Of a DNA stretch of 64,000 nucleotides, positions 1-64,000 are shown in pieces. The translations under genes and the position numbers were made by a program. The stretch is taken from the NCBI GenBank assembly GCA_009993605.1, contig JAACTB010000007.1, positions 124,001 through 188,000 on the forward strand, given 5' to 3'. The notes under the pieces were generated by a model. That model ran no database searches, was not told where the DNA came from, and saw only the letters and a program-made list of their open reading frames with translations. The stretch comes from Erythrobacter sp. (GTDB lineage: Bacteria; Pseudomonadota; Alphaproteobacteria; Sphingomonadales; Sphingomonadaceae). Position 1 is the first letter of the stretch. Every line of letters begins with the position of its first letter.

Positions 1-122
1 CGCTATTCAGCCCGCTTCGCCTAGACCGATTTGCAATGAAGGAGCCTTGTCGCCAAAGGTCCGCCCGATCGTCGGGCGATCCGGTTGCAAGGATCACCTG
101 TACCACTCTTGGGAGCACTCTT

Positions 123-1406
123 ATGCGATTTACCGTTTTCTCCAAGCGCTCGTCCACTCTCGCCTTGGCGCTCGCGCTGGGCATGGGCGGCGCGCTGTCC
201 GTGACCGCGCTGGAAGCACCCGCTGCCGCGCAGAAGAAAAAGAAGGACGGCGATGACGCCGCCAAGCCGCAATATTCCAAAGCATTCGTCGCGGCTTACA
301 ATCCGGTCCAGACACAACTCGATCAGGGCGGCGATATCGCGGCCATCAAGGCGGCGCTGCCCGGTGTGATCGCTGCTGTCGAGAACAACGATGATCGTTT
401 CGTCGCGGGCAATTTCACATATTCCGTCGGCACCAAGGCGAGCGATCGCTCGCTCCAGCGCCAGGGCATCGCGATGATGCTCGAAAGTGGAAAGGTCCCA
501 GCGGCCAATCAGCCGCAATACAACTTCCTCGCCGGCCAATTCGCCTATCAGGACCGCGATTTCAGCGCGGCGCGCAGCTATCTTGAACAGGCGGTGGCGC
601 TCGGTTACACCGAGAACGATCCGGAGGCCCTGATCGCTGAGACCTATTTCGGAGAAGACCGCTTCGCCGATGGGATCACCTATCTGAGCAAGGCTATCGA
701 AGCGAAGCGTCAGGCCGGACAGACGGTCGACGAAGCGTGGATCAAGCGTGGTCTGGCCATGGCCTACAACAACCAGCTCGACCAGCAGGCGCGCGAATAC
801 GCCTCCATGTATGTGCGCGACTATCCCAGCGACACCAGCTGGGGCGATGCGATCGGCATTCTTTACAACACTTCGGACGTGACCGGGCAGGATTCGCTCG
901 ACCTGCTGCGGTTGGCCCGACGCGTGAACGGCATCCGTCAGGCCAATCAGTATCTCGAATATGTCGAGCAGGCCGATCCCCGCAAGCTGCCGGGCGAAGT
1001 CGTCGCGGTGATCGACGAGGGCTATTCCAGCGGCATGCTGGACCGTAGCAACAGCTTTGTGACCGAAGCGCGGGCCGAAGCGGCGCGCCGCGTGAAGATC
1101 GACGAGACGGAACTGCCGGACCTCGCACGCGATGCGCGGGCTTCGAGTGCCAACCTCGCCACGGTGATGGCGGCGGGTGACGCCTATCTGAGCTACGGTC
1201 GCGGTGCCGAGGCCGAGGAATTCTATGCGAAGGCCTCGGGCATGTCGGGCGCCAACACCCCGCTGGTGTTGACGCGCATGGGCATCGCCCAGCTCGATCA
1301 GGGCAAGTATTCGGAAGCCGAAGCGACCTTCAACAAGGTCCAGGGTGCACGTCAGGCGATCGCCAATCTTTGGGCGATCTATGCCACGCAGCAGGCGGGC
1401 TCCTGA
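123..1406 (+). CDS. Exported alpha-helical repeat (TPR-like) protein, function unknown
   Basis: The 427-residue product starts at the ATG at 123; the open frame extends to 36, but only from 123 does the protein begin with a basic n-region, a hydrophobic stretch (SSTLALALALGMGGALSV) and an Ala-rich cleavage area ending near AAAQ at about residue 36. The mature protein begins with a Lys run (KKKKDGDD). The rest is helical with tetratricopeptide-like spacing, for example QFAYQDRDFSAARSYLEQAV near the middle and MGIAQLDQGKYSEAEATFNK near the end. TPR-like repeats usually mediate protein contacts, so a periplasmic scaffold role is inferred. I do not recognise a named family. It stands alone and ends at a strong convergent terminator. 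Confidence 0.8.
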   Translation: MRFTVFSKRSSTLALALALGMGGALSVTALEAPAAAQKKKKDGDDAAKPQYSKAFVAAYNPVQTQLDQGGDIAAIKAALPGVIAAVENNDDRFVAGNFTYSVGTKASDRSLQRQGIAMMLESGKVPAANQPQYNFLAGQFAYQDRDFSAARSYLEQAVALGYTENDPEALIAETYFGEDRFADGITYLSKAIEAKRQAGQTVDEAWIKRGLAMAYNNQLDQQAREYASMYVRDYPSDTSWGDAIGILYNTSDVTGQDSLDLLRLARRVNGIRQANQYLEYVEQADPRKLPGEVVAVIDEGYSSGMLDRSNSFVTEARAEAARRVKIDETELPDLARDARASSANLATVMAAGDAYLSYGRGAEAEEFYAKASGMSGANTPLVLTRMGIAQLDQGKYSEAEATFNKVQGARQAIANLWAIYATQQAGS

Positions 1407-1432
1407 TCGCACGTAGCCTTCGGTAAGAAACG

Positions 1433-1470
1433 AAAAAGGGCGCGGCGGCTTCGGCCTCCGCGCCCTTTTT
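1433..1470. terminator. Bidirectional intrinsic terminator
   Basis: A GC-rich stem of about 14 bp (arms AAAAAGGGCGCGG and CCGCGCCCTTTTT) closes on a TTCG tetraloop with one bulged or mismatched position. It has an A-tract before and a T-tract after it, so it can terminate transcription in both directions between the convergent genes ending at 1406 and 1492. Confidence 0.85.
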
Positions 1471-1491
1471 GCGTTCAAGACAGTCCGGCGG

Positions 1492-2220
1492 TCAGCGCAG
1501 CCGTTTGACGTAGATCCCGTTATTGTCGCGCCGCTCGATCTGGAACTGGTCGATCGCTTCGAACAGGTCCGACAGGCGCTTGTACCCGTAATTGCGCACA
1601 TCGAAGCTGGAGCGGTTTCCGGCGATCTTGCCGACCTCGCCCATCGGAGCGAAGCCTTTGTCGTCGCGCTTGGCGGCTTTCCAGGCATTGCCGAGCAATT
1701 CGACCAACTCGTCGTCGATCTGTCCCTTGCCGGTTGCGGCGCGCGCCTTCGGCGTTTCCGGCTCGTCCGAGGCGCCCTTGATCAAAGCATCGATGTCGAT
1801 GAAGCGAGTGCAGGCGCTCTTGAACGCGGCCGGCGTCTTGCTCGTGCTGCCGAAGCCGTAGACCACCAGGCCATCCTGGCGCAGCCGAGTGACGAGCGGG
1901 GTGAAATCGCTGTCGGAGCTCATGATCCCGAACCCGTCGACCTTGCCCTGATAGAGCAGGTCGATGGCATCGATCGTCATCGCCATGTCGGTGGCGTTCT
2001 TGCCCGCCGTCAGGTCGAATTGCTGCTGGGGACGGATGCCGAACTTGTGCGTGATCTTGTCCCAATTGGCGAGATTGTTCTTGGCGAAATTGCCATAGGC
2101 CCGCTTGATGTTGACCTGACCCAGTTCGGCCATGACGGTCAGGACAGGGTCGATGCCCTTGGGTGTGGTGTTGTCCGCGTCGATCAGCAGGGCGATGTTG
2201 TGAAGAAGTGCATCTGACAT
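1492..2220 (-). CDS. NYN-domain (LabA/DUF88-type) protein with C-terminal OST-HTH/LOTUS-like domain
   Basis: The 242-residue protein has an N-terminal NYN (PIN-like) domain. Candidate metal-binding acidic residues are visible: D14 and D16 in LLIDADNTTP, D78 and D84 in the ATDMAMTIDAIDLL stretch, and D103/D105 in SSDSDF. About residues 170-242 (DDELVELLGNAWKAA... to NGIYVKRLR) look like an OST-HTH/LOTUS domain, an RNA-binding winged helix. Family knowledge suggests an RNA-processing or RNA-binding role; nuclease activity is not proven by sequence. It lies 40 nt downstream of the carbonic anhydrase gene on the same strand, so it may be co-transcribed with the bicarbonate operon. Confidence 0.85.
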   Translation of the reverse strand: MSDALLHNIALLIDADNTTPKGIDPVLTVMAELGQVNIKRAYGNFAKNNLANWDKITHKFGIRPQQQFDLTAGKNATDMAMTIDAIDLLYQGKVDGFGIMSSDSDFTPLVTRLRQDGLVVYGFGSTSKTPAAFKSACTRFIDIDALIKGASDEPETPKARAATGKGQIDDELVELLGNAWKAAKRDDKGFAPMGEVGKIAGNRSSFDVRNYGYKRLSDLFEAIDQFQIERRDNNGIYVKRLR

Positions 2221-2260
2221 GGCGCGCTAGATGCTTAGCCCGTGATTGGAGCGCAAGCGA

Positions 2261-2902
2261 TTAATCCTCGGGCAGAAATTCGCCGGTATCCTCGTCTAGG
2301 GAATACAGCACGCCTTCCATGATCGAGAAATGCGTACCGCGCAGCGTGAGCTCACCGGCGTCTTCCTTCTCCTTGATCCACGAGAAAGTGCGCAGATTGG
2401 CGAGGCTCTGCCGGACGGCGGCGAATTCCATGGCGAGCTCCGCTTTTCGGCCCGTGGTCCCGTGCTTGGCGGCAACGGGCTCTCGCGCCGCGTCGAGCAG
2501 CTTGATCCAATTGGCGACGAAGCCGCCCTGGCCCGGCTCGGAATCGAGAAAGTCCCGCGACAGCGCGGCCTGGCACCCGCCGCATCGTCCATGGCCCATG
2601 ACCATGATCTGGCTCACCTTAAGCATCTGAACCGCAAATTCCACCGCAGCCGAAACACCGTGCAGGCCGGGTGTCGTTTCGAACGGCGGCACGAGTGCAG
2701 CGACATTGCGGACGACGAAAATCTCACCGGGATCGACGTCGAAGATCTGGGCAGGATCGACCCGGCTGTCGCTGCAGCCGATGATCAGCGTCTTCGGCGA
2801 CTGGCCTTCCATTGCGGTTTCTTCGAACCGGTCCCGCTGGCGAGGATAGGTCCCTTCGCGAAAGCGACGGTATCCATTCAGTAAGTCGTCGAATTCAGGC
2901 AT
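2261..2902 (-). CDS. Beta-class carbonic anhydrase
   Basis: The 213-residue enzyme interconverts CO2 and bicarbonate in the cytoplasm using zinc. The beta-class zinc ligands are all present: C43 with the D45-R47 dyad in IIGCSDSRVDP, then H104 and C107 in MGHGRCGGC. Length is normal for the family. It is 34 nt downstream of an SbtB-type PII gene and in the same direction as sbtA, so its likely task is to equilibrate bicarbonate imported by SbtA with CO2, or to trap metabolic CO2 as bicarbonate. The exact subfamily cannot be fixed by eye. Confidence 0.95.
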   Translation of the reverse strand: MPEFDDLLNGYRRFREGTYPRQRDRFEETAMEGQSPKTLIIGCSDSRVDPAQIFDVDPGEIFVVRNVAALVPPFETTPGLHGVSAAVEFAVQMLKVSQIMVMGHGRCGGCQAALSRDFLDSEPGQGGFVANWIKLLDAAREPVAAKHGTTGRKAELAMEFAAVRQSLANLRTFSWIKEKEDAGELTLRGTHFSIMEGVLYSLDEDTGEFLPED

Positions 2903-2936
2903 TCAAATCTCCGTAGTCTCGCGCGGAACGCAATGC

Positions 2937-3245
2937 TCAGAAGCGTTCGCCGCGTATCACCTGAACGTCCCACATGCTCAGGATGAAACCGAATTTGGTA
3001 AGGACGGGAGCAAGGTCCTCGGCGAGCTGCATCGCCTTGTCCTGCGCCGCAATCGTCAGCACGATGACCTTGTCCGTTCCCGTGACCCGCTCTTCCCGCC
3101 AGCGTCCTTCGCTCCCTTTTCCGGAAAGCACCGGAGTGACGGACCAACCCGTGATCCCGGCCCGTTCGATCGCATCGGTCACGCGCTTCAACAGCGCGGT
3201 GTCAGAAAGGATTTCGATGCGTTTGCGCGTTACGGTTTCGATCAT
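2937..3245 (-). CDS. sbtB: SbtB-like PII-family signalling protein
   Basis: The 102-residue protein has the PII ferredoxin-like layout: a first strand (RKRIEILSD), helix (LLKRVTDAIERAGITGWSV), a T-loop region (SGKGSEGRWREERVTGTDK, about residues 41-59), a strand (VIVLTIA) and a second helix (AMQLAEDLAPVLTKFG). The C-terminal CGPxGC redox tail of cyanobacterial SbtB is absent. In known systems SbtB binds adenine nucleotides and regulates the bicarbonate transporter SbtA. Its ATG overlaps the sbtA stop by 4 nt, which implies translational coupling and a matched regulator-transporter pair. Ligand binding here is inferred from the family. Confidence 0.85.
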   Translation of the reverse strand: MIETVTRKRIEILSDTALLKRVTDAIERAGITGWSVTPVLSGKGSEGRWREERVTGTDKVIVLTIAAQDKAMQLAEDLAPVLTKFGFILSMWDVQVIRGERF

Positions 3246-4234
3246 AGTGTGGGCACTCCGCTACCGGTCAAGTACGCCGCGAAGGCGCTAATGAGCCCGA
3301 TATTGACCACGACGTTGAACGGAAAGGTGATGCTGAGCGACATGGTCAGATAAATGCCCGGATCGGCTTCGGGCAGAGCCAGGCGCATGGCGGCGGGAAC
3401 GGCAATATAGCTGGCACTGGCGCACAGGACGCCGAGGGCGGCAGCGGACCCCGTGTCGAGACCGATGGCGACCCCCAGGGCAGTCCCGGCCGCTCCGTTG
3501 ATAAGCGGCAGAACGATGGCGATACTCGCAAGCCTCCACGTAATGGCCCGCGAATCCATGATCCTGCGTGCGGCGATCAGGCCCATATCCAGGAGGAAGA
3601 AACACAGGACGCCCTTGAAACCCGCCTCGAAGAACGGGCTGACTTCGGCAAAGCCGCGCTCCCCTCCGGCGAGACCGATGGCGAAGGCGCCGAGCAGGAG
3701 CACGATCGAGGAATTGGTGAGAACCTCGCGCAGCATCTCGCCGGTTTTCGGGTCGCCGGCTTCGCCGCTCTTGCCGAACCCGCGCGCCAGCATCAGTCCG
3801 CTCAGAATGGCCGGCGCTTCCATGGCTGCCATGACGGCGACCATGAAGCCCGCCGGCTCGCGCGCCTGCGCCCCCAAGATCTCGACAGCGGTCACGAAAG
3901 TCACCACGCTGATCGAACCGTAATGCGCCGCGACCGCGCCGGAATTGATCCGGTCAAGCCTGCCAAAACCCTTGAGCAGGAGAAAAGCGAAAATCGGGAT
4001 GACGAACCCCGCGAACGTACCTGCAAGCAGTGCGGCGATAACCGTCCCGTCGATACCGGACTTCGAAACCGCAAGACCGCCCTTCAGGCCGATGGCCGCC
4101 ATGAGATAGAGCGACAGGCCCTTTGCGATGGCTTCCGGAATGGCAAGGTCGGACCGGACGACTGCCGCGAAGATGCCCAACAGGAAAAACAGGATTACCG
4201 GAGAGGTGAATGTCTGGATGACGGTCGGGTCCAT
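3242..4234 (-). CDS. sbtA: SbtA-family sodium-dependent bicarbonate transporter
   Basis: The 330-residue inner-membrane protein is almost entirely hydrophobic, with roughly ten predicted transmembrane segments arranged as two similar halves around a soluble loop near residues 145-170 (RGFGKSGEAGDPKTGEMLRE). Signature stretches include AAIGLKGGLAVS and VAAHYGSISVVTF. Cyanobacterial SbtA imports HCO3- with Na+; homologues also occur in heterotrophs. It is the first gene of an operon with an sbtB-like PII gene and a beta carbonic anhydrase, which strongly supports bicarbonate as substrate. The promoter must lie in the 81-nt gap shared with divergent lipA. Confidence 0.9.
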   Translation of the reverse strand: MDPTVIQTFTSPVILFFLLGIFAAVVRSDLAIPEAIAKGLSLYLMAAIGLKGGLAVSKSGIDGTVIAALLAGTFAGFVIPIFAFLLLKGFGRLDRINSGAVAAHYGSISVVTFVTAVEILGAQAREPAGFMVAVMAAMEAPAILSGLMLARGFGKSGEAGDPKTGEMLREVLTNSSIVLLLGAFAIGLAGGERGFAEVSPFFEAGFKGVLCFFLLDMGLIAARRIMDSRAITWRLASIAIVLPLINGAAGTALGVAIGLDTGSAAALGVLCASASYIAVPAAMRLALPEADPGIYLTMSLSITFPFNVVVNIGLISAFAAYLTGSGVPTL

Positions 4235-4249
4235 GGGCGGTCGCTTAGC

Positions 4250-4304
4250 TAGGCGTTCCCCCTACGGCAATAGGCCCCATTGCACCTCGGTTGTGGGACG
4301 CCTA
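4250..4304. promoter_or_regulatory. Imperfect inverted repeat in the sbtA/lipA divergent promoter region
   Basis: The arm TAGGCGTTCCC (4250-4260) pairs with GGGACGCCTA (4295-4304) apart from one bulged T, across a spacer of 34 nt. The pair fills the gap between the divergent starts at 4234 and 4316. It could be a transcription-factor half-site pair or chance; no consensus is recognised. Confidence 0.3.
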
Positions 4305-4315
4305 GGTGAGCGGCC

Positions 4316-5272
4316 ATGAACGATCTTTCCTCCGCTCCGCAGCCCGAGACACCGAGAGAAGAGGGCCGCCCGACCCGCCAGCGCAAGCCCGACTGGATTC
4401 GAGTCAAGGCGCCCGTCAGCAAGGGTTATCACGAGACGCGCAAGCTGATGCGCGATCTCAAGCTCAACACCGTCTGCGAAGAAGCGGCGTGCCCGAATAT
4501 CGGCGAATGCTGGGACAAGAAGCACGCGACCGTCATGATCTTGGGCGACGTCTGCACGCGCGCCTGCGCGTTCTGCAACGTGAAGACGGGGATGCCGCGC
4601 CTCGTCGATCCGATGGAACCGGAAAACGTTGCCATTGCGGCGGGGCAGATGGGCCTCAACCACATCGTCATCACCAGCGTCGATCGCGACGATCTGCCCG
4701 ATGGCGGGGCGGGGCAGTTCGTAAAGGTCATCAATGCGCTGCGGCGCGAGACGCCCGATACGACGATCGAAATCCTCACCCCCGATTTCCGCAACAAGAT
4801 GCGCCCCGCGGTCGAGGCGATCTGCGAAGCCGGGCCGGATGTCTACAATCACAATCTCGAAACCGTGCCGCGCCTCTATCCCACGATCCGCCCCGGCGCG
4901 CGCTATTACGCCTCGCTGCGCCTGCTCGAAGAGGTGAAGGCCCACGATCCGATGATCTTCACCAAATCCGGCATCATGCTGGGCCTGGGCGAACAGCGGC
5001 TGGAAGTTCACCAGGTGATGGACGACATGCGCAGCGCGGATGTCGATTTCATCACCATGGGCCAATATCTCCAACCGACGCCGAAGCACGCCAAGGTCGA
5101 GGATTTCGTAACGCCCAGGGCCTTTGCCGCTTACGGTTCGATCGCGCGCGCCAAGGGGTTTCTGCAAGTCGCGGCGAGCCCGCTGACCCGATCCAGCTAT
5201 CACGCGGGCGACGATTTCGCCCAGATGCGCGCCGCGCGGGAGGCGAAGCTGGCGAAGAAAGCCGCGCGCTGA
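4316..5272 (+). CDS. lipA: Lipoyl synthase
   Basis: The 318-residue radical SAM enzyme inserts two sulfurs into protein-bound octanoyl groups to make lipoyl cofactor for pyruvate and 2-oxoglutarate dehydrogenases. Both iron-sulfur clusters are visible: the auxiliary cluster ligands C54, C59 and C65 ([13 protein letters not shown]) and the radical SAM motif C80-x3-C84-x2-C87 (CTRACAFC). Length is typical. The stop overlaps the next gene's ATG by one base (TGATG), so the COQ10-type gene is translationally coupled. The E2 and E3 subunits that depend on lipoate are encoded further along at 28.3-31.9 kb. Confidence 0.97.
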
Positions 5273-5727
5273 TGCCGGGCAGCCGCGAGACGCGCAGGCT
5301 CCCCTATAGCTGCGAGCAGATGTTCGACCTGGTGGCCGATGTCGGTCGCTATGGCGAATTCCTGCCGTGGGTGGTCGCCACGCGGGTGCGATCCGACAGC
5401 GAACACGAGATGACGGCCGACATGCTGGTGGGCTTCAAGGCGATCCGCGAGAAGTTCACCTCGCGCGTCACCAAGGACCGGCCCAACCGGATCGACGTCC
5501 ATTATATGGACGGGCCGTTGCGCGATCTCGACAATAGCTGGGTCTTCCGCCCGACCGAGGATGGCGGGTGCGAGATCGATTTCTGCGTCCAGTTCACCTT
5601 CCGCAATTCCGTGTTCGAAGCGCTGGCGGGCCAGTATTTCGACCGGGCCTTTCGCAAGATGGTGGAAGCCTTCGAGAAGCGCGCCGACGAACTCTACGGC
5701 CGCGAACTGGCGCCCGGCACCGCTTAA
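5272..5727 (+). CDS. COQ10/RatA-type START-domain protein (polyketide cyclase-like)
   Basis: The start is the ATG overlapping the lipA stop at 5272, giving 151 residues; the open frame upstream lies inside lipA and is not coding. The protein is a single START/SRPBCC fold beginning with the family pattern RRLPYSCEQMFDLVADVGRYGEFLPW and containing WVFRPTEDGGCEIDFCVQF. Mitochondrial COQ10 binds ubiquinone and supports respiration, and alphaproteobacterial homologues are usually annotated as coenzyme Q-binding proteins. Bacterial RatA is a named alternative in the same fold, but the lipA context favours the quinone-related reading. The 3' end overlaps convergent cinA by 4 nt. Confidence 0.85.
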   Translation: MPGSRETRRLPYSCEQMFDLVADVGRYGEFLPWVVATRVRSDSEHEMTADMLVGFKAIREKFTSRVTKDRPNRIDVHYMDGPLRDLDNSWVFRPTEDGGCEIDFCVQFTFRNSVFEALAGQYFDRAFRKMVEAFEKRADELYGRELAPGTA

Positions 5728-6251
5728 TCGGTTCTGGCGCCCCCGTCCTGTTTCGGCAGGAGCAGTTCGAGCGCCCACAATGCCGCTTCCTTGCGGATCG
5801 CGGCGCGATCGGGTCCGTCGAACAATTTGAGCTCGCCATCGGGCGTGTTTTCCGAATTGCGCGTGACGCGCGCGAACACCACGGTTCCAACCGGCTTCAG
5901 GGTCGTCCCACCGCCCGGACCGGCAACACCGCTGATCGCGACCGCCACATCGGCGCCGCTCCGCTCGAGCGCGCCCTTCGCCATCGCCCAGACGCAGGCG
6001 ATGGAGACGGCGCCGAAGGTTTCGATGATCTCGCTCGGCACGCCCAGCATTTCGCGCTTGGCGGCATTGGAATAGGTGACGAAACTGCGATCGAAGACGG
6101 CGGAAGAACCCGGCACCTCGGTCAACGCGGCGGCGACGAGACCGCCCGTGCAGCTTTCCGCCAGCGCCACCGTGCGGCCTGCCTGCGCGTTTTCTTCGAC
6201 GACTCTGCGGGCGAGGGCTTCGACATCTTCGGGAAGCAGGCCGTAAGTCAT
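5724..6251 (-). CDS. CinA C-terminal-domain protein (nicotinamide-nucleotide amidohydrolase, PncC type)
   Basis: The 175-residue protein is a stand-alone CinA C-terminal domain. Diagnostic stretches are VALAESCTGGLVAAALTEVPGSS near residue 28 and ISGVAGPGGGTTLKPVGTV near residue 107. The family deamidates nicotinamide mononucleotide to nicotinate mononucleotide, recycling the NMN released by NAD-dependent DNA ligase. The N-terminal COG1058 domain found in full CinA is absent, which is common in Proteobacteria. It follows ispDF on the same strand after 82 nt, with AGGAAAAGG just before the ATG. Confidence 0.9.
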   Translation of the reverse strand: MTYGLLPEDVEALARRVVEENAQAGRTVALAESCTGGLVAAALTEVPGSSAVFDRSFVTYSNAAKREMLGVPSEIIETFGAVSIACVWAMAKGALERSGADVAVAISGVAGPGGGTTLKPVGTVVFARVTRNSENTPDGELKLFDGPDRAAIRKEAALWALELLLPKQDGGARTD

Positions 6252-6333
6252 CGGCCTTTTCCTGACCTTCCCGAATGAGGCGCGGCGATTTCAGCAGTTC
6301 GGAGCAGGTTGATGATCATCGTCGCGGTGCCCC

Positions 6334-7491
6334 TCAATTGCGGATCAGCGTGGCGATGGCCTGCGCCGCTATCCCTTCGCCGCGGCCGGTGAAGCCGAGC
6401 CGTTCGGTGGTGGTGGCCTTCACCGATACGCGATCGATGTCAACGCCGAGCAGGTCCGCGATCCGCTGTCGCATGGCGGGGCGATGCGGGCCGATCTTGG
6501 GCTCCTCGCAGATGATCGTCAGATCGACATTGCCGACCGAATAGCCCTGCGCCGCCACCAGCTTCGCCGCGTGTTCGAGGAACTGGCTCGATCGCGCGCC
6601 CTTCCATTGCGGGTCGCTAGGCGGAAAATGGCTGCCGATATCGCCATCGCCGATCGCGCCCAGCAGAGCGTCGGTCAGAGCGTGAAGGGCCACGTCGGCA
6701 TCGCTGTGACCGGACAGGCCCTTGTCGTGCTCGATCCGAATGCCGCCGAGCCAGAGCTCTTCACCGGTGACGAGGCGATGGACGTCGTATCCCAGGCCGG
6801 TGCGTATCGGTGGTGTCATCGGCGTGAAATCCTCCGCAAAAGTCAGTTTGGCGAGCCGCTCGTGGCCCGGAACCAGAGCAACGCTTTCCCCTGCGGCGCG
6901 CAGGACCTGCGCATCGTCGCCCGCGATCGGTGCACCAGTCCATTCGCGATGCGCGGCTAGGATCGCAGCGAAGCGAAAAGCCTGCGGGGTCTGCACCCGC
7001 TTGAGGGTCTCGCGCTCGGCGGTTCCGTCCATAATGCCGTCGCGATCGACGGCAAGGCTGTCGACGACGGGGAGGACGGGGATGGCGCCTTCGTGGTCGC
7101 CAAGCGCAGCCAGCAATCGTTCGGTCACCTCTGCGGGCAGATCGGGGCGCGCCGCATCGTGGATCAGGACGCTATCGGGTGCGTTCCCGGCCAGGCTTTC
7201 CAGTGCACGCGAAACGGACCCCTGGCGTGTCTCGCCGCCAAAGACCGTCTCGACCCGATCGAGCCCGGAAAGGGCTGCCGCCGCGAAGTCCTCCGCGCCC
7301 TCCGGAATTGCGATCACGATCCGCTGCGCACCCTGCTCCAACAGAGCCTCGACCGAGTGCCGCAGGACAGGTTTGCCGCGCCAGGTCGCAAATTGCTTGG
7401 GCACCGCCTGTCCTGCGCGCAGGCCTTGGCCCGCCGCTACGACGATCGCAGCGAAGGAGGGCGCGGAAGAAGGTGAGGGACGTTCGGCCAT
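6334..7491 (-). CDS. ispDF: Bifunctional IspD-IspF isoprenoid biosynthesis enzyme
   Basis: The 385-residue fusion carries two steps of the MEP pathway. Residues about 13-225 are IspD (2-C-methylerythritol 4-phosphate cytidylyltransferase), with the nucleotide-binding start [14 protein letters not shown] and [12 protein letters not shown]. Residues about 228-385 are IspF (2,4-cyclodiphosphate synthase), with metal ligands in GYDVHRL and [19 protein letters not shown]. IspD-IspF fusions are usual in alphaproteobacteria. It is divergent from dusB with 78 nt between, where both promoters must lie. Confidence 0.97.
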
Positions 7492-7569
7492 GAGGCATGC
7501 GGGCTAGCGCCTTGCCGATTTCGCTGCAATGCACTATGCGCCTGCCCAATATTTAGGCACGCATTCGAC

Positions 7570-8589
7570 ATGACCCAGCTCACTCCCCCGCCGGTTCCGC
7601 CCCGGCCCATCGCGATCGGCAATGTCACGATCGACACGCCGGTCATCCTGGCGCCGATGACCGGCGTCACCGACCTGCCTTTCCGCAAACTCGTGCGCCG
7701 CTACGGTTCGGGCCTGAACGTCACCGAGATGATCGCGAGCCAGGCCGCCATCCGCGAGACGCGCCAGAGCGTCCAGAAGGCCGCCTGGGACCCGATCGAG
7801 GAGCCGGTGTCGATGCAGCTCGTCGGGTGCGATCCGGTTTCGATGGGGGAAGCGGCCAAGCTCAACGCCGATCGCGGCGCCGACATTATCGACATCAATT
7901 TCGGCTGCCCGGTCAAGAAAGTGGTCAATGGCCTCGCCGGATCGGCGCTGATGCGCGAAGTGCCTCTGGCGACGAAATTGATGGAGGCGACGGTCAAGGC
8001 GGTGGACGTGCCGGTGACGGTCAAGATGCGGATGGGGTGGGACCATGCCAGCCTCAACGCCCCCGATCTCGCCAAGATCGCCGAGGATCTGGGCGTCAAA
8101 ATGATTACCGTTCACGGGCGCACCCGGAACCAGATGTACAAGGGCAGCGCGGACTGGGCTTTCGTGCGCAGAGTGAAGGATGCGGTCTCGATCCCCGTGA
8201 TCGTCAATGGCGATATCTGCACGCTTGAGGATACCGCTGCGGCGCTCGAACAATCGGGTGCGGACGGCGTGATGATCGGGCGCGGTGCCTATGGCAAGCC
8301 ATGGCTGTTGGCTCAGGTCATGCATTGGTGGAAGACGGGCGAACGGCTCGCCAGCCCGAGCTTCGACGAGCAATATGAAGTGCTTGTCGGCCATTATGGC
8401 GATATGCTCGACCATTATGGCGAGGAAGTCGGCGTCAAGATCGCGCGCAAGCATCTGGGATGGTACACCAAGGGGATGCATGGGTCTGCCGAGTTCAGAC
8501 ATCGGGCGAACTTCATCGACGATCCATCCGTCGTGCTTGCCGAAATCGAGAAATTCTACGAGCCCTTCCTGCATCGGCGCGCCGCATGA
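7570..8589 (+). CDS. dusB: tRNA-dihydrouridine synthase B (NifR3 family)
   Basis: The 339-residue flavoprotein reduces uridines in the tRNA D-loop using FMN and NADPH. It is a TIM barrel opening with [23 protein letters not shown], contains the family motif [17 protein letters not shown] with the catalytic cysteine, and the phosphate-binding [14 protein letters not shown]. It heads the nifR3-ntrBC-ntrYX cluster characteristic of alphaproteobacteria. Its stop overlaps the ntrB ATG by 4 nt (ATGA at 8586), so expression of the nitrogen sensor is tied to it. Confidence 0.97.
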
Positions 8590-9658
8590 CGACCGCGCTG
8601 GCGGCGCCCGATCCGGCGGTGCTGATCGCCGGGCTGGTCTTCGCGGTCCTCGTGGTCGATCCCGATCATCGCCTCGCTCAGGCCAATCCGGTGGCCGAGG
8701 AACTGTTCGGACAGAGTGAAGCGCGGATGCAGGGCAAGCCCGTCTCGACGATCGCGATCTTCAAGGAGCCGCGCATCGCCGCGCTGCTGAGCGACCCCGA
8801 AGCGCAATTCGTGGCGCGCGACCTCGTCTTGGGAGTCGAAGCGGGGCACAGGCGCGTCAATCTCACCTGCTCGCCCGTTCCCTCGCATCCCGGCTGGCGC
8901 GTGCTGACCTTTTCCGAGATCGGCCAGGGCGAGCGAGACGACGATGGGGACGAGCGCGTCGAACTGCGCGCTCCCGCCGTGCTGGCACATGAAATCAAGA
9001 ATCCCCTCTCCGCGATCCGGGGCGCCAGCCAATTGCTCGAACGCCGCGCGAACGATCGCGATCGCCCGCTAGCCAAACTGATTGCGGGCGAGGTGGATCG
9101 AATCGCGGAACTCGTCGACCGGATGCAGCAGCTCGGCAGCCGCCCTGCAACGCCCTCGAAAGAGCCCTGCAATCTCCATCAGGCGATCCGCAACGCCATT
9201 TCGACGGTTTGGACCGGGCGCGACGGCGCGGTTTCGATCGAGGAGGCGTTCGATCCCTCGCTACCCCCGGTCGCGGCGGATGCGGCGACATTGGAGCAAG
9301 TGCTGATCAATCTCGTCGCGAATGCCTGCGATGCGGCGTGCGATGCCGAAAGCCCGCGCGTGACCGTGCGGACGCGGTTCGCCAGCGGGCTGGTGTTCAA
9401 CGCCATCCGGTTCGGCAAGAGCACGCGGCTACCGATCGAGATCATCGTCAGCGACAATGGCGCCGGCGTCGATCCCGCGCTGCGCGATCATATTTTCGAA
9501 CCCTTCGTGACGGGCAAGAGCGGAGGGCAGGGCCTCGGCCTCGCGCTGGTGCGCAAGCTGGTCCGCGATCTCGGCGGGCGGGTCTCGCATGAACGGGACG
9601 AGCGCGCCGGCCTCACACGTTTCCGCATCAACCTGCCGGTCGCCGAAGTAGCGGGCGC

Positions 9659-9662
<4 letters not shown>
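8586..9662 (+). CDS. ntrB: Nitrogen regulation sensor histidine kinase NtrB (GlnL)
   Basis: The 358-residue cytoplasmic kinase starts at the ATG that overlaps the dusB stop; a longer open frame from 8460 lies within dusB. A PAS domain (about residues 12-110) precedes the phospho-acceptor H135 in [15 protein letters not shown], then the ATPase N box ([16 protein letters not shown]) and glycine-rich box ([16 protein letters not shown]). There is no transmembrane segment. In the classical pathway NtrB is controlled by PII according to glutamine status and phosphorylates NtrC, encoded immediately downstream with a 4-nt overlap. Confidence 0.95.
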
Positions 9663-11071
<1,409 letters not shown>

Positions 11072-11099
11072 CGGGCGGTTCGGCGAATTTGGGCTTGCA

Positions 11100-11136
11100 T
11101 ATAAACCACACCATCGTTGTAACTGCGCAACGATGG
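11100..11136 (+). promoter_or_regulatory. Possible ntrY promoter -10 element and start-codon-sequestering hairpin
   Basis: In the 61-nt gap after ntrC there is a TATAAA at 11100-11105 without a convincing -35. Directly after it a perfect 9-bp inverted repeat, CCATCGTTG (11111-11119) and CAACGATGG (11128-11136), encloses an 8-nt loop. The ntrY ATG (11133-11135) lies inside the 3' arm, so a folded transcript would mask the start codon. The repeat is seen directly; promoter and control function are inference. Confidence 0.4.
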
Positions 11137-13421
11137 CGAGCCAGGCCTATTCTTCTTCGCGTTCTCCGCCACGCTGGCTGCGCCGGTTCGTGGTCGCGGC
11201 CCGGCGTTCGAACGTCTTTCTGCTGCTCGAAATATTCTTCGCGGCCGCCTTTCTCGCCGTGGTCGCCAGCACCTGGCTGACATTTGCGGACGCGCCGCCC
11301 GGCGGCCAGTCATTGCCGCCGAGCCAGGTCGCCGGCCTGCTGATTGGTGGCCTCGTTCCGGCGATGGCGCTGCTGGTCCTCCTCGGACGCAGGCTCGCGA
11401 TCAAGCGAGCCGCGGGTAGCACTGCGCGCCTCCACGTCCGGCTCGTCTTCCTCTTCTCGCTGATCGCCGCGGTTCCGACCCTGCTGGTCGCGGGCTTCGC
11501 GGCTTTTCTCTTTCAGTCGGGCGTGGACTTCTGGTTCTCCGACAATTCGCGTGGCCTGATGGAGAACACGCGGCAGCTCGCCGAGAGCTTCTACGAGGAA
11601 AATCAGGTCGATGTCGGTAACGAGACCGTGGCGATGGCGGGCGACATGCGCTTTTATCTCGAACGCGGATCGCTCGTGGACGAGGCTTTTCCGAATTTCT
11701 ATCGCTATCAGGCCGAACCGCGCGACATCAGCGAAAGCGCGATCCTTCAGGCCATGCCGGATGGGACCGTGCGCACCGCGTTCCTCTACGGGGTCAATGA
11801 AGGCACCGAACCCGCTTCCTTCGCCGAGCGCTTCCTCGCCCCGGTCCGCAGCGGAGAGCCGGTTGCGATCGCTGGGAGCGAGGGCCGGATCGAAGCCCTC
11901 GCGCCGATCGACCGGGAAAGCGGCATCTATCTCTACAATTCGCGCACCGCACAGGCGGATTCGTTCCGCAGCTGGCAGGCCGCAACCAACATCTCGACCG
12001 CCTACGACGCACTGACCCTGCGCGCCCGCGCGCTGCAATTGCGCTTCAATCTTGCGTTGTTTTTCGTCAGCCTCGGCCTGGTCGGTCTCGCCGTGTGGTT
12101 CGCCTTGCGCTTTGCCGATCGTCAGGTCGAACCGCTGACCAGCCTCGTCGCCGCCGCGCGCGAAGTCGGCGGCGGCAATTTCGCCATGCGGGTCGACGGG
12201 CGCACCGGCGCGGACGAGATCGGCCTGCTCAACCGCGCCTTCAACCGCATGACCGCCCAACTCGAGAAGCAGACCGATGCGCTCGTCACCGCCAATCGCC
12301 AGCTCGACGAGCGGCGCGATTTCATCGAGGCGGTGATCGAATCGGTCAGCGCCGGAGTCATGTCGATCGATGCGAAGGGCCGCATTCTCCTGATGAATGG
12401 GCCGGCGGAGCGCTTGCTGCTTGGTCACCAGGGCGCCGATAGGGCCGGGCCACAGGGAGAAGGGGAGCGGACCGTTCACGGCCTCGTCCCGCAGATCGCG
12501 GCCATGGTCGCGGCCGGGCTGGAGCAGGGCATTGTCGGCTACACCAAAGGAAGCGACCTCCTGACGCTGGCGGTCAAAATCGCGCGCGAACGCGATGGGC
12601 ATGTCATCACCTTCGAGGATATCACGCGCCAGCTGCTCGACCAGCGGCAGGCCGCCTGGTCCGACGTGGCGCGCCGGATCGCGCATGAGATCAAGAACCC
12701 GCTCACTCCGATACAGCTCGCGACCGAGAGGCTGAAACGCCGCTATCGCCGCCAGATCCTCGAAGATGGCGAACTGTTCGACGAGCTGACCGACACGATC
12801 AAACGCCAGGTTGGTGATCTCAGGACCATGGTCGATGAATTTTCCAGCTTCGCGCGGCTTCCCAAGCCGGTCTTCCGCCTGGAAGACGCACTCGACCTGA
12901 CACGCCAGTCGCTCTTCCTTCAGGAGGTCGGCCATTCGGAGATCGACTACCACCTGACCGGCGACATCGATGGGCCGATCCGTATCCAGTGCGATCGTCA
13001 CCAGTTCGGACAGGCGCTGACCAACGTGCTCAAGAACGCGGCGGAAGCAGTCGAGGCCGAAGCGGCGCGCGAGGTCGGACCGGACTATCGCGGGCGGATC
13101 GAAGTTACGCTTGAGACAGCTGAGGACAGCATTTCCATCGCGATCGCGGATAACGGGGTGGGCCTTCCCAAAGATCGCGAACGCATCGTCGAGCCTTACG
13201 TGACAACGCGCGAGCGCGGCACGGGGCTTGGCCTCGCCATCGTGAACAAGATCGTCGAGGAACACGGCGGCGATATGCAGTTCGCCGTCCGCCCGGAAGG
13301 CGGCACGCGGGTCACCCTTCGCTTCGCGCGCGACCCGGGCCACCCCGGCGATCAGGCAGGCGAGACCGCACGCAGCGCGGATGCGCAAGACGACGCGCAA
13401 GACATGAAAGATACGAGGTAG
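11133..13421 (+). CDS. ntrY: Membrane sensor histidine kinase NtrY
   Basis: The start at 11133 (MASQAYSSSRS) gives 762 residues; the frame upstream runs into ntrC and is not coding. The N-terminal region has several hydrophobic segments (for example LLLEIFFAAAFLAVVAS and LVFLFSLIAAVPTLLVAGFAAFLF), then a periplasmic part, another membrane segment (LALFFVSLGLVGLAVWFAL), HAMP, PAS and the kinase core with phospho-acceptor His in [20 protein letters not shown]. The ATPase glycine box is ERGTGLGLAIVNKI. NtrY pairs with NtrX; reported roles of NtrYX include nitrogen metabolism, envelope and redox responses, so its signal here is open. Confidence 0.95.
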   Translation: MASQAYSSSRSPPRWLRRFVVAARRSNVFLLLEIFFAAAFLAVVASTWLTFADAPPGGQSLPPSQVAGLLIGGLVPAMALLVLLGRRLAIKRAAGSTARLHVRLVFLFSLIAAVPTLLVAGFAAFLFQSGVDFWFSDNSRGLMENTRQLAESFYEENQVDVGNETVAMAGDMRFYLERGSLVDEAFPNFYRYQAEPRDISESAILQAMPDGTVRTAFLYGVNEGTEPASFAERFLAPVRSGEPVAIAGSEGRIEALAPIDRESGIYLYNSRTAQADSFRSWQAATNISTAYDALTLRARALQLRFNLALFFVSLGLVGLAVWFALRFADRQVEPLTSLVAAAREVGGGNFAMRVDGRTGADEIGLLNRAFNRMTAQLEKQTDALVTANRQLDERRDFIEAVIESVSAGVMSIDAKGRILLMNGPAERLLLGHQGADRAGPQGEGERTVHGLVPQIAAMVAAGLEQGIVGYTKGSDLLTLAVKIARERDGHVITFEDITRQLLDQRQAAWSDVARRIAHEIKNPLTPIQLATERLKRRYRRQILEDGELFDELTDTIKRQVGDLRTMVDEFSSFARLPKPVFRLEDALDLTRQSLFLQEVGHSEIDYHLTGDIDGPIRIQCDRHQFGQALTNVLKNAAEAVEAEAAREVGPDYRGRIEVTLETAEDSISIAIADNGVGLPKDRERIVEPYVTTRERGTGLGLAIVNKIVEEHGGDMQFAVRPEGGTRVTLRFARDPGHPGDQAGETARSADAQDDAQDMKDTR

Positions 13422-13427
13422 ATTACC

Positions 13428-14798
13428 ATGGCACTGGACATCCTGATCGTCGACGACGAGCGCGATATTCGCGAGCTAGTCTCCGGCGTCCTCAGCGACG
13501 AGGGCTATGACTGCCGCACGGCGGGGGACAGCACCTCCGCGCTGGAGGCGATCGATACCAAGCGGCCAAGCCTCGTCCTGCTCGACGTATGGCTTCACGG
13601 CAGCCCCATGGACGGGCTCGAAGTGCTCGACGCGATCAAGGTGCGCGAGCCGGACCTGCCGGTCATCATCTTCTCGGGCCATGGGAATATCGACACGGCG
13701 GTGTCGGCCGTCAGCCGCGGGGCGATGGATTTCCTCGAAAAGCCTTTCGAGGCCGAACGCCTGCTCCATCTCGTCGAGCGCGCGACCGAAACCGAGCGAT
13801 TGCGGCGCGAGAATACGCGGTTGAAAAGCCATCTGGTCGGCGGCGAGGAGTTCAACGGGAACAGCAACGCGATCACGCAGGTGCGCGCCACGTTGAAGCG
13901 CGTGGCCAATACCGGCAGCCGCGTGCTGATCTACGGGCCGGCGGGGGCTGGCAAGGAAGTCGCGGCGCGGCTGCTGCATTCCTGGAGCCCGCGCGAGAAC
14001 CACGCCTTCGTCATCGTCAATTCCGCGCGGATCACGCCCGAACGGTTCGAGCACGAATTGTTCGGCGAGGAACAGGACGGCAAGCTTGTGCGCCCGGGCC
14101 TCCTCGAACTTGCCGATGGCGGCACGCTCTATCTCGACGAGGTCGCGGACATGCCGCTTTCGACGCAGGCGCGGATTCTGCGCGTCCTGACCGAACAGAG
14201 CTTCGTGAGAGTAGGCGGCTCACGCCAGATCGGCGTGGATGTACGTGTCGTCTCCTCGACCGCCCGCGACCTTCAGAAGGAGATGGAGGAAAAGCGGTTC
14301 CGCGAGGACCTGTTCTACCGTCTCAATGTCGTGCCGGTCACCGTCCCCTCGCTATCCGAGCGGCGCGACGATATCCCCGCGCTGGCGGCGCATTTCTTCG
14401 CGCGTTATGCCGCCGAGCAGGGTCTTCCGCCGCCCACCATCAGCGACGAGGCCATGGCCGCGCTCCAGGCCTATGACTGGCCGGGCAATGTCCGCCAGTT
14501 GCGCAACGTCGTCGAACGCACGGTCATCCTGACCCCGCGCGAGGAGTTCGACACGGTCGAGCCGGGAATGCTCGCGGGCGAGGTTACCGGCGGTAAGCTG
14601 GGCGGGGGAGGGGCGCTCACCGCGATGATGGGCGCACCCTTGCGAGAGGCGCGCGAAAGCTTCGAACGCGAATATCTCTCGGTCCAGATCCGGCGTTTTT
14701 CCGGCAATATCTCGAAAACGGCGACCTTCATCGGGATGGAACGGTCCGCTCTTCATCGCAAACTGAAACTGCTGGGAATGACCGATCGGCGGGATTAA
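13428..14798 (+). CDS. ntrX: NtrX response regulator (AAA+ regulator without GAFTGA loop)
   Basis: The 456-residue protein begins with a receiver domain (IVDDERDIREL, phosphorylation site D53 in LLDVWLHGSPMDGLEVL), followed by an AAA+ domain with Walker A IYGPAGAGKE and Walker B GTLYLDEVADMP, and a Fis-like C-terminal HTH (NISKTATFIGMERSALHRKL). Where NtrC-type activators carry ERGAFTGA, this protein reads FGEEQDGKLVRPG, so the sigma-54 contact loop is missing. That argues it works as a repressor or sigma-70-type regulator, as proposed for other alphaproteobacterial NtrX proteins. It follows ntrY by 6 nt. Confidence 0.95.
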   Translation: MALDILIVDDERDIRELVSGVLSDEGYDCRTAGDSTSALEAIDTKRPSLVLLDVWLHGSPMDGLEVLDAIKVREPDLPVIIFSGHGNIDTAVSAVSRGAMDFLEKPFEAERLLHLVERATETERLRRENTRLKSHLVGGEEFNGNSNAITQVRATLKRVANTGSRVLIYGPAGAGKEVAARLLHSWSPRENHAFVIVNSARITPERFEHELFGEEQDGKLVRPGLLELADGGTLYLDEVADMPLSTQARILRVLTEQSFVRVGGSRQIGVDVRVVSSTARDLQKEMEEKRFREDLFYRLNVVPVTVPSLSERRDDIPALAAHFFARYAAEQGLPPPTISDEAMAALQAYDWPGNVRQLRNVVERTVILTPREEFDTVEPGMLAGEVTGGKLGGGGALTAMMGAPLREARESFEREYLSVQIRRFSGNISKTATFIGMERSALHRKLKLLGMTDRRD

Positions 14799-14952
14799 GC
14801 GGAACGCGATGCCCTTACGACCATTTGCGTAAGGTGGGGCAAAGCCACATCCCAAAGCACGAGTTACCGAATCTGACTGCGTTATCATGCGGCGGAAGGT
14901 TCAGATTGCGTCCCGAGACTGACGGGTCGCCAAGGATACAGGAGGCAGATCA

Positions 14953-15537
14953 ATGTCCGAACGCACTCTCAGCGCCCGTCCGCGCCCTCCCAAACCCGAG
15001 CCGGAAGAGTCCGCTAAGCCCGAAACGAAAGGCAAAGCGGGGAAGGGCGGCACGAAAAACGGGCGACCGCAGAACCTACAGGATGCTTTCCTCAATCTTC
15101 TCCGCCGCGACAAGACGCCGGTGACCATGTTCCTGGTCAAAGGCGTGAAGCTGCAGGGCATCATCACCTGGTTCGACAATTTCTCGATCCTGCTTCGGCG
15201 CGATGGGCAATCGCAACTCGTCTACAAGCACGCGATTTCCACCATCATGCCTGGATCGCCCGTCGATGCCGCGCAATTCGCCAGTCAGGGCTCGGGCGCA
15301 AAGCAGCGGCTGTTGCAGGACGTATTCCTCAGCCGGGTTAGCGAGGCCGAGGTGCAGGTGACGATGTTCCTCGTCAACGGCGTGATGCTCCAGGGCGCGA
15401 TTGCCGCCTACGACCTGTTCTGCATGTTGCTGGAACGCGAAGGCTACGTCCAGCTCGCCTACAAGCACGCCGTTTCCACGATTCAGCCAGCCACCGCGGT
15501 CGATCTGACCGAGGACGATGAGGACGACGACCTCTGA
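14953..15537 (+). CDS. hfq: Hfq RNA chaperone with two tandem Sm domains
   Basis: The 194-residue protein is about twice the usual Hfq size because it holds two Hfq units: residues about 38-100 and 117-180, each ending in the Sm2 signature (YKHAIS at 91-96, YKHAVS at 170-175). Unit 1 keeps the QDAFLN proximal motif and an arginine-rich rim (RRDK, 51-54). Unit 2 keeps QDVFL but has lost the rim arginines (RVSEAE). The N-terminal 35 residues are Pro/Lys-rich and the C-terminus is acidic (EDDEDDDL). Hfq anneals small RNAs to mRNAs; three tandem chains would make a pseudo-hexamer. A strong AGGAGG (14940-14945) precedes the ATG; the 154-nt upstream gap leaves room for a promoter. Confidence 0.96.
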
Positions 15538-15554
15538 GCTTCGATGATGATCTG

Positions 15555-16904
15555 ATGGGCGAGGTGTCGCGCGGCGCGCGCGCGCTGGTTATCGTGCCCG
15601 ATATCCGCGGCCAGTCTCGGGACCTCGATGCAGAGGCGCGATTGGAGGAAGCGAAGGGGTTGGCGCTCGCGATCGGCATCGTCGTCGCAGAGGGGATCGT
15701 GCTGCCCGTACGCGACGTGAAGCCGAACACCCTGTTCGGATCCGGCCAGGTCGAGAATATCGCCACCACCTGCAAGCTGGAAGACATCGAGCTGCTGGTC
15801 GTCGATGGCTCGCTCAGCCCAATCCAGCAGCGCAATCTCGAAGACAAGCTCAAGCGGAAGGTGATCGACCGCACCGGGCTTATTCTCGAAATCTTTGGCG
15901 AGAGAGCGGCCACGGCGGAAGGGCGCTTGCAGGTCGAACTGGCCCATCTCGATTACCAGCAAAGCCGTCTCGTGCGCAGCTGGACCCACTTGGAGCGCCA
16001 GCGCGGCGGCTTCGGCTTCCTCGGCGGGCCGGGCGAGACGCAGATCGAGGCCGACCGGCGCATGATCCGCACGCGCATGGCGCGCTTGCGCAAGGAGCTG
16101 GAGCAGGTCCGCAAGACCCGCACCCTGCACCGCGAGAGGCGAGGGCGGGCTCCCTGGCCGGTGGTGGCGCTGGTGGGGTATACGAACGCCGGAAAATCCA
16201 CACTTTTTAATCGCATGACCGGCGCGCAGGTTATGGCCGAGGACCTGCTGTTCGCGACGCTCGATCCGACCATGCGCGCAGTCGCGCTGCCGGGGGTCGA
16301 GAAAGCGATCCTGTCCGATACGGTGGGCTTCATCTCCGATCTGCCGACCCAATTGGTCGCGGCATTTCGCGCCACATTGGAGGAAGTCACCGCCGCCGAC
16401 GTCATCGTCCATGTGCGCGACATGGCCAACCCCGATGCTGGGGCGCAGAAGCGCGAGGTCCTGGAGATTCTGGCCGATCTCGGCGTAATGGACGAGGACG
16501 GGGTCAGCACGATCCCGATCGTCGAGGCGTGGAACAAGTGGGACGCGCTTTCGGACGAGAGGCGCGCCGAGATTGAACCGCTCGCCATCGAGGACGAGGA
16601 TGTCATGGCGATCTCCGCCATGACGGGCGAAGGCGTCGACGCGCTGACTGAGCGGTTGGGGCGTTTGCTGACGAGCGGGGCGCGGCGCTATGCGATCACG
16701 CTATCAGCTGCGGACGGATCGCGGATCGCCTGGCTACACGCGCATGGCGAGGTGTTCGAAGACAGTCCGGCGGAAACCGACGAGGCTCTTTTGCAGACCG
16801 GGCCATGGCGCACGATCGAAGTGCGCCTAACCGATAAGGAGCTTGGCCGGTTCGAAGCGTTGGATGGGGAAGCGGACGCGGAACCGCTTATTCGTCGCGC
16901 TTGA
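15555..16904 (+). CDS. hflX: Ribosome-associated GTPase HflX
   Basis: The 449-residue GTPase has the N-terminal HflX domain (RGARALVIVPDIRGQ...), a coiled-coil linker (TRMARLRKELEQVRKTR) and a G domain with G1 GYTNAGKSTLFN, G3 DTVGFISDLP and G4 NKWD. HflX splits stalled or stress-arrested 70S ribosomes. It follows hfq by 17 nt, the order found in many Proteobacteria. There is no clear ribosome-binding site before the ATG at 15555, so a non-ATG start slightly upstream, overlapping hfq, cannot be ruled out. Its 3' end overlaps convergent mazG by 17 nt. Confidence 0.95.
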   Translation: MGEVSRGARALVIVPDIRGQSRDLDAEARLEEAKGLALAIGIVVAEGIVLPVRDVKPNTLFGSGQVENIATTCKLEDIELLVVDGSLSPIQQRNLEDKLKRKVIDRTGLILEIFGERAATAEGRLQVELAHLDYQQSRLVRSWTHLERQRGGFGFLGGPGETQIEADRRMIRTRMARLRKELEQVRKTRTLHRERRGRAPWPVVALVGYTNAGKSTLFNRMTGAQVMAEDLLFATLDPTMRAVALPGVEKAILSDTVGFISDLPTQLVAAFRATLEEVTAADVIVHVRDMANPDAGAQKREVLEILADLGVMDEDGVSTIPIVEAWNKWDALSDERRAEIEPLAIEDEDVMAISAMTGEGVDALTERLGRLLTSGARRYAITLSAADGSRIAWLHAHGEVFEDSPAETDEALLQTGPWRTIEVRLTDKELGRFEALDGEADAEPLIRRA

Positions 16905-17649
16905 CGGCCTGCCAGAGCGCCTCCTGCTCGTCGAGCGAGAGGGCGGCGAACTCACCTGAGACCTTGTCCTCCATGGCCCGATAGCGTCGTTCGAATTTGG
17001 CATTAGCCGCGCGCAACGCGCTTTCCGCGTCGACGCCGTGGGCGCGAACGAAATTCACCGTGGCAAACAGCAAGTCACCGGTCTCTTCCTCCAAGGTTTC
17101 CGGAGAAGCGGCTTTAAGCTCTTCGATTTCCTCGATGATCTTCGCTTCGGGCCCTTCGGTGTCCGGCCAGTCGAACCCGTCGCGCGCGGCGCGTTTCTGA
17201 AGCTTGTGCGCGCGCATCAGGGCAGGCAGCGCCAGGGCCACTCCGTCCATTGCGCTGGTGCTCCCTCGCGCTTTTCTTTCGCCAGCCTTGAGGGCTTCCC
17301 AGCGCGTCTCACCCATCGTGCCGGTTTCGTCGTCGAAGATATGCGGATGGCGGGCCTCCATCTTGTCGGAGATGGAGCGTGCGACGTCCTCGAATGCGAA
17401 CAATCCGGCTTCCTCCGCCATCCGGGCATGGAACACGACCTGAAGCAGGAGATCGCCGAGTTCGTCCCGCAAATCCGCCATATCCGCACGCGCAATCGCG
17501 TCAGCGACCTCATAGGCTTCTTCCAGCGTGTAAGGCGCTATCGAAGCAAAATCCTGAGCCAGATCCCATTCGCAACCGCGCTCTGGATCGCGCAAGCGCG
17601 CCATGATCGCGAGCAGGCGGGCAAGTTGAGGGTTTTGAGCGTCTCTCAT
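16888..17649 (-). CDS. mazG: MazG nucleoside triphosphate pyrophosphohydrolase
   Basis: The 253-residue enzyme hydrolyses NTPs and dNTPs to monophosphates, cleaning the nucleotide pool. The first MazG domain shows the start LLAIMARLRDPERGCEWDLAQ and the metal-binding helix motif EEAYEVADAI followed by LRDELGDLLLQVVFHA. The second repeat is seen in AKIIEEIEELKAA with EEETGDLLFATVNFVRAHG. It is 57 nt downstream of a small membrane protein gene, across an AT-rich palindrome. Its end overlaps hflX by 17 nt on the opposite strand. Confidence 0.95.
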   Translation of the reverse strand: MRDAQNPQLARLLAIMARLRDPERGCEWDLAQDFASIAPYTLEEAYEVADAIARADMADLRDELGDLLLQVVFHARMAEEAGLFAFEDVARSISDKMEARHPHIFDDETGTMGETRWEALKAGERKARGSTSAMDGVALALPALMRAHKLQKRAARDGFDWPDTEGPEAKIIEEIEELKAASPETLEEETGDLLFATVNFVRAHGVDAESALRAANAKFERRYRAMEDKVSGEFAALSLDEQEALWQAVKRDE

Positions 17650-17667
17650 GTCGAGTACGTTAGATTG

Positions 17668-17681
17668 ATAATAAATATTAT
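17668..17681. repeat. AT-rich palindrome upstream of mazG
   Basis: ATAATA-AA-TATTAT is a perfect inverted repeat inside about 30 nt of almost pure AT in an otherwise GC-rich region, 19 nt upstream of the mazG start. It may be part of a mazG promoter or an operator; no convincing -35/-10 pair at 17-nt spacing was found. Confidence 0.35.
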
Positions 17682-17706
17682 GTTAAACGAGAGGCGACAT
17701 TGATCG

Positions 17707-17874
17707 TCACGAGACGGCATCCACGAAGAGTACGACAATCCCGAAGATCGCCACCCACATCCCTGCCATGATGAGCGTTCGCCTCAGGTCGAGCCGATGG
17801 GTTCGCAACGCACCAAGCGCCAGGATCAGAAAGCCGATCAGCGAGATGACCGAGACGATCTGATATTCGTTCAC
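17707..17874 (-). CDS. Small single- or double-pass membrane protein, unknown function
   Basis: A 55-residue frame begins at a GTG whose bases overlap the upstream gene's stop (GTGA at 17871-17874), the same coupling seen through this operon. It encodes two hydrophobic stretches, VSVISLIGFLILALGAL and MAGMWVAIFGIVVLFVDAV, separated by a basic turn (RTHRLDLRR), so two membrane passes with the loop inside are likely. I do not recognise a family. The context (after an MBL hydrolase gene, before mazG) gives no clear role. Support comes from the overlapping start, the membrane pattern and the lack of other coding use of the gap. Confidence 0.65.
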   Translation of the reverse strand: MNEYQIVSVISLIGFLILALGALRTHRLDLRRTLIMAGMWVAIFGIVVLFVDAVS

Positions 17875-18638
17875 AGCATTACCTCGAGACCATCGAACCC
17901 GACCATGACGTTCTTCGGAACTTCCTTGGACAACGTCCTGTAATCCATGCTCTTGTCGAGATGCGTCAGGACGAGTTTTTTTGCACGGCAGCGTTTCATA
18001 AGATCGATCGCCATGCCAATCGTCGCATGGGACGGATGCGGGTCACGGCGCAGGCAGTCGCTGATGATGAGATCCGCTCCATCGAAACAGGCGACCATAT
18101 CATCGGTGAGTTCGCTGTAATCGGTCGCGTAGACGAGGCTCGCTCCGTCCGCTTCGAACCGGTATCCGGTGCTCGTGGTCGGCCCGTGCGGCATTTCGAC
18201 TGCGGCGAGCCCGAAGCCCGCGATCATGCGGACGTTCTCGACCGGCTTGATGTCGATCAGCGTCGGGTAGCCGTGCTGACCCTCGAAGATGTAGTCGAAG
18301 CGCCGTTTCAGGTTCGCCATCACCGGCGCGCGGGCCAGACCCGGTAGCGCGTTGCTCCGCGAATATCGCATGACCCGCAGATCGTCGATGCCGTGGCAGT
18401 GATCAGCATGATCGTGCGTCCACAACACGGCGTCCACGCGGTCGATCCGGTTTGCCAGCAACTGGTTTCTCAAATCGGGCGAAGTATCGACCAGAACCCT
18501 CTGTCCGGCATCGTTTTCCACGATGATCGACACGCGGCTGCGGCGGTTTTTCGGTTCTGCGGGATCGCAAGCCCCCCAATCCTCGCCGATCCGCGGAACG
18601 CCGGTCGAGGTGCCCGAGCCGAGCATCAGGAATTTCAC
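17871..18638 (-). CDS. MBL-fold metallo-hydrolase, PhnP-like
   Basis: The 255-residue protein is a metallo-beta-lactamase-fold hydrolase: it opens with LMLGSGTSTGVPRIG, carries the metal motif THDHADHCHGIDDLR, a later His (MPHGPTTSTGYRF) and Asp/His ligands (YATDYSELTDDM, LTHLDKSMDY). The closest named relatives are PhnP-type phosphodiesterases and tRNase Z-like enzymes; in this conserved position after tatD it is normally annotated only as MBL-fold hydrolase, so the substrate is unknown. It overlaps tatD by 4 nt and the small membrane gene by 3 nt. Confidence 0.9.
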   Translation of the reverse strand: MKFLMLGSGTSTGVPRIGEDWGACDPAEPKNRRSRVSIIVENDAGQRVLVDTSPDLRNQLLANRIDRVDAVLWTHDHADHCHGIDDLRVMRYSRSNALPGLARAPVMANLKRRFDYIFEGQHGYPTLIDIKPVENVRMIAGFGLAAVEMPHGPTTSTGYRFEADGASLVYATDYSELTDDMVACFDGADLIISDCLRRDPHPSHATIGMAIDLMKRCRAKKLVLTHLDKSMDYRTLSKEVPKNVMVGFDGLEVML

Positions 18639-19414
18639 GGACGAACCGCCTTCGAGAACAGCGCGTAGAAATTCTCGGTCGTACGCGCGGCCAGTTCTCC
18701 CAATGTATCACCGCGCAGATCGGCCAGAAACTCGGCCGTATTGCGAACGAAGCCGGGTTCGCAGGTTTTGCCGCGATGTGGGACCGGCGCGAGGAAGGGA
18801 CTGTCGGTTTCCACCAGCAACCGATCCTGCGGAACGGTCTTCGCAACTGCCTGCAAGTCCTTGGCGTTCTTGAAGGTTACGATGCCCGACAGTGAGATAG
18901 ACAAGCCCAGTTCGAGGACCTTCTCACCAAACTCCGCCGAGGCCGTGAAGCAATGGATGAGGGCTGGAAACGCGCCCTTCCCCATCTCGTCGGTCAGGAT
19001 GGCGAGCGTATCTTCCTCGGCGTCGCGCGTGTGGATGATGAGCGGAAGGTCCGTACGCCGCGCCACCGCGATGTGCAGACGAAACAGGCGCTGCTGCACC
19101 GCGCGGTCGGAATGCTCGTAATAATAGTCGAGGCCCGTTTCACCGATACCGATCACCCGCGGGTCCTGGGTTGCTTGGAACAGAGCGTCTTCGGTCAAAT
19201 CCTGATGATCGTCCGCGTTATGCGGGTGAATGCCGACGCTCGCATAGACATCGGGAGCGCGGTGCGCGGTCTGCACGACCTGATCCCACTCGCTCCTCTT
19301 GGTCGAGATGTTGAGAAACGCGCCGACACCCACCGCCCGCGCCCGATCGAGAACGGCGTCCTGGTCTTCGACGAGGCCCTTATATTCCAAGTGGCAATGG
19401 CTATCGACCAGCAT
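18635..19414 (-). CDS. tatD: TatD-family metal-dependent hydrolase/DNase
   Basis: The 259-residue TIM-barrel hydrolase has the TatD metal-site pattern: DSHCHLEYKG at the N-terminus, GIGETGLDYYY near residue 90, IHTRDAEEDT and IHCFTASAEFGEKV, and VETDSPFLAPVPHRG with the final Asp. The family includes 3'-5' exonucleases acting on DNA or on D-aminoacyl-tRNA-related substrates; the exact role of the copy after metG is not settled. Its ATG shares one base with the metG stop. Confidence 0.93.
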   Translation of the reverse strand: MLVDSHCHLEYKGLVEDQDAVLDRARAVGVGAFLNISTKRSEWDQVVQTAHRAPDVYASVGIHPHNADDHQDLTEDALFQATQDPRVIGIGETGLDYYYEHSDRAVQQRLFRLHIAVARRTDLPLIIHTRDAEEDTLAILTDEMGKGAFPALIHCFTASAEFGEKVLELGLSISLSGIVTFKNAKDLQAVAKTVPQDRLLVETDSPFLAPVPHRGKTCEPGFVRNTAEFLADLRGDTLGELAARTTENFYALFSKAVRP

Positions 19415-20973
19415 CAGGCGGTCTCGGTTTCGGGCATTTCAAGGCGGGGGAACTGAGGTTCGGGCTTGCCGATCCGATGCCCGGCCGCAACCAACGTCCC
19501 GTACCAGCTCTCGTCGGCGAGGGCGGCATAATCGCGCTGGTTTTCGGCCACGCCGAGCATGTCGAGTACGGCCTTGGCCTTGGACGGCACGACCGGCTGT
19601 ATCGCGAGTGCGAGATCGCGGATCGCGACGAAGAGTGTCAGCAAAACCGCCTCCATCCGCTTCGGATCGGTCTTGCGCAGGGCCCAGGGCGCCTGTTCGT
19701 CGACATACTGGTTGCAGGCCCACACCGCCTGCATCCACGCCTCGATGCCGGTGCTGAAGGAAAGCGCCTCGAAATCGCGCGGGAGGGTCTCGCGGCAGGC
19801 CGAATGAACCTTGGAAAGCAAGGCCTTATCCTCGCCATTTGCCTCGAAATCGAGAATCGCGCCGTCCATGTTCTTGGCGATCATCGACAAGGTCCGCTGC
19901 ACCAGATTGCCGAAACTGTTGGCGAGTTCGGCATTGCAGCGCGTTACGATCGCTTGCGGGGAATAGCTGCCGTCCTGCCCGAAGGCGACTTCTCGCATCA
20001 GGAAATAGCGCAGATTGTCGACGCCGAACGTCTCGGCCAGCGCCAGCGGATCCGTCACATTGCCAAGCGATTTCGACTCCTTCTGGCCGCGATTGAGGAT
20101 GAAGCCGTGGCCGAACACCTTTTGCGGCACCGGCAGATCGGCGCTCATCAGGAAAGCCGGCCAATAAACGGTGTGGAAACGCACAATGTCCTTACCGATC
20201 AGGTGCAGGCTGGCAGGCCAGAATTTGCGCCATTCCTCGGTATCGTTCGGGTAGCCGAGGCCGGTGATGTAATTGGTGAGTGCATCGACCCAGACATACA
20301 TCACGTGGTTCTCGCTCCCCGGCACCTTCACGCCCCAATCGAAGCTGGTGCGGCTGACCGAGAGATCCCGGAGGCCCTGCGACACGAAGGCGATCATCTC
20401 GTTGCGGCGGCTCTCCGGTTCGAGAAAGCCGGGGCGGTTGAGCAGTTCGAGCAGGCGATCCTGATAATTCGACAGGCGGAAGAACCAGCTTTCCTCGACC
20501 GTCCATTCGACCGGCGTGCCCTGCGGCGACAGCTTGGCGCCGTCCGCATCCTCGCTCAATTCGCTTTCATCGTAATAGGCTTCGTCGCGGACCGAATACC
20601 AGCCTTCGTAGCGATCGAGATAAAGGTCGCCCTTCGCCTCCATCGCGCGCCAGATTGCCTGGCTGGCGGCGTGATGATCCGGCTCGGCCGTGCGGATGAA
20701 CCGATCGTAGGAGATGTCGAGAGCGTCGTCCATCACTTTGAAATATCCCGACATTTCGTCGGCAAGTTCGCGCGGGGAACGGCCCTGCTCTTCGGCCTTG
20801 CGCGCCATTTTGAGGCCGTGTTCGTCGGTGCCGGTCTGGAAACGGACGTCGCGCCCGCGCAGCCGCTGGAAACGCGCGATGACATCGGCGGCGATCGCTT
20901 CGTAGGCGTGGCCGATATGGGGACGACCATTGGGGTAATTGATCGCCGTGGTGATATAGAAGGGTTCAGACAT
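19414..20973 (-). CDS. metG: Methionyl-tRNA synthetase
   Basis: The 519-residue class I synthetase charges tRNA-Met. The ATP-binding motifs are the HIGH element PNGRPHIGHAYEA and the KMSKS-type loop KESKSLGNV. The long connective peptide lies between them and the helical anticodon-binding domain follows (for example QAVWACNQYVDEQAPWALRK). There is no C-terminal EMAP-II dimerisation domain, so it is the short form typical of alphaproteobacteria. Start overlaps holB by 8 nt and stop touches tatD, placing it mid-operon. Confidence 0.97.
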   Translation of the reverse strand: MSEPFYITTAINYPNGRPHIGHAYEAIAADVIARFQRLRGRDVRFQTGTDEHGLKMARKAEEQGRSPRELADEMSGYFKVMDDALDISYDRFIRTAEPDHHAASQAIWRAMEAKGDLYLDRYEGWYSVRDEAYYDESELSEDADGAKLSPQGTPVEWTVEESWFFRLSNYQDRLLELLNRPGFLEPESRRNEMIAFVSQGLRDLSVSRTSFDWGVKVPGSENHVMYVWVDALTNYITGLGYPNDTEEWRKFWPASLHLIGKDIVRFHTVYWPAFLMSADLPVPQKVFGHGFILNRGQKESKSLGNVTDPLALAETFGVDNLRYFLMREVAFGQDGSYSPQAIVTRCNAELANSFGNLVQRTLSMIAKNMDGAILDFEANGEDKALLSKVHSACRETLPRDFEALSFSTGIEAWMQAVWACNQYVDEQAPWALRKTDPKRMEAVLLTLFVAIRDLALAIQPVVPSKAKAVLDMLGVAENQRDYAALADESWYGTLVAAGHRIGKPEPQFPRLEMPETETA

Positions 20974-21919
20974 TGGCGCGTTCGCTAGCCGGGGCCGCTC
21001 CGGCGAGCAAGGTGCCGATTTCCATCGCCAGCAGGCCGGGGTCGTAATTATAGGTCGCCAGCTCGCCGGTCAGGCGCACGAGTTCGGCATGCGCTTCGAC
21101 ACGCGGCGTCAGCGTGTCCGCCGGGAGAGTGTCGACGTCTTCGTCGAGGATGGAGCGCGCGAGATCGAGCGCGGCTTCAAGCTTGGCGCGGTCGGGCCGT
21201 GCGCCGAGCGAGGCGGCGAGTTCGCCGCGCATCACGAAGCCGGCATCCCCTTCGCCCAAAATTCGCCGCATCAATACCGCCACCGGGCCGAGGCCGCTGG
21301 CAATGAAACCGAGCGCGCGACCGGGCGATCCCGCGGCGGCGGCGATGGCGGCAGACCGTGTCGCGGCATCGCAAGCGGGTGCCTGTTCGAGGAGGATCGC
21401 CTGCATCGCATCGTCCGGCAGGGCGGCGAAGCGGAGCGTGCGACATCGCGAGCGGATTGTCGGCAGCAGCCGCGAGGGTCGATGGCTGACGAGCAGGAAA
21501 TAGGTGCCACGCGGCGGCTCCTCCAGGCTCTTGAGCAAGGCATTCGACGCGTTGCGCTCCATATCGTCAGCCGGGTCGATGATGATCGCGCGCCGTTCGC
21601 CCAGCGTCGGGCGCGTCGTCAGCCTCTGTTGCATGGCGCGGATCTGCGCGATCGCGATATTCCGCTTGGTCTCGTAGGGCTTTCCCTCCTCGCGCTTTTT
21701 CTCTTCCTTGTCGTCCTTGGGAAGATTGGTGAGCACGTGGATATCGGGGTGCTGCTCCAGCGCTGGCGCGGCACCTACCAGTTCGCGAGCCGCGGCGAGG
21801 GCGAACTGCATCTTGCCCAGCCCGGCCTTGCCCGCCAGCAGCCAGGCATGGTGCATCCGTTCCCCATCCAGCGCATCGCGCCAGGCGGCGCGGGCCTGCT
21901 CGTGCCCGACCAATCTCAT
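20966..21919 (-). CDS. holB: DNA polymerase III delta-prime subunit (clamp loader)
   Basis: The 317-residue AAA+ protein fits delta-prime of the clamp loader. It begins LVGHEQARAAWRDAL and has a Walker A-like segment AGKAGLGKMQFAL in which the usual Ser/Thr after Lys is Met, consistent with delta-prime acting as a stator that does not hydrolyse ATP. SNALLKSLEEPPRGTYFLLVSHRPSRLLPTIRSRC includes the family SRC motif. It lies between tmk and metG with 4- and 8-nt overlaps, the order common in Proteobacteria. Zinc-finger cysteines of other delta-prime forms are not evident. Confidence 0.93.
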   Translation of the reverse strand: MRLVGHEQARAAWRDALDGERMHHAWLLAGKAGLGKMQFALAAARELVGAAPALEQHPDIHVLTNLPKDDKEEKKREEGKPYETKRNIAIAQIRAMQQRLTTRPTLGERRAIIIDPADDMERNASNALLKSLEEPPRGTYFLLVSHRPSRLLPTIRSRCRTLRFAALPDDAMQAILLEQAPACDAATRSAAIAAAAGSPGRALGFIASGLGPVAVLMRRILGEGDAGFVMRGELAASLGARPDRAKLEAALDLARSILDEDVDTLPADTLTPRVEAHAELVRLTGELATYNYDPGLLAMEIGTLLAGAAPASERANV

Positions 21920-22563
21920 GCGCCACCTTCGAGCAAGGGCGATATCGCCTGCCAGACGCGCTCGGCGACCTCGTCAGGCGCACCCAGTCCATCCACCACT
22001 ATAAAGCGATCGGGTTCCGCCTCGGCGAAGCGGACGAAGGCAGCGTTGACGCGCGCGTGATAGGCGGCGTCCCGCCCGCCGATCGCATCGCTCGCATCGC
22101 CGTCGCGCGCAGCCAGCCGGGACGCGATCGTCTCGGCGTCGGCGGTGATCACCACGGTCAGGTCGGGCAGCAATCCTTCGCTGCCCCGATCGTGCAGGAC
22201 GCGCACGAGGTCATCACCCAGATCGCCGGCAAGCCCCTGATAGGCCCGGCTCGAATCCAGAAACCGGTCGCAGACGACCCATTTCCCTTGCGATAACGCA
22301 GGCCGGATCAGGCGTGCGACATGGTCGGCGCGCGCTGCTGCGAACAGCAGCGCTTCGGCGCGCATGGGCCAGCCTTCGCCGGGGGGATCGAGCAGGAGCG
22401 TGCGGATCGCCTCGGCACCTTGCGTGCCGCCCGGCTCGCGTGTGAGCACGGTGTCGAGACCTGCGTTTCGCAACCGTTCGGCCAGAAGGCGCGCCTGCGT
22501 GGACTTGCCGGTGCCCTCCCCGCCCTCGAACGCGATGAAGCGCGCATTCCTGGCTGCACTCAT
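21916..22563 (-). CDS. tmk: Thymidylate kinase
   Basis: The enzyme phosphorylates dTMP to dTDP for DNA synthesis. I place the start at the ATG at 22563 (MSAARNARF, 215 residues), which overlaps the dacC stop as ATGA, rather than at 22578, which would add five residues inside dacC. The P-loop is FEGGEGTGKSTQARLLAERL, the DR motif is VVCDRFLDSSRAYQG, and the LID area contains AARDGDASDAIGGRD. The 4-nt overlap with holB downstream suggests coordinated expression of DNA precursor and replication genes. Confidence 0.95.
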   Translation of the reverse strand: MSAARNARFIAFEGGEGTGKSTQARLLAERLRNAGLDTVLTREPGGTQGAEAIRTLLLDPPGEGWPMRAEALLFAAARADHVARLIRPALSQGKWVVCDRFLDSSRAYQGLAGDLGDDLVRVLHDRGSEGLLPDLTVVITADAETIASRLAARDGDASDAIGGRDAAYHARVNAAFVRFAEAEPDRFIVVDGLGAPDEVAERVWQAISPLLEGGA

Positions 22564-23726
22564 CCTGCCCAGCCCCACAGCCCGTTGAAGACACGCTGGA
22601 TGACAGTCGCTTCGGTCACCGGACGCTCGGCATAGAGAGGCAGCGTGTTCACCTGTTCGCCATCGACCGTCACGACCAGGCGAGCGACCTCCTCGTCATC
22701 GGCGATCGGCGCGCGCAGAGGGCCTTCGTAGCGAACGGAAAGATCGACCTTGGGCATTCTGCCATGGGGAACCGAAAGCTGCACGGGCCGGCGCGAGACC
22801 AGCCCGATCTCGGACACGCCGCCATCCTGCACCTCGGCGGTCGCGATGCGCTCGTTCGTTTCGAACAGGCGTCGGCTGTCGAAATTGGAAAAACCCCATT
22901 CGATCAGCGCACGCGCCGCGTCATTGCGTTCGCGCCCGCGCGGCGATGCGGCGACGACCATGACCAGCCGTCGGCCATTGCGCTCCGCACTGCCCAGGAA
23001 CCCGTAACCTGCCTGATTGGTGAAGCCGGTCTTGATGCCGTCCGCACCCGGCACCACGCCGCTGATGGGATCGTGGTTGTTCTGGCGAATGCCGTTATAT
23101 TCCAACCCTTTTTTGCCTACGAAATGATGATATTTCGACGGGTGGCGGCGGAGCATCGCGCTGCCGAGGGTGACGAGATCGCGTGCGGTGACGAAGGTCT
23201 GCCCGTCATCCATCCAGCCGTTCGGCGTGTTGAAATGACTATCCGCCATGCCGAGCCGCGCGGCCGTATCGTTCATCGCCGCCGCCCAACGCGCAACCGA
23301 TCCGGCGGCGCCTTCGGCCAACACGACCGACGCGTCATTGGCGGAAACGGTGGTGATCCCGTGCAGCAATTCATCGACCGTGATGCGCGCATCATGCGGC
23401 AGATACATGGTCGATCCCTTGCGGTTCCAGGCGCGGAACGTGTCGGGCCGGACGGTCATCACCTGTTGTGGGAAGAGCTTGCCGCGCTCCATCCATTCGA
23501 ACGCCACCATGGTGGTCATGACCTTGGTGATCGAGGCGGGCATGAAGCGCCGGTCCTCTTCGCGCGCGAACAGGGTCTGCCCGCTCGACAGATCGACGAG
23601 CATGGCGATCGGCGCTTCGTAGGGTGTCGGAATGCGCGCATCCGCAGCGGGTGCGGCATGGCCTGCCGAGGTGGCCGCCAGCGCGCCAACAAGGCCGAGA
23701 CTCAGGAATTTCAAACGAAGCCGCAC
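22560..23726 (-). CDS. dacC: D-alanyl-D-alanine carboxypeptidase (PBP5/6 type)
   Basis: I choose the GTG at 23726 (388 residues) because GGGAGCGAAA lies just upstream and the protein then begins with a clean signal peptide (LKFLSLGLVGALAATSAGHA). The longer open frame to 23966 runs back through rlpA and lacks such a leader. Active-site motifs are SITK (catalytic Ser), SAND and KTG (IKTGFTNQAGYG). The C-terminal part after about residue 280 is the PBP5 beta domain. It trims pentapeptides in peptidoglycan in the periplasm. Neighbours rlpA and mltB are also wall enzymes. The gene symbol is a family-level choice. Confidence 0.92.
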   Translation of the reverse strand: MRLRLKFLSLGLVGALAATSAGHAAPAADARIPTPYEAPIAMLVDLSSGQTLFAREEDRRFMPASITKVMTTMVAFEWMERGKLFPQQVMTVRPDTFRAWNRKGSTMYLPHDARITVDELLHGITTVSANDASVVLAEGAAGSVARWAAAMNDTAARLGMADSHFNTPNGWMDDGQTFVTARDLVTLGSAMLRRHPSKYHHFVGKKGLEYNGIRQNNHDPISGVVPGADGIKTGFTNQAGYGFLGSAERNGRRLVMVVAASPRGRERNDAARALIEWGFSNFDSRRLFETNERIATAEVQDGGVSEIGLVSRRPVQLSVPHGRMPKVDLSVRYEGPLRAPIADDEEVARLVVTVDGEQVNTLPLYAERPVTEATVIQRVFNGLWGWAG

Positions 23727-23757
23727 TTTCGCTCCCGCACCGGAAGCGTCCGGCGCT

Positions 23758-24774
23758 CTATCTGGTAGTGACGATCTGCGCGTCCCTATAGCCCGCTCCG
23801 CGCACCTTGGCGAGCGCGCTCGCCGCCTCTCCACGGTTGGCGAACGGCCCGACGCGAACCCGGAACAGCGAACCTGCCGGTTCGAGATAGCCACCAACCG
23901 CGTCGGCCACCTTCTGGGCCGAAGCACGCGAGGAATACGCGCCCGCCTGCACGGCGAAATCTCCACGCGCTGCCGGTGTCGCTGCCGGAGGAACTTCCTC
24001 GGTCGCAGCCGGGGTTGCCGGACTAGGCGCGGGCGACGGTGTCGGGCGCGTGTCGTTCGAGGTGGGCTCGATCTCCGTCGTCGGGTCGATCGTCTCGATG
24101 GTCGAACGTGGGCTATCGCCTGCGTCGCCGGTTCGCGAGCCGGTTGCTGCCTTGGCGAGCGACACGCTGCCGACTTCGGGCAATTGGCGCTTCAACACGT
24201 CCAGCAGGCCCTGCGGCGTCTCCATGCGCGGATCGACGCTGCGGTCTGCCCGCAATTCGGCGCGCTGATCCTCGGGTGGGTTTACGCGGCGCACCCGCAG
24301 GGGAGCGCCCTCGCCCACGCCCAGCTGCGCCGCAGCTGCGCGCGAGAGGCCGAGCAGCCGCGTATTGGTCATCGGACCACGCCGTTCGACGCGGGCGAGT
24401 ATTGTGCGCCCGCTTTCGAGCGAGGTTATCTCGACATAGCTCGGCATGGGAAGGGTACGATGGGCGACGGTTATCCCGACCGCTGTGTCGTCGTCGAAAG
24501 TCGCGTAACCGACCTCATCGTAATTATAGGTGTCCGCAGGCGTATAAGTGATGCCATCTATGGTGAACGGCTCACCCAGAACCATGGGGTAATCGGCGGC
24601 CGGACCGGTCGGGATCGAACGCGCCGCGCTCGTCACGGGAGGCTCCGCCGCCGAATCCACACCCCCGAAACCGCCAAGGCCGCACGAGACCAGCGACAAC
24701 GTCGCTGCGCCGCAGAGCAGCAGCGATCCTGTGCGCGACAGTGGCAGCCCTGTGCGCCTAACGGGAAATCTCAT
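23758..24774 (-). CDS. rlpA: RlpA-like lipoprotein with DPBB and SPOR domains
   Basis: The ATG at 24774 gives 338 residues; a GTG at 24792 is less likely. A lipoprotein signal ends in LVSC, with Cys31 as the lipidation site. A double-psi beta-barrel region (about residues 65-160) includes ITVAHRTLPMPSYVEIT, then a Pro/Thr-rich linker, and a C-terminal SPOR domain (ARGDFAVQAGAYSSRASAQK to the end), which binds denuded glycan at the division septum. RlpA in Pseudomonas is a lytic transglycosylase. Here the usual NDRGP signature reads ERRGP, so the conserved Asp is Arg and enzymatic activity is uncertain. It overlaps mltB by 17 nt. Confidence 0.88.
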   Translation of the reverse strand: MRFPVRRTGLPLSRTGSLLLCGAATLSLVSCGLGGFGGVDSAAEPPVTSAARSIPTGPAADYPMVLGEPFTIDGITYTPADTYNYDEVGYATFDDDTAVGITVAHRTLPMPSYVEITSLESGRTILARVERRGPMTNTRLLGLSRAAAAQLGVGEGAPLRVRRVNPPEDQRAELRADRSVDPRMETPQGLLDVLKRQLPEVGSVSLAKAATGSRTGDAGDSPRSTIETIDPTTEIEPTSNDTRPTPSPAPSPATPAATEEVPPAATPAARGDFAVQAGAYSSRASAQKVADAVGGYLEPAGSLFRVRVGPFANRGEAASALAKVRGAGYRDAQIVTTR

Positions 24775-25783
24775 CGGCCAGCAGCCCCACACTCATCGCG
24801 TAATAGTTCGAACAGTTATATTCGAGGATAACCCGATAATTTGTGGTTAAGAGCCATGCCGGCGTGCCCGGCCCGTCCGGGCGGAACAGGGACACCATGG
24901 TCCCGGCGGGCAAGGGCCGCTGCGGTTGAATGCCCAGAGCGCGCCATTCCTCGACCGTCTTGAACTGGCTATGCCGTTCATGGACGCGCGGACAGACCGG
25001 GGCGACCAGTTCGGTGGCGACGCTGTCCGTATTGAAACTCGACGGAACGTAAGCGGGCACGCCCCAAGGTTCTCCCGTCCGCCATCCGGCATCGCGAAAA
25101 TAATTGGCGATCGAGGCCAGCGTGTCACTGCGATTGGTGAATATGTTAGCGCGCCCGTCGCCATCGCCATCGGTGGCGAGGCGCAGATAGACGCTGGGGA
25201 GGAATTGCGGATTGCCGAACGCGCCCGCCCAGCTGCCCTTCAATTCGGAGCGCGAGTAGCCCTTGTCGGCGACCTTGAGGAGGTCGATGAATTCGGCCTC
25301 GAACAGATCGCGGCGGCGCCCTTCCCAAGCGAGCGTCGCCAGCGCCTGCGACAGGTCGAACCCACCGCGAACCGCGCCATAGGCCGTCTCATGCCCCCAG
25401 ATCGCGACAAGGATATCGCCGGGGACGCCATATTCCTGCTCGATCCCGCGCAACACGCCGCTCGCCGAACGATACTCGCGCCTGCCGCCATTGATGCGCG
25501 CGGCATCGACGTGGCGATCGATATAGGCTGAAAGGGGCGGATATCCGCTGCCCGAAGACGAGCCGGGCTGGTCGCGATCGAGTTCGATTACACGCGAACT
25601 CGGCTCGAGCCCGGCGGTCATGCGCGCGATGGTGCTTTCGCTCACCCCCTGGGCGCGGGCCTTCGCGATGACCAATTGCAGGTAGGCATCGAAGGATAGA
25701 TCGCCCTGCGCCGCAGCGGGTGAAGCGATGGCGAAGGACGAAAGGCAGAGCGCGGCGCTGGCGAGGAGGTGCTTGAATGTCAT
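24758..25783 (-). CDS. mltB: Lytic murein transglycosylase, MltB/SltB family
   Basis: The 341-residue periplasmic enzyme begins with a signal peptide (LLASAALCLSSFAIASPAAAQ). The catalytic glutamate lies in ILVAIWGHETAYG, with the downstream family stretches KGSWAGAFGNPQFLPSVYLRLA and DGDGDGRANIFTNRSDTLASIANYF. It cleaves peptidoglycan glycan strands to 1,6-anhydro ends. No peptidoglycan-binding repeat is present; the C-terminus (NYRVILEYNCSNYYAMSVGLLADEI) is family-typical. It is the first gene of the long leftward wall/replication operon, so the operon promoter is probably in 25784-25900. Confidence 0.92.
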   Translation of the reverse strand: MTFKHLLASAALCLSSFAIASPAAAQGDLSFDAYLQLVIAKARAQGVSESTIARMTAGLEPSSRVIELDRDQPGSSSGSGYPPLSAYIDRHVDAARINGGRREYRSASGVLRGIEQEYGVPGDILVAIWGHETAYGAVRGGFDLSQALATLAWEGRRRDLFEAEFIDLLKVADKGYSRSELKGSWAGAFGNPQFLPSVYLRLATDGDGDGRANIFTNRSDTLASIANYFRDAGWRTGEPWGVPAYVPSSFNTDSVATELVAPVCPRVHERHSQFKTVEEWRALGIQPQRPLPAGTMVSLFRPDGPGTPAWLLTTNYRVILEYNCSNYYAMSVGLLADEISR

Positions 25784-25947
25784 AAGGCGCTTGTCTCACA
25801 GGCGGGATGAACAAGGAATGTCGTCTGTCGCTTACCCGAAACGCCCTGTCCTCGTTCCCGAAAATTCGTCGGCTTGCGGTGTATAAATCTCGCTGCGATT
25901 TCCAAGCGTGACATCCGCAAGCGATCACAGTAGCGCGAGCGAAGCGC

Positions 25948-26037
25948 GGACAGGTGGCAGAGCGGTTGAATGCACCGGTCTTGAAAACCGGCGAGGGTGC
26001 AAGCCCTCCGTGGGTTCGAATCCCACCCTGTCCGCCA
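25948..26037 (+). tRNA. tRNA-Ser (anticodon UGA)
   Basis: The acceptor stem GGACAGG pairs with CCTGTCC, followed by discriminator G and an encoded CCA. The anticodon arm is CCGGT-CTTGAAA-ACCGG with anticodon TGA. A long variable arm (CGAGGGTGCAAGCCCTCCG) and T-arm (GGGTTCGAATCCC) give the class II structure expected of tRNA-Ser. It reads UCA and, by wobble, other UCN codons. No integrase or duplicated 3' end is nearby, so it does not look like an occupied attachment site. A TATAAA at 25882-25887 may be part of its promoter, but no -35 was recognised. Confidence 0.95.
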
Positions 26038-26070
26038 TCCGTTTGCAAGTCAGGCAGCAGGCACAATCAA

Positions 26071-26109
26071 GGCCGGATCGACTTGCTGTTCGACCCGGCC
26101 CCCCTTTTA
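26071..26109 (+). terminator. Probable terminator after tRNA-Ser
   Basis: GGCCGG and TCGA pair with TCGA and CCGGCC across one A/C mismatch and an 8-nt loop; the stem is followed by a C-run then TTTT. This matches a modest rho-independent terminator for the tRNA transcript. Confidence 0.55.
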
Positions 26110-26119
26110 AGCGGCCTGT

Positions 26120-26302
26120 TTATTCGCCCATTTTCGGTTTTTGAGCCAGCGACTGATCCTGCCGTCGCTTCTTGGGATAATCCTCAGGACTGACGCTCGA
26201 CTGGTTCTTGAGCGCGATGTGGTCTTCGACCAGACCACCATCCCGATCGCCTTCGGGCTCGTCCTGCAGGCCCTGCGGATCGTCATCGATTTCGTATTCC
26301 AT
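26120..26302 (-). CDS. Small acidic/charged protein, unknown function
   Basis: A 60-residue protein starts at ATG 26302, six nucleotides after a strong GAGAGGAG; a GTG one codon upstream is too close to that site. The product is hydrophilic: an acidic N-terminus (MEYEIDDDPQG), a middle part GGLVEDHIALKNQSSVSPEDYPKK and a basic end. No membrane segment or cysteine is present. The good ribosome-binding site and sensible composition support a real gene. I do not recognise a named family, though similar short acidic proteins seem familiar from sphingomonads, which is only an impression. Confidence 0.6.
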   Translation of the reverse strand: MEYEIDDDPQGLQDEPEGDRDGGLVEDHIALKNQSSVSPEDYPKKRRQDQSLAQKPKMGE

Positions 26303-26409
26303 CACAAACTCCTCTCACGCGAACAACGCCCGAAAATCGACATGGCTCCGCCATGGTCGGCCGATGCGCCGAAGTGCTGGAAAATTGCGCCTGAGCGAGT
26401 GGTGTGGGC

Positions 26410-28272
26410 TCAGGAGGGTCGATTGCGTAGGATATCGTCCATCTGTTCGCGCAGGATCGGATCCCATTCCGAGCGCAATTCTCGCACCCTTGCGATCAGG
26501 GCCTCGTTCTCGTGATAGGGAATATCGAGGCGGTAGAGATTGGCGATGTCGCGCATGGTGCTGCGGTCCATGGTCTCAAACGCATCCGCAGCCGCTTCGG
26601 CCTGATCCTCGTCCATCCCGAGCGCTTCGAATGCGGATCGGCCCATGCGCAGCGAACTGTCATAGGTCTCGCGCACGATATCGCGGCATCCGTAGGCCCA
26701 TAGTTCGTAGACATGGTTGCGATCGATCGCGCGGGCGAGGACGTGCAGACCGGGAAAGTTCTTCACTGCATATTGCACCAATTTGTCGATCTGCTCCCGC
26801 TCGTCGAGCGCGACGACCAACAGCCTCGCTTTGTCTATCCCCGCCGATGCGAGAAGGTCGGGTCGGGTCGCATCGCCGAAATAGGTGCGGAAGCCGAATT
26901 TCCGCACGATTTCGAGCTGTTGCGAATCGTAGTCGATGACCGTGGTGGAATAGCCGGCGGCTTGCAGCATCCGATCGACGATCCCGCCCATGCGGCCTCT
27001 CCCGGCGATGATGACCGGATTTTCCTCCTCGATTGCGTCCGCCTCGCGATCGTCGCCCGCGCAATAGGCATGGGCGACGACCTTGTCGTAGAAAATGAAC
27101 AGCAGAGGCGTGAGCAGCATGGTCAGCGCCACAACCAGCAGCAGCAGATCGGCGAGCGCGGTGTCGAAAACCGCGCTGGCGATCCCGAAGGAGATCAGGA
27201 CGAAGGCGAACTCGCCAGCCTGGGGCAGGCTCAGCGCGAACAGCCAGAGCGCCTGCTTGCGAAGCCCGTAGAGCCAGCCGACGGCCAGCAGAACCGCCAT
27301 CTTGGCCGCGATCGTCACCATCGCCCAGAACAGAACGGTCGGCCAGATATCGCTGGCGAGACCGAAATCGATCCCGGCCCCGACGGTGATGAAGAACAGG
27401 CCGAGCAGAAGGCCCTTGAAGGGATTGATGTCGCTTTCAAGCTCGTGCCGGTATTCGCTGGTGGCGAGGACGACGCCCGCGACGAAGGCGCCCAAAGCCG
27501 GGCTGAGACCCACCAGCGACATCATGAGAGCGATCCCGATCACCACCACCAGTGCGGCAGCGGTGAAGAGCTCGCGCAGATTGGCGGCGGCGATATAGCG
27601 GAAGAGCGGACGAATCGCATAGATCCCGAGCGCGATGACCACGCCCACCGCCGCGAGGCGCGCCAGCGCGGCCAGCCAGACCGGCATGGCCGCGGTCAGG
27701 TCGATCCCGCCATGATGCGCCGCATCGCCGGCATGGGCGCCCGCCGTCGCTAAAAGTTCGGGCATGGCGAGGAAGGGCAGCAGAGCGAGGATCGGGATCA
27801 CCGCGACATCCTGAACCAGCAGGACGCTGAAGCTCGCCTCTCCCCCCTCGGAGCGCATCAGGTTCTTTTCGGTCAGGGTCTGGACGATGATCGCAGTCGA
27901 GGAAAGCGCGAGGACCATCCCGATCGCAAGCGCCGTTTGCCTGGGCCGATCGTCGAGCAGCGCGATGCTGGCGATGGCGAGCGTCGTCAGCAGCACCTGT
28001 CCGCCGCCCAGGCCGAAAAGCTTGCCGCGCATTTCCCACAAGCGCTTGGGTTCGAGTTCCAGCCCGACGATGAACAGCATCATCACCACGCCGAATTCGG
28101 CAAAGACCTGCAAGGCCTCGACATCCACCCGCAAGGCCGCAAGCAGCGGGCTGATCGCCATGCCTGCCAAGAGATATCCGAGCACCGAGCCGAGCCCGAA
28201 CCGGCTCGCCAGCGGGACGGCGACCACGCTGGCGACGAGGATCAGGAAAGCGAGAATGAGGAAACCGGTCAT
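26410..28272 (-). CDS. CPA2-family monovalent cation:proton antiporter (KefB/KefC-like)
   Basis: The 620-residue inner-membrane protein has about 12 transmembrane segments in residues 1-380 (Na+/H+ exchanger domain), starting ILAFLILVASVVAVPLASRFGLGSVLGYLLAG. A cytosolic TrkA-N/RCK domain (about 400-520) begins PVIIAGRGRMGGIVDRML with the nucleotide-binding GxGxxG. The family exports K+ or exchanges Na+/H+; Kef proteins are gated by glutathione adducts. A KefF/KefG-type partner gene is not adjacent, so glutathione control is not established. It sits 28 nt downstream of lpdA on the same strand. Confidence 0.92.
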   Translation of the reverse strand: MTGFLILAFLILVASVVAVPLASRFGLGSVLGYLLAGMAISPLLAALRVDVEALQVFAEFGVVMMLFIVGLELEPKRLWEMRGKLFGLGGGQVLLTTLAIASIALLDDRPRQTALAIGMVLALSSTAIIVQTLTEKNLMRSEGGEASFSVLLVQDVAVIPILALLPFLAMPELLATAGAHAGDAAHHGGIDLTAAMPVWLAALARLAAVGVVIALGIYAIRPLFRYIAAANLRELFTAAALVVVIGIALMMSLVGLSPALGAFVAGVVLATSEYRHELESDINPFKGLLLGLFFITVGAGIDFGLASDIWPTVLFWAMVTIAAKMAVLLAVGWLYGLRKQALWLFALSLPQAGEFAFVLISFGIASAVFDTALADLLLLVVALTMLLTPLLFIFYDKVVAHAYCAGDDREADAIEEENPVIIAGRGRMGGIVDRMLQAAGYSTTVIDYDSQQLEIVRKFGFRTYFGDATRPDLLASAGIDKARLLVVALDEREQIDKLVQYAVKNFPGLHVLARAIDRNHVYELWAYGCRDIVRETYDSSLRMGRSAFEALGMDEDQAEAAADAFETMDRSTMRDIANLYRLDIPYHENEALIARVRELRSEWDPILREQMDDILRNRPS

Positions 28273-28300
28273 CTCGCCCCGACCCTTTCAGCACACGTCA

Positions 28301-29716
28301 TCAGATATGGAGCGCCCGTCCATAGCTCGCAAGCACGCTCTCGTGCATCGATTCGCTGATGGTCGGATGCGGGAAGACCGTGTTCATCAGCTCCGCCTCG
28401 GTCGTCTCCAGCGTCTTGCCGACGACGAAGCCCTGGATCATCTCGGTCACTTCGGCACCTACCATATGCGCGCCGAGCAATTCGCCGGTCTTCGCATCGA
28501 ACACGGTCTTCACGAAACCCTCCGCCTCGCCCAGCGCGATGGCCTTGCCGTTGCCGATGAAGGGGAAGGTGCCTGCCTTGACCTCGTGGCCCGCTTCCTT
28601 CGCCCTCGCTTCAGTCAGACCGACGCTGGCGATCTGGGGGTGGCAATAGGTGCAGCCGGGAATGTTGCTGCGATCGAGCGGGTGCGGGTGTACCTCCTTG
28701 TTGCCGAGTTCCTTCGCGATCGCTTCGGCGCAAGTGACGCCCTCGTGGCTCGCCTTGTGCGCCAGCCACGGTCCGGGGGTACAATCGCCGATGGCCCACA
28801 GGCCCTTCGACTTCGTACGGCCATAGGGATCGATCTGGATAAAGCCGCGATCCATCTCGGCCAGTTTTTCGATGCCGATGGTCTCGGTGTTGGGCACGAT
28901 GCCGATGGCGGTGATGCAGTGTGAAAACTCGGTCTCTGCGACCTTGCCGTCCTTACCCTTGATCTTCGCCTTCACGCCTGTGTCGGACACCTTGATATCC
29001 TCGACCCCGGCGCCGGTCATGATCGTCATGCCCTGCTTGGTGAGCGATTTTTCGAGGAAGGCGCTGACGTCCTTGTCCTCCACCGGCACGATCCGGTCGA
29101 GCATTTCGACCACGGTCACATCGACGCCCATGTCGTTGTAGAAGCTCGCGAATTCGATGCCGATCGCGCCCGATCCGATGACGAGCAGCTTGGTCGGCAA
29201 TTCGGTGGGCGTCATGGCGTGGCGATAGGTCCAAACCCGCTTTCCGTCCGCCTTGGCGAAAGGCAGATCGCGTGCGCGGGCGCCTGTGGCGACGATCACG
29301 TGCTTGGCGGTGAGCTTCTCCTCGCCCTTGTCGGATTTCACTGTGAGCGAGGTCGGCCCGGTCAGCGTTCCTTCGCCCATATGCACCGCGATCTTGTTCT
29401 TCTTCATCAGGTGCGTAACGCCCTGATTGAGCTGTTTCGCGACGCCGCGGCTGCGTTTCACCACTGCGTCCAGATCGGCCTCGATCTCGCCCGCGATCTT
29501 GAGCCCGTAATCCTTGGCGTGCTGCGCGTAATGCATGATTTCCGCCGAGCGCAGCAGCGCCTTGGTCGGGATGCAGCCCCAATTGAGGCAGATCCCGCCA
29601 AGCAATTCGCGTTCGACGATGGCGGTCTTCAAACCCAGCTGCGCACAGCGGATCGCCGCGACATAGCCGCCCGGTCCGGAGCCGAGAACGATGACGTCAT
29701 AGGAAGTGTCAGCCAT
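28301..29716 (-). CDS. lpdA: Dihydrolipoamide dehydrogenase (E3)
   Basis: The 471-residue flavoenzyme reoxidises dihydrolipoamide on E2 subunits and passes electrons to NAD. The FAD-binding start is VIVLGSGPGGYVAAIRCAQLG, the redox disulfide is C43/C48 in GGICLNWGCIPTK, the NAD domain has LLVIGSGAIGIEFASFY, and the C-terminal active-site His-Glu region is FPHPTISESMHE. It ends an operon begun by the PDH E2 gene pdhC, which makes pyruvate dehydrogenase the likely partner, although E3 is usually shared with 2-oxoglutarate dehydrogenase. Confidence 0.97.
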   Translation of the reverse strand: MADTSYDVIVLGSGPGGYVAAIRCAQLGLKTAIVERELLGGICLNWGCIPTKALLRSAEIMHYAQHAKDYGLKIAGEIEADLDAVVKRSRGVAKQLNQGVTHLMKKNKIAVHMGEGTLTGPTSLTVKSDKGEEKLTAKHVIVATGARARDLPFAKADGKRVWTYRHAMTPTELPTKLLVIGSGAIGIEFASFYNDMGVDVTVVEMLDRIVPVEDKDVSAFLEKSLTKQGMTIMTGAGVEDIKVSDTGVKAKIKGKDGKVAETEFSHCITAIGIVPNTETIGIEKLAEMDRGFIQIDPYGRTKSKGLWAIGDCTPGPWLAHKASHEGVTCAEAIAKELGNKEVHPHPLDRSNIPGCTYCHPQIASVGLTEARAKEAGHEVKAGTFPFIGNGKAIALGEAEGFVKTVFDAKTGELLGAHMVGAEVTEMIQGFVVGKTLETTEAELMNTVFPHPTISESMHESVLASYGRALHI

Positions 29717-29724
29717 AAATCTCT

Positions 29725-30123
29725 CTAATCGTTAGCCGATAGGGCCGCTTGCCCCGCCATGCGAACAGGCCGCGGTTTGTCCTCGTCGTCGAGGAGGACG
29801 AATTTGAAATTGCCTTGGGCGACCTTGGTCTCGGCCTCGCCATTGCGGGCGCGCGCAATCGCTTCGATCGCGATCGTCAGGGAAGTCGTGCCAGTCTCGA
29901 CGATGTCGCCATAGACGGACAATTCGTCGCCGACCGCCATCGCGCCGGGGAAGCCGAAGTCGCTGGCCGAGACGACCACCGCCTTGCCCTCGCCCACGCG
30001 GCTCGCAAGCGATCCTGCGCCGAGCGCCATCTGGCTCATGAGCCAGCCACCGAATATGCCGCCATAGGGGTTGGTGTCGCTCGGCATGGCGGTGACGCGG
30101 ATAAGAGGAGTGCGTTCGGGCAT
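29725..30123 (-). CDS. Acyl-CoA thioesterase, hotdog fold (YciA-like)
   Basis: The 132-residue hotdog-fold protein has the YciA/acyl-CoA hydrolase signature: TAMPSDTNPYGGIFGGWLMSQMA with the catalytic Asp region, then VVVSASDFGFPGAMAVGDELSVYGDIVETGTTSLTI. The family hydrolyses acyl-CoAs with varied chain length. It lies between the SH3-type lipoprotein gene and lpdA in the pdhC-lpdA operon, 3 and 8 nt from its neighbours. A role in adjusting acetyl- or acyl-CoA pools near pyruvate dehydrogenase is inference. Confidence 0.88.
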   Translation of the reverse strand: MPERTPLIRVTAMPSDTNPYGGIFGGWLMSQMALGAGSLASRVGEGKAVVVSASDFGFPGAMAVGDELSVYGDIVETGTTSLTIAIEAIARARNGEAETKVAQGNFKFVLLDDEDKPRPVRMAGQAALSAND

Positions 30124-30126
30124 ATC

Positions 30127-30582
30127 TTAACCGGCCACCAGTTTGAGGAAATCTTCATCGACCCAACCGGAGCGGCAGGGACCTTCATAGGCCTGGCGGG
30201 TGGGAACGGGCGATCCGGTGCCGCAATCGATCGGATCGTCTGCGTCGGGCGCATAGACCACGCCCACCCAGTCACCGACCTTCTGACACATGGAGACACC
30301 CCGCCCCACCCCGATCCGGTCGATAACTTCGGCGCTTCCCGCAGGCGCTGCGAGCACGGGGAGACCCTCTCCCTCAGCTGAAAGATTGGTCACTCGCCCG
30401 AAACTGGCGCAGGCATCGAACCGCGGTCCGTCGAACCCGATCTGCACGGCGCGTTCGCTCGGGCCGTCGCGACCAAGCGAGGCGTCCTCGCTGGCGCCAT
30501 AGGAACCGGTCGGACCATCGCTTTCGCTGCAGGCGGCGAGAAGCAGCGGTAAAGCCAGCAGAAGAAGACGTCCGCGCAGCAA
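30127..30582 (-). CDS. SH3-domain-like lipoprotein, unknown function
   Basis: The 151-residue protein begins with a short lipoprotein signal (RLLLLALPLLLAAC, lipidated Cys18). After a low-complexity stretch comes an SH3b-like segment (FGRVTNLSAEGEGLPVLAAPAG... ending GWVDEDFLKLV) of the kind often annotated 'SH3 domain-containing protein'. Several cysteines (in FDACASFG, VSMCQKVG, PIDCGTG, EGPCRSG) could form disulfides in the periplasm. It sits 2 nt after pdhC, so it is co-transcribed with metabolic genes despite an envelope location. Ligand and function are unknown. Confidence 0.8.
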   Translation of the reverse strand: MLRGRLLLLALPLLLAACSESDGPTGSYGASEDASLGRDGPSERAVQIGFDGPRFDACASFGRVTNLSAEGEGLPVLAAPAGSAEVIDRIGVGRGVSMCQKVGDWVGVVYAPDADDPIDCGTGSPVPTRQAYEGPCRSGWVDEDFLKLVAG

Positions 30583-30584
30583 GA

Positions 30585-31931
30585 TCAGACCACCAGCCCC
30601 ATCGGATTTTCGCAGAGGTTCTTGAATGCTTCCATCAGCTGCGCCCCATCGGCGCCATCGATGGCGCGGTGGTCGAAGCTGCCAGTGGCGCTCATCACGG
30701 TCGCGACGCCGAGGGCGCCATCGATCACATGAGGCCGCTGCTCGCCAGCGCCGACCGCCAGGATCATCGCCTGCGGAGGATTGATGACCGCGTCGAACTG
30801 TTTGGTGCCGAACATGCCGAGATTGGACAGGCTGGCTGTGCCGCCCTGATATTCGTGCGGTTGCAATTTTCCATCGCGCGCCTTCCCGGCCAATTCCTTC
30901 ATCTCGGTGCCGATCTGAGCGAGGCCCTTGCGACCCGCATCGACGATAATCGGCGTGATCAGGCCACTGGGTGCCGCGACCGCGACCGAGATATCCTGTC
31001 GCGTATACTGGTGCAGTTCGTCGCCTTGGAAGCTGACATTGCAGGCAGGCACGCGCTGGAGCGCGCGGGCGAGCGCCTTGATCAGCAGGTCGTTGACCGA
31101 CAGCTTGACGCCATCCGCCTCGAGCGAGGCATTCAGCTGGCTGCGCAGCTTGAGCAGCGCGTCGAGACGCACATCCACCGTCAGATAGATATGCGGGATG
31201 GTCTGCTTGGCCTCGGTCAAGCGGCGCGCGATGACCTTGCGGACATTGTTGAGCTTCTGCGCTTCGTAAGGTGCGCCGAAATCGCTCTCTGCCGGAGTCT
31301 TCGCAGGCGTCTTGGGATCGGCCATGGCGTGATCGCGCGCCTTGTCGCTTGCGGAAGCGGACACCTTGCCCGGTTCGGCCTTCTCGACATCCGCCTTGAC
31401 GATGCGTCCGTTCGGGCCGCTGCCTTTTACCTGCGACAGGTCGAGGCCCTTCTGTTCCGCGATGCGCTTGGCGAGGGGCGACGCGATGATCCGATCGCCG
31501 GTCGGCTGAGGAGCGGACGCATTTTGCGCGGCAGAGGGGGCAGCAGAAGAAGCGGACGACTTCGCGTCGGCCTTCGGTTCTTCTGTCCGCTTCGCTTCCT
31601 GTTCGACCTTCTCCTCGCGCGCTTCTTCAGCATCGCCCTTGGGCGCAGCCTTTGCGGTCTCGGCGGCGGCGGCTTCGTCCACATCCTCGCCTTCTTCGGC
31701 GAGCACGGCGATGACGGTGCCGACCTTCACGCCTTCGCTACCCTCCTCGACCGCGATCGAAGCAAGCGTGCCTTCGTCCACGGCTTCAAACTCCATCGTC
31801 GCCTTGTCGGTCTCGATCTCGGCCATGATGTCGCCAGCCTGGACCTTGTCGCCCGGCTTGATGAGCCAGCGCGCAAGCGTGCCCTCCTCCATTGTAGGCG
31901 ACAGAGCGGGCATCTTGATCGGAGTGGGCAT
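30585..31931 (-). CDS. pdhC: Pyruvate dehydrogenase complex dihydrolipoyl acetyltransferase (E2)
   Basis: The 448-residue E2 has one N-terminal lipoyl domain with the lipoylated K43 ([14 protein letters not shown]), an Ala/Glu/Lys-rich flexible linker, a peripheral-subunit-binding domain (about 149-186, [20 protein letters not shown]) and the catalytic acetyltransferase core with H421 and D425 in [12 protein letters not shown]. The start [19 protein letters not shown] and ending NPMGLVV are those of alphaproteobacterial PDH E2. It heads the operon with a lipoprotein, a thioesterase and lpdA; the E1 genes are not in the window. Lipoate comes from lipA at 4.3 kb. Confidence 0.95.
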
Positions 31932-32095
31932 GGTTTACGTTACGTCCTCGCGCGGGAAGCTGACGGTTCGGTTCGCAGCACCTCTGCCCAAACCGGGCGA
32001 CCGCCGCAAGGTCCTTGCAGTGAATACGAATTTGCCGGATACGCGCAGCCTGCCCGGGACCGGGTAAGGGGACAGGGGCAAAGGGAGACGGTCCG

Positions 32096-32548
32096 ATGCG
32101 CATTTACCTGGTCGTGATGGACGAAACGGAGGAGGCGAAGATCGCGCTGCGCTTCGCCAGCCTGCGCGCCGCACGCACCGGTGGCACATTGCATATCCTG
32201 GCGCTGGTGCCCCGCCAGAACTTCAACGCGTTCGGCGCGGTGCAGGCGACGATCGAGCAGGAGGCGAAGGATCGGGCCGAAGTCATGGCCAATTCCGCCG
32301 CCGGAAACATCTTCGCGGAAAGCGGCAAGATGCCGCAGATCGCGGTGCGCAGCGGCAATCCGCAGGAAGTCGTGCGCAATTATCTGAACGAGCGCGAGGA
32401 CATCGCGGCGCTGGTTCTCGGCGCCAATCGCGAAGGGGGCCCGGGCCCGCTGATCACTCATTTCGCGCATGATGCGGGCAGCCTTCCCTGCCCGCTCTAT
32501 ATCGTGCCCGGAGGTCTCGACAACGAGGCGCTCGACCGCCTCGCGTAA
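32096..32548 (+). CDS. Universal stress protein (UspA family)
   Basis: The 150-residue single-domain protein has the Usp Rossmann-like fold: strand IYLVVMDETEEA, helix ALRFASLRAARTG, and the nucleotide-binding signature ALVLGANREGGPGPLITHF, matching the G-x2-G-x9-G(S/T) pattern only in part. Usp proteins respond to starvation and other stresses and some bind ATP. It is divergent from pdhC across 164 nt and convergent with the peroxiredoxin gene, with 9 nt between the two stops and no obvious terminator there. Confidence 0.88.
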   Translation: MRIYLVVMDETEEAKIALRFASLRAARTGGTLHILALVPRQNFNAFGAVQATIEQEAKDRAEVMANSAAGNIFAESGKMPQIAVRSGNPQEVVRNYLNEREDIAALVLGANREGGPGPLITHFAHDAGSLPCPLYIVPGGLDNEALDRLA

Positions 32549-32557
32549 CGGCGCGGA

Positions 32558-33073
32558 TCAGGTGCGGGTACCGCGCGTCGGATAATCCTTTTCGATCGTG
32601 AACATTAGCCCTTCGAGCAGATCGTCGAGATCGGGGCGTGTGAACGGTGCGCTCTGTACGACGGCGAAATGCAGCGTGCCGTCCGGCTTGACCACGAACA
32701 GGCCGGGTTCCGAGAAGACGTCAGGCTCCTCACTGCCCTCGCGCTTTTCCGAGATATAGAGGCCGTATTCGCGCGCCTTGTCCTCGCTCAGCGAGTGGGC
32801 GAGCGGGAGATCGTGCGTGTCCCACTCCTCGTGACTCACCGCCGCCCGTTCGGGGCTGTCCATCGAGATTGCGAAGACGTTGATGCCCTTGTCCGTGAAC
32901 TTGTCGAGTTTGCCGCCGAGTTCGGTGAGGTACTTCTTGCAGATCGGGCAATGCTTCCCGCGATAGAAGACGAGCATCGTGAAATTGTCAGGGTTCTGTT
33001 TCTCCAATTCGAAGCGCGCCTCGATCGTCAGCGGCAGGTCGAGGGCGGGAACGGGCTGGCCAGGCTTGAGCAT
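32558..33073 (-). CDS. Peroxiredoxin-like (AhpC/TSA family) protein
   Basis: The 171-residue thioredoxin-fold protein has a CxxC at FYRGKHCPICKKYLTELG (about residues 42-59), where typical peroxiredoxins have TxxC. This pattern belongs to the 'peroxiredoxin-like family' whose members use C-P-x-C and whose donors are mostly undefined. Peroxide or disulfide reduction is inferred. The rest (INVFAISMDSPERAAVSHEEWD, DVFSEPGLFVVKPDGTLHFAVVQS) matches that group. It is a monocistronic leftward gene. Confidence 0.88.
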   Translation of the reverse strand: MLKPGQPVPALDLPLTIEARFELEKQNPDNFTMLVFYRGKHCPICKKYLTELGGKLDKFTDKGINVFAISMDSPERAAVSHEEWDTHDLPLAHSLSEDKAREYGLYISEKREGSEEPDVFSEPGLFVVKPDGTLHFAVVQSAPFTRPDLDDLLEGLMFTIEKDYPTRGTRT

Positions 33074-33124
33074 CGATGAAATCTCCTTTGCCCGTTAAAT
33101 GGCCCGCGCCCCGTTCCCGTTCCG

Positions 33125-35431
33125 TCATTTCTTCTTGCCGCGCCCCTGATGGCGGATGTTCTTGGGACGGCCGCGCTGACCCTGGGCATGGTTCTGTCGC
33201 GGTGCGCCGCTCCCCTTGCTCGGACCCTTGCGATGACCCTTCTTGGGAGGAGGACGGTCGCCCCTCTTCTCGATGCTCTGGCCGTCGCTATCGGGAACCT
33301 CGAACTTGAGCGCGCCGGTCAGCGCATTCGCTTCGGCGAGCTTCAGCTTCAGGCGATCGCCGACGGCGTATTCGATGCCGCTGCTTTCGCCGATCAGCTT
33401 CTGCGCCGCCTCGTCATAGCGGAAATATTCGCGGCCCAGCGTGCTGACCGGCACGAGGCCGTCACCGCCGAGCTTGTCGATCGTGGCGAAGAAGCCGAAG
33501 CCCTGGACGCCGGTGATGCGCGCATCGAAGGTCTCGCCCACGCGGCCCGACAGCCATGCGGCGACATAGCGATCGATCGTGTCGCGCTCCGCCTCCATCG
33601 CGCGGCGTTCGGTCTGGCTGATCGCATCGGTGATGTTGCCGAGCGCGGATTTGTCGCGCTCCGACAGACCAGTCGCTTCAGGAAGGTCGAGCTTCGTCTT
33701 CGGCTGTTCGAGCTTGTAGGCATCGACCAGCGAGCGATGGACCAAAAGGTCCGCATAGCGCCGGATGGGCGAGGTGAAATGCGCGTAGCTGCCGAGCGCA
33801 AGGCCGAAATGCCCAGCATTGGCAGGCCCGTAAAAAGCCTGCGTCTGGCTGCGCAGGACGGCTTCCATGATCAGCGCCTTTTCCGCCGGATCGGACACGT
33901 CCTTGAGCATGCGGTTGAAGATACCCGGCGTAATGACCTGCCCCAGCGCGAAGCTGCGGCCCTGGCTTTCGAGATACTCCTTGAAGGCGGAGAGCTTCTC
34001 GCGGCTCGGCTGCTCGTGGACGCGGTAGACGACCGGAGCCTTCTTCGCCTCCAGCGCCTTGGCGGCGGCGACGTTGGCGGCGATCATGAAATCCTCGACC
34101 ACGCGATGCGCGTCGAGCCGTTCGCGTACGGCGATCTCCTCGATCACCCCTTCATCGTTCAGGCGCACCTGACGTTCGGGCAGATCGAGGTCGAGCGGGT
34201 CGCGGGCCTGCCTTGCCTTGTAGAGCAGCTTCCAGGCGCCCCAGAGGTCTTGGAGAAGCTTGTCCGCCGAGCCGTCGTCGATGGCTTTCTGCGCGTCTTC
34301 GTAGGCGATATTCGCCGCCAATCGGACGATCGCGCGGGTGAAGCGCCAATCGGTGATCTTGCCTTCGGGCGAGATGGTCATGTGGCAGGCCATCGCTGCG
34401 CGGTCCTGCTCCTCGACGAGCGAGCAGACATCGGCGCTCAGGACTTCGGGCAGCATCGGGACGACGCGGTCGGGGAAATAGACCGAATTGCCGCGCATTC
34501 TCGCTTCGCGGTCGAGCGCGCCGCCGGGGCGCACGTAATAGCTCACGTCGGCAATGGCGACGATAGCCTTGTAGCCGCCATTTCCATCCGGCTCCGCCCA
34601 GATCGCATCGTCGTGGTCGCGCGCATCGGCGGGGTCGATCGCCACGATGGGCACATCTCGCAGATCCTCGCGCTTGTCTTCCGACAGAGGCAGGTCGACC
34701 GCGCGCTCCGCCTCGGCCATCGCCTCTTCGGGAAAGATGTGCGGGATTCCGTGCTTGGCGATGGCGATCAGGCTGAAGCTCTTGGGCGCAAGCGGATCGC
34801 CGATCACCTCGACCACTTTCACGCCCGCGCGCGGCGATTTCCCGGTGCGTTCGGCGAGGACGAGTTCGCCCTCCTCCGCCCCGCCGAGATCGGAGATCAG
34901 CGAGGAATTACGGACGCGCTTGTCGACCGGGGCGAGCCAGGGCTTTCCGCCGCCGTCGAACTCGACGACACCCATGAGGCCTTCGCTGCGAGCGGGGAGC
35001 TTCTTGATTGGCGTGGCGCGCCAGCCGCGCGCGGTCTCCTCGTTGCGCGCAAGCACGCGGTCGCCGCGTTTGAGCGCCGCCATCTTCTTCGTCTCTTTGA
35101 CGAGCAAGAGCGGCGGCTTCTCATCGCTGTCCGGGTTCCAGTTCTCGGGCTGGGCGAAGACGTCGCCGTCGTCGATTTCGACCACCTTGAGAACAGTTAC
35201 CTTCGGTACGCCGCCCATCCGATGATAGGCTGTGCGCTTGCCATCGATCAGGCCTTCTTCGGCCATGTCCTTCAGGCGCTTTTTGAGCGTTATCTTCTCC
35301 TGCCCCTTGAGACCGAACGCCTTGGCGATCTCACGCTTTCCAGCGGGGGTCTCGGAGGTCTGGATGAATTCGAGAATTTGGTCTTTGCTCGGCATACCTT
35401 TAGGTTGCCGGTTCTTGTTCTGTTTTGTCAT
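33125..35431 (-). CDS. rnr: Ribonuclease R
   Basis: The 768-residue 3'-5' exoribonuclease degrades structured RNA. I use the ATG at 35431 (MTKQNKNRQPK); the frame is open to 35467, and MPSKDQILEF 12 codons in is another option. In order: N-terminal winged-helix (ILEFIQTSETPAGKREIAKAFG), cold-shock domains, RNB catalytic domain with VAIDPADARDHDDAIWAE carrying the Mg-binding aspartates, S1 domain (FDARITGVQGFGFFATIDKLG) and a long Lys/Arg/Gly-rich tail, expected to help unwind or hold RNA. A long frame on the opposite strand (33149-35545) is an antisense shadow. Confidence 0.96.
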   Translation of the reverse strand: MTKQNKNRQPKGMPSKDQILEFIQTSETPAGKREIAKAFGLKGQEKITLKKRLKDMAEEGLIDGKRTAYHRMGGVPKVTVLKVVEIDDGDVFAQPENWNPDSDEKPPLLLVKETKKMAALKRGDRVLARNEETARGWRATPIKKLPARSEGLMGVVEFDGGGKPWLAPVDKRVRNSSLISDLGGAEEGELVLAERTGKSPRAGVKVVEVIGDPLAPKSFSLIAIAKHGIPHIFPEEAMAEAERAVDLPLSEDKREDLRDVPIVAIDPADARDHDDAIWAEPDGNGGYKAIVAIADVSYYVRPGGALDREARMRGNSVYFPDRVVPMLPEVLSADVCSLVEEQDRAAMACHMTISPEGKITDWRFTRAIVRLAANIAYEDAQKAIDDGSADKLLQDLWGAWKLLYKARQARDPLDLDLPERQVRLNDEGVIEEIAVRERLDAHRVVEDFMIAANVAAAKALEAKKAPVVYRVHEQPSREKLSAFKEYLESQGRSFALGQVITPGIFNRMLKDVSDPAEKALIMEAVLRSQTQAFYGPANAGHFGLALGSYAHFTSPIRRYADLLVHRSLVDAYKLEQPKTKLDLPEATGLSERDKSALGNITDAISQTERRAMEAERDTIDRYVAAWLSGRVGETFDARITGVQGFGFFATIDKLGGDGLVPVSTLGREYFRYDEAAQKLIGESSGIEYAVGDRLKLKLAEANALTGALKFEVPDSDGQSIEKRGDRPPPKKGHRKGPSKGSGAPRQNHAQGQRGRPKNIRHQGRGKKK

Positions 35432-35495
35432 AGGTCCGATATGGGGCAGGTGGGCGCATTTTCCCACCCCTGCCCCGCATGGCGGACCACCGCGC

Positions 35496-37040
35496 TCAGT
35501 ACGCTCGCGCTAGCAAGATCCGCTCGACCGCAGGATCGCCGGTGAAGATACATTCTCCGTCGGCAGGCGCGGCGTCCGTCGGCACGTTGCGGATCGTCAG
35601 CTTCAAGGCCTTCAACCGCTCGACCACCTGATCGAGCGCCGCCCCGGTCGGCTTCGACCACTGCACTTCGACCCAGCCGGGATATTTCGCGTCCGAATTG
35701 AAATGCGCTTCCACCGCGTCGTAGCTGTCCACGCCGCGCGTGATATTGGCCTCGCGCCGGTCGCGGGCTTCGGTCAGCAGAGCGGCCTGCATATCGGCGA
35801 GCACATCGGGAATGGTCTGCCCGGCGATCTCGCGGGTTGGCGCTTCGAAGGCAGGCTTGCCCGAATTCTCGTCCCACAAACGGTCGCGGCGCAGCATCGA
35901 AACCACGCCGTTCTGCATGTCGCGCCCACCGACTTCGACGATGACCGGCGCGCCCTTGCGCACCCAGTCCCAGCGCTTGGCGGCAGCCTTTCCCGGTTTC
36001 GTATCGAGCAGCACGCGCAGCTTCTCGCCAAGCACATGCTGCCCGGCGAGCGTGGCGCGCAGCCCTTCGCAATACTCGATCAGCGCGGCATCTTCGTCAT
36101 TGTCGCGCAGCATGGGCAGGATCACGACTTGCCATGGGGCCAGGCGCGGCGGCACGCGCAGACCGTCATCGTCGCCATGCGCCATGATCATGCCGCCGAT
36201 CATCCGCGTCGAGACGCCCCAGCTGGTCGTATGGGCCAGCGTCTCGCTGCCCTCGCGGTTCTGGAAGCTGATGCCCGATGCGCGGCTGAAATTGGTGCCG
36301 AGATAATGGCTGGTCCCGGCCTGGAGCGCCTTGCCGTCCTGCATCATCGCTTCGATCGACCAGGTCTCGACTGCGCCGGGGAAGCGCTCGTTCTCCGGCT
36401 TCTCGCCCGCGATCACGGGGAGCGCCAGATCCTCTTCGGCGCATTGGCGATAGACTTCGAGCATGCGCAGGGTGTGCTCTTTCGCCTCCGCCTCGGTCTC
36501 GTGCGCGGTGTGGCCCTCCTGCCAGAGAAATTCGGCCGTGCGCAGGAACATCCGTGTGCGCATCTCCCAACGCACGACATTGGCCCATTGGTTGAGCTTC
36601 AGGGGAAGGTCCCGCCAGCTCTGGACCCAGCGCGCCATGGCATCGCCGATGATCGTCTCGCTGGTGGGGCGCACCACGAGGGGTTCTTCCAGCTTCGCCT
36701 CGGGATCGGGGATCAGCCCGCCATCGGGCCCGGCGATCAGGCGGTGATGGGTGACGACCGCCATTTCCTTGGCAAAGCCGTCGACATGCTCCGCCTCGCG
36801 CTCGAAATTGGCGAGGGGGATGAACAGGGGGAAATAAGCGTTGTCGTGCCCGGTTTCCTTGATCCGGTCGTCGAGCAGGCGCTGCAACCGTTCCCAGATG
36901 CCGTAGCCCCACGGCTTGATCACCATGCAGCCGCGCACGCCCGATTCTTCGGCCATGTCGGCGGCGGATATCACCTCCTGATACCAAGCGGCGAAATCGT
37001 CGGCGCGTTTGGTGGTCAGCGCGTGGCGGATCTGAGCCAA
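35496..37040 (-). CDS. proS: Prolyl-tRNA synthetase, archaeal/eukaryote-like form
   Basis: The 514-residue class II synthetase charges tRNA-Pro. Motif 1/2 region reads VRPTSETIIGDAMARWVQSWRDLPLKLNQWANVVRWEMRTRMFLRTAEFLWQEGHTAHET (given here as the span about residues 126-186), the anticodon-binding domain follows, and the chain ends in a C-terminal Tyr (LLARAY), the pattern of the eukaryote-like type. The bacterial-type editing insertion is missing. This type occurs in scattered bacteria. It is 64 nt upstream of rnr in transcription terms reversed, so both may have their own promoters. Confidence 0.93.
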   Translation of the reverse strand: MAQIRHALTTKRADDFAAWYQEVISAADMAEESGVRGCMVIKPWGYGIWERLQRLLDDRIKETGHDNAYFPLFIPLANFEREAEHVDGFAKEMAVVTHHRLIAGPDGGLIPDPEAKLEEPLVVRPTSETIIGDAMARWVQSWRDLPLKLNQWANVVRWEMRTRMFLRTAEFLWQEGHTAHETEAEAKEHTLRMLEVYRQCAEEDLALPVIAGEKPENERFPGAVETWSIEAMMQDGKALQAGTSHYLGTNFSRASGISFQNREGSETLAHTTSWGVSTRMIGGMIMAHGDDDGLRVPPRLAPWQVVILPMLRDNDEDAALIEYCEGLRATLAGQHVLGEKLRVLLDTKPGKAAAKRWDWVRKGAPVIVEVGGRDMQNGVVSMLRRDRLWDENSGKPAFEAPTREIAGQTIPDVLADMQAALLTEARDRREANITRGVDSYDAVEAHFNSDAKYPGWVEVQWSKPTGAALDQVVERLKALKLTIRNVPTDAAPADGECIFTGDPAVERILLARAY

Positions 37041-37129
37041 GGGTATGCGTCCTTCAGTGGAGAATTCGAAAGCGCGCCCTTAGCCGGGCGGAGAGGCAGG
37101 TGTCGAGCCGGAGCGAAGTGCGCCGAGGC

Positions 37130-37675
37130 TCAGTCGCCCATCTCGTCGAGCTTCTTCTGCATGGCCGCCATCTGCGCGCGCATCTCGGCGAGCTCGTCGC
37201 TTTGCGAGGGCGGTTGCTTGGCCGATCCGCCGGGTATCCAGGCCTGGGCGGCGCCCTGCATCATCTTCAGATTGGTTTCAGCAAGCTTGGCGAAAGGGTT
37301 GGCCGCGATCCCTTTCTGGAAGGCTTCGTGCAGCTGCTCGCGGTTCTTGCGGAAGCTGGCCATGCTCGCTTCCAGATAGCTCGGCATCATCGACTGCATC
37401 GAATTGCCGTACATGGATATGAGATCGCGCAGGAAGCTGACGGGCAGCATCTGTTCCCCGCCCGACGCTTCCTGATCGACGATGATCTGAGTAAGAATCG
37501 AATGCGTGATATCCTCGCCCGTCTTGGCATCCACGACCTGGAAATCGGTGTTGTCGCGGACCATCGTCGCCAGATCGTCCAGCGTGATGTAGCTCGACGT
37601 ATCGGTATTGTAGAGGCGGCGATTGGCGTATTTCTTGACGACGATCGGATCGCCTTCCTTGCGGTTCTTGGCCAT
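37130..37675 (-). CDS. phaR: PhaR-type polyhydroxyalkanoate synthesis repressor
   Basis: I place the start at ATG 37675 (MAKNRKEGDPIVV, 181 residues) because GGAGAAGGAT precedes it; the frame is open to 37723. The N-terminal PHB accumulation regulator DNA-binding domain shows VVKKYANRRLYNTDTSSYITLDDLATMV, followed by the second domain LPVSFLRDLISMYGNSMQSMMPSYLEASM. The C-terminus (ELAEMRAQMAAMQKKLDEMGD) is a coiled coil. PhaR binds PHA granules and represses phasin or synthase genes. No pha biosynthesis gene is in the window, so its targets are elsewhere. Confidence 0.93.
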   Translation of the reverse strand: MAKNRKEGDPIVVKKYANRRLYNTDTSSYITLDDLATMVRDNTDFQVVDAKTGEDITHSILTQIIVDQEASGGEQMLPVSFLRDLISMYGNSMQSMMPSYLEASMASFRKNREQLHEAFQKGIAANPFAKLAETNLKMMQGAAQAWIPGGSAKQPPSQSDELAEMRAQMAAMQKKLDEMGD

Positions 37676-37745
37676 TTCGGTGCGATCCTTCTCCAGTGCT
37701 TCACGCCGGCTTAGCAGGTGCACAAGCTGCGACGCAATATGACGC

Positions 37746-38792
37746 CTACGTCAAACCGCGCGCGAAGCGGTCGCCGAGCAGCGTCAGCAACTCGTATTGG
37801 GAAAGACCGGTGTGCCTGGCGGCTTCGGGCAGGTCGTAGGGCAGTGCCACCCAATCGCCCTCTCCCAAATCGGGAGCCTTGCCGAGGTCGAGCGCGATCA
37901 TGTCCATCGAAATGCGGCCGAGGATGGGCAGGTCCACGCCCTCATGCGCAAAGGCCGCCCCGCCCCAACTGCGCAGGATTCCATCGGCATAGCCGAGCGA
38001 GGCGATGCCGATCCGCACCGCTTCGGGCGCGGTGAACAGCGCATTGTATCCGACCGTATCGCCGCGATCGAGATTACGGACCGCGATCAGCCGCGCTTCG
38101 GGCCGGACAACCTGTCGGATCGCATCGCGCAATTCGGCTCGCGGGACGCCGCCGTAAAGAGCCAGGCCGGGACGGGTCAGATCGTAATGGTAGTTCGCGC
38201 CCAGCGCGATACCGGCACTGTTGGCGAGACTGGCGATCCGGTGGGGTATGCGCTCGCGAACGCTCTCGAACGCGCGAAGCTGGTCCGCATTCATGGCGCT
38301 ATCCTCGTCCGCGCAGGCGAGGTGCGAAAGCAGTGTGTGGATGTCGAGTGCGCGGACCGCCTCGCTCTCCGCCTCGTCGGGGCGGATGCCGAGCCGGTTG
38401 ATTCCAGTATCGACCATCAGATGACAAGGCCCCCCGCCCGCCGCCCGCCAGATTTCGGCCTGACGCAGGCTGTCGATCACGGGCAGCACGCCCACCGCGC
38501 GGGCATAATCCGCCTCCTCGCGCGTCACGACCCCGTGCAGCACCGCGACCTGTTCGGGCGGAACATGGCGAAGGACGGGCGGAACCTCGCTCCAATGCGC
38601 GACGAAGAAATCGCGCGCGCCAGCATCGCGCAGGACGGGGACGCAGGTGTCGACGCCCAGACCATAGCAATCCGCCTTCACCGCCGCACCCGCCCTTGCC
38701 TCGCCGCTCATCGCATCGAGACTGCGCCAGTTATGTGCCAGCGCATGGGTGTCGATGGTGAGACGTAGGGTAGGCGGCGGCAGGTCAGGCAT
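37746..38792 (-). CDS. alr: Alanine racemase
   Basis: The start at 38792 (MPDLPPPTLRL) gives 348 residues; the open frame to 38897 lies within the upstream transporter gene. The PLP lysine is K39 in GAAVKADCYGLG, slightly unlike the common VKANAYGHG, and the catalytic Tyr is in RGDTVGYNALF. It supplies D-alanine for peptidoglycan, fitting with the carboxypeptidase and lytic enzymes elsewhere in the window. Its ATG overlaps the stop of the MHS transporter by 8 nt, so translation of the two may be coupled. Confidence 0.94.
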   Translation of the reverse strand: MPDLPPPTLRLTIDTHALAHNWRSLDAMSGEARAGAAVKADCYGLGVDTCVPVLRDAGARDFFVAHWSEVPPVLRHVPPEQVAVLHGVVTREEADYARAVGVLPVIDSLRQAEIWRAAGGGPCHLMVDTGINRLGIRPDEAESEAVRALDIHTLLSHLACADEDSAMNADQLRAFESVRERIPHRIASLANSAGIALGANYHYDLTRPGLALYGGVPRAELRDAIRQVVRPEARLIAVRNLDRGDTVGYNALFTAPEAVRIGIASLGYADGILRSWGGAAFAHEGVDLPILGRISMDMIALDLGKAPDLGEGDWVALPYDLPEAARHTGLSQYELLTLLGDRFARGLT

Positions 38793-40497
38793 GGGAGTCT
38801 TCGAAATCTTTCGGCGGCCCGTTCGGCAGGCCCCACCATGCGACCAGCAGTCCGAAGGCGACCACGCCCCAGGTGTACCACAGGCCCGAATAGGCATTCC
38901 CGGTCATCGCGACGATATAGCTGGCGATCAGCGGCAGGAAGCCGCCGAGATAGCCTGCCCCGATATGATAGGGGATCGACATCGAGCTGTAGCGGATGCG
39001 AGCCGGGAACATCTCGGTCAGCAGCGCGGCGACCGATCCGTAGGTCAGCGCGGACAGCATCCCGAGCACCAGCAGCAGGCCGACGATGCCGAGGATGTTG
39101 ACCAGCGGCGGAGTCTGGCGCTCGAAGGAATAGCCGAGCGTTTCCAGCCTCTGCTGCACAGCCTCCCGGCGTGGGCCGTCCTCGCTGGGGAATTGACTGG
39201 CCTCGAACAGGGTGGGAGGGACTTCCACGCTCTGCGAGCGGACCGGAACATCACTGGCCGCGATTTGCTCGGCGATGGCGCGTTTATCCTGCGCCGGCAT
39301 GGGAACGAGGATGTCATACGGAACGCCTAGGGACGTGAGGTCCTGCAACAGCCGTCCGCAGGCGCTGGCCTGACGCTCGGCGAAGGGATCGTAGGTGCAC
39401 GCCTCGCCCGCGACCGTAACCGGCGCCTCGCGCGCGCTGCGTTGCAGATCGGGGTTCGCCAGCGCGCCGATGCCCCAGAACACCGGGAAGAGCAGGAACA
39501 GCGATGCCAGCGCCCCGAGCACGATCGGCTTCTTGCGCCCCACCCGGTCGGACCATTTGCCGACCACGATGTAGAACCCCATCGAAATGGCCCCGGCGGC
39601 GAGCAGCATCCATTCGACCCCGCTCTCCTCAACTCGCATCGGTCCGCGCAGAAAGCTCAGGCCGGAGAAGAAGGCGGTGTACCAGATCGTGGTCAGAACG
39701 CCGGTGATCCCGAACAGGGCGACGAAGATGCGCTTCGGATTTCCGGGATAGGTCAGGCTTTCCTTGAACGGATTGGAGCTGGTCTCTCCCGCCGCCTTCA
39801 TCGCCTGAAACACCGGGCTTTCCGACAGTTTCAGGCGCATCCAGAGCGATATGCCGAGCAGCACGATCGACAGCAGGAACGGGAGGCGCCAGCCCCACGC
39901 CGCGAACTCGTCCGCCGGGATCAGCGCGCGGCAGGCGATCACCACGATGATCGACAGGACGAACCCGCCGACGACGCTGGCCTGGATGAAGCTGGTATAG
40001 AAGCCGCGCTTTTGAGGGGGCGCGTGCTCGGCGACATAGATCGCCGCGCCGCCATATTCGCCGCCCAGGGCCAGCCCCTGAAGGATGCGCAGGCCGATCA
40101 CGATGATGGGTGCGGCGATGCCGATGCTGGCCGCGCTGGGGATCAGGCCGACCCCGGCAGTCGCCACGCCCATCAGCGTCACTGTGACGAGGAAAGTGTA
40201 TTTGCGGCCCAGACGATCGCCGAGATAGCCGAACAGGATCGCACCCAAGGGCCGGAATCCGAAACCGACTGCGAAGCCCGCCCAGACGAGCAGCAATTGA
40301 AGCGTCTCGTTATCGCTCGGGAAAAAGGCCGCGCCGATCAGGGCGGCGAGCGTGCCGTAGATGAAGAAATCGTACCATTCGAAGATGGTCCCCGCGCTGC
40401 TCGCCGCGATGACGAGGCGGATCTCCTTCTCGGTGGGTTGGCGCTGGACGGGCGGCGGGGCTGCGCCGGTATCCATGGCTTCGATCTGCGTGACCAT
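38785..40497 (-). CDS. MFS transporter, metabolite:H+ symporter (MHS) family, with large periplasmic insert
   Basis: The start at 40497 follows GGGGAGGGACAGG directly, giving 570 residues; the frame upstream to 40707 has no leader logic. It is a 12-segment MFS protein with MHS signatures: GTIFEWYDFFIYGTLAALIG, GFRPLGAILFGYLGDRLGRKY, and RILQGLALGGEYGGAAIYVAEH. Between predicted segments 9 and 10 there is an insert of about 120 residues (347-464) containing Cys367 and Cys380, which the topology places in the periplasm. MHS relatives carry dicarboxylates, shikimate, proline/betaine and others; the substrate here is unknown. The gene is upstream of alr. Confidence 0.9.
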   Translation of the reverse strand: MVTQIEAMDTGAAPPPVQRQPTEKEIRLVIAASSAGTIFEWYDFFIYGTLAALIGAAFFPSDNETLQLLLVWAGFAVGFGFRPLGAILFGYLGDRLGRKYTFLVTVTLMGVATAGVGLIPSAASIGIAAPIIVIGLRILQGLALGGEYGGAAIYVAEHAPPQKRGFYTSFIQASVVGGFVLSIIVVIACRALIPADEFAAWGWRLPFLLSIVLLGISLWMRLKLSESPVFQAMKAAGETSSNPFKESLTYPGNPKRIFVALFGITGVLTTIWYTAFFSGLSFLRGPMRVEESGVEWMLLAAGAISMGFYIVVGKWSDRVGRKKPIVLGALASLFLLFPVFWGIGALANPDLQRSAREAPVTVAGEACTYDPFAERQASACGRLLQDLTSLGVPYDILVPMPAQDKRAIAEQIAASDVPVRSQSVEVPPTLFEASQFPSEDGPRREAVQQRLETLGYSFERQTPPLVNILGIVGLLLVLGMLSALTYGSVAALLTEMFPARIRYSSMSIPYHIGAGYLGGFLPLIASYIVAMTGNAYSGLWYTWGVVAFGLLVAWWGLPNGPPKDFEDSHA

Positions 40498-40559
40498 CCT
40501 GTCCCTCCCCTTCCCGCTTCGTCCGGCAACCCCGCTTCGTTCGGCGAGGTGAGCTTGGC

Positions 40560-41000
40560 TTACCGCGCGTGGACCGGGTTGGAAAGCGCGGCTTCCGCAG
40601 CCTTCCACGGCAGAAGAACCGCCTCGTGGCGGCCAGGATGGTCGAGCACGGGATCGAGCATATCGAGGCGAGGCCAGTCCGGCCTTTCGCCTTCCCCGGC
40701 GAGCCAAGAGGAGATTTCGCTACGCGCCTTTGCGATCCCGGCCTCGTCACGCCCGATGGCGGCGCTCGCGAATATCGCCGCCGCTGCCTGCCCCACCGCG
40801 CAAGCCGTCACACGCAGCCCCAAAGAGGCGATGTGCCGGTTCTCGTCGGTCGAAACGCCCAGCACGATCGTGCTGCCGCAGGTGCGGGAGCGGAGCTGGC
40901 TGGTCGTGCCGGCGTCAGTGTCGAGAGGATAATCGGCCAGTTCGACCGCCAGCGACAGCATGGCTGGCGAATAGAGGGGCGCAGTAGAGGACCGGCTCAC
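40560..41000 (-). CDS. NifU/IscU-like iron-sulfur scaffold-type protein
   Basis: The 146-residue protein resembles the IscU/NifU N-terminal domain: YSPAMLSLAVELADYPLD, then SRTCGSTIVLGV with C41 and RVTACAVGQAAAAIF with C67, equivalent to the first two cluster ligands. The third Cys, expected near the C-terminus, is absent; the region reads PGRHEAVLLPWKAA. It overlaps cvpA by 4 nt. A scaffold or a degenerate regulatory form are both possible, and no isc or suf genes are nearby. Confidence 0.8.
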   Translation of the reverse strand: MSRSSTAPLYSPAMLSLAVELADYPLDTDAGTTSQLRSRTCGSTIVLGVSTDENRHIASLGLRVTACAVGQAAAAIFASAAIGRDEAGIAKARSEISSWLAGEGERPDWPRLDMLDPVLDHPGRHEAVLLPWKAAEAALSNPVHAR

Positions 41001-41530
41001 GATGTTGCGGTCTCGACCGCCTCTTCCCCGTCGATGAGGCGCTGGCGCCGTTCGGCCACCATGTCCGCCAGGCTGCGAGAGCTGGCGTCGACGAAATCGT
41101 AGCTGCGCGCATTGGCGATCCAGTCGGGCCGTCCGGCATAGCCCCAGACCGTGTCGTAGCCGAGCACCAGCAGGGTGAAGCCGATGACCGCGATGACCAC
41201 GCCTTTCAATGCGCCGAACCCGAAGCCGAGAACGCGGTCGATCGGGCCGAGGACGGAATGGCGCGAAGCCTTGCCGACATTGTTCGCGATCACCTTCATC
41301 GCGGCATAGGGGATCAGCAGCAGCAGCGCGAAGGCCAGAACGGCGGTCGCGATGTCACCGCCGATATAATCGCGCAGTGCCGCCGTCAGCGGAACGTGCA
41401 GATACTTGATCGCGAAGATCGCCAGGATCCACGCCCCCAGCGACAGGATTTCCTGCACGAAGCCGCGCTGGAAGCCGCCGATCGCGGCAATCCCGACAAT
41501 GCCGAGAAGCAGGAAATCGAAACCTGTCAT
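40997..41530 (-). CDS. cvpA: CvpA family inner-membrane protein
   Basis: The 177-residue protein has four hydrophobic segments beginning DFLLLGIVGIAAIGGFQRGFVQEILSLGAW and including AVLAFALLLLIPYAAMKVI and VVIAVIGFTLLVLGY, the CvpA arrangement. The C-terminus is soluble and charged. CvpA homologues are linked to colicin V export, biofilm and envelope stress, but the mechanism is not established. It lies between radA and the NifU-like gene, with 12 nt and a 4-nt overlap, so the three form one leftward operon. Confidence 0.9.
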   Translation of the reverse strand: MTGFDFLLLGIVGIAAIGGFQRGFVQEILSLGAWILAIFAIKYLHVPLTAALRDYIGGDIATAVLAFALLLLIPYAAMKVIANNVGKASRHSVLGPIDRVLGFGFGALKGVVIAVIGFTLLVLGYDTVWGYAGRPDWIANARSYDFVDASSRSLADMVAERRQRLIDGEEAVETATS

Positions 41531-41542
41531 ACCTTGATCAGG

Positions 41543-42910
41543 TTATGCGCCGCCCATGATCCGGTCAACGAGATTGGCCAGTTGCGTGAGCCCGCCATAC
41601 CGCAATTTCGACGAAGCGCCATCGAGCTCGGACGGGCCGTATCCCCGCTCGAACCCCAGCTTCGCCGCCTCGCGCAGCCGCAACGCGCCGTGCGCGACCG
41701 GGCGGGTCTCTCCCGCCAGCGAAACCTCGCCGAGCCACACGCTGCGCTGCGGGAGTGGCTTGTCGGCCAGAGCGCTGACGAGCGCGGCGGCCACGGCGAG
41801 GTCGGCGGCGGGATCGGAGAGGCGATATCCCCCCGCGACATTGAGATAGACTTCGGCGGAACTGAAATTCAACCCACAGCGCGCTTCCAACACCGCCAGC
41901 AGCATCGCCATGCGCCCATTGTCCCAGCCCACCACCGCGCGGCGCGGCGTGGCGCCCGATTGCAGGCGCACGATCAGGGCCTGGATCTCGACCAGCACGG
42001 GCCGCGTCCCCTCGATCGCCGGAAAGACCGCGCTGCCCGCCAATTGCTCCTGCCGCCCGGAGAGGAACAGCATGGACGGGTTCTCGACCTCTTCGAGACC
42101 CTCCTGCGCCATCGAGAACACGCCGATCTCGTCCACCGCGCCGAAGCGGTTCTTGAGCGCGCGCAGGATGCGATATTGATGGCTGCGCTCGCCCTCGAAG
42201 CTCATCACCACATCGACCATATGTTCCAGCACGCGCGGTCCGGCGATGCTGCCATCCTTGGTGACATGGCCGACCAGGACCAGCGCGACGCCGTTTTCCT
42301 TGGCGTAGCGGATCAGTTCGAACGCGCAGCCGCGCACCTGGCTGACCGTGCCCGGCGCGCCTTCGATGGTGTCGGAATGCATCGTCTGGATCGAATCGAT
42401 GACGAGCAGGCCCGGCGGCTCCATCCCGCCGAGCGTCGTCAGGATATCACGCACGCTGGTCGTCGAAGCGAGGCTGACAGGCGCATCGGCGAGGCCCAGC
42501 CGCGCCGCGCGCATCCGCACCTGCGCGGTCGCTTCCTCGCCGCTGACATAGACGCATCGGCGCCCCGCTCGCGCGATCGCGGCGGCGGCTTGCAACAACA
42601 GCGTCGATTTCCCGATCCCCGGATCGCCCCCCATCAGGATCGCCGATCCCGGCACCAGCCCGCCCCCCAGCGCGCGGTCGAATTCGGCGAGCCCGGTCGA
42701 TTGCCGCACCGGCACCTCTCCGGGCTTGTCGAGCGACACGAATTCGACCGCCCTGCCCCCGCTCGACAGATCGTGCTTCTGCGAGAACACCGTCGCGGGC
42801 GCTTCCTCGCTCAACGTGTTCCATTCCGCGCAATCGGGGCACTGGCCCTGCCAGCGATGGTGGACGCTGCCGCAGGCCTGACAGATGAAGCGCTTCTTGG
42901 GTTTCGCCAT
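41543..42910 (-). CDS. radA: DNA repair protein RadA
   Basis: The start at 42910 (MAKPKKRFICQACGS) gives 455 residues; the longer frame to 42982 overlaps the divergent promoter region. Domains in order: a C4 zinc finger (CQACGSVHHRWQGQCPDC), a RecA-like ATPase with Walker A GGDPGIGKSTLLLQ and the RadA KNRFG motif (RALKNRFGAVDEIGVF), and a C-terminal Lon-protease-like domain. RadA drives branch migration and D-loop extension in homologous recombination and repair. It is divergent from the patatin-like gene, with 73 nt between. Confidence 0.96.
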   Translation of the reverse strand: MAKPKKRFICQACGSVHHRWQGQCPDCAEWNTLSEEAPATVFSQKHDLSSGGRAVEFVSLDKPGEVPVRQSTGLAEFDRALGGGLVPGSAILMGGDPGIGKSTLLLQAAAAIARAGRRCVYVSGEEATAQVRMRAARLGLADAPVSLASTTSVRDILTTLGGMEPPGLLVIDSIQTMHSDTIEGAPGTVSQVRGCAFELIRYAKENGVALVLVGHVTKDGSIAGPRVLEHMVDVVMSFEGERSHQYRILRALKNRFGAVDEIGVFSMAQEGLEEVENPSMLFLSGRQEQLAGSAVFPAIEGTRPVLVEIQALIVRLQSGATPRRAVVGWDNGRMAMLLAVLEARCGLNFSSAEVYLNVAGGYRLSDPAADLAVAAALVSALADKPLPQRSVWLGEVSLAGETRPVAHGALRLREAAKLGFERGYGPSELDGASSKLRYGGLTQLANLVDRIMGGA

Positions 42911-42983
42911 GGCAGAGGCGATAGTCGGAACATAGGTGGAACGCAATTGCCAAACCGGCTTTGTCCCGCCACACTCGCCCACG

Positions 42984-45308
42984 ATGCGTCAAAAGGAACT
43001 GAGGATCGCGCTGGTCTGCTATGGCGGGGTGAGCCTGGCGGTCTACATGCACGGCGTCACGAAGGAGCTGTGGCACCTCGCCCGCGCGAGCCGGGATGCC
43101 GAGAGCGTGCGGCCCGGCGCGGGGGGAAGCGCGCGCATCTATCGCCGCCTGATCGAACATATCCGCGACGATGCCGGACTGAAGCTGCGCGTCCTGCCCG
43201 ATATTCTGAGCGGGGCGAGCGCGGGCGGAATCAACGCGATTTTTCTCGCCCAGGCGGTGCATTCTGGTCAGTCGCTCGATCCCCTGACCGATCTCTGGCT
43301 GGAAAACGCCGATATCGACAAGCTGACCGACAAGGATGCGCGGCCCTTGTGGCGGTTCGCCAAGTTCTGGGCGCAGCCGATCGCCAGCTGGGTGCTCGAC
43401 CGGCCGGGCAATGCGGTGAGCGAAAGCGTCGCGCCCGAAACGCGCGAGGAGGTGCGGACCAAGGTTTCGCGCCTCATCCGGGGCCGCTGGTTCGAGCCGC
43501 CCTTCAGCGGCGCGGGGTTCTCCGACCTGCTCGAAAACGCCTTCGCGGCGATGGAGGCCGCACCGCTCGAACCGCCTTTGCTGCCTTCAGGCCACCCGCT
43601 CGACCTGTTCGTGACGGCGACCGATTTCCACGGCCATCTGTCGCTCTTGCGGCTGCATTCGCCCGCCGTGGTACAGGAAAGCGAACATCGGATGCCGATC
43701 GCCTTCCGTTCCCGCACGCCGGCGCAGGAGGGCAAAGGCCTGGCCAATACGATCGAGCTGGTTCTGGCGGCGCGCGCCACGGCGAGCTTTCCCGGCGCGT
43801 TCCCACCGCTGCGTCTTGAAGAGATCGACCAGCTGGCCACGCGCAGCGGACGCAGCTGGCCGGAACGCGAGGCCTTTCTCGAACGGATCATGCCGGTCCA
43901 TGTCCGTCAGAACACGGTTCAGAGCGTCTCGCTCATCGATGGATCGGTGCTGGTCAACAAGCCGTTCGAAGGCGCGATCGCCGCGCTTCAGGGCCGTCCG
44001 GCGCAGCGTGAGGTCGATCGGCGCTTCGTCTATGTCGATCCCCGGCCCGATCGGACGGGCTCCTCCGCGAACCCGGACCGGCAGCGCGACAGCAAGGTCG
44101 GCTTCTTCGCCGCCATCTTCGGATCGCTCTCCACCATCCCGCGCGAACAGCCGATCCGGGACAATCTGGAATCGCTCGAAGCGCAAAGCCGCGAAGCCAT
44201 GCGGCTGCGCCTCATCATCACGCGCCTGCGCCCCGAGGTCGAAGGCGCGGTCGAGACCCTGTTCGGGCGCACGCTGTTTTTCGACCGCCCGACGCCGAAG
44301 CGGCTCCAGGCATGGCGCCAGCGCGCACAACAGGCGGCGGCAGTGTCGGCGGGCTACACCTTTCAGGCCTATGCGCAGGCCAAAACCACGGCGATCGTGG
44401 CGCGCTTGGCGAAGCTGGTTCTGACCGCCACAAGCGAGCTCGACCTCGCCGGTCTCGAACCGATCGAACTCGCCCTGCGCGAGGAATTGTCGCGGCGCGG
44501 GCTGGATTCGCTCTCGGCGCCGGGCGGCGGAGCGCATGCGGACGCCATCGCCTTTTTCCGGGCGCACGATATCGGCTTCCGTATTCGGCGCCTGCGCCTG
44601 CTCGCGCGCAGGTTGGCGCGCGACTGGGAGGCAGACCCGGACATCGCCGACGATGCGTTGGAGCAGGCGCGCGAGGCGATCTACGCGATCATGGCGCTCT
44701 ATTTCGAACGCGAAGGCGGTGACGGGCTCGGAGACGATTTCAGGACGGCGAGCGAGAATGTCCTCTCCGATCCGGGCTCGGTTCTCGACCTGCTCGAAGA
44801 AAGGCGCGTTCTCCCGGAAGTCGACGACCGGGCCGAAGTCATGCTCGCCGATGCCTTGCAGGCGATGCCGAGCAATCTGAAGCGCCGGATGCTGCTGACC
44901 TATCTCGGCTTTCCCTATTACGACATCGCAACCTTGCCCCTGATGCGCAATCAGGACCTGACCGAATTCGATCCGGTCAAGGTCGATCGCATCTCGCCCG
45001 AAGATGCCACCGCGATCCGCGAAGGGGGGACCCAAGCAACCTTGCGCGGCACGGAGTTCTACAATTTCGGCGCTTTCTTCAGCCGCGCCTATCGCGAAAA
45101 CGATTACCTCTGGGGACGCCTGCATGGGGCGGAGAGAATGATCGACATCGTCTGTTCGACCCTCGACGAAGAACTGCCCCGCGCCACGCGCGACGAATTC
45201 AAGCGGGACGCCTTCCTCGCCATTCTCGACGAGGAAGGCGATGCGGGCCGCTGTTCGACCATGCTGCTGGAGCAATTGCGCAGCGAGGTGGCGGCGCGCC
45301 TGCCGTGA
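42984..45308 (+). CDS. Large patatin-like phospholipase-family protein
   Basis: I take ATG 42984 (MRQKELRIALVCYGG, 774 residues) because the frame upstream to 42936 lies in the radA 5' region. The patatin domain has the oxyanion segment VCYGGVSLAVYMHG, nucleophile S79 in LSGASAGGINA (GxSxG) and the catalytic D319 in SLIDGSVLVNKP. Residues after about 400 are a long, charged, helical region of unknown function, far beyond the roughly 300 residues of simple bacterial patatins; it fits the group annotated 'patatin-like protein' with DUF3376. Lipid acyl hydrolysis is inferred from the intact dyad. No secretion signal is visible, so it is probably cytoplasmic. Confidence 0.88.
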   Translation: MRQKELRIALVCYGGVSLAVYMHGVTKELWHLARASRDAESVRPGAGGSARIYRRLIEHIRDDAGLKLRVLPDILSGASAGGINAIFLAQAVHSGQSLDPLTDLWLENADIDKLTDKDARPLWRFAKFWAQPIASWVLDRPGNAVSESVAPETREEVRTKVSRLIRGRWFEPPFSGAGFSDLLENAFAAMEAAPLEPPLLPSGHPLDLFVTATDFHGHLSLLRLHSPAVVQESEHRMPIAFRSRTPAQEGKGLANTIELVLAARATASFPGAFPPLRLEEIDQLATRSGRSWPEREAFLERIMPVHVRQNTVQSVSLIDGSVLVNKPFEGAIAALQGRPAQREVDRRFVYVDPRPDRTGSSANPDRQRDSKVGFFAAIFGSLSTIPREQPIRDNLESLEAQSREAMRLRLIITRLRPEVEGAVETLFGRTLFFDRPTPKRLQAWRQRAQQAAAVSAGYTFQAYAQAKTTAIVARLAKLVLTATSELDLAGLEPIELALREELSRRGLDSLSAPGGGAHADAIAFFRAHDIGFRIRRLRLLARRLARDWEADPDIADDALEQAREAIYAIMALYFEREGGDGLGDDFRTASENVLSDPGSVLDLLEERRVLPEVDDRAEVMLADALQAMPSNLKRRMLLTYLGFPYYDIATLPLMRNQDLTEFDPVKVDRISPEDATAIREGGTQATLRGTEFYNFGAFFSRAYRENDYLWGRLHGAERMIDIVCSTLDEELPRATRDEFKRDAFLAILDEEGDAGRCSTMLLEQLRSEVAARLP

Positions 45309-45311
45309 CGA

Positions 45312-46424
45312 TCAGCCGCCCAGAACTTCCCTGATCTTGTCGAAGAAGCCGCGGCTTTCCGGGCATTCGTCACCCGTTTCCGTCTCGCGGAACTGTTCCA
45401 GCAGGGCCCGCTGTTCCTTGCTGAGCTTGGTCGGCGTTTCGACCAGGACTTCGACCACCAGATCGCCGCGCCCGCGCCCCTGCAAGACCGGCATTCCCGA
45501 TCCGCGCTGGCGCAATTGGCGGCCCGACTGGATGCCCGCCGGGATCGACAAGGTCACTGGCTTTCCGGCCAGGTCGGGTATTTCGATCTCCCCGCCCAAG
45601 GCAGCTTTGGTGAAGCTGATCGGGGCACGGGTCAGCAGGGTGGTGCCATCGCGCTCGAAAATGGGGTGCGGTTGGATGTGCAGAAAGATGTAGAGATCGC
45701 CCGCCGGGGCGCCGCGCGGGCCTGCCTCGCCCTTGCCCGAGAGGCGGATGCGCATGCCGGTATCGACACCGGGCGGGATTTCGACGTCGAGCTTCTGCGG
45801 CAAGTCCACCCGACCTTCGCCGCCGCAGCTGCGGCATGGGTCGGTGATGACCTCGCCGCGCCCGTGGCAATTGGGACAGGGGCGTTCGACAACGAAGAAG
45901 CCCTGCTTCGCGCGAACCTTGCCGATGCCGGAACACAGATTGCAGGTTCGCGCCCGCGTGCCGGGCCGCGCGCCGGTGCCGTGGCAATCGTCGCACGATT
46001 GCGAGACCTCGATCTCGATCTGGGTGTCCTTGCCGTGGAAAGCTTCTTCCAGGCTGATCTGCATATCGTAGCGAAGATCGGCGCCGCGACGCGCTTGCGT
46101 GCGTCCGCCGCCACCGAAGGCCTGGCCGAAGATCGTCTCGAAGATATCGCCGATATCCCCGAAATCGCCGCCCGCATGACCGCCGCCGCCCTGCTGGAAC
46201 GCGGCGTGACCATAGCGATCGTAAGCCGCGCGCTTCTGCGGATCCTTGAGGCAATCGTAGGCGACGCTGATCGCCTTGAATTTAGCCTCGCTCTCGCTGC
46301 ATCCCGGATTGCGATCCGGGTGGTGCTTCATCGCGAGCTTGCGATAGGCGGATTTGATCGTCCCCCCGTCCGCATCGCGCGAAACGCCGAGGATTTCGTA
46401 AAAGTCGATTTCGGTGGCTGACAT
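45312..46424 (-). CDS. dnaJ: Chaperone DnaJ
   Basis: The ATG at 46424 (MSATEIDFYEILG) gives 370 residues. The J domain has HPD at 35-37, a Gly-rich segment (GGGGHAGGDFGD) follows, and the zinc domain shows four CxxCxGxG repeats (CDDCHGTG, CNLCSGIG, CPNCHGRG, CRSCGGEG). It stimulates DnaK ATPase and delivers unfolded clients. It follows dnaK after 75 nt containing a strong hairpin, which may lower its expression relative to dnaK. It ends 3 nt from the convergent patatin-like gene. Confidence 0.97.
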   Translation of the reverse strand: MSATEIDFYEILGVSRDADGGTIKSAYRKLAMKHHPDRNPGCSESEAKFKAISVAYDCLKDPQKRAAYDRYGHAAFQQGGGGHAGGDFGDIGDIFETIFGQAFGGGGRTQARRGADLRYDMQISLEEAFHGKDTQIEIEVSQSCDDCHGTGARPGTRARTCNLCSGIGKVRAKQGFFVVERPCPNCHGRGEVITDPCRSCGGEGRVDLPQKLDVEIPPGVDTGMRIRLSGKGEAGPRGAPAGDLYIFLHIQPHPIFERDGTTLLTRAPISFTKAALGGEIEIPDLAGKPVTLSIPAGIQSGRQLRQRGSGMPVLQGRGRGDLVVEVLVETPTKLSKEQRALLEQFRETETGDECPESRGFFDKIREVLGG

Positions 46425-46435
46425 GTTTCCCCCGC

Positions 46436-46481
46436 CCGAAAAATCAACCGCCACCGGTGCGGGTGTGCACCGGTGGCGGTT
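46436..46481 (-). terminator. Attenuator-type terminator between dnaK and dnaJ
   Basis: A perfect 15-bp stem (46446-46460 with 46467-46481) with a 6-nt loop is followed, in the dnaK direction, by GATTTTTC. It lies right after dnaK and ahead of dnaJ. Partial read-through would set a DnaK-rich ratio. Confidence 0.75.
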
Positions 46482-46499
46482 CGTAGTTCATGAGACCGA

Positions 46500-48428
<1,929 letters not shown>

Positions 48429-48517
48429 GCTTTCCCCATTCAAGAAAACGGTTGTTGGACACCGCTCCGTCGGTTTCCCAAGAGGCGAAACCCATTGGCG
48501 GCTCGGGTGATGGAGGG

Positions 48518-48549
48518 GGATATAGGTGCGCGAAATCTTGGCACAAGGG
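48518..48549 (-). promoter_or_regulatory. Probable RpoH (sigma-32) promoter of dnaK
   Basis: Reading leftward, CCCTTGTG (-35, around 48541-48549) is followed after about 13-15 nt by ACCTATAT (-10, 48519-48526), close to the CTTGAAA / CCCCATNT heat-shock pattern. It lies about 90 nt before the dnaK ATG. No CIRCE operator (TTAGCACTC repeat) is seen nearby. Confidence 0.5.
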
Positions 48550-48596
48550 ACGCTCCCCGCTAGGACGATCGCGACAGAGACGAGAGGGATATCGCT

Positions 48597-49079
48597 ATGA
48601 AGAAGAGTGTTTTCGCCGCCCTGGTGCTGGCCGCCGCGCCCTTGGCTTTGGCAGCCTGTTCGGAAGCCGAGGCTCCCGCAGAGCAGAGCGATCCGAACGA
48701 GATCGCGGGCCTCACCGTCACCGATGCGCGCCTGATGCTGCCGCCCGTCGCTGGCAATCCGGCGGCGGTCTATTTCACCATCAAGAACGATGGCGACAAG
48801 AACATTGCCCTGCGCAGCGCCAGCGTGGAAGGCGCCGGTAGCGCGCAGCTCCACGACATGATGGAATACGATTTCGAAATGACCATGGGCGAAATGCCGC
48901 CGCTGATGCTGCAACCGGGCGACAGCGCCGTTTTCGAGCCGGGCGGCAAGCACGTTATGGTCTACGATCTCGGTCCCAACCTTGCCGAAGGCGGCACCGC
49001 TGAAGTGACTCTAACCGCGGCAGGTGGGCGCAACCACACCTTCCCTGCGCCGATCCAGGCAGCGGGCGAAGAGCGCTAG
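48597..49079 (+). CDS. Periplasmic PCu(A)C copper chaperone lipoprotein
   Basis: The 160-residue protein has a lipoprotein signal ([12 protein letters not shown], Cys21), then the PCu(A)C domain: [26 protein letters not shown] (given as the span about residues 40-65). The copper site pattern H-x-M...M...H-x-M is seen in [21 protein letters not shown] and [11 protein letters not shown]. PCu(A)C proteins carry Cu(I) to cytochrome c oxidase in the periplasm. It is divergent from dnaK; no oxidase or SCO gene is in the window. Confidence 0.92.
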
Positions 49080-49086
49080 GGCGCGC

Positions 49087-49091
49087 GGAGG
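49087..49091 (+). promoter_or_regulatory. Ribosome-binding site suggesting a non-ATG start for the next gene
   Basis: GGAGG lies 5 nt before a CTG at 49097 that is in frame with the HELTH gene annotated from GTG 49145. The frame between is open and encodes AHPVDLEAEAPPACPV. No ATG, GTG or TTG start in that interval has a comparable site, so a CTG start is possible. Confidence 0.35.
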
Positions 49092-49144
49092 CGGCGCTGG
49101 CGCATCCGGTCGATCTCGAAGCCGAAGCGCCGCCCGCCTGCCCC

Positions 49145-49624
49145 GTGGGCGGGGAGCGCGCACTGACGTCCGGCGAAAGGCGGATCGCGGCTTCCGTCTT
49201 CGGCACGGCGATCGACTATGACCGGGTGACGCTGAAACGTCGCAAATGGGCGTTCTTCCAGCCTCGCAAGACCACCATGGCCCCGCGCGGCCACATCCAT
49301 TTCCACCCCAGCGGCCCCTCCTATTGCGACGATTTCGCGCGCGAGAGCGTAATCCGTCAAGGGTTGCTGATCCACGAATTGACCCATGTCTGGCAAACCC
49401 AGACACGGGGCCAATGGTATCTCGTCACGCATCGGATGCCGTGGGCGCGCTACGATTACAGTCTCAAGCCGAGCTGGCCGCTGGATCGCTATGGGATCGA
49501 ACAGCAGGCCGAGATCGTGAAGCACGCTTTCTGGCTGAGGAACGGCGTGAAGCTGGCGGGTGCGCCCGATGTGTCGGCCTACGATCTTCTGGTGCGCTTC
49601 CCCGGGGCCGATCAGCGGAGCTGA
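49145..49624 (+). CDS. HELTH-motif protein, 'vgr-related' metallopeptidase-like
   Basis: From GTG 49145 the product has 159 residues. It contains HELTHVWQ (HExxH zinc-peptidase type), with conserved surroundings RGHIHFHPSGPSYCDDFA and YDYSLKPSWPLDRYGIEQQAEIV, where the later Glu residues could be the third ligand. Proteins of this kind are usually annotated 'vgr related protein' in sphingomonads; the true relation to type VI VgrG is doubtful and no T6SS gene is present. Peptidase activity is inferred only from the motif. The real start may be the CTG at 49097. It follows the copper chaperone gene on the same strand. Confidence 0.75.
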   Translation: MGGERALTSGERRIAASVFGTAIDYDRVTLKRRKWAFFQPRKTTMAPRGHIHFHPSGPSYCDDFARESVIRQGLLIHELTHVWQTQTRGQWYLVTHRMPWARYDYSLKPSWPLDRYGIEQQAEIVKHAFWLRNGVKLAGAPDVSAYDLLVRFPGADQRS

Positions 49625-49629
49625 TACGA

Positions 49630-49666
49630 AAACGGCCCGCTTCCCGTGGCAGGAAGCGAGCCGTTT
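49630..49666. terminator. Convergent intrinsic terminator
   Basis: AAACGGC-C-CGCTTCC pairs with GGAAGCG-A-GCCGTTT, 14 pairs with one mismatch, across the loop CGTGGCA. It is flanked by A-rich and TTT sequence, so it can serve both the HELTH gene and the convergent glycine-zipper gene. Confidence 0.8.
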
Positions 49667-49683
49667 CCACATAGAGGTAAAGA

Positions 49684-49977
49684 TCAGCGGCGCGGATCGA
49701 CCGGATAGCCTTGCGTGCCGAAGCAATCCTCGTCGAGATAGCCGTCGCGATCATAGCCGTCGCAACCGTCGTTCTTGTCCACGAAATAGCCGGCCAGCGC
49801 GCCGGCGGCGGCACCGGCCAGCGCGTAACGCGAGATATCGCCGCCGGTCACGGCAGCAATGCCCGCACCGATGGCCGCACCGCCAAGGCCGCCCTCCGCC
49901 GCATAATTCTCGGCACAGGCGCCGAGGCTCATGGTCGAAAGGGCGAGCGCGGGGGCGAGGATCATCTTGGCGTTCAT
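49684..49977 (-). CDS. Glycine-zipper lipoprotein, unknown function
   Basis: The 97-residue protein starts at ATG 49977 after AGGAGA; the longer frame to 50664 is antisense-type noise within the DUF885 gene. A lipoprotein signal ends LSTMSLGAC (Cys21). The centre is a glycine zipper, GGLGGAAIGAGIAAVTGG and ALAGAAAGALAGYFV, typical of outer-membrane-associated small proteins. The C-terminus is Asp/Tyr-rich (DGCDGYDRDGYLDEDC), with a Cys pair that could be disulfide-bonded or bind metal. No function is known. Confidence 0.8.
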   Translation of the reverse strand: MNAKMILAPALALSTMSLGACAENYAAEGGLGGAAIGAGIAAVTGGDISRYALAGAAAGALAGYFVDKNDGCDGYDRDGYLDEDCFGTQGYPVDPRR

Positions 49978-50054
49978 GTCGGTCTCTCCTGAATCCTGAA
50001 AGCTTCGGAAGGACCTACGCTTATTCGCATCGCTCGTTCCCGTCAGGGAGGCGC

Positions 50055-51809
50055 TCAATCGTAGGCGACGTTCGGCAATCCCTGACCGCCATCGGCGATA
50101 AAGGCGTCGATCCTGGCCTCCAGCACCGGCAGCGGAACCGACCCCAGCGCCAGCACGATATCGTGGAACTTGCGGATATCGAACGCCTCGCCCAATTCCG
50201 CCTCCGCCTTGGCGCGCACCCGGCGGATCGTCAGCTCGCCCAATTTGTAGGACAGCGCCTGACCCGGCCAGCTGATATAGCGATCGACCTCGGTCCCGAC
50301 CTCGTGCTGCGAAAGCGCAGTGCGACTGGCGAGGTAGTCGATCGCCTGTTCCCGGCTCCATCCGTAATGGTGGATCCCGGTATCGATCACGAGCCGCGCG
50401 GCGCGCCACATCTCGTAGCTCAACCGTCCGAAGCGCTCGTATGGCGTGCGGTAGATGCCCATCTCCTCGCCGAGATATTCGACGTAGAGCCCCCAGCCCT
50501 CGCCGAAGCCGGAGAAATAGGTCTGCCGACGGAAGGCCGGAGCCGCCTCGCGCTCCAGCGCCACCGCCGCCTGGAAACTGTGGCCGGGAATGCACTCGTG
50601 CAGCGTCAGCGCGGGGATGTTGTAGAGCGGACGCGAGGGGAGATCGTAGGTGTTCATCTGACACGCATCGAGCCCGCCCCGTCCTGCCGTGTAGAACGGC
50701 GCGATCGCAGGATCGACCGGGCGGATGGTGAAGCGACGGCGGGGCAGGAAGCCGAAATAGTCCGCGATCACGCCATCGACGCGCTTCGCGGCATAGGCCG
50801 ACACGCCCATCAATTCGTCGGGCGCGCGCGCTACGAATTGCGGATCGGTGCGCAGGAAGGTGACGAATTCGGGGAGACTGCCCTCAAATCCCGCTTCTGT
50901 CTTGACCGCCTCCATCTCGGCGGTGATCCGCGCCACCTCGTCGAGACCGATGCGGTGAATCTCCTCCGCCGTCAGGTCGAGCGTGGTGTATTCCTCGATC
51001 TGCTGCTGATAATAAGCGGGCCCGTCCGGCATGGCTTCGGCGGCAAGCGTAGTGCGGGTCTGCGGCAGATAATCCTCGCGGAAGAAGCGCAGGAAATCGG
51101 CAAAGGCGGGCGTGACCTTCTCGTCGATCACCGCGCGCCCTTCGTTGCGCAATCGCTCGCGCTCGGCGGCGGGGAAGCGATCGGGAATTTGTGCGAAGGC
51201 GGCCCAGAACGGGCTGTTTTCGGGGTCGTCGACGACATAGGCTTCGAGCGAGGCGTCGCGCCCCGTCAGAGTCACACGCGGGACTGAGAAGCCGCGTTCC
51301 AGCCCGGCGCGCGCATTCGCCTCCTGTTCGGAGAAATAGCGCGGAAGGTCGCCGAGCCACGCGATGTAGCGGTCGTATTCCTCGACGCTGCCAAGCGCGC
51401 TCCGCTCGGCGAGATAGCCCCAGAAATTGCTGTCGCTGTCGAACGGCATTTCCCATTCGCGAAAGCGCGCGTCACCGATCTCGGTTTCGAGCAGATGGCG
51501 CAGCACGGCGGCATCGATCGCGGCTTCAGGGGAAAGGTCTTGGTCATCCAGCGCATCGAGTTGCGCCAGAAAGCGCTCCGCCTGCGCGGCGCGCGCCCGA
51601 ATGGCCTCGGGTGTGACCGATGCGAGGTTCGATCCGCGCGACGTGGTGCCGTCCGCTTCGACGATGCGGCCCGACTGCTCGATCTGATAAGTGCGATAGG
51701 CTTCCGCCAGCGCATCGAGTTGCGCATCGGCACCCTCGTCCTGCGCCGCAAGCGGCATCGCAAGACAGGCAGCGACGAGGACCGCCGCTTTGACCATGGC
51801 CGTCCTCAT
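50055..51809 (-). CDS. DUF885-family exported metallopeptidase-like protein
   Basis: The 584-residue protein begins with a signal peptide (MVKAAVLVAACLAMPLAAQ). DUF885 proteins show a HECIPGH pattern, seen here in LTLHECIPGHSFQAAV, with the downstream EGWGLYVEYLGEEMG holding a further Glu; together they resemble a gluzincin zinc site. Members are presumed carboxypeptidases or similar, with few characterised. It stands on its own transcription side between the glycine-zipper gene and grpE, 23 nt after grpE in the same direction. Confidence 0.88.
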   Translation of the reverse strand: MRTAMVKAAVLVAACLAMPLAAQDEGADAQLDALAEAYRTYQIEQSGRIVEADGTTSRGSNLASVTPEAIRARAAQAERFLAQLDALDDQDLSPEAAIDAAVLRHLLETEIGDARFREWEMPFDSDSNFWGYLAERSALGSVEEYDRYIAWLGDLPRYFSEQEANARAGLERGFSVPRVTLTGRDASLEAYVVDDPENSPFWAAFAQIPDRFPAAERERLRNEGRAVIDEKVTPAFADFLRFFREDYLPQTRTTLAAEAMPDGPAYYQQQIEEYTTLDLTAEEIHRIGLDEVARITAEMEAVKTEAGFEGSLPEFVTFLRTDPQFVARAPDELMGVSAYAAKRVDGVIADYFGFLPRRRFTIRPVDPAIAPFYTAGRGGLDACQMNTYDLPSRPLYNIPALTLHECIPGHSFQAAVALEREAAPAFRRQTYFSGFGEGWGLYVEYLGEEMGIYRTPYERFGRLSYEMWRAARLVIDTGIHHYGWSREQAIDYLASRTALSQHEVGTEVDRYISWPGQALSYKLGELTIRRVRAKAEAELGEAFDIRKFHDIVLALGSVPLPVLEARIDAFIADGGQGLPNVAYD

Positions 51810-51832
51810 CGTCTTGTCCCCTCGTTCAGTAA

Positions 51833-52423
51833 TCAGCCGGGCTTCTTCGCCACGCCGACCATGGCGGGGCGCAACAGGCGATCCTTGATCATGTAACCGG
51901 CCTGCATTTCCTGAACGATCGTCCCCGGTTCGTGATCGTCGCTCGGAATTTCGATCATGGCCTGATGCTGGTTCGGATCGAGCGGCATTCCGGTCGACGC
52001 GATGCGGGTGATGCCGTGCTGGCCGAAAACCTTGTCGAGCTCGCGCTGGGTTGCCTCGATCCCGGCGATGAAACCTTTGAGCTTCTCATCCTCGCGCAGC
52101 GCCTCTGGCACGGACTGGACCGCGCGAGCGAGATTGTCCGATACGCTCAGAATGTCGCGCGCAAACCCGGTTGCAGCGTAGTTGCGAGCGTCTTGCACAT
52201 CCTTTTCGAGGCGGCGGCGCACGTTCTGCGTTTCCGCCTTGGCATAAAGAACGTCCTGCTTCGCCGTCTCAAGATCGCCGCGCAGAGCGGCCAGCGCGTC
52301 TTCGAGCGACTCCTCGACCGCGTCGTCCTCGTCTTCGCCATCGTCCCGGAACTGCTCCGGCACCCCGTCCAGTTCCTTCTCGACCGCTTCGTCGCGCGGT
52401 GCCTGTTCGTTATCTTCGATCAC
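51833..52423 (-). CDS. grpE: Nucleotide exchange factor GrpE
   Basis: The 196-residue protein has an acidic N-terminus, a long coiled-coil helix (ALAALRGDLETAKQDVLYAKAETQNVRRRLEKD as the span about residues 45-78) and the C-terminal beta domain (GTIVQEMQAGYMIKDRLLRPAMVGV), the GrpE signature. It releases ADP from DnaK. It is 18 nt downstream of hrcA, the classical hrcA-grpE pair, while dnaKJ lie apart at 45.3-48.4 kb. Confidence 0.96.
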   Translation of the reverse strand: MIEDNEQAPRDEAVEKELDGVPEQFRDDGEDEDDAVEESLEDALAALRGDLETAKQDVLYAKAETQNVRRRLEKDVQDARNYAATGFARDILSVSDNLARAVQSVPEALREDEKLKGFIAGIEATQRELDKVFGQHGITRIASTGMPLDPNQHQAMIEIPSDDHEPGTIVQEMQAGYMIKDRLLRPAMVGVAKKPG

Positions 52424-52441
52424 GCGGAAATACCCATATTG

Positions 52442-53482
52442 TCAGATGCGTTTGCCCAGCTGGCGGGCGGTGAAATCCACCATGGGGACCACGCGCGCGT
52501 AATTCAACCGAGTTGGCCCGATCACGCCCAGCACGCCCACGATCCGCCCCTCGCGGTCGCGATAGGGTGCGGCGATGACCGACGAGCCGGAGAGCGAGAA
52601 CAGGCGGTTCTCGCTTCCGATGAAGATGCGCGTCGCCTGCGCATCGCGCGCCTGTTCGAGGAGGGCCGCGACCGATTGCTTGCTTTCCAGATCGTCGATG
52701 AGCGAGCGGACGCGATCGATATCGCCAAGCGCGGTTTCGTCGAGCAGATTCGCCTGACCGCGCACGATCAGAACCGGGCGCTTGGCCCCATCCTCCGACC
52801 AGATCGCGAGCCCGCGCCGCACGAGGTCGCGGCTTGCGTCGTCCAGCGCGCTGCGACCGCCCGCGATCTCCTTGTCGATCAGCGCCGCAGCTTCGGCGAG
52901 TGTACGCCCGGCGGCGCGGCGCGTAAGGTAATTGCTCGCCTGTTCGAGCGAGGTGCCGAAGGATGCGGCGGGCAGCGGCAGGATGCGGTTTTCGACATGG
53001 CCGTCTTCTCCCACCAAGACCGCGAGGACGCGGTTGGCATCGATGGAGGCCAGCGAAATCTGCGCCAGCCGGTGCTCGCGACGGGGCACCATCACCATGC
53101 CCGCCGCCCCGGTCAGATCGGACAGAAGCGCGCTCGTTTCCTCCAGCGCCTGCTCGATCGGTCCCGGCTCCTCGATCCGCTGGCGGATGGCGGCGCGCTC
53201 GTGATCGGTGGGCTCGGCCACCTGCATCATCGCATCGACGAAGAGCCGCAACCCGCTATCGGTCGGCATCCGCCCCGCACTGGTGTGGGGCGCGGCGAGG
53301 AGGCCCCGCTGTTCGAGTTCGGCCAGCACCGACCGGATCGAGGCGGGCGAGAGATTTAGGCCGGAACCCCCCGCCAAGGTCTTCGACCCCACCGGCTGCC
53401 CACTTTCGAGATAGCCTTCCACGACAAGCCGGAAGATATCCCGCGCGCGGTCGGTCAATTCGGTGATGGGCGGCGTCGGCAT
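52442..53482 (-). CDS. hrcA: Heat-inducible transcription repressor HrcA
   Basis: The 346-residue repressor has an N-terminal winged helix ([31 protein letters not shown]) with recognition area [30 protein letters not shown], then the GAF-like and insertion domains. HrcA binds CIRCE operators, usually at groESL in alphaproteobacteria. I saw no CIRCE in front of hrcA or dnaK, so its target is probably outside the window. It is divergent from rph, with 84 nt shared; a weak TTGAGG-16-TAGATT could serve hrcA. Confidence 0.96.
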
Positions 53483-53566
53483 AGCATCAATCTAACCCAT
53501 CCCCTTGCGGCCTCAAGCCCCAAGCGGGTATCGGGCCCATCAAGTTTTCCCAATTCGGAGATTCCC

Positions 53567-54283
53567 ATGCGACCTTCAGGACGCGCGCCCGACGAGATGC
53601 GCGCCATTTCCATCGAAACCGGTTTCACCAAGCACGCCGAAGGGTCCTGCCTGATCAGTTTCGGCGAGACCAAGGTGCTGTGCAATGCCAGCATCGAGGA
53701 TCGCACTCCGCCCTGGCTGCGCGGAAAGGGTGAAGGCTGGGTGACGGCGGAATATTCGATGCTCCCCCGCTCGACCCATACGCGCAGCATGCGCGAAGCG
53801 GTGAAAGGCAAGCTGGGCGGTCGCACGCAGGAAATACAGCGCCTGATCGGGCGCAGCCTTCGAACCGTGGTCGATCTTAAAAAGCTCGGCGAGCGCCAGA
53901 TCACGGTCGATTGCGACGTGCTGCAGGCGGACGGCGGAACCCGCACGGCGTCGATCTCGGGCGCATGGGTCGCTTTGCGGCTCGCGGTGGATGGCCTCAT
54001 GAAACAGGGGCTCATCAAGGAAGACCCGATCACTGCCAAGATCGCCGCGATATCCTGCGGTATCTACAAGGACACGCCGGTGCTCGACCTCGATTATCCC
54101 GAGGATTCGAACGCGGAGGCGGATGCGAATTTCGTCCTTATCGAAGGCGGCAAGATCGCCGAAGCGCAAGCGACGGCCGAAGGCGCGCCTTTCGACGAGG
54201 AGGGCCTGCTGCGCCTGCTCCGCCTCGCCCGGATCGGGTGCGATCGCATCTTTGCCGCGCAGGCAGACGCGGTGCGCGCATGA
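53567..54283 (+). CDS. rph: Ribonuclease PH
   Basis: The 238-residue phosphorolytic exoribonuclease trims tRNA 3' ends using inorganic phosphate. It opens [42 protein letters not shown] (span residues 1-42) and includes the RNase PH signature [19 protein letters not shown] and [20 protein letters not shown]. Length and order rph-rdgB are typical. The last codons overlap rdgB by 4 nt. Confidence 0.97.
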
Positions 54284-54906
54284 AGCGGCTCGGCTCCGGC
54301 TCGCTGGTGATCGCCACGCACAATGCGGGCAAACTCCGCGAGATCGGCGCCCTGCTGGAACCTTACGGCGTCAAATGCCTCTCCGCAGGATCGCTCGGCC
54401 TGCCCGAGCCTGCCGAAACGGGTAGCACTTTCGTCGAAAACGCGCTGATCAAGGCGCGCGCGTCGGCGGAAGCATCGGGCATGGCGGCGCTGGCCGACGA
54501 TAGCGGGCTGTCGGTGGCCGCGCTCGACGGGCGCCCAGGGGTCTACACAGCCGATTGGGCCGAGCGTCAATGGTTCGAAGGCGAACCGGGGCGCGACTGG
54601 TTCATGGCGATGGGCAAGGTCGAAGGAATGCTGCGCGAGCGTGGGGACGATGTCGATCGCAGCGCCGCGTTCCATTGCGTCCTCGCGATCGCCTGGCCGG
54701 ACGGCGAGTATGCGGTATACGAAGGAATCGCGCCCGGATCGCTGACCTGGCCGCCGCGCGGCGAAATGGGCTTCGGCTACGACCCGGTCTTCGTGCCCGA
54801 AGGCCTCGACCAGACCTTTGCCGAGATCGCGCCGGAGGAGAAGCATAGGATCAGCCACCGGGCCGATGCCTTCGCGAAATTGGTGGCGGAGCAGTTCGGC
54901 AGCTAG
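54280..54906 (+). CDS. rdgB: Non-canonical purine NTP pyrophosphatase (RdgB/HAM1 family)
   Basis: The 208-residue enzyme hydrolyses dITP, XTP and related mutagenic nucleotides to monophosphates. The start is the ATG overlapping the rph stop. Motifs: [55 protein letters not shown] and the C-terminal [15 protein letters not shown] with [10 protein letters not shown]. With mazG elsewhere in the window it contributes nucleotide-pool sanitation. It ends 10 nt from the convergent CAP gene. Confidence 0.96.
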
Positions 54907-54916
54907 CCGTGCGAGC

Positions 54917-55525
54917 CTAATGGGCGCGGCGGCCCATCACATTGCCAGCGGGGAAATAGCGGCACACCAAGACGTCGTTCCCGCGCGCACTCGCCACCGC
55001 GCAGCCGACCTCGCGCGTGTCGCGCCAGACGATCTGGGTGTAATGGCCGACATCCGCCCAGTTTCCGGTGTTCGACACGTCGGGAAAGGTGGCGTGGCGA
55101 TAATGGCGACGCTCGTCGAGGAACATGCCGACCATGCCGTCGACATCCCATCCGCCAGATGTGCCCATCCAAAGATTCTCGCCCGTCCCGTTGCGCGTGC
55201 GATCGTCGGCATGTTGCAGCACGCCGCTACGGCTCAGATGACCCGCCCATTCCGCAGCCTCGCGTTCGAGGTGGGGATTCCAGACGAGATCGGGTACGCG
55301 TAGGCGGCGGCGTTCGGCATTGTGCATCGCTAGAATGCGTGCGGCATGATCGGACGTCTGGCGCACCGAATAATTCGCCTGGCGAATTTGCTGACCTTTC
55401 GCATTGTCCCCACTCGGTGCACCACGCGCCGAGGGTGCACGCTCGCTTGCGAAGAGCGGCGCTGCCGTGGCAATAGTAAGTGCGAGAGCGCTGGCGATTG
55501 CCGCGCGAAACCCTACCCGTCCCAT
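54917..55525 (-). CDS. Exported CAP-domain (SCP/PR-1-like) protein
   Basis: The 202-residue protein begins with a signal peptide (AAIASALALTIATAAPLFA). The CAP domain spans about residues 62-195: AMHNAERRRLRVPDLVWNPHLEREAAEWAGHLSRSG, GENLWMG, and VGHYTQIVWRDTREVGCAVA, where HYTQIVW is the CAP signature and His residues form the conserved cavity. Bacterial CAP proteins are secreted and mostly uncharacterised. Two Cys (VGCAV, LVCRYF) probably pair. It is divergent from hemW with 57 nt between. Confidence 0.92.
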   Translation of the reverse strand: MGRVGFRAAIASALALTIATAAPLFASERAPSARGAPSGDNAKGQQIRQANYSVRQTSDHAARILAMHNAERRRLRVPDLVWNPHLEREAAEWAGHLSRSGVLQHADDRTRNGTGENLWMGTSGGWDVDGMVGMFLDERRHYRHATFPDVSNTGNWADVGHYTQIVWRDTREVGCAVASARGNDVLVCRYFPAGNVMGRRAH

Positions 55526-55582
55526 GGCGCCGATTTCGCCTGACCGGGATTAAGATTTGCTGAAAGGTTTGGACAGAATTCG

Positions 55583-56734
55583 ATGGCGCGCGCGCTTTAC
55601 ATCCACTGGCCGTTCTGCCTGGCGAAATGCCCCTATTGCGATTTCAACAGCCATGTCCGCAGCGGCGTCGACACGGCAGCCTGGGAAGCCGCCTTGCTCG
55701 CGGATCTGCGGTTCGAGGCGGAATTGGCCGCGGGCGAACCGCTCGACAGTATCTTCTTCGGCGGCGGCACGCCGAGCCTGATGCCGCCGGAACTGGTCGC
55801 GCGGCTGCTGGCCGAGGCCGAACTTTTGTGGGGCTTCGCGCCCGATATCGAAATTACGCTGGAGGCCAATCCATCCTCGGTAGAGACCGGCAAATTCGGC
55901 GCTTTGGCCCAAGCGGGTGTCAATCGCGTCTCGCTCGGCGTGCAGGCGCTCGACGATGACGTCCTGCGGTTTCTCGGCCGCCTCCACGATGGGAACGAGG
56001 CTCTCGTCGCGCTCGAAACCGCCCAGCGCCAGTTCAAGCGGGTGAGTTTCGATCTGATCTATGCCCGCCCCGGACAGAGCGAGGCGCAATGGCATCGGGA
56101 ACTGACGCGCGCACTCGATTTCGGGACCGGCCATCTTTCGCTCTACCAGCTCACGATCGAACCGCAGACGCGCTTCGCCACCGATGTGCGGCGCGCAATC
56201 TTCACTCCGCTCGACGATGAACGGGCCGCCGATCTCTATATCCAGACGCAGGAGATGACTCAGGCGGCGGGCCTTCCCGCCTACGAGATCAGCAACCATG
56301 CCCGTTCGGGCGAGGAAAGCCGCCACAACCTCACCTATTGGCGCTATCGCGATTATGTCGGGATCGGGCCCGGCGCGCATGGACGGCGGGGCGCCATGGC
56401 GACTCAGCGCCACAAGAAGCCCGAGAACTATCTCGCCGCTATCGCCCGGCAGGGCCATGGCCTTCAGGACGGGCGCGCGCTGGGTACATCCGAACAGGCG
56501 AGCGAGGCGCTGTTGATGGGCCTCCGCCTTGCGGAGGGCGTCGATCTGGCCGCGCTCGGTTCCCGGTTCGGTTTTGCGCCGGATCACCTGATCGATGCTG
56601 ACAAGTTGGCGCTTCACCAAAGGCTCGGCCTCTCGCGGCGTGAAGGGGATCGGGTCGTCGTCACGCCCGCAGGAATGCCTTTGCTCGACGCGCTGCTCGC
56701 AGATCTCGTGCCTGCCGATCTGGTCGCCGCGTGA
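55583..56734 (+). CDS. hemW: Radical SAM heme chaperone HemW
   Basis: The 383-residue protein has the radical SAM cluster ligands C12, C16 and C19 in FCLAKCPYCDFNSH, then the HemW features SIFFGGGTPSLMPPELV and SLGVQALDDDVLRFLGRLHDG. The HemW C-terminal domain follows (GLRLAEGVDLAALGSRFG). HemW binds heme and inserts it into respiratory proteins; it lacks the extra N-terminal cysteine motif of coproporphyrinogen dehydrogenase HemN, so HemW is preferred. It overlaps xerC by 4 nt. Confidence 0.94.
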   Translation: MARALYIHWPFCLAKCPYCDFNSHVRSGVDTAAWEAALLADLRFEAELAAGEPLDSIFFGGGTPSLMPPELVARLLAEAELLWGFAPDIEITLEANPSSVETGKFGALAQAGVNRVSLGVQALDDDVLRFLGRLHDGNEALVALETAQRQFKRVSFDLIYARPGQSEAQWHRELTRALDFGTGHLSLYQLTIEPQTRFATDVRRAIFTPLDDERAADLYIQTQEMTQAAGLPAYEISNHARSGEESRHNLTYWRYRDYVGIGPGAHGRRGAMATQRHKKPENYLAAIARQGHGLQDGRALGTSEQASEALLMGLRLAEGVDLAALGSRFGFAPDHLIDADKLALHQRLGLSRREGDRVVVTPAGMPLLDALLADLVPADLVAA

Positions 56735-57639
56735 GCAAAGCCGACCTTCTCGAGGCGTGGCATGGGCATCTTACGAACGGACGGCGGCGATCTCCCCATA
56801 CCGTCCGCGCGTATACCGTCGCGGCGCGGCGGCTGATCAAGGCGATCGATGCGAAGGATTTCGAAACGCTCGCTCGGATCGATACTGCGCGATTGCGCAG
56901 CCATCTGGCAGAGCGGCGGCAGGATGGCCTATCGAATGCCTCGGTCGCGCGAGAATTGTCGGCCTTGAAAAGCTTTCTCGGTTTCGCCCGCGAACAGGCT
57001 GGGCTAAATGACCGCGCCGCGCCGCGCCTGCGCGGGCCGCGGATCAAGAAGGGTCTGCCCCGCCCGGTCACGCCCGATGATGCCATCGGCCTTACCGAAA
57101 CGGTCTCGGAGCAGGCGCAAGCGGAATGGATCGGTGCGCGCGACCGGGCGGTGCTGCTGTTGCTCTATGGCGCGGGGCTGCGCATTGCCGAGGCGTTGTC
57201 GCTTCGCTTCGAGGACGCCCCGCTCGGCGATCGGCTGACCGTGACCGGCAAAGGCGGCAAACAGCGCGTGGTGCCCATTCTTCCGCTCGTGCGCGATGCG
57301 GTTGCGGAGTATCTTAGGCTTCAGCCTTTCGCGGCTGGACCGGAGGACGCTCTTTTTCGCGGTGTGAAAGGCGGTCCCCTGTCGCAAGGCATGGTGCAGA
57401 AGGCCGTGGCGCAGGCGCGGATCGCGCTTGGCCTTCCGGCGACCGCCACGCCCCATGCGCTGCGCCACAGCTTCGCGACCCATCTGCTGGGCGCGGGCGC
57501 CGATCTGCGCAGCCTTCAGGAATTGCTCGGCCATGCGAGCCTGGGATCGACGCAGATCTACACCAAGGTGGATGCGGCGACGATGCTGGACGCCTATCGG
57601 ACGGCCCATCCGCGCGCCCGCTCCCGCGCCGACGATTAA
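56731..57639 (+). CDS. xerC: Tyrosine recombinase XerC
   Basis: The 302-residue recombinase resolves chromosome dimers at dif with XerD. The N-terminal SAM-like domain (LLEAWHGHLTNGRRRSPHTVRAY) is followed by the catalytic domain with all active residues: R151 (GAGLRIAEAL), K175 (GKGGKQRV), H242 and R245 (PHALRHSFATHL), H268 (LLGHASLG) and Y277 (STQIYTKV). Start is coupled to hemW by ATGA. Its 3' end overlaps convergent dedA by 4 nt. It is chromosomal housekeeping, not a sign of a mobile element. Confidence 0.94.
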   Translation: MSKADLLEAWHGHLTNGRRRSPHTVRAYTVAARRLIKAIDAKDFETLARIDTARLRSHLAERRQDGLSNASVARELSALKSFLGFAREQAGLNDRAAPRLRGPRIKKGLPRPVTPDDAIGLTETVSEQAQAEWIGARDRAVLLLLYGAGLRIAEALSLRFEDAPLGDRLTVTGKGGKQRVVPILPLVRDAVAEYLRLQPFAAGPEDALFRGVKGGPLSQGMVQKAVAQARIALGLPATATPHALRHSFATHLLGAGADLRSLQELLGHASLGSTQIYTKVDAATMLDAYRTAHPRARSRADD

Positions 57640-58241
57640 CGCTTCGCGCGCGGCTTCCAAGTCATGAACCGCCAAAGATAGCCGACCACCGACAGCACGA
57701 TCGTCGCGATGACGATCCCGCTCACCACCCAGCCACTGTCCCCGAAGGTGCGCGCCAGCCACTGTGTTCCGCCGATCAGGATCGCATTCCAAAGCGCCGC
57801 GCCCGCTGCGGTAAAGATGCAGAATTTCCAGGGGTTCATATGTGCCAGACCCGCCGGAAGGCTGATCATGGTGCGCATGACCGGCGTCGCCCGCAGAATA
57901 AAGACGACCCAATGCCCGTGCTTGCGGAAGAAGTGCGAAGCCGCCTCGACATCCTCCCATTCCAGCGTCAGCCAGCGTCCCCAGCGGTCGATGAACGGGC
58001 CGAGCCGTTCGTAGCCCCATTTGTCGCCGAGCCAGAACCAGACGTAATTTCCCGCCAGGGTTCCCGCCGTGCCGACCGCGAGGATTTCCCAGAAGGTGAA
58101 TGTACCCCGCTCGATCGCCAGCGCGGCGGAGCCCATGATCGCCTCGGATGGCACGGGCGGAAAGATGTTCTCCAGCGCCATGAGCAACGCGATCCCGAAC
58201 AGGCCGAGCCGCTCGACGATGGCGACGATGATATGGTCCAT
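57636..58241 (-). CDS. DedA family membrane protein
   Basis: The 201-residue inner-membrane protein has the DedA/VTT pattern: N-terminal LGLFGIALLMALENIFPPVPSEAIMGSAA, a middle region GTLAGNYVWFWLGDKWGYERLGPFIDR and the basic arginine stretch FILRATPVMRTMISLPAGLAHMNPWKF. DedA proteins support membrane homeostasis and are now linked to lipid carrier recycling, including undecaprenyl phosphate. Substrate here is not deducible. It lies 31 nt downstream of gshB on the same strand. Confidence 0.92.
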   Translation of the reverse strand: MDHIIVAIVERLGLFGIALLMALENIFPPVPSEAIMGSAALAIERGTFTFWEILAVGTAGTLAGNYVWFWLGDKWGYERLGPFIDRWGRWLTLEWEDVEAASHFFRKHGHWVVFILRATPVMRTMISLPAGLAHMNPWKFCIFTAAGAALWNAILIGGTQWLARTFGDSGWVVSGIVIATIVLSVVGYLWRFMTWKPRAKR

Positions 58242-58272
58242 GGCTCGTCTAACGGACGGGCCCGCGAATGGT

Positions 58273-59238
58273 TCAGACGTTCAGCCGCCGCTCGATCGCG
58301 TCCCAGATGCGGCCTGCCGTATCCGTGCCGTTGAATTGGTCGATCGCCACGATGCCGGTCGGACTGGTGACGTTGATCTCCGTCAGCCAATTTCCCCCGA
58401 TTACGTCGATGCCGACAAAGACCAGTCCGCGCTTTTTCAGTTCGGGGCCCATCGCGGCGCAGATCTCTTCCTCGCGCGCGGTCAAAGTCGCGGCCTCGGC
58501 ATATCCGCCCTGGGCGAGGTTGGAGCGGAACTCCCCTTCCCCCGGCTTGCGGTTGATCGCGCCGGTGAATTCCCCGTCGACCAGCACGATCCTTTTGTCG
58601 CCCTCGCTTACCTCGGGGAGGAAGGGCTGGACCATATGCGCTTCGGGCCAGGTGCGGTTGAAGACTTCGAACAGGGCGGACAGATTGCCGCCATCGGCAT
58701 CGATCTTGAAAATGGCCTTGCCGCCATTCCCGTGCAGCGGCTTGACCACGACCGCGCCGTGTTCCGCCTGGAAAGCGCGCACCGCATCGAGGCTGCGCGC
58801 GATCAGCGTCGGCGGCATGAAGCGCGCGTAATCGAGCACGAACATCTTTTCCGGCGCATTCACGACCTCGCGCGGATCGTTGACGACCAGAGTTTCGCCC
58901 CGGAGCCGATCGAGGATGAAGGCCGCGCTGATGTAGCCGAGATCGAAGGGCGGGTCCTGCCGCATCAGAACCACGTCGATGTCGCGGGCGAGATCGATCC
59001 GGCGCGGCTCTTCAGCGCTGAAATGGTCGCCCTCGACCCGCTGGACCGTGACCGGCCGCGCGATCGCGGTGATCCTGCCGCGCGGGCTGCCGTCGCTTTC
59101 CCAGGCGAGCGAGCCGACATCGTAATGAAAGAGCGTATGTCCGCGCGCCTGCGCCGCTTCCATCAGGGCGAAGGAGCTGTCGCCCGCGATCTTGATCGTT
59201 TCCAGCGGGTCCATCTGGACGGCGACACATAGGGTCAT
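58273..59238 (-). CDS. gshB: Glutathione synthetase
   Basis: The 321-residue ATP-grasp enzyme joins gamma-glutamylcysteine and glycine. The N-terminal domain begins VAVQMDPLETIKIAGDSSFALMEAAQARGH (span residues 5-34), followed by VLMRQDPPFDLGYISAAFILD; ATP-grasp elements include VVKPLHGNGGKAIFKI, GDKRIVLVDGEFTGAI and VFVGIDVIGGNWLTEINVTSP. Its product could protect the CPA2 antiporter and redox proteins here, but no operon link exists. It lies 45 nt downstream of the yraN gene. Confidence 0.97.
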   Translation of the reverse strand: MTLCVAVQMDPLETIKIAGDSSFALMEAAQARGHTLFHYDVGSLAWESDGSPRGRITAIARPVTVQRVEGDHFSAEEPRRIDLARDIDVVLMRQDPPFDLGYISAAFILDRLRGETLVVNDPREVVNAPEKMFVLDYARFMPPTLIARSLDAVRAFQAEHGAVVVKPLHGNGGKAIFKIDADGGNLSALFEVFNRTWPEAHMVQPFLPEVSEGDKRIVLVDGEFTGAINRKPGEGEFRSNLAQGGYAEAATLTAREEEICAAMGPELKKRGLVFVGIDVIGGNWLTEINVTSPTGIVAIDQFNGTDTAGRIWDAIERRLNV

Positions 59239-59283
59239 AGCTTGCCTTCTCGTTCGATAAGCGGGGCAGCGCGCTTTGCGCTT

Positions 59284-59634
59284 CTAAGGCTGCCAGGCGT
59301 TGGCGATGTGGCGCGGCAGGGCGCCGGGTGCAAGCAGGATCACGTCGATGCGGATATCCTCGCCCTGGGTCGCATAGTCATGCGCCACGCATTCGACCGC
59401 CGCAGCCACCCTCGCGAGGCGGCGTTCGTCGATCGCGAGATCGAGATCGGCCTTGTGGCGCCGCCATTTCACTTCGACGAAGGCGACCAGCCCCGCGCGC
59501 TTCGCCACGAGATCGATCTCGCCCCGCGGCGTCTTCACGCGCGAGGCAAGAATGCTCCAGCCCTTGGCGCGCAGCCAGACTGCGGCGCGCGTTTCGCCTT
59601 CGCGGCCGTTCTTCTCCGCCAGCTGGCGCTTCAT
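59284..59634 (-). CDS. yraN: YraN family protein (UPF0102), predicted nuclease fold
   Basis: The 116-residue protein starts at ATG 59634, which overlaps the rsmI stop as ATGA; the longer frame to 59841 lies in rsmI. It has the UPF0102 pattern GREGETRAAVWLRAKGWSILASR, RGEIDLVAKRAGLVAFVEVKWR, where E, D and E-x-K form an endonuclease-like (PD-(D/E)xK) active site. The biochemical role is unproven. It shows the usual order rsmI-yraN in Proteobacteria. Confidence 0.92.
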   Translation of the reverse strand: MKRQLAEKNGREGETRAAVWLRAKGWSILASRVKTPRGEIDLVAKRAGLVAFVEVKWRRHKADLDLAIDERRLARVAAAVECVAHDYATQGEDIRIDVILLAPGALPRHIANAWQP

Positions 59635-60494
59635 TCGCGGCGCATCTCCAGCGCGCGGACATAAAGTGCCTTGCGGTCCTCTCCGGTCGCCTTGGCCACC
59701 TGCGCCGCGGCCTGCGAGGGCTTGAGCGTATCGAGCGCCTCCCACAACAGCGCTTCGATGTCCGCGTCCGAGGAATGCGTTTCGACCGGCGGGCCGATCA
59801 GCAGCACGATCTCTCCCTTGGGCGGATGTTTCTCGAACCACGCGATCAGGCCGGGGGCGAGGCCGCGGCGCAATTCCTCGTGCAGCTTGGTCAGTTCGCG
59901 CGCCACCGCGATCTCGCGCTCGGGCAAGACCTCGCCGATGGCGGCGAGCGATTTGAGCAAGCGAGGTGCCGTCTCGTAGAACACGATGGTCGCGTCGACC
60001 TGCGCGACATCCGCCAGCGCATCGCGCCGGGCCTTGTCCTTGCTGGGCAGAAACCCCGCGAAGAGGAAGCGATCATTGGGCAGGCCCGACAGCGTCAATC
60101 CAGCAATAACCGCGCAGGCGCCCGGGATGACCGTCACCGGTATCCCCTCCGCCCGGCAATCATTGACCAGGCGATAGCCGGGGTCGGATACCAGCGGCGT
60201 CCCCGCATCGCTGACCAGCGCGACCGCGCGATCCCGCATCGAATTGACCAGCCTTTCGCGGTCGCGATGCTCGCTGTGATCGTCGTACCGCCAGAGCGGT
60301 TTCGACAGGCCGAGATGCTTCATCAGCTTGCCGGTCACCCGCGTATCCTCACATGCAACGCCGCTGCAACGGCGTAGCACATCCACTGCACGCAGGGTGA
60401 TATCCCCAAGATTGCCAATCGGGGTCGCCACGATGTAGAGACCGGCAGGAAGAGGTTGGAGATTTGGCGCGTCGTCGATCACGCCAGCAGCCAT
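59631..60494 (-). CDS. rsmI: 16S rRNA (cytidine1402-2'-O)-methyltransferase RsmI
   Basis: The start at 60494 (MAAGVIDDAPNL) gives 287 residues; the frame further upstream belongs to the antisense of the neighbouring gene. The SAM-dependent tetrapyrrole-methylase fold shows GLYIVATPIGNLGDITLRAVDVL, CEDTRVTGKLM, LVSDAGTPLVSDPGYRLV and VIPGACAVIAGLTLSGLP. It methylates C1402 in the decoding centre of 16S rRNA. It is divergent from the LpoA-like gene, with only 27 nt between the starts. Confidence 0.96.
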   Translation of the reverse strand: MAAGVIDDAPNLQPLPAGLYIVATPIGNLGDITLRAVDVLRRCSGVACEDTRVTGKLMKHLGLSKPLWRYDDHSEHRDRERLVNSMRDRAVALVSDAGTPLVSDPGYRLVNDCRAEGIPVTVIPGACAVIAGLTLSGLPNDRFLFAGFLPSKDKARRDALADVAQVDATIVFYETAPRLLKSLAAIGEVLPEREIAVARELTKLHEELRRGLAPGLIAWFEKHPPKGEIVLLIGPPVETHSSDADIEALLWEALDTLKPSQAAAQVAKATGEDRKALYVRALEMRRE

Positions 60495-60521
60495 GAACCA
60501 GGGACCGGGGACCGGGCAAGC

Positions 60522-61694
60522 ATGAAGACATTCGCAATCACCCGTCGATTGGCCATGGTAGCCGGCAGCGCGGCCTTGCTGGGCGCCTGTTCGATCATTC
60601 CGCGCGGCGCCGACGTGCCGAGCCGCCCGATCGAGAACGCCCCCCTTCCCGAACCGACCGAGACCGGGCTGCCGCAGGATCAGGACCGGCATCGCATCGC
60701 CCTGCTGGTTCCGATGTCGGGTGACAACGGCGCGGTCGGCCAGTCGATCGCCAATGCCACGACGATGGCGATCCTCGATACCAATGCGGACAATCTGCGG
60801 ATCACCGCCTACGACACGGCGGCCAATCCGCGCGATGCGGCGCGCCGGGCGGTGGCGGATGGCAACAAGCTGATCCTTGGCCCGCTGATGGGCGAGAATG
60901 TCGGCGCGGTTCTTTCCGAAGCCCGCCGGGCGGATGTGCCGCTGATCTCGTTCTCCAACGATGCCTCGATCGCGTCGCCCGACGTCTTCGTAATGGGACA
61001 GATCCCCGAACAATCGATCCGCCGCTCGGTCGAATATGCGCGCGAAGCCAAGGGCGTGCGCGATTTCGCGGTAATCGCGCCCGAAGGCGAATACGGCCGC
61101 CGTGCGGAAGCCGCCTTGCAGACCGCCGTCGCCGATTTCGGCGGGCGCGTGGTCGGGCGCGAAAGCTATGCGCGCGGCAACACGTCGGTGGTTTCGGCCA
61201 TGGACAGGCTGGTGGCGCGCGGCGGCTTCGGCGGGCTCCTGATCGCCGACAGCGCCCGCCTCGCCACCCAGGCGGCGGGCCGCGTGAAGCCCGGTGGAGC
61301 CGGCAACACGCTCATCATCGGCACCGAATTGTGGAGCGGGGATGCTTCGGTCACACGGGCGTCCGCTCTGCGCGGTGCGATCTTCTCTGCCGTGTCGGAC
61401 GATCGCTATCGCCGCTTCGTGGACAGTTACGAAGCGCGCTTCGGCGCTCAGCCCTATCGCATCTCGACGCTGGGGTACGATGCCGTGCTCCTCACTCTGC
61501 GCGTGGCGCGCGACTGGCGCGTGGGGCGCGATTTCCCGGTCTCGCAATTGCGCGACAGCGGCGGTTTCGTCGGGCTGGACGGTCCCTTCCGGTTCGGCCG
61601 CAGCGGCGTGATCGAACGCGCTTTCGAAGTGCGCGAGATCCGCAATGGCCAGGTCGTGGTGGTCGATCCCGCGCCCAACCGTTTCGACGACTGA
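60522..61694 (+). CDS. LpoA-like penicillin-binding protein activator lipoprotein
   Basis: The ATG at 60522 (MKTFAITRRLAMV) gives 390 residues; 22 upstream codons are open but would precede the signal peptide. The lipobox is AALLGAC, Cys24. Mature residues about 55-390 form a type I periplasmic-binding fold (HRIALLVPMSGDNGAVGQSI, GPLMGENVGAVLSEARRADVPLISFSND as a span of residues about 125-152). The family near rsmI and yraN is 'penicillin-binding protein activator' (LpoA-like), which in enterobacteria stimulates PBP1A from the outer membrane. A ligand-binding role is also possible; the N-terminal TPR part of LpoA is missing. Confidence 0.85.
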   Translation: MKTFAITRRLAMVAGSAALLGACSIIPRGADVPSRPIENAPLPEPTETGLPQDQDRHRIALLVPMSGDNGAVGQSIANATTMAILDTNADNLRITAYDTAANPRDAARRAVADGNKLILGPLMGENVGAVLSEARRADVPLISFSNDASIASPDVFVMGQIPEQSIRRSVEYAREAKGVRDFAVIAPEGEYGRRAEAALQTAVADFGGRVVGRESYARGNTSVVSAMDRLVARGGFGGLLIADSARLATQAAGRVKPGGAGNTLIIGTELWSGDASVTRASALRGAIFSAVSDDRYRRFVDSYEARFGAQPYRISTLGYDAVLLTLRVARDWRVGRDFPVSQLRDSGGFVGLDGPFRFGRSGVIERAFEVREIRNGQVVVVDPAPNRFDD

Positions 61695-61792
61695 AGTCCA
61701 AGCCCGCATCGCCTCGCGCCTTCCGTCACTCGACTGGGGGCAGAGCGCGGCGCGCGCTTGTGACCTTGGGGGCTGATGGGCATATATCGCCC

Positions 61793-63769
61793 ATGTCCGA
61801 CGATCTCTTCGAAAACACCCCCGCCTCCAGCGGCGATTACGATGCTTCCTCGATCGAGGTGCTCGAAGGCCTCGAACCGGTCCGCCGCCGTCCGGGGATG
61901 TATATCGGCGGGACGGACGATCGCGCCCTGCACCACCTCGTCGCCGAGGTGCTGGACAATGCCATGGACGAAGCGGTGGCGGGCCATGCGACGCGGATCG
62001 AATTGCGGCTCGATCCCGGCAACCGGGTCACCGTGGTCGATAACGGGCGCGGTATCCCTGTGGCGGAACACCCCAAGTTCCCGGGTAAGTCGACGCTCGA
62101 AGTGATCCTCTCGACGCTCCATTCGGGCGGCAAGTTCTCCGGCAAGGCGTACGCCACCAGCGGCGGCCTCCACGGCGTCGGCGTCAGCGTGGTCAACGCG
62201 CTGTCCTCGCACACCCGCGTCGAAGTCGCGCGCGACCGGCAGCTTTACGCGCAGGAATTTTCGAAGGGGCAGACGCTCGGCCCGATCGAGGAACTCGGCC
62301 CGACGCCCAATCGTCGCGGCACCACCGTCACCTTCACGCCCGACACCGAAATCTTCGGCGAACGCAATTTCAGCGCCAAGCGGCTGTTCAAGCTCGCCCG
62401 GTCGAAGGCGTATCTCTTCGCCGGCGTCGAGATCCGCTGGAAATGCGACGAATCCCTCGCCAGCGAGGACGTGCCTGCAGAGGCAGTGTTCAAATTTCCC
62501 GGTGGCCTCGCCGATCACCTCGCCGAACAGATCGGCGGGCGCGAATGCGTGACGGCCCAGCCCTTCACCGGGCGGCAGGACTTCGCGGACGAGGCCGGAC
62601 GGGTCGAATGGGCGATCGCCTGGCCGCTCTATTCGGACGGATCGACCAGCTGGTATTGCAACACCGTGCCCACCCCCGATGGCGGCACGCACGAACAGGG
62701 CCTGCGCGCCGCGCTCGTCAAAGGCTTGCGCGCCTTCGGCGATCTGGTCGGTCAGAAGAAAGCCAAGGATCTTTCCGCCGACGATGTGATGGTGGGCGCG
62801 GAGGTGATGCTGAGCGTCTTCATCCGCGATCCCCAGTTCCAGTCCCAGACCAAGGATCGCCTCACCAGCCCCGAAGCCGCGCGCCTCGTCGAAAACGCGG
62901 TGCGCGATCATTTCGACCATTTCCTGTCCGACAACATGGATCGCGGCAAGGCACTGCTCGGCCAGGTGATGGAGCGGATGGACGAGCGCCTGAGGCGCAA
63001 GGCCGAGCGCGAGATCAAGCGCAAGACCGCGACCAACGCGAAGAAACTGCGCCTGCCCGGCAAATTGACGGACTGTTCGGGCGAAGGCGACGGCGAGACC
63101 GAGCTTTTCATCGTCGAAGGCGACAGTGCGGGCGGCAGCGCCAAGCAGGCGCGCAATCGCAAGACGCAGGCGATCCTGCCGATCCGCGGCAAGATCCTGA
63201 ATGTCGCCAGCGCCACCGCCGACAAGATCCGCGCCAATAGCGAGATCGCGGACCTGACGCTTGCCATGGGTTGCGGCACGCGCAAGGATTGCGACCCCGA
63301 ACAACTGCGCTACGACCGGATCATCATCATGACCGATGCCGACGTGGACGGCGCGCATATCGCGACGCTGCTGATGACGTTCTTCTTTCAGGAAATGCCG
63401 GAACTGGTGCGGCAGGGGCATCTCTATCTCGCCCAGCCGCCGCTCTATCGCCTGACTGCGGGCAAGGAGAGCCGCTACGCCCGGGACGAGGCGCATCGCG
63501 CCGAACTGGAAGCGACGGTTTTCAAGGGTAAGAAGGTCGATGTCGGCCGGTTCAAGGGCTTGGGCGAGATGAACCCCAACCAGCTGCGCGAAACCACGAT
63601 GGATCCCGACAGCCGCAGCCTGATCCGCATCACTCTGCCCCAGGAATTCGAACAGCGCGCGGTGGTGAAGGAACTGGTCGACCAGCTGATGGGCCGTAAC
63701 CCTGAACATCGCTTCAACTTCATCCAGAACAATGCGGGCGACATGGACCGCGAGATGATCGATGCGTGA
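61793..63769 (+). CDS. parE: DNA topoisomerase IV subunit B
   Basis: The start at 61793 (MSDDLFENTPASSG) gives 658 residues; the frame upstream overlaps the preceding gene. The GHKL ATPase has VLDNAMDEAV (E52, N56, D59), the ATP-lid TSGGLHGVGVSVVNAL, and the TOPRIM domain shows VEGDSAGGSAKQARNRKTQA and MTDADVDGAHIATLL. DNKLG-type residues and length match ParE rather than GyrB, which usually exceeds 800 residues in this group. It decatenates daughter chromosomes with ParC. It is followed by an overlapping membrane-protein gene. Confidence 0.95.
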   Translation: MSDDLFENTPASSGDYDASSIEVLEGLEPVRRRPGMYIGGTDDRALHHLVAEVLDNAMDEAVAGHATRIELRLDPGNRVTVVDNGRGIPVAEHPKFPGKSTLEVILSTLHSGGKFSGKAYATSGGLHGVGVSVVNALSSHTRVEVARDRQLYAQEFSKGQTLGPIEELGPTPNRRGTTVTFTPDTEIFGERNFSAKRLFKLARSKAYLFAGVEIRWKCDESLASEDVPAEAVFKFPGGLADHLAEQIGGRECVTAQPFTGRQDFADEAGRVEWAIAWPLYSDGSTSWYCNTVPTPDGGTHEQGLRAALVKGLRAFGDLVGQKKAKDLSADDVMVGAEVMLSVFIRDPQFQSQTKDRLTSPEAARLVENAVRDHFDHFLSDNMDRGKALLGQVMERMDERLRRKAEREIKRKTATNAKKLRLPGKLTDCSGEGDGETELFIVEGDSAGGSAKQARNRKTQAILPIRGKILNVASATADKIRANSEIADLTLAMGCGTRKDCDPEQLRYDRIIIMTDADVDGAHIATLLMTFFFQEMPELVRQGHLYLAQPPLYRLTAGKESRYARDEAHRAELEATVFKGKKVDVGRFKGLGEMNPNQLRETTMDPDSRSLIRITLPQEFEQRAVVKELVDQLMGRNPEHRFNFIQNNAGDMDREMIDA

Positions 63770-64000
63770 GGACGATTTCGCCGATGGCGAAAGAGAGGAC
63801 GACATCATGGCGGGAGAACGGCGCATATCGCGCACCGATACCGCCCTGCCCGACTGGTACGTTTCCGATGCCGCCTATCGTCCGATACCGATCGCCTGGT
63901 TCGCGGGTGCGCTGGTCCTTCAGGTGCTGCTGCAACCGGCCATCGTCTATCTCGGCTGGGCGGGCGGCTCGTCGACCGCGTTCGTGCTGGCTTGCGCGAT
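63762..64000 (+). CDS. Membrane protein, truncated by the window edge
   Basis: An ATG at 63762 overlaps the parE stop by 8 nt and opens a frame that runs off the right edge. The visible 79 residues have a hydrophilic acidic start (MREDDFADGEREDD) and then hydrophobic segments IPIAWFAGALVLQVLLQPAIVYL and GGSSTAFVLACA, so it is probably an inner-membrane protein. A second in-frame ATG at 63807 (MAGERRISR) could be the real start. No family can be named from this fragment. Confidence 0.6.
   Translation, partial: MREDDFADGEREDDIMAGERRISRTDTALPDWYVSDAAYRPIPIAWFAGALVLQVLLQPAIVYLGWAGGSSTAFVLACA

Follow-up and report, generated by a model that had tools for sequence, protein, structure and literature searches.

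Hfq is usually regarded as a ring of six equal subunits. Because the six are treated as equal, it is difficult to vary how many rims and how many tails a functional chaperone requires. The hfq gene of the window (the whole 64,000-nucleotide stretch of Erythrobacter sp. DNA that was analysed) encodes two Hfq units on a single chain, and the surfaces of the two units have diverged. The locus raises two questions: what kind of ring does such a chain build, and how are the rim, the tail and the RNA-binding faces shared out between its units?

A two-domain Hfq of known type

The open reading frame at 14953-15537 on the forward strand encodes 194 amino acids plus stop, in one chain with both Hfq domains complete. 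The Pfam Hfq profile (PF17209) matches it in two stretches, at 104.8 and 80 bits (cut-off 27), and the curated NCBI model of tandem Hfq, NF010691/PRK14091, matches it at 296.9 bits (cut-off 270) over profile positions 9-175 of 176. The protein is an Hfq RNA chaperone of the known tandem type PRK14091, of the sphingomonad/erythrobacter group. A sequence-only reading of this DNA had proposed that one gene carries two Hfq units and that both keep the YKHA motif; both statements are confirmed. It had also believed that tandem Hfq was noted in sphingomonads, and rightly so. The available text of Yang et al. 2010 (PMC2877685) describes a Zymomonas Hfq with two Sm-like domains, reports that two such domains are common to six other Sphingomonadales species and poses the question whether three proteins suffice for a ring. 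Thus neither the architecture nor the trimer idea is new. Compared by description, Zymomonas mobilis ZMO0347 resembles the window protein in having two Sm domains per chain, whereas the long N-terminal extension with TLSARP sets the window protein apart; the available text on ZMO0347 describes no rim, distal or tail asymmetry between its units. Text term searches of the accessible parts of PMC9797736, PMC5770649, PMC7546472, PMC10725011 and PMC7471390 returned nothing on two domains. What is new here is a fixed, reciprocal split of rim versus tail between the units; in the open-licence literature we found neither a published precedent for it nor any report of asymmetry between tandem Hfq units. 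Among the 80 best named relatives, out of 577 candidates, Erythrobacteraceae and Novosphingobium predominate, and Erythrobacter sp. HI0063 heads the list with 90% identity.

The gene lies on the forward strand between ntrX (13428-14798, forward; NF051870 NtrX, 729.5 bits, cut-off 600) and hflX (15555-16904, forward; TIGR03156 HflX, 442.8 bits, cut-off 216.75), the latter separated from hfq by 17 bases. By profile matches, a kinase with an NtrY domain is found farther upstream and mazG downstream on the opposite strand. The ribosome-binding site of hfq, AGGAGG, 7 bases 5' of the ATG, is graded good; a scan of 14700-15700 for promoters and terminators of the E. coli consensus type found none. 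In the source genome (2.99 Mb) no Hfq matches beyond these two were found, and a profile search of it found no match to the ProQ family. Given the lack of a ProQ match, the tandem Hfq may be the only classical matchmaker of small RNAs in this genome.

The chain begins with an N-terminal extension (aa 1-39; 14953-15069, forward strand, as are all parts of the gene) of low complexity that is predicted to be disordered, pLDDT being below 50 at aa 1-3, 5-9 and 15-38. It carries TLSARP at aa 5-10, of which T5, L6, R9 and P10 are found in at least 90% of 47 aligned sequences. A TLSAR-like pattern is shared by 27 of the 59 tandem loci and by 66 of the 81 named-set sequences and is absent from all 41 single-domain loci; TLSARP is perhaps a short docking motif. 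Unit 1 (aa 40-104; 15070-15264) is followed by a linker of 14 amino acids (15265-15306) that has no acidic end and occupies the place of the acidic C-terminal tail in a single Hfq. Unit 2 (aa 119-183; 15307-15501) is followed by an acidic C-terminal tail of 11 amino acids (15502-15534), supported by acidic-end counts and net charge in relatives.

Alignment-based prediction of the single chain yielded two good models of five (mean pLDDT 79.2 and 78.4; the others 61, 42 and 41), the better one with a pTM of 0.69; folded without an alignment, the protein reached a mean pLDDT of 44.3, and the alignment-based model was used. The prediction gives each unit one helix (H42-53 and H121-132) followed by five strands, with block-mean pLDDT of 91-96 at aa 41-110 and 88-94 at aa 121-180. 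Solved Hfq structures match unit 1 with Z 10.1 and unit 2 with Z 9.6, and no chain with two Sm domains is present among the best 50 matches of each structure search. Among solved structures, Hfq of Caulobacter crescentus gives the best match, which is to unit 1 (E 5.4e-31). Both units have the fold of Escherichia coli Hfq and most of its face residues; exceptions are Y25 and I30, replaced in both units by F and V.

Opposed changes on rim, tail and distal face

Residues were compared in two sets. The first holds 41 tandem loci of the main clade, 18 from the diverged genus g12 and 41 loci with a single domain, of which one is truncated; the second holds 81 sequences and overlaps the first by at least five loci plus the window. 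Residue numbers are those of Escherichia coli Hfq unless Caulobacter is named.

Escherichia coli Hfq, a single-domain protein, bears R16-R17-R19 on all six of its rims. Aligned to its R16-R17-E18-R19, unit 1 of the window reads RRDK (mean charge of positions 16-19 among relatives +2.63) and unit 2 reads SEAE (-0.39); the corresponding mean of 39 single Hfqs is +2.85. The sequence-only reading had set RRDK against RVSEAE; its RRDK is correct, but the unit-2 counterpart is SEAE, the R of RVSEAE sitting at position 14. It had further held that the rim patch survives in unit 1 only. All 41 main-clade loci have R16, K/R17 and K/R19 in unit 1, whereas unit 2 has R16 in 30, a basic residue at position 17 in 4 (D or E in 24) and one at position 19 in 2 (E, D or G in 34). 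Likewise, unit 2 of the second set keeps R16 in 53 of 81 sequences and has S16 in 16, including the window, which is without the first rim Arg. Counts in relatives thus support that claim only in part: the unit-2 rim is lost at positions 17 and 19 but in just a fraction of loci at 16, so that conservation of unit-2 rim arginines in relatives, which would refute the claim, is seen for R16 and not for the other two.

The tail changes in the opposite direction. According to the available text of PMC6561178, R18, K19 and K21 of Caulobacter crescentus Hfq (PDB 6gwk) form the surface against which the acidic tip packs; the tip touches R18 and K19 directly but not K21. A figure legend of that paper assigns the tip to the adjacent monomer, the tail residue E75 is bonded to R49 and S39 in the neighbouring protomer, and in the crystal the tails pack against neighbouring hexamers too. 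The tail of Escherichia coli Hfq is 38 residues long (same source), and its acidic tip displaces RNA from the rim, as the available part of PMC5606850 reports. We defined the dock as Caulobacter R18, K19, K21, S39 (S or T) and R49, mapped by alignment from this one crystal structure, and an acidic end as at least two acidic residues in the last six. All five dock residues are present in 40 of 40 single Hfqs and in 41 of 41 units 1, whereas unit 2 retains R18, K19, K21, S39 and R49 in 30, 4, 2, 0 and 0 of 41. An acidic end follows 35 of the 40 single domains, none of the 41 units 1, where the linker stands, and 39 of the 41 units 2. Across 81 sequences the mean net charge is -0.06 for the linker (range -2 to 2) and -7.05 for the C-terminal tail (range -16 to -4).

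Thus the parts that meet in Caulobacter, an acidic tip and a basic dock, are present in the tandem protein as the tail of unit 2 and the rim of unit 1, and the two units would adjoin and touch. The Caulobacter protein resembles the window protein in both of these parts and differs in having one domain per chain, so that every rim has a tail of its own. Two counts speak against docking: the E75 position, acidic in 40 of 40 single Hfqs and 5 of 41 linkers after unit 1, is acidic in just 25 of 41 tails after unit 2, and R18 is retained in 30 of 41 units 2. As the main-clade rows all descend from a single ancestor, the reciprocity represents one evolutionary event, not many. The reciprocal split of rim and tail nevertheless fits an alternating ring, for which it is the best, though indirect, evidence that the sequences here offer.

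On the distal face, the exchange of Lys for Met in unit 2 that had been claimed earlier is exact: position 31 is K66 in unit 1 and M145 in unit 2 of the window. M31 is found in unit 2 of 41 of 41 main-clade and 10 of 18 g12 loci, and single Hfqs have K31 in 41 of 41. The change also affects unit 1, which had been missed; there K28 occurs in 41 of 41 main-clade loci and in 59 of 59 with g12 included, single Hfqs having N28 in 41 of 41 and unit 2 keeping N28. Other unit-2 changes had likewise escaped that reading, namely N41L (L41 in 38 of 41 main-clade loci), Q for M63 and, at Caulobacter position 49, a change from R to E; unit 1 of the window has N41 and, at Caulobacter position 49, R. That the units differ on both rim and distal face is upheld, and the difference is fixed across relatives. 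As a separate observation, Q63 (aa 178; 15484-15486) is present in unit 2 of 41 of 41 main-clade loci, single Hfqs having M and unit 1 nearly always M; lying in the last strand, it may mark a contact between the units.

Both units keep Q8, F25, Q33, F42, Q52, Y55, K56, H57 and T61 in 41 of 41 loci. Among these are Q8, F42, K56 and H57 of the proximal face and F25, Q33, Q52 and T61, which read bases on the distal face. With these retained in both units, either face should still be able to bind RNA all around the ring. In the available text, the phosphate is contacted by the backbone amide at position 31 in Pseudomonas Hfq (PMC6422490), and N28 makes a water-mediated contact at the second A site (PMC10628458). 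Given these contacts and the intact specificity residues, K31M and N28K should tune the charge around the distal sites. Unit 1 has two lysines at positions 28 and 31 and unit 2 has none, so a three-chain ring would still hold six such lysines, as does a single-domain hexamer. The distal change thus looks more like redistribution than loss of lysine, and through it RNA binding may itself be redistributed.

Possible assembly of the ring

How might these chains assemble? Three chains forming a pseudo-hexamer would be the most economical reading. They would close into a ring of six Sm domains with the units alternating 1-2-1-2-1-2, in which RNA binding would stay possible on both faces all around, and annealing at the rim would fall chiefly to the three units 1. 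Each unit 2 would place its acidic tail beside a unit 1, on whose rim the tail would dock, much as the Caulobacter tip does on a neighbour protomer; since an alternating ring puts unit 1 on both sides of unit 2, the surviving tail would meet the surviving dock. Duplication would then have retained one tail per working rim, three and three instead of six and six, the other three positions giving up both tail and docking site. We consider it reasonably likely that this is what the protein is: a tandem Hfq with opposed units, building a three-chain alternating ring whose unit-2 tails dock on unit-1 rims. On a broader reading, that of a built-in heteromer in which fusion alternates the subunits, with the rim in one, the autoinhibitory tail in the other and two alternating kinds of distal A-R-N site (unit 1 combining K28 and K31, unit 2 N28 and M31), our judgement is evenly balanced. 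If true, a ring that naturally has three of each would make the question of rim and tail number directly testable. It would also show how a homomeric Sm ring can start dividing labour, and would parallel in bacteria the step by which homomeric Sm/Lsm rings became heteromeric.

The same residues have to be weighed under other arrangements. Six chains might instead form one hexamer of units 1 and another of units 2, tied by their linkers into a stacked dodecamer in which one ring anneals. Each unit folds completely and like-to-like contacts are ancestral; moreover, unit 2 has M31, L41 and, at Caulobacter position 49, E in all 81 sequences of the second set, as expected if a whole ring bore one new surface. 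Yet stacking would leave the unit-2 tail beside the dock-poor unit 2 and the unit-1 dock with no adjoining tail, and a linker of 14-18 residues would have to bridge two rings at all six positions, which makes this arrangement improbable in our judgement. Unit 2 could also be mostly structural filler that completes the ring while its surfaces, freed from RNA duties, drift. It is indeed the more diverged unit: compared with 10 single-domain loci from the family it averages 59% identity and unit 1 77%, identity within the unit is 75% against 84%, and position 13 is relaxed. pN is higher in unit 2 in 2234 of 3240 pairs (means 0.098 and 0.083), these pairs, like those for dN/dS, not being independent. 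However, median dN/dS is 0.102 in unit 2 and 0.094 in unit 1 (1514 pairs with dS below 1.5), the changed positions M31, Q63 and L41 are themselves fixed, at the counts given above, and Q8, F42, K56, H57, Q33, Q52 and T61 are kept throughout. Both units are under purifying selection and unit 2 is not decaying; we regard the filler explanation as unlikely, if somewhat less so than stacked rings.

Free single units could in addition mix if the chain were cut or unit 2 separately started. The linker, predicted at low confidence (block-mean pLDDT 62), is probably flexible, and inspection by eye finds an in-frame TTG at the beginning of unit 2. Two findings speak against this possibility. The same inspection of 75 bases around the unit-2 start finds neither ATG nor GTG in frame and nothing resembling AGGAGG, and a single frame holds both domains in 59 of 59 tandem loci fetched from the window's family, a shared arrangement that also argues that two domains in one frame are not a matter of chance. 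We give this possibility hardly any credence and return to the alternating three-chain ring as the preferred reading.

Diverged members and origin of the tandem form

The reciprocal pattern is not universal: loci of the genus g12 have basic unit-2 positions and acidic linkers, and 10 of the 18 are tailless. In the eight tailed g12 loci the unit-1 dock is present in 8 of 8 at every position; in their unit 2 the K19 position is basic in 7 and the K21 position in 4, R18 and R49 are kept in none, and the E75 position is acidic in 5 of 8 linkers. The other ten (L051-L056 and L058-L061) encode a tandem Hfq that is strongly diverged and lacks a C-terminal tail; its linker has 7-10 residues, and its unit-2 helix is shortened and aligns poorly. 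Their unit-1 dock is eroded, with R18 in 10, K19 in 9, a basic residue at K21 in 3, S39 in 6 and R49 in 6 of the ten. On the one hand, the alternating model expects such erosion upon loss of the tail; on the other hand, the overall divergence of these loci may explain it.

In an order-level sample of 396 genomes, 313 belong to the window's family and 83, as read off the listing, to other families. Two Hfq matches are found in 300 of the 313 and one in 13 (likewise read off the listing); the single frame was checked in the 59 fetched tandem loci, the rest of the 300 being known by match number alone. The 83 genomes of other families have one match in 76, none in 6 and two on separate contigs in one; this last genome (G001) was rejected as a carrier of tandem Hfq because its two matches lie on different contigs. 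In a sample of the phylum (299 genomes), the tandem cut-off is passed by 12, all from the window's family, that is, by 12 of 13 sampled family members, among which it is the usual form, and by none of the other 286. Among 337 genomes of the class, the tandem form is present in all five from the window's family. Taking as criterion a match over both units with no internal stop, we found no independent tandem Hfq outside the family among the matches listed for these 337 and 299 genomes.

A tree of the neighbouring genes (HflX and NtrX fragments; 56 rows, from 56 of 100 distinct loci; quick search, with no bootstrap) has one change between the single and tandem states and a tandem clade with SH-aLRT 99, some deep forks being weak or open. 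The family's single-domain members form a basal grade on this tree, which favours an ancestral single domain, and domain loss in these genera was rejected on that account. The simplest history is that a single-domain ancestor gave rise to the tandem form one time, by one duplication that has been kept since.
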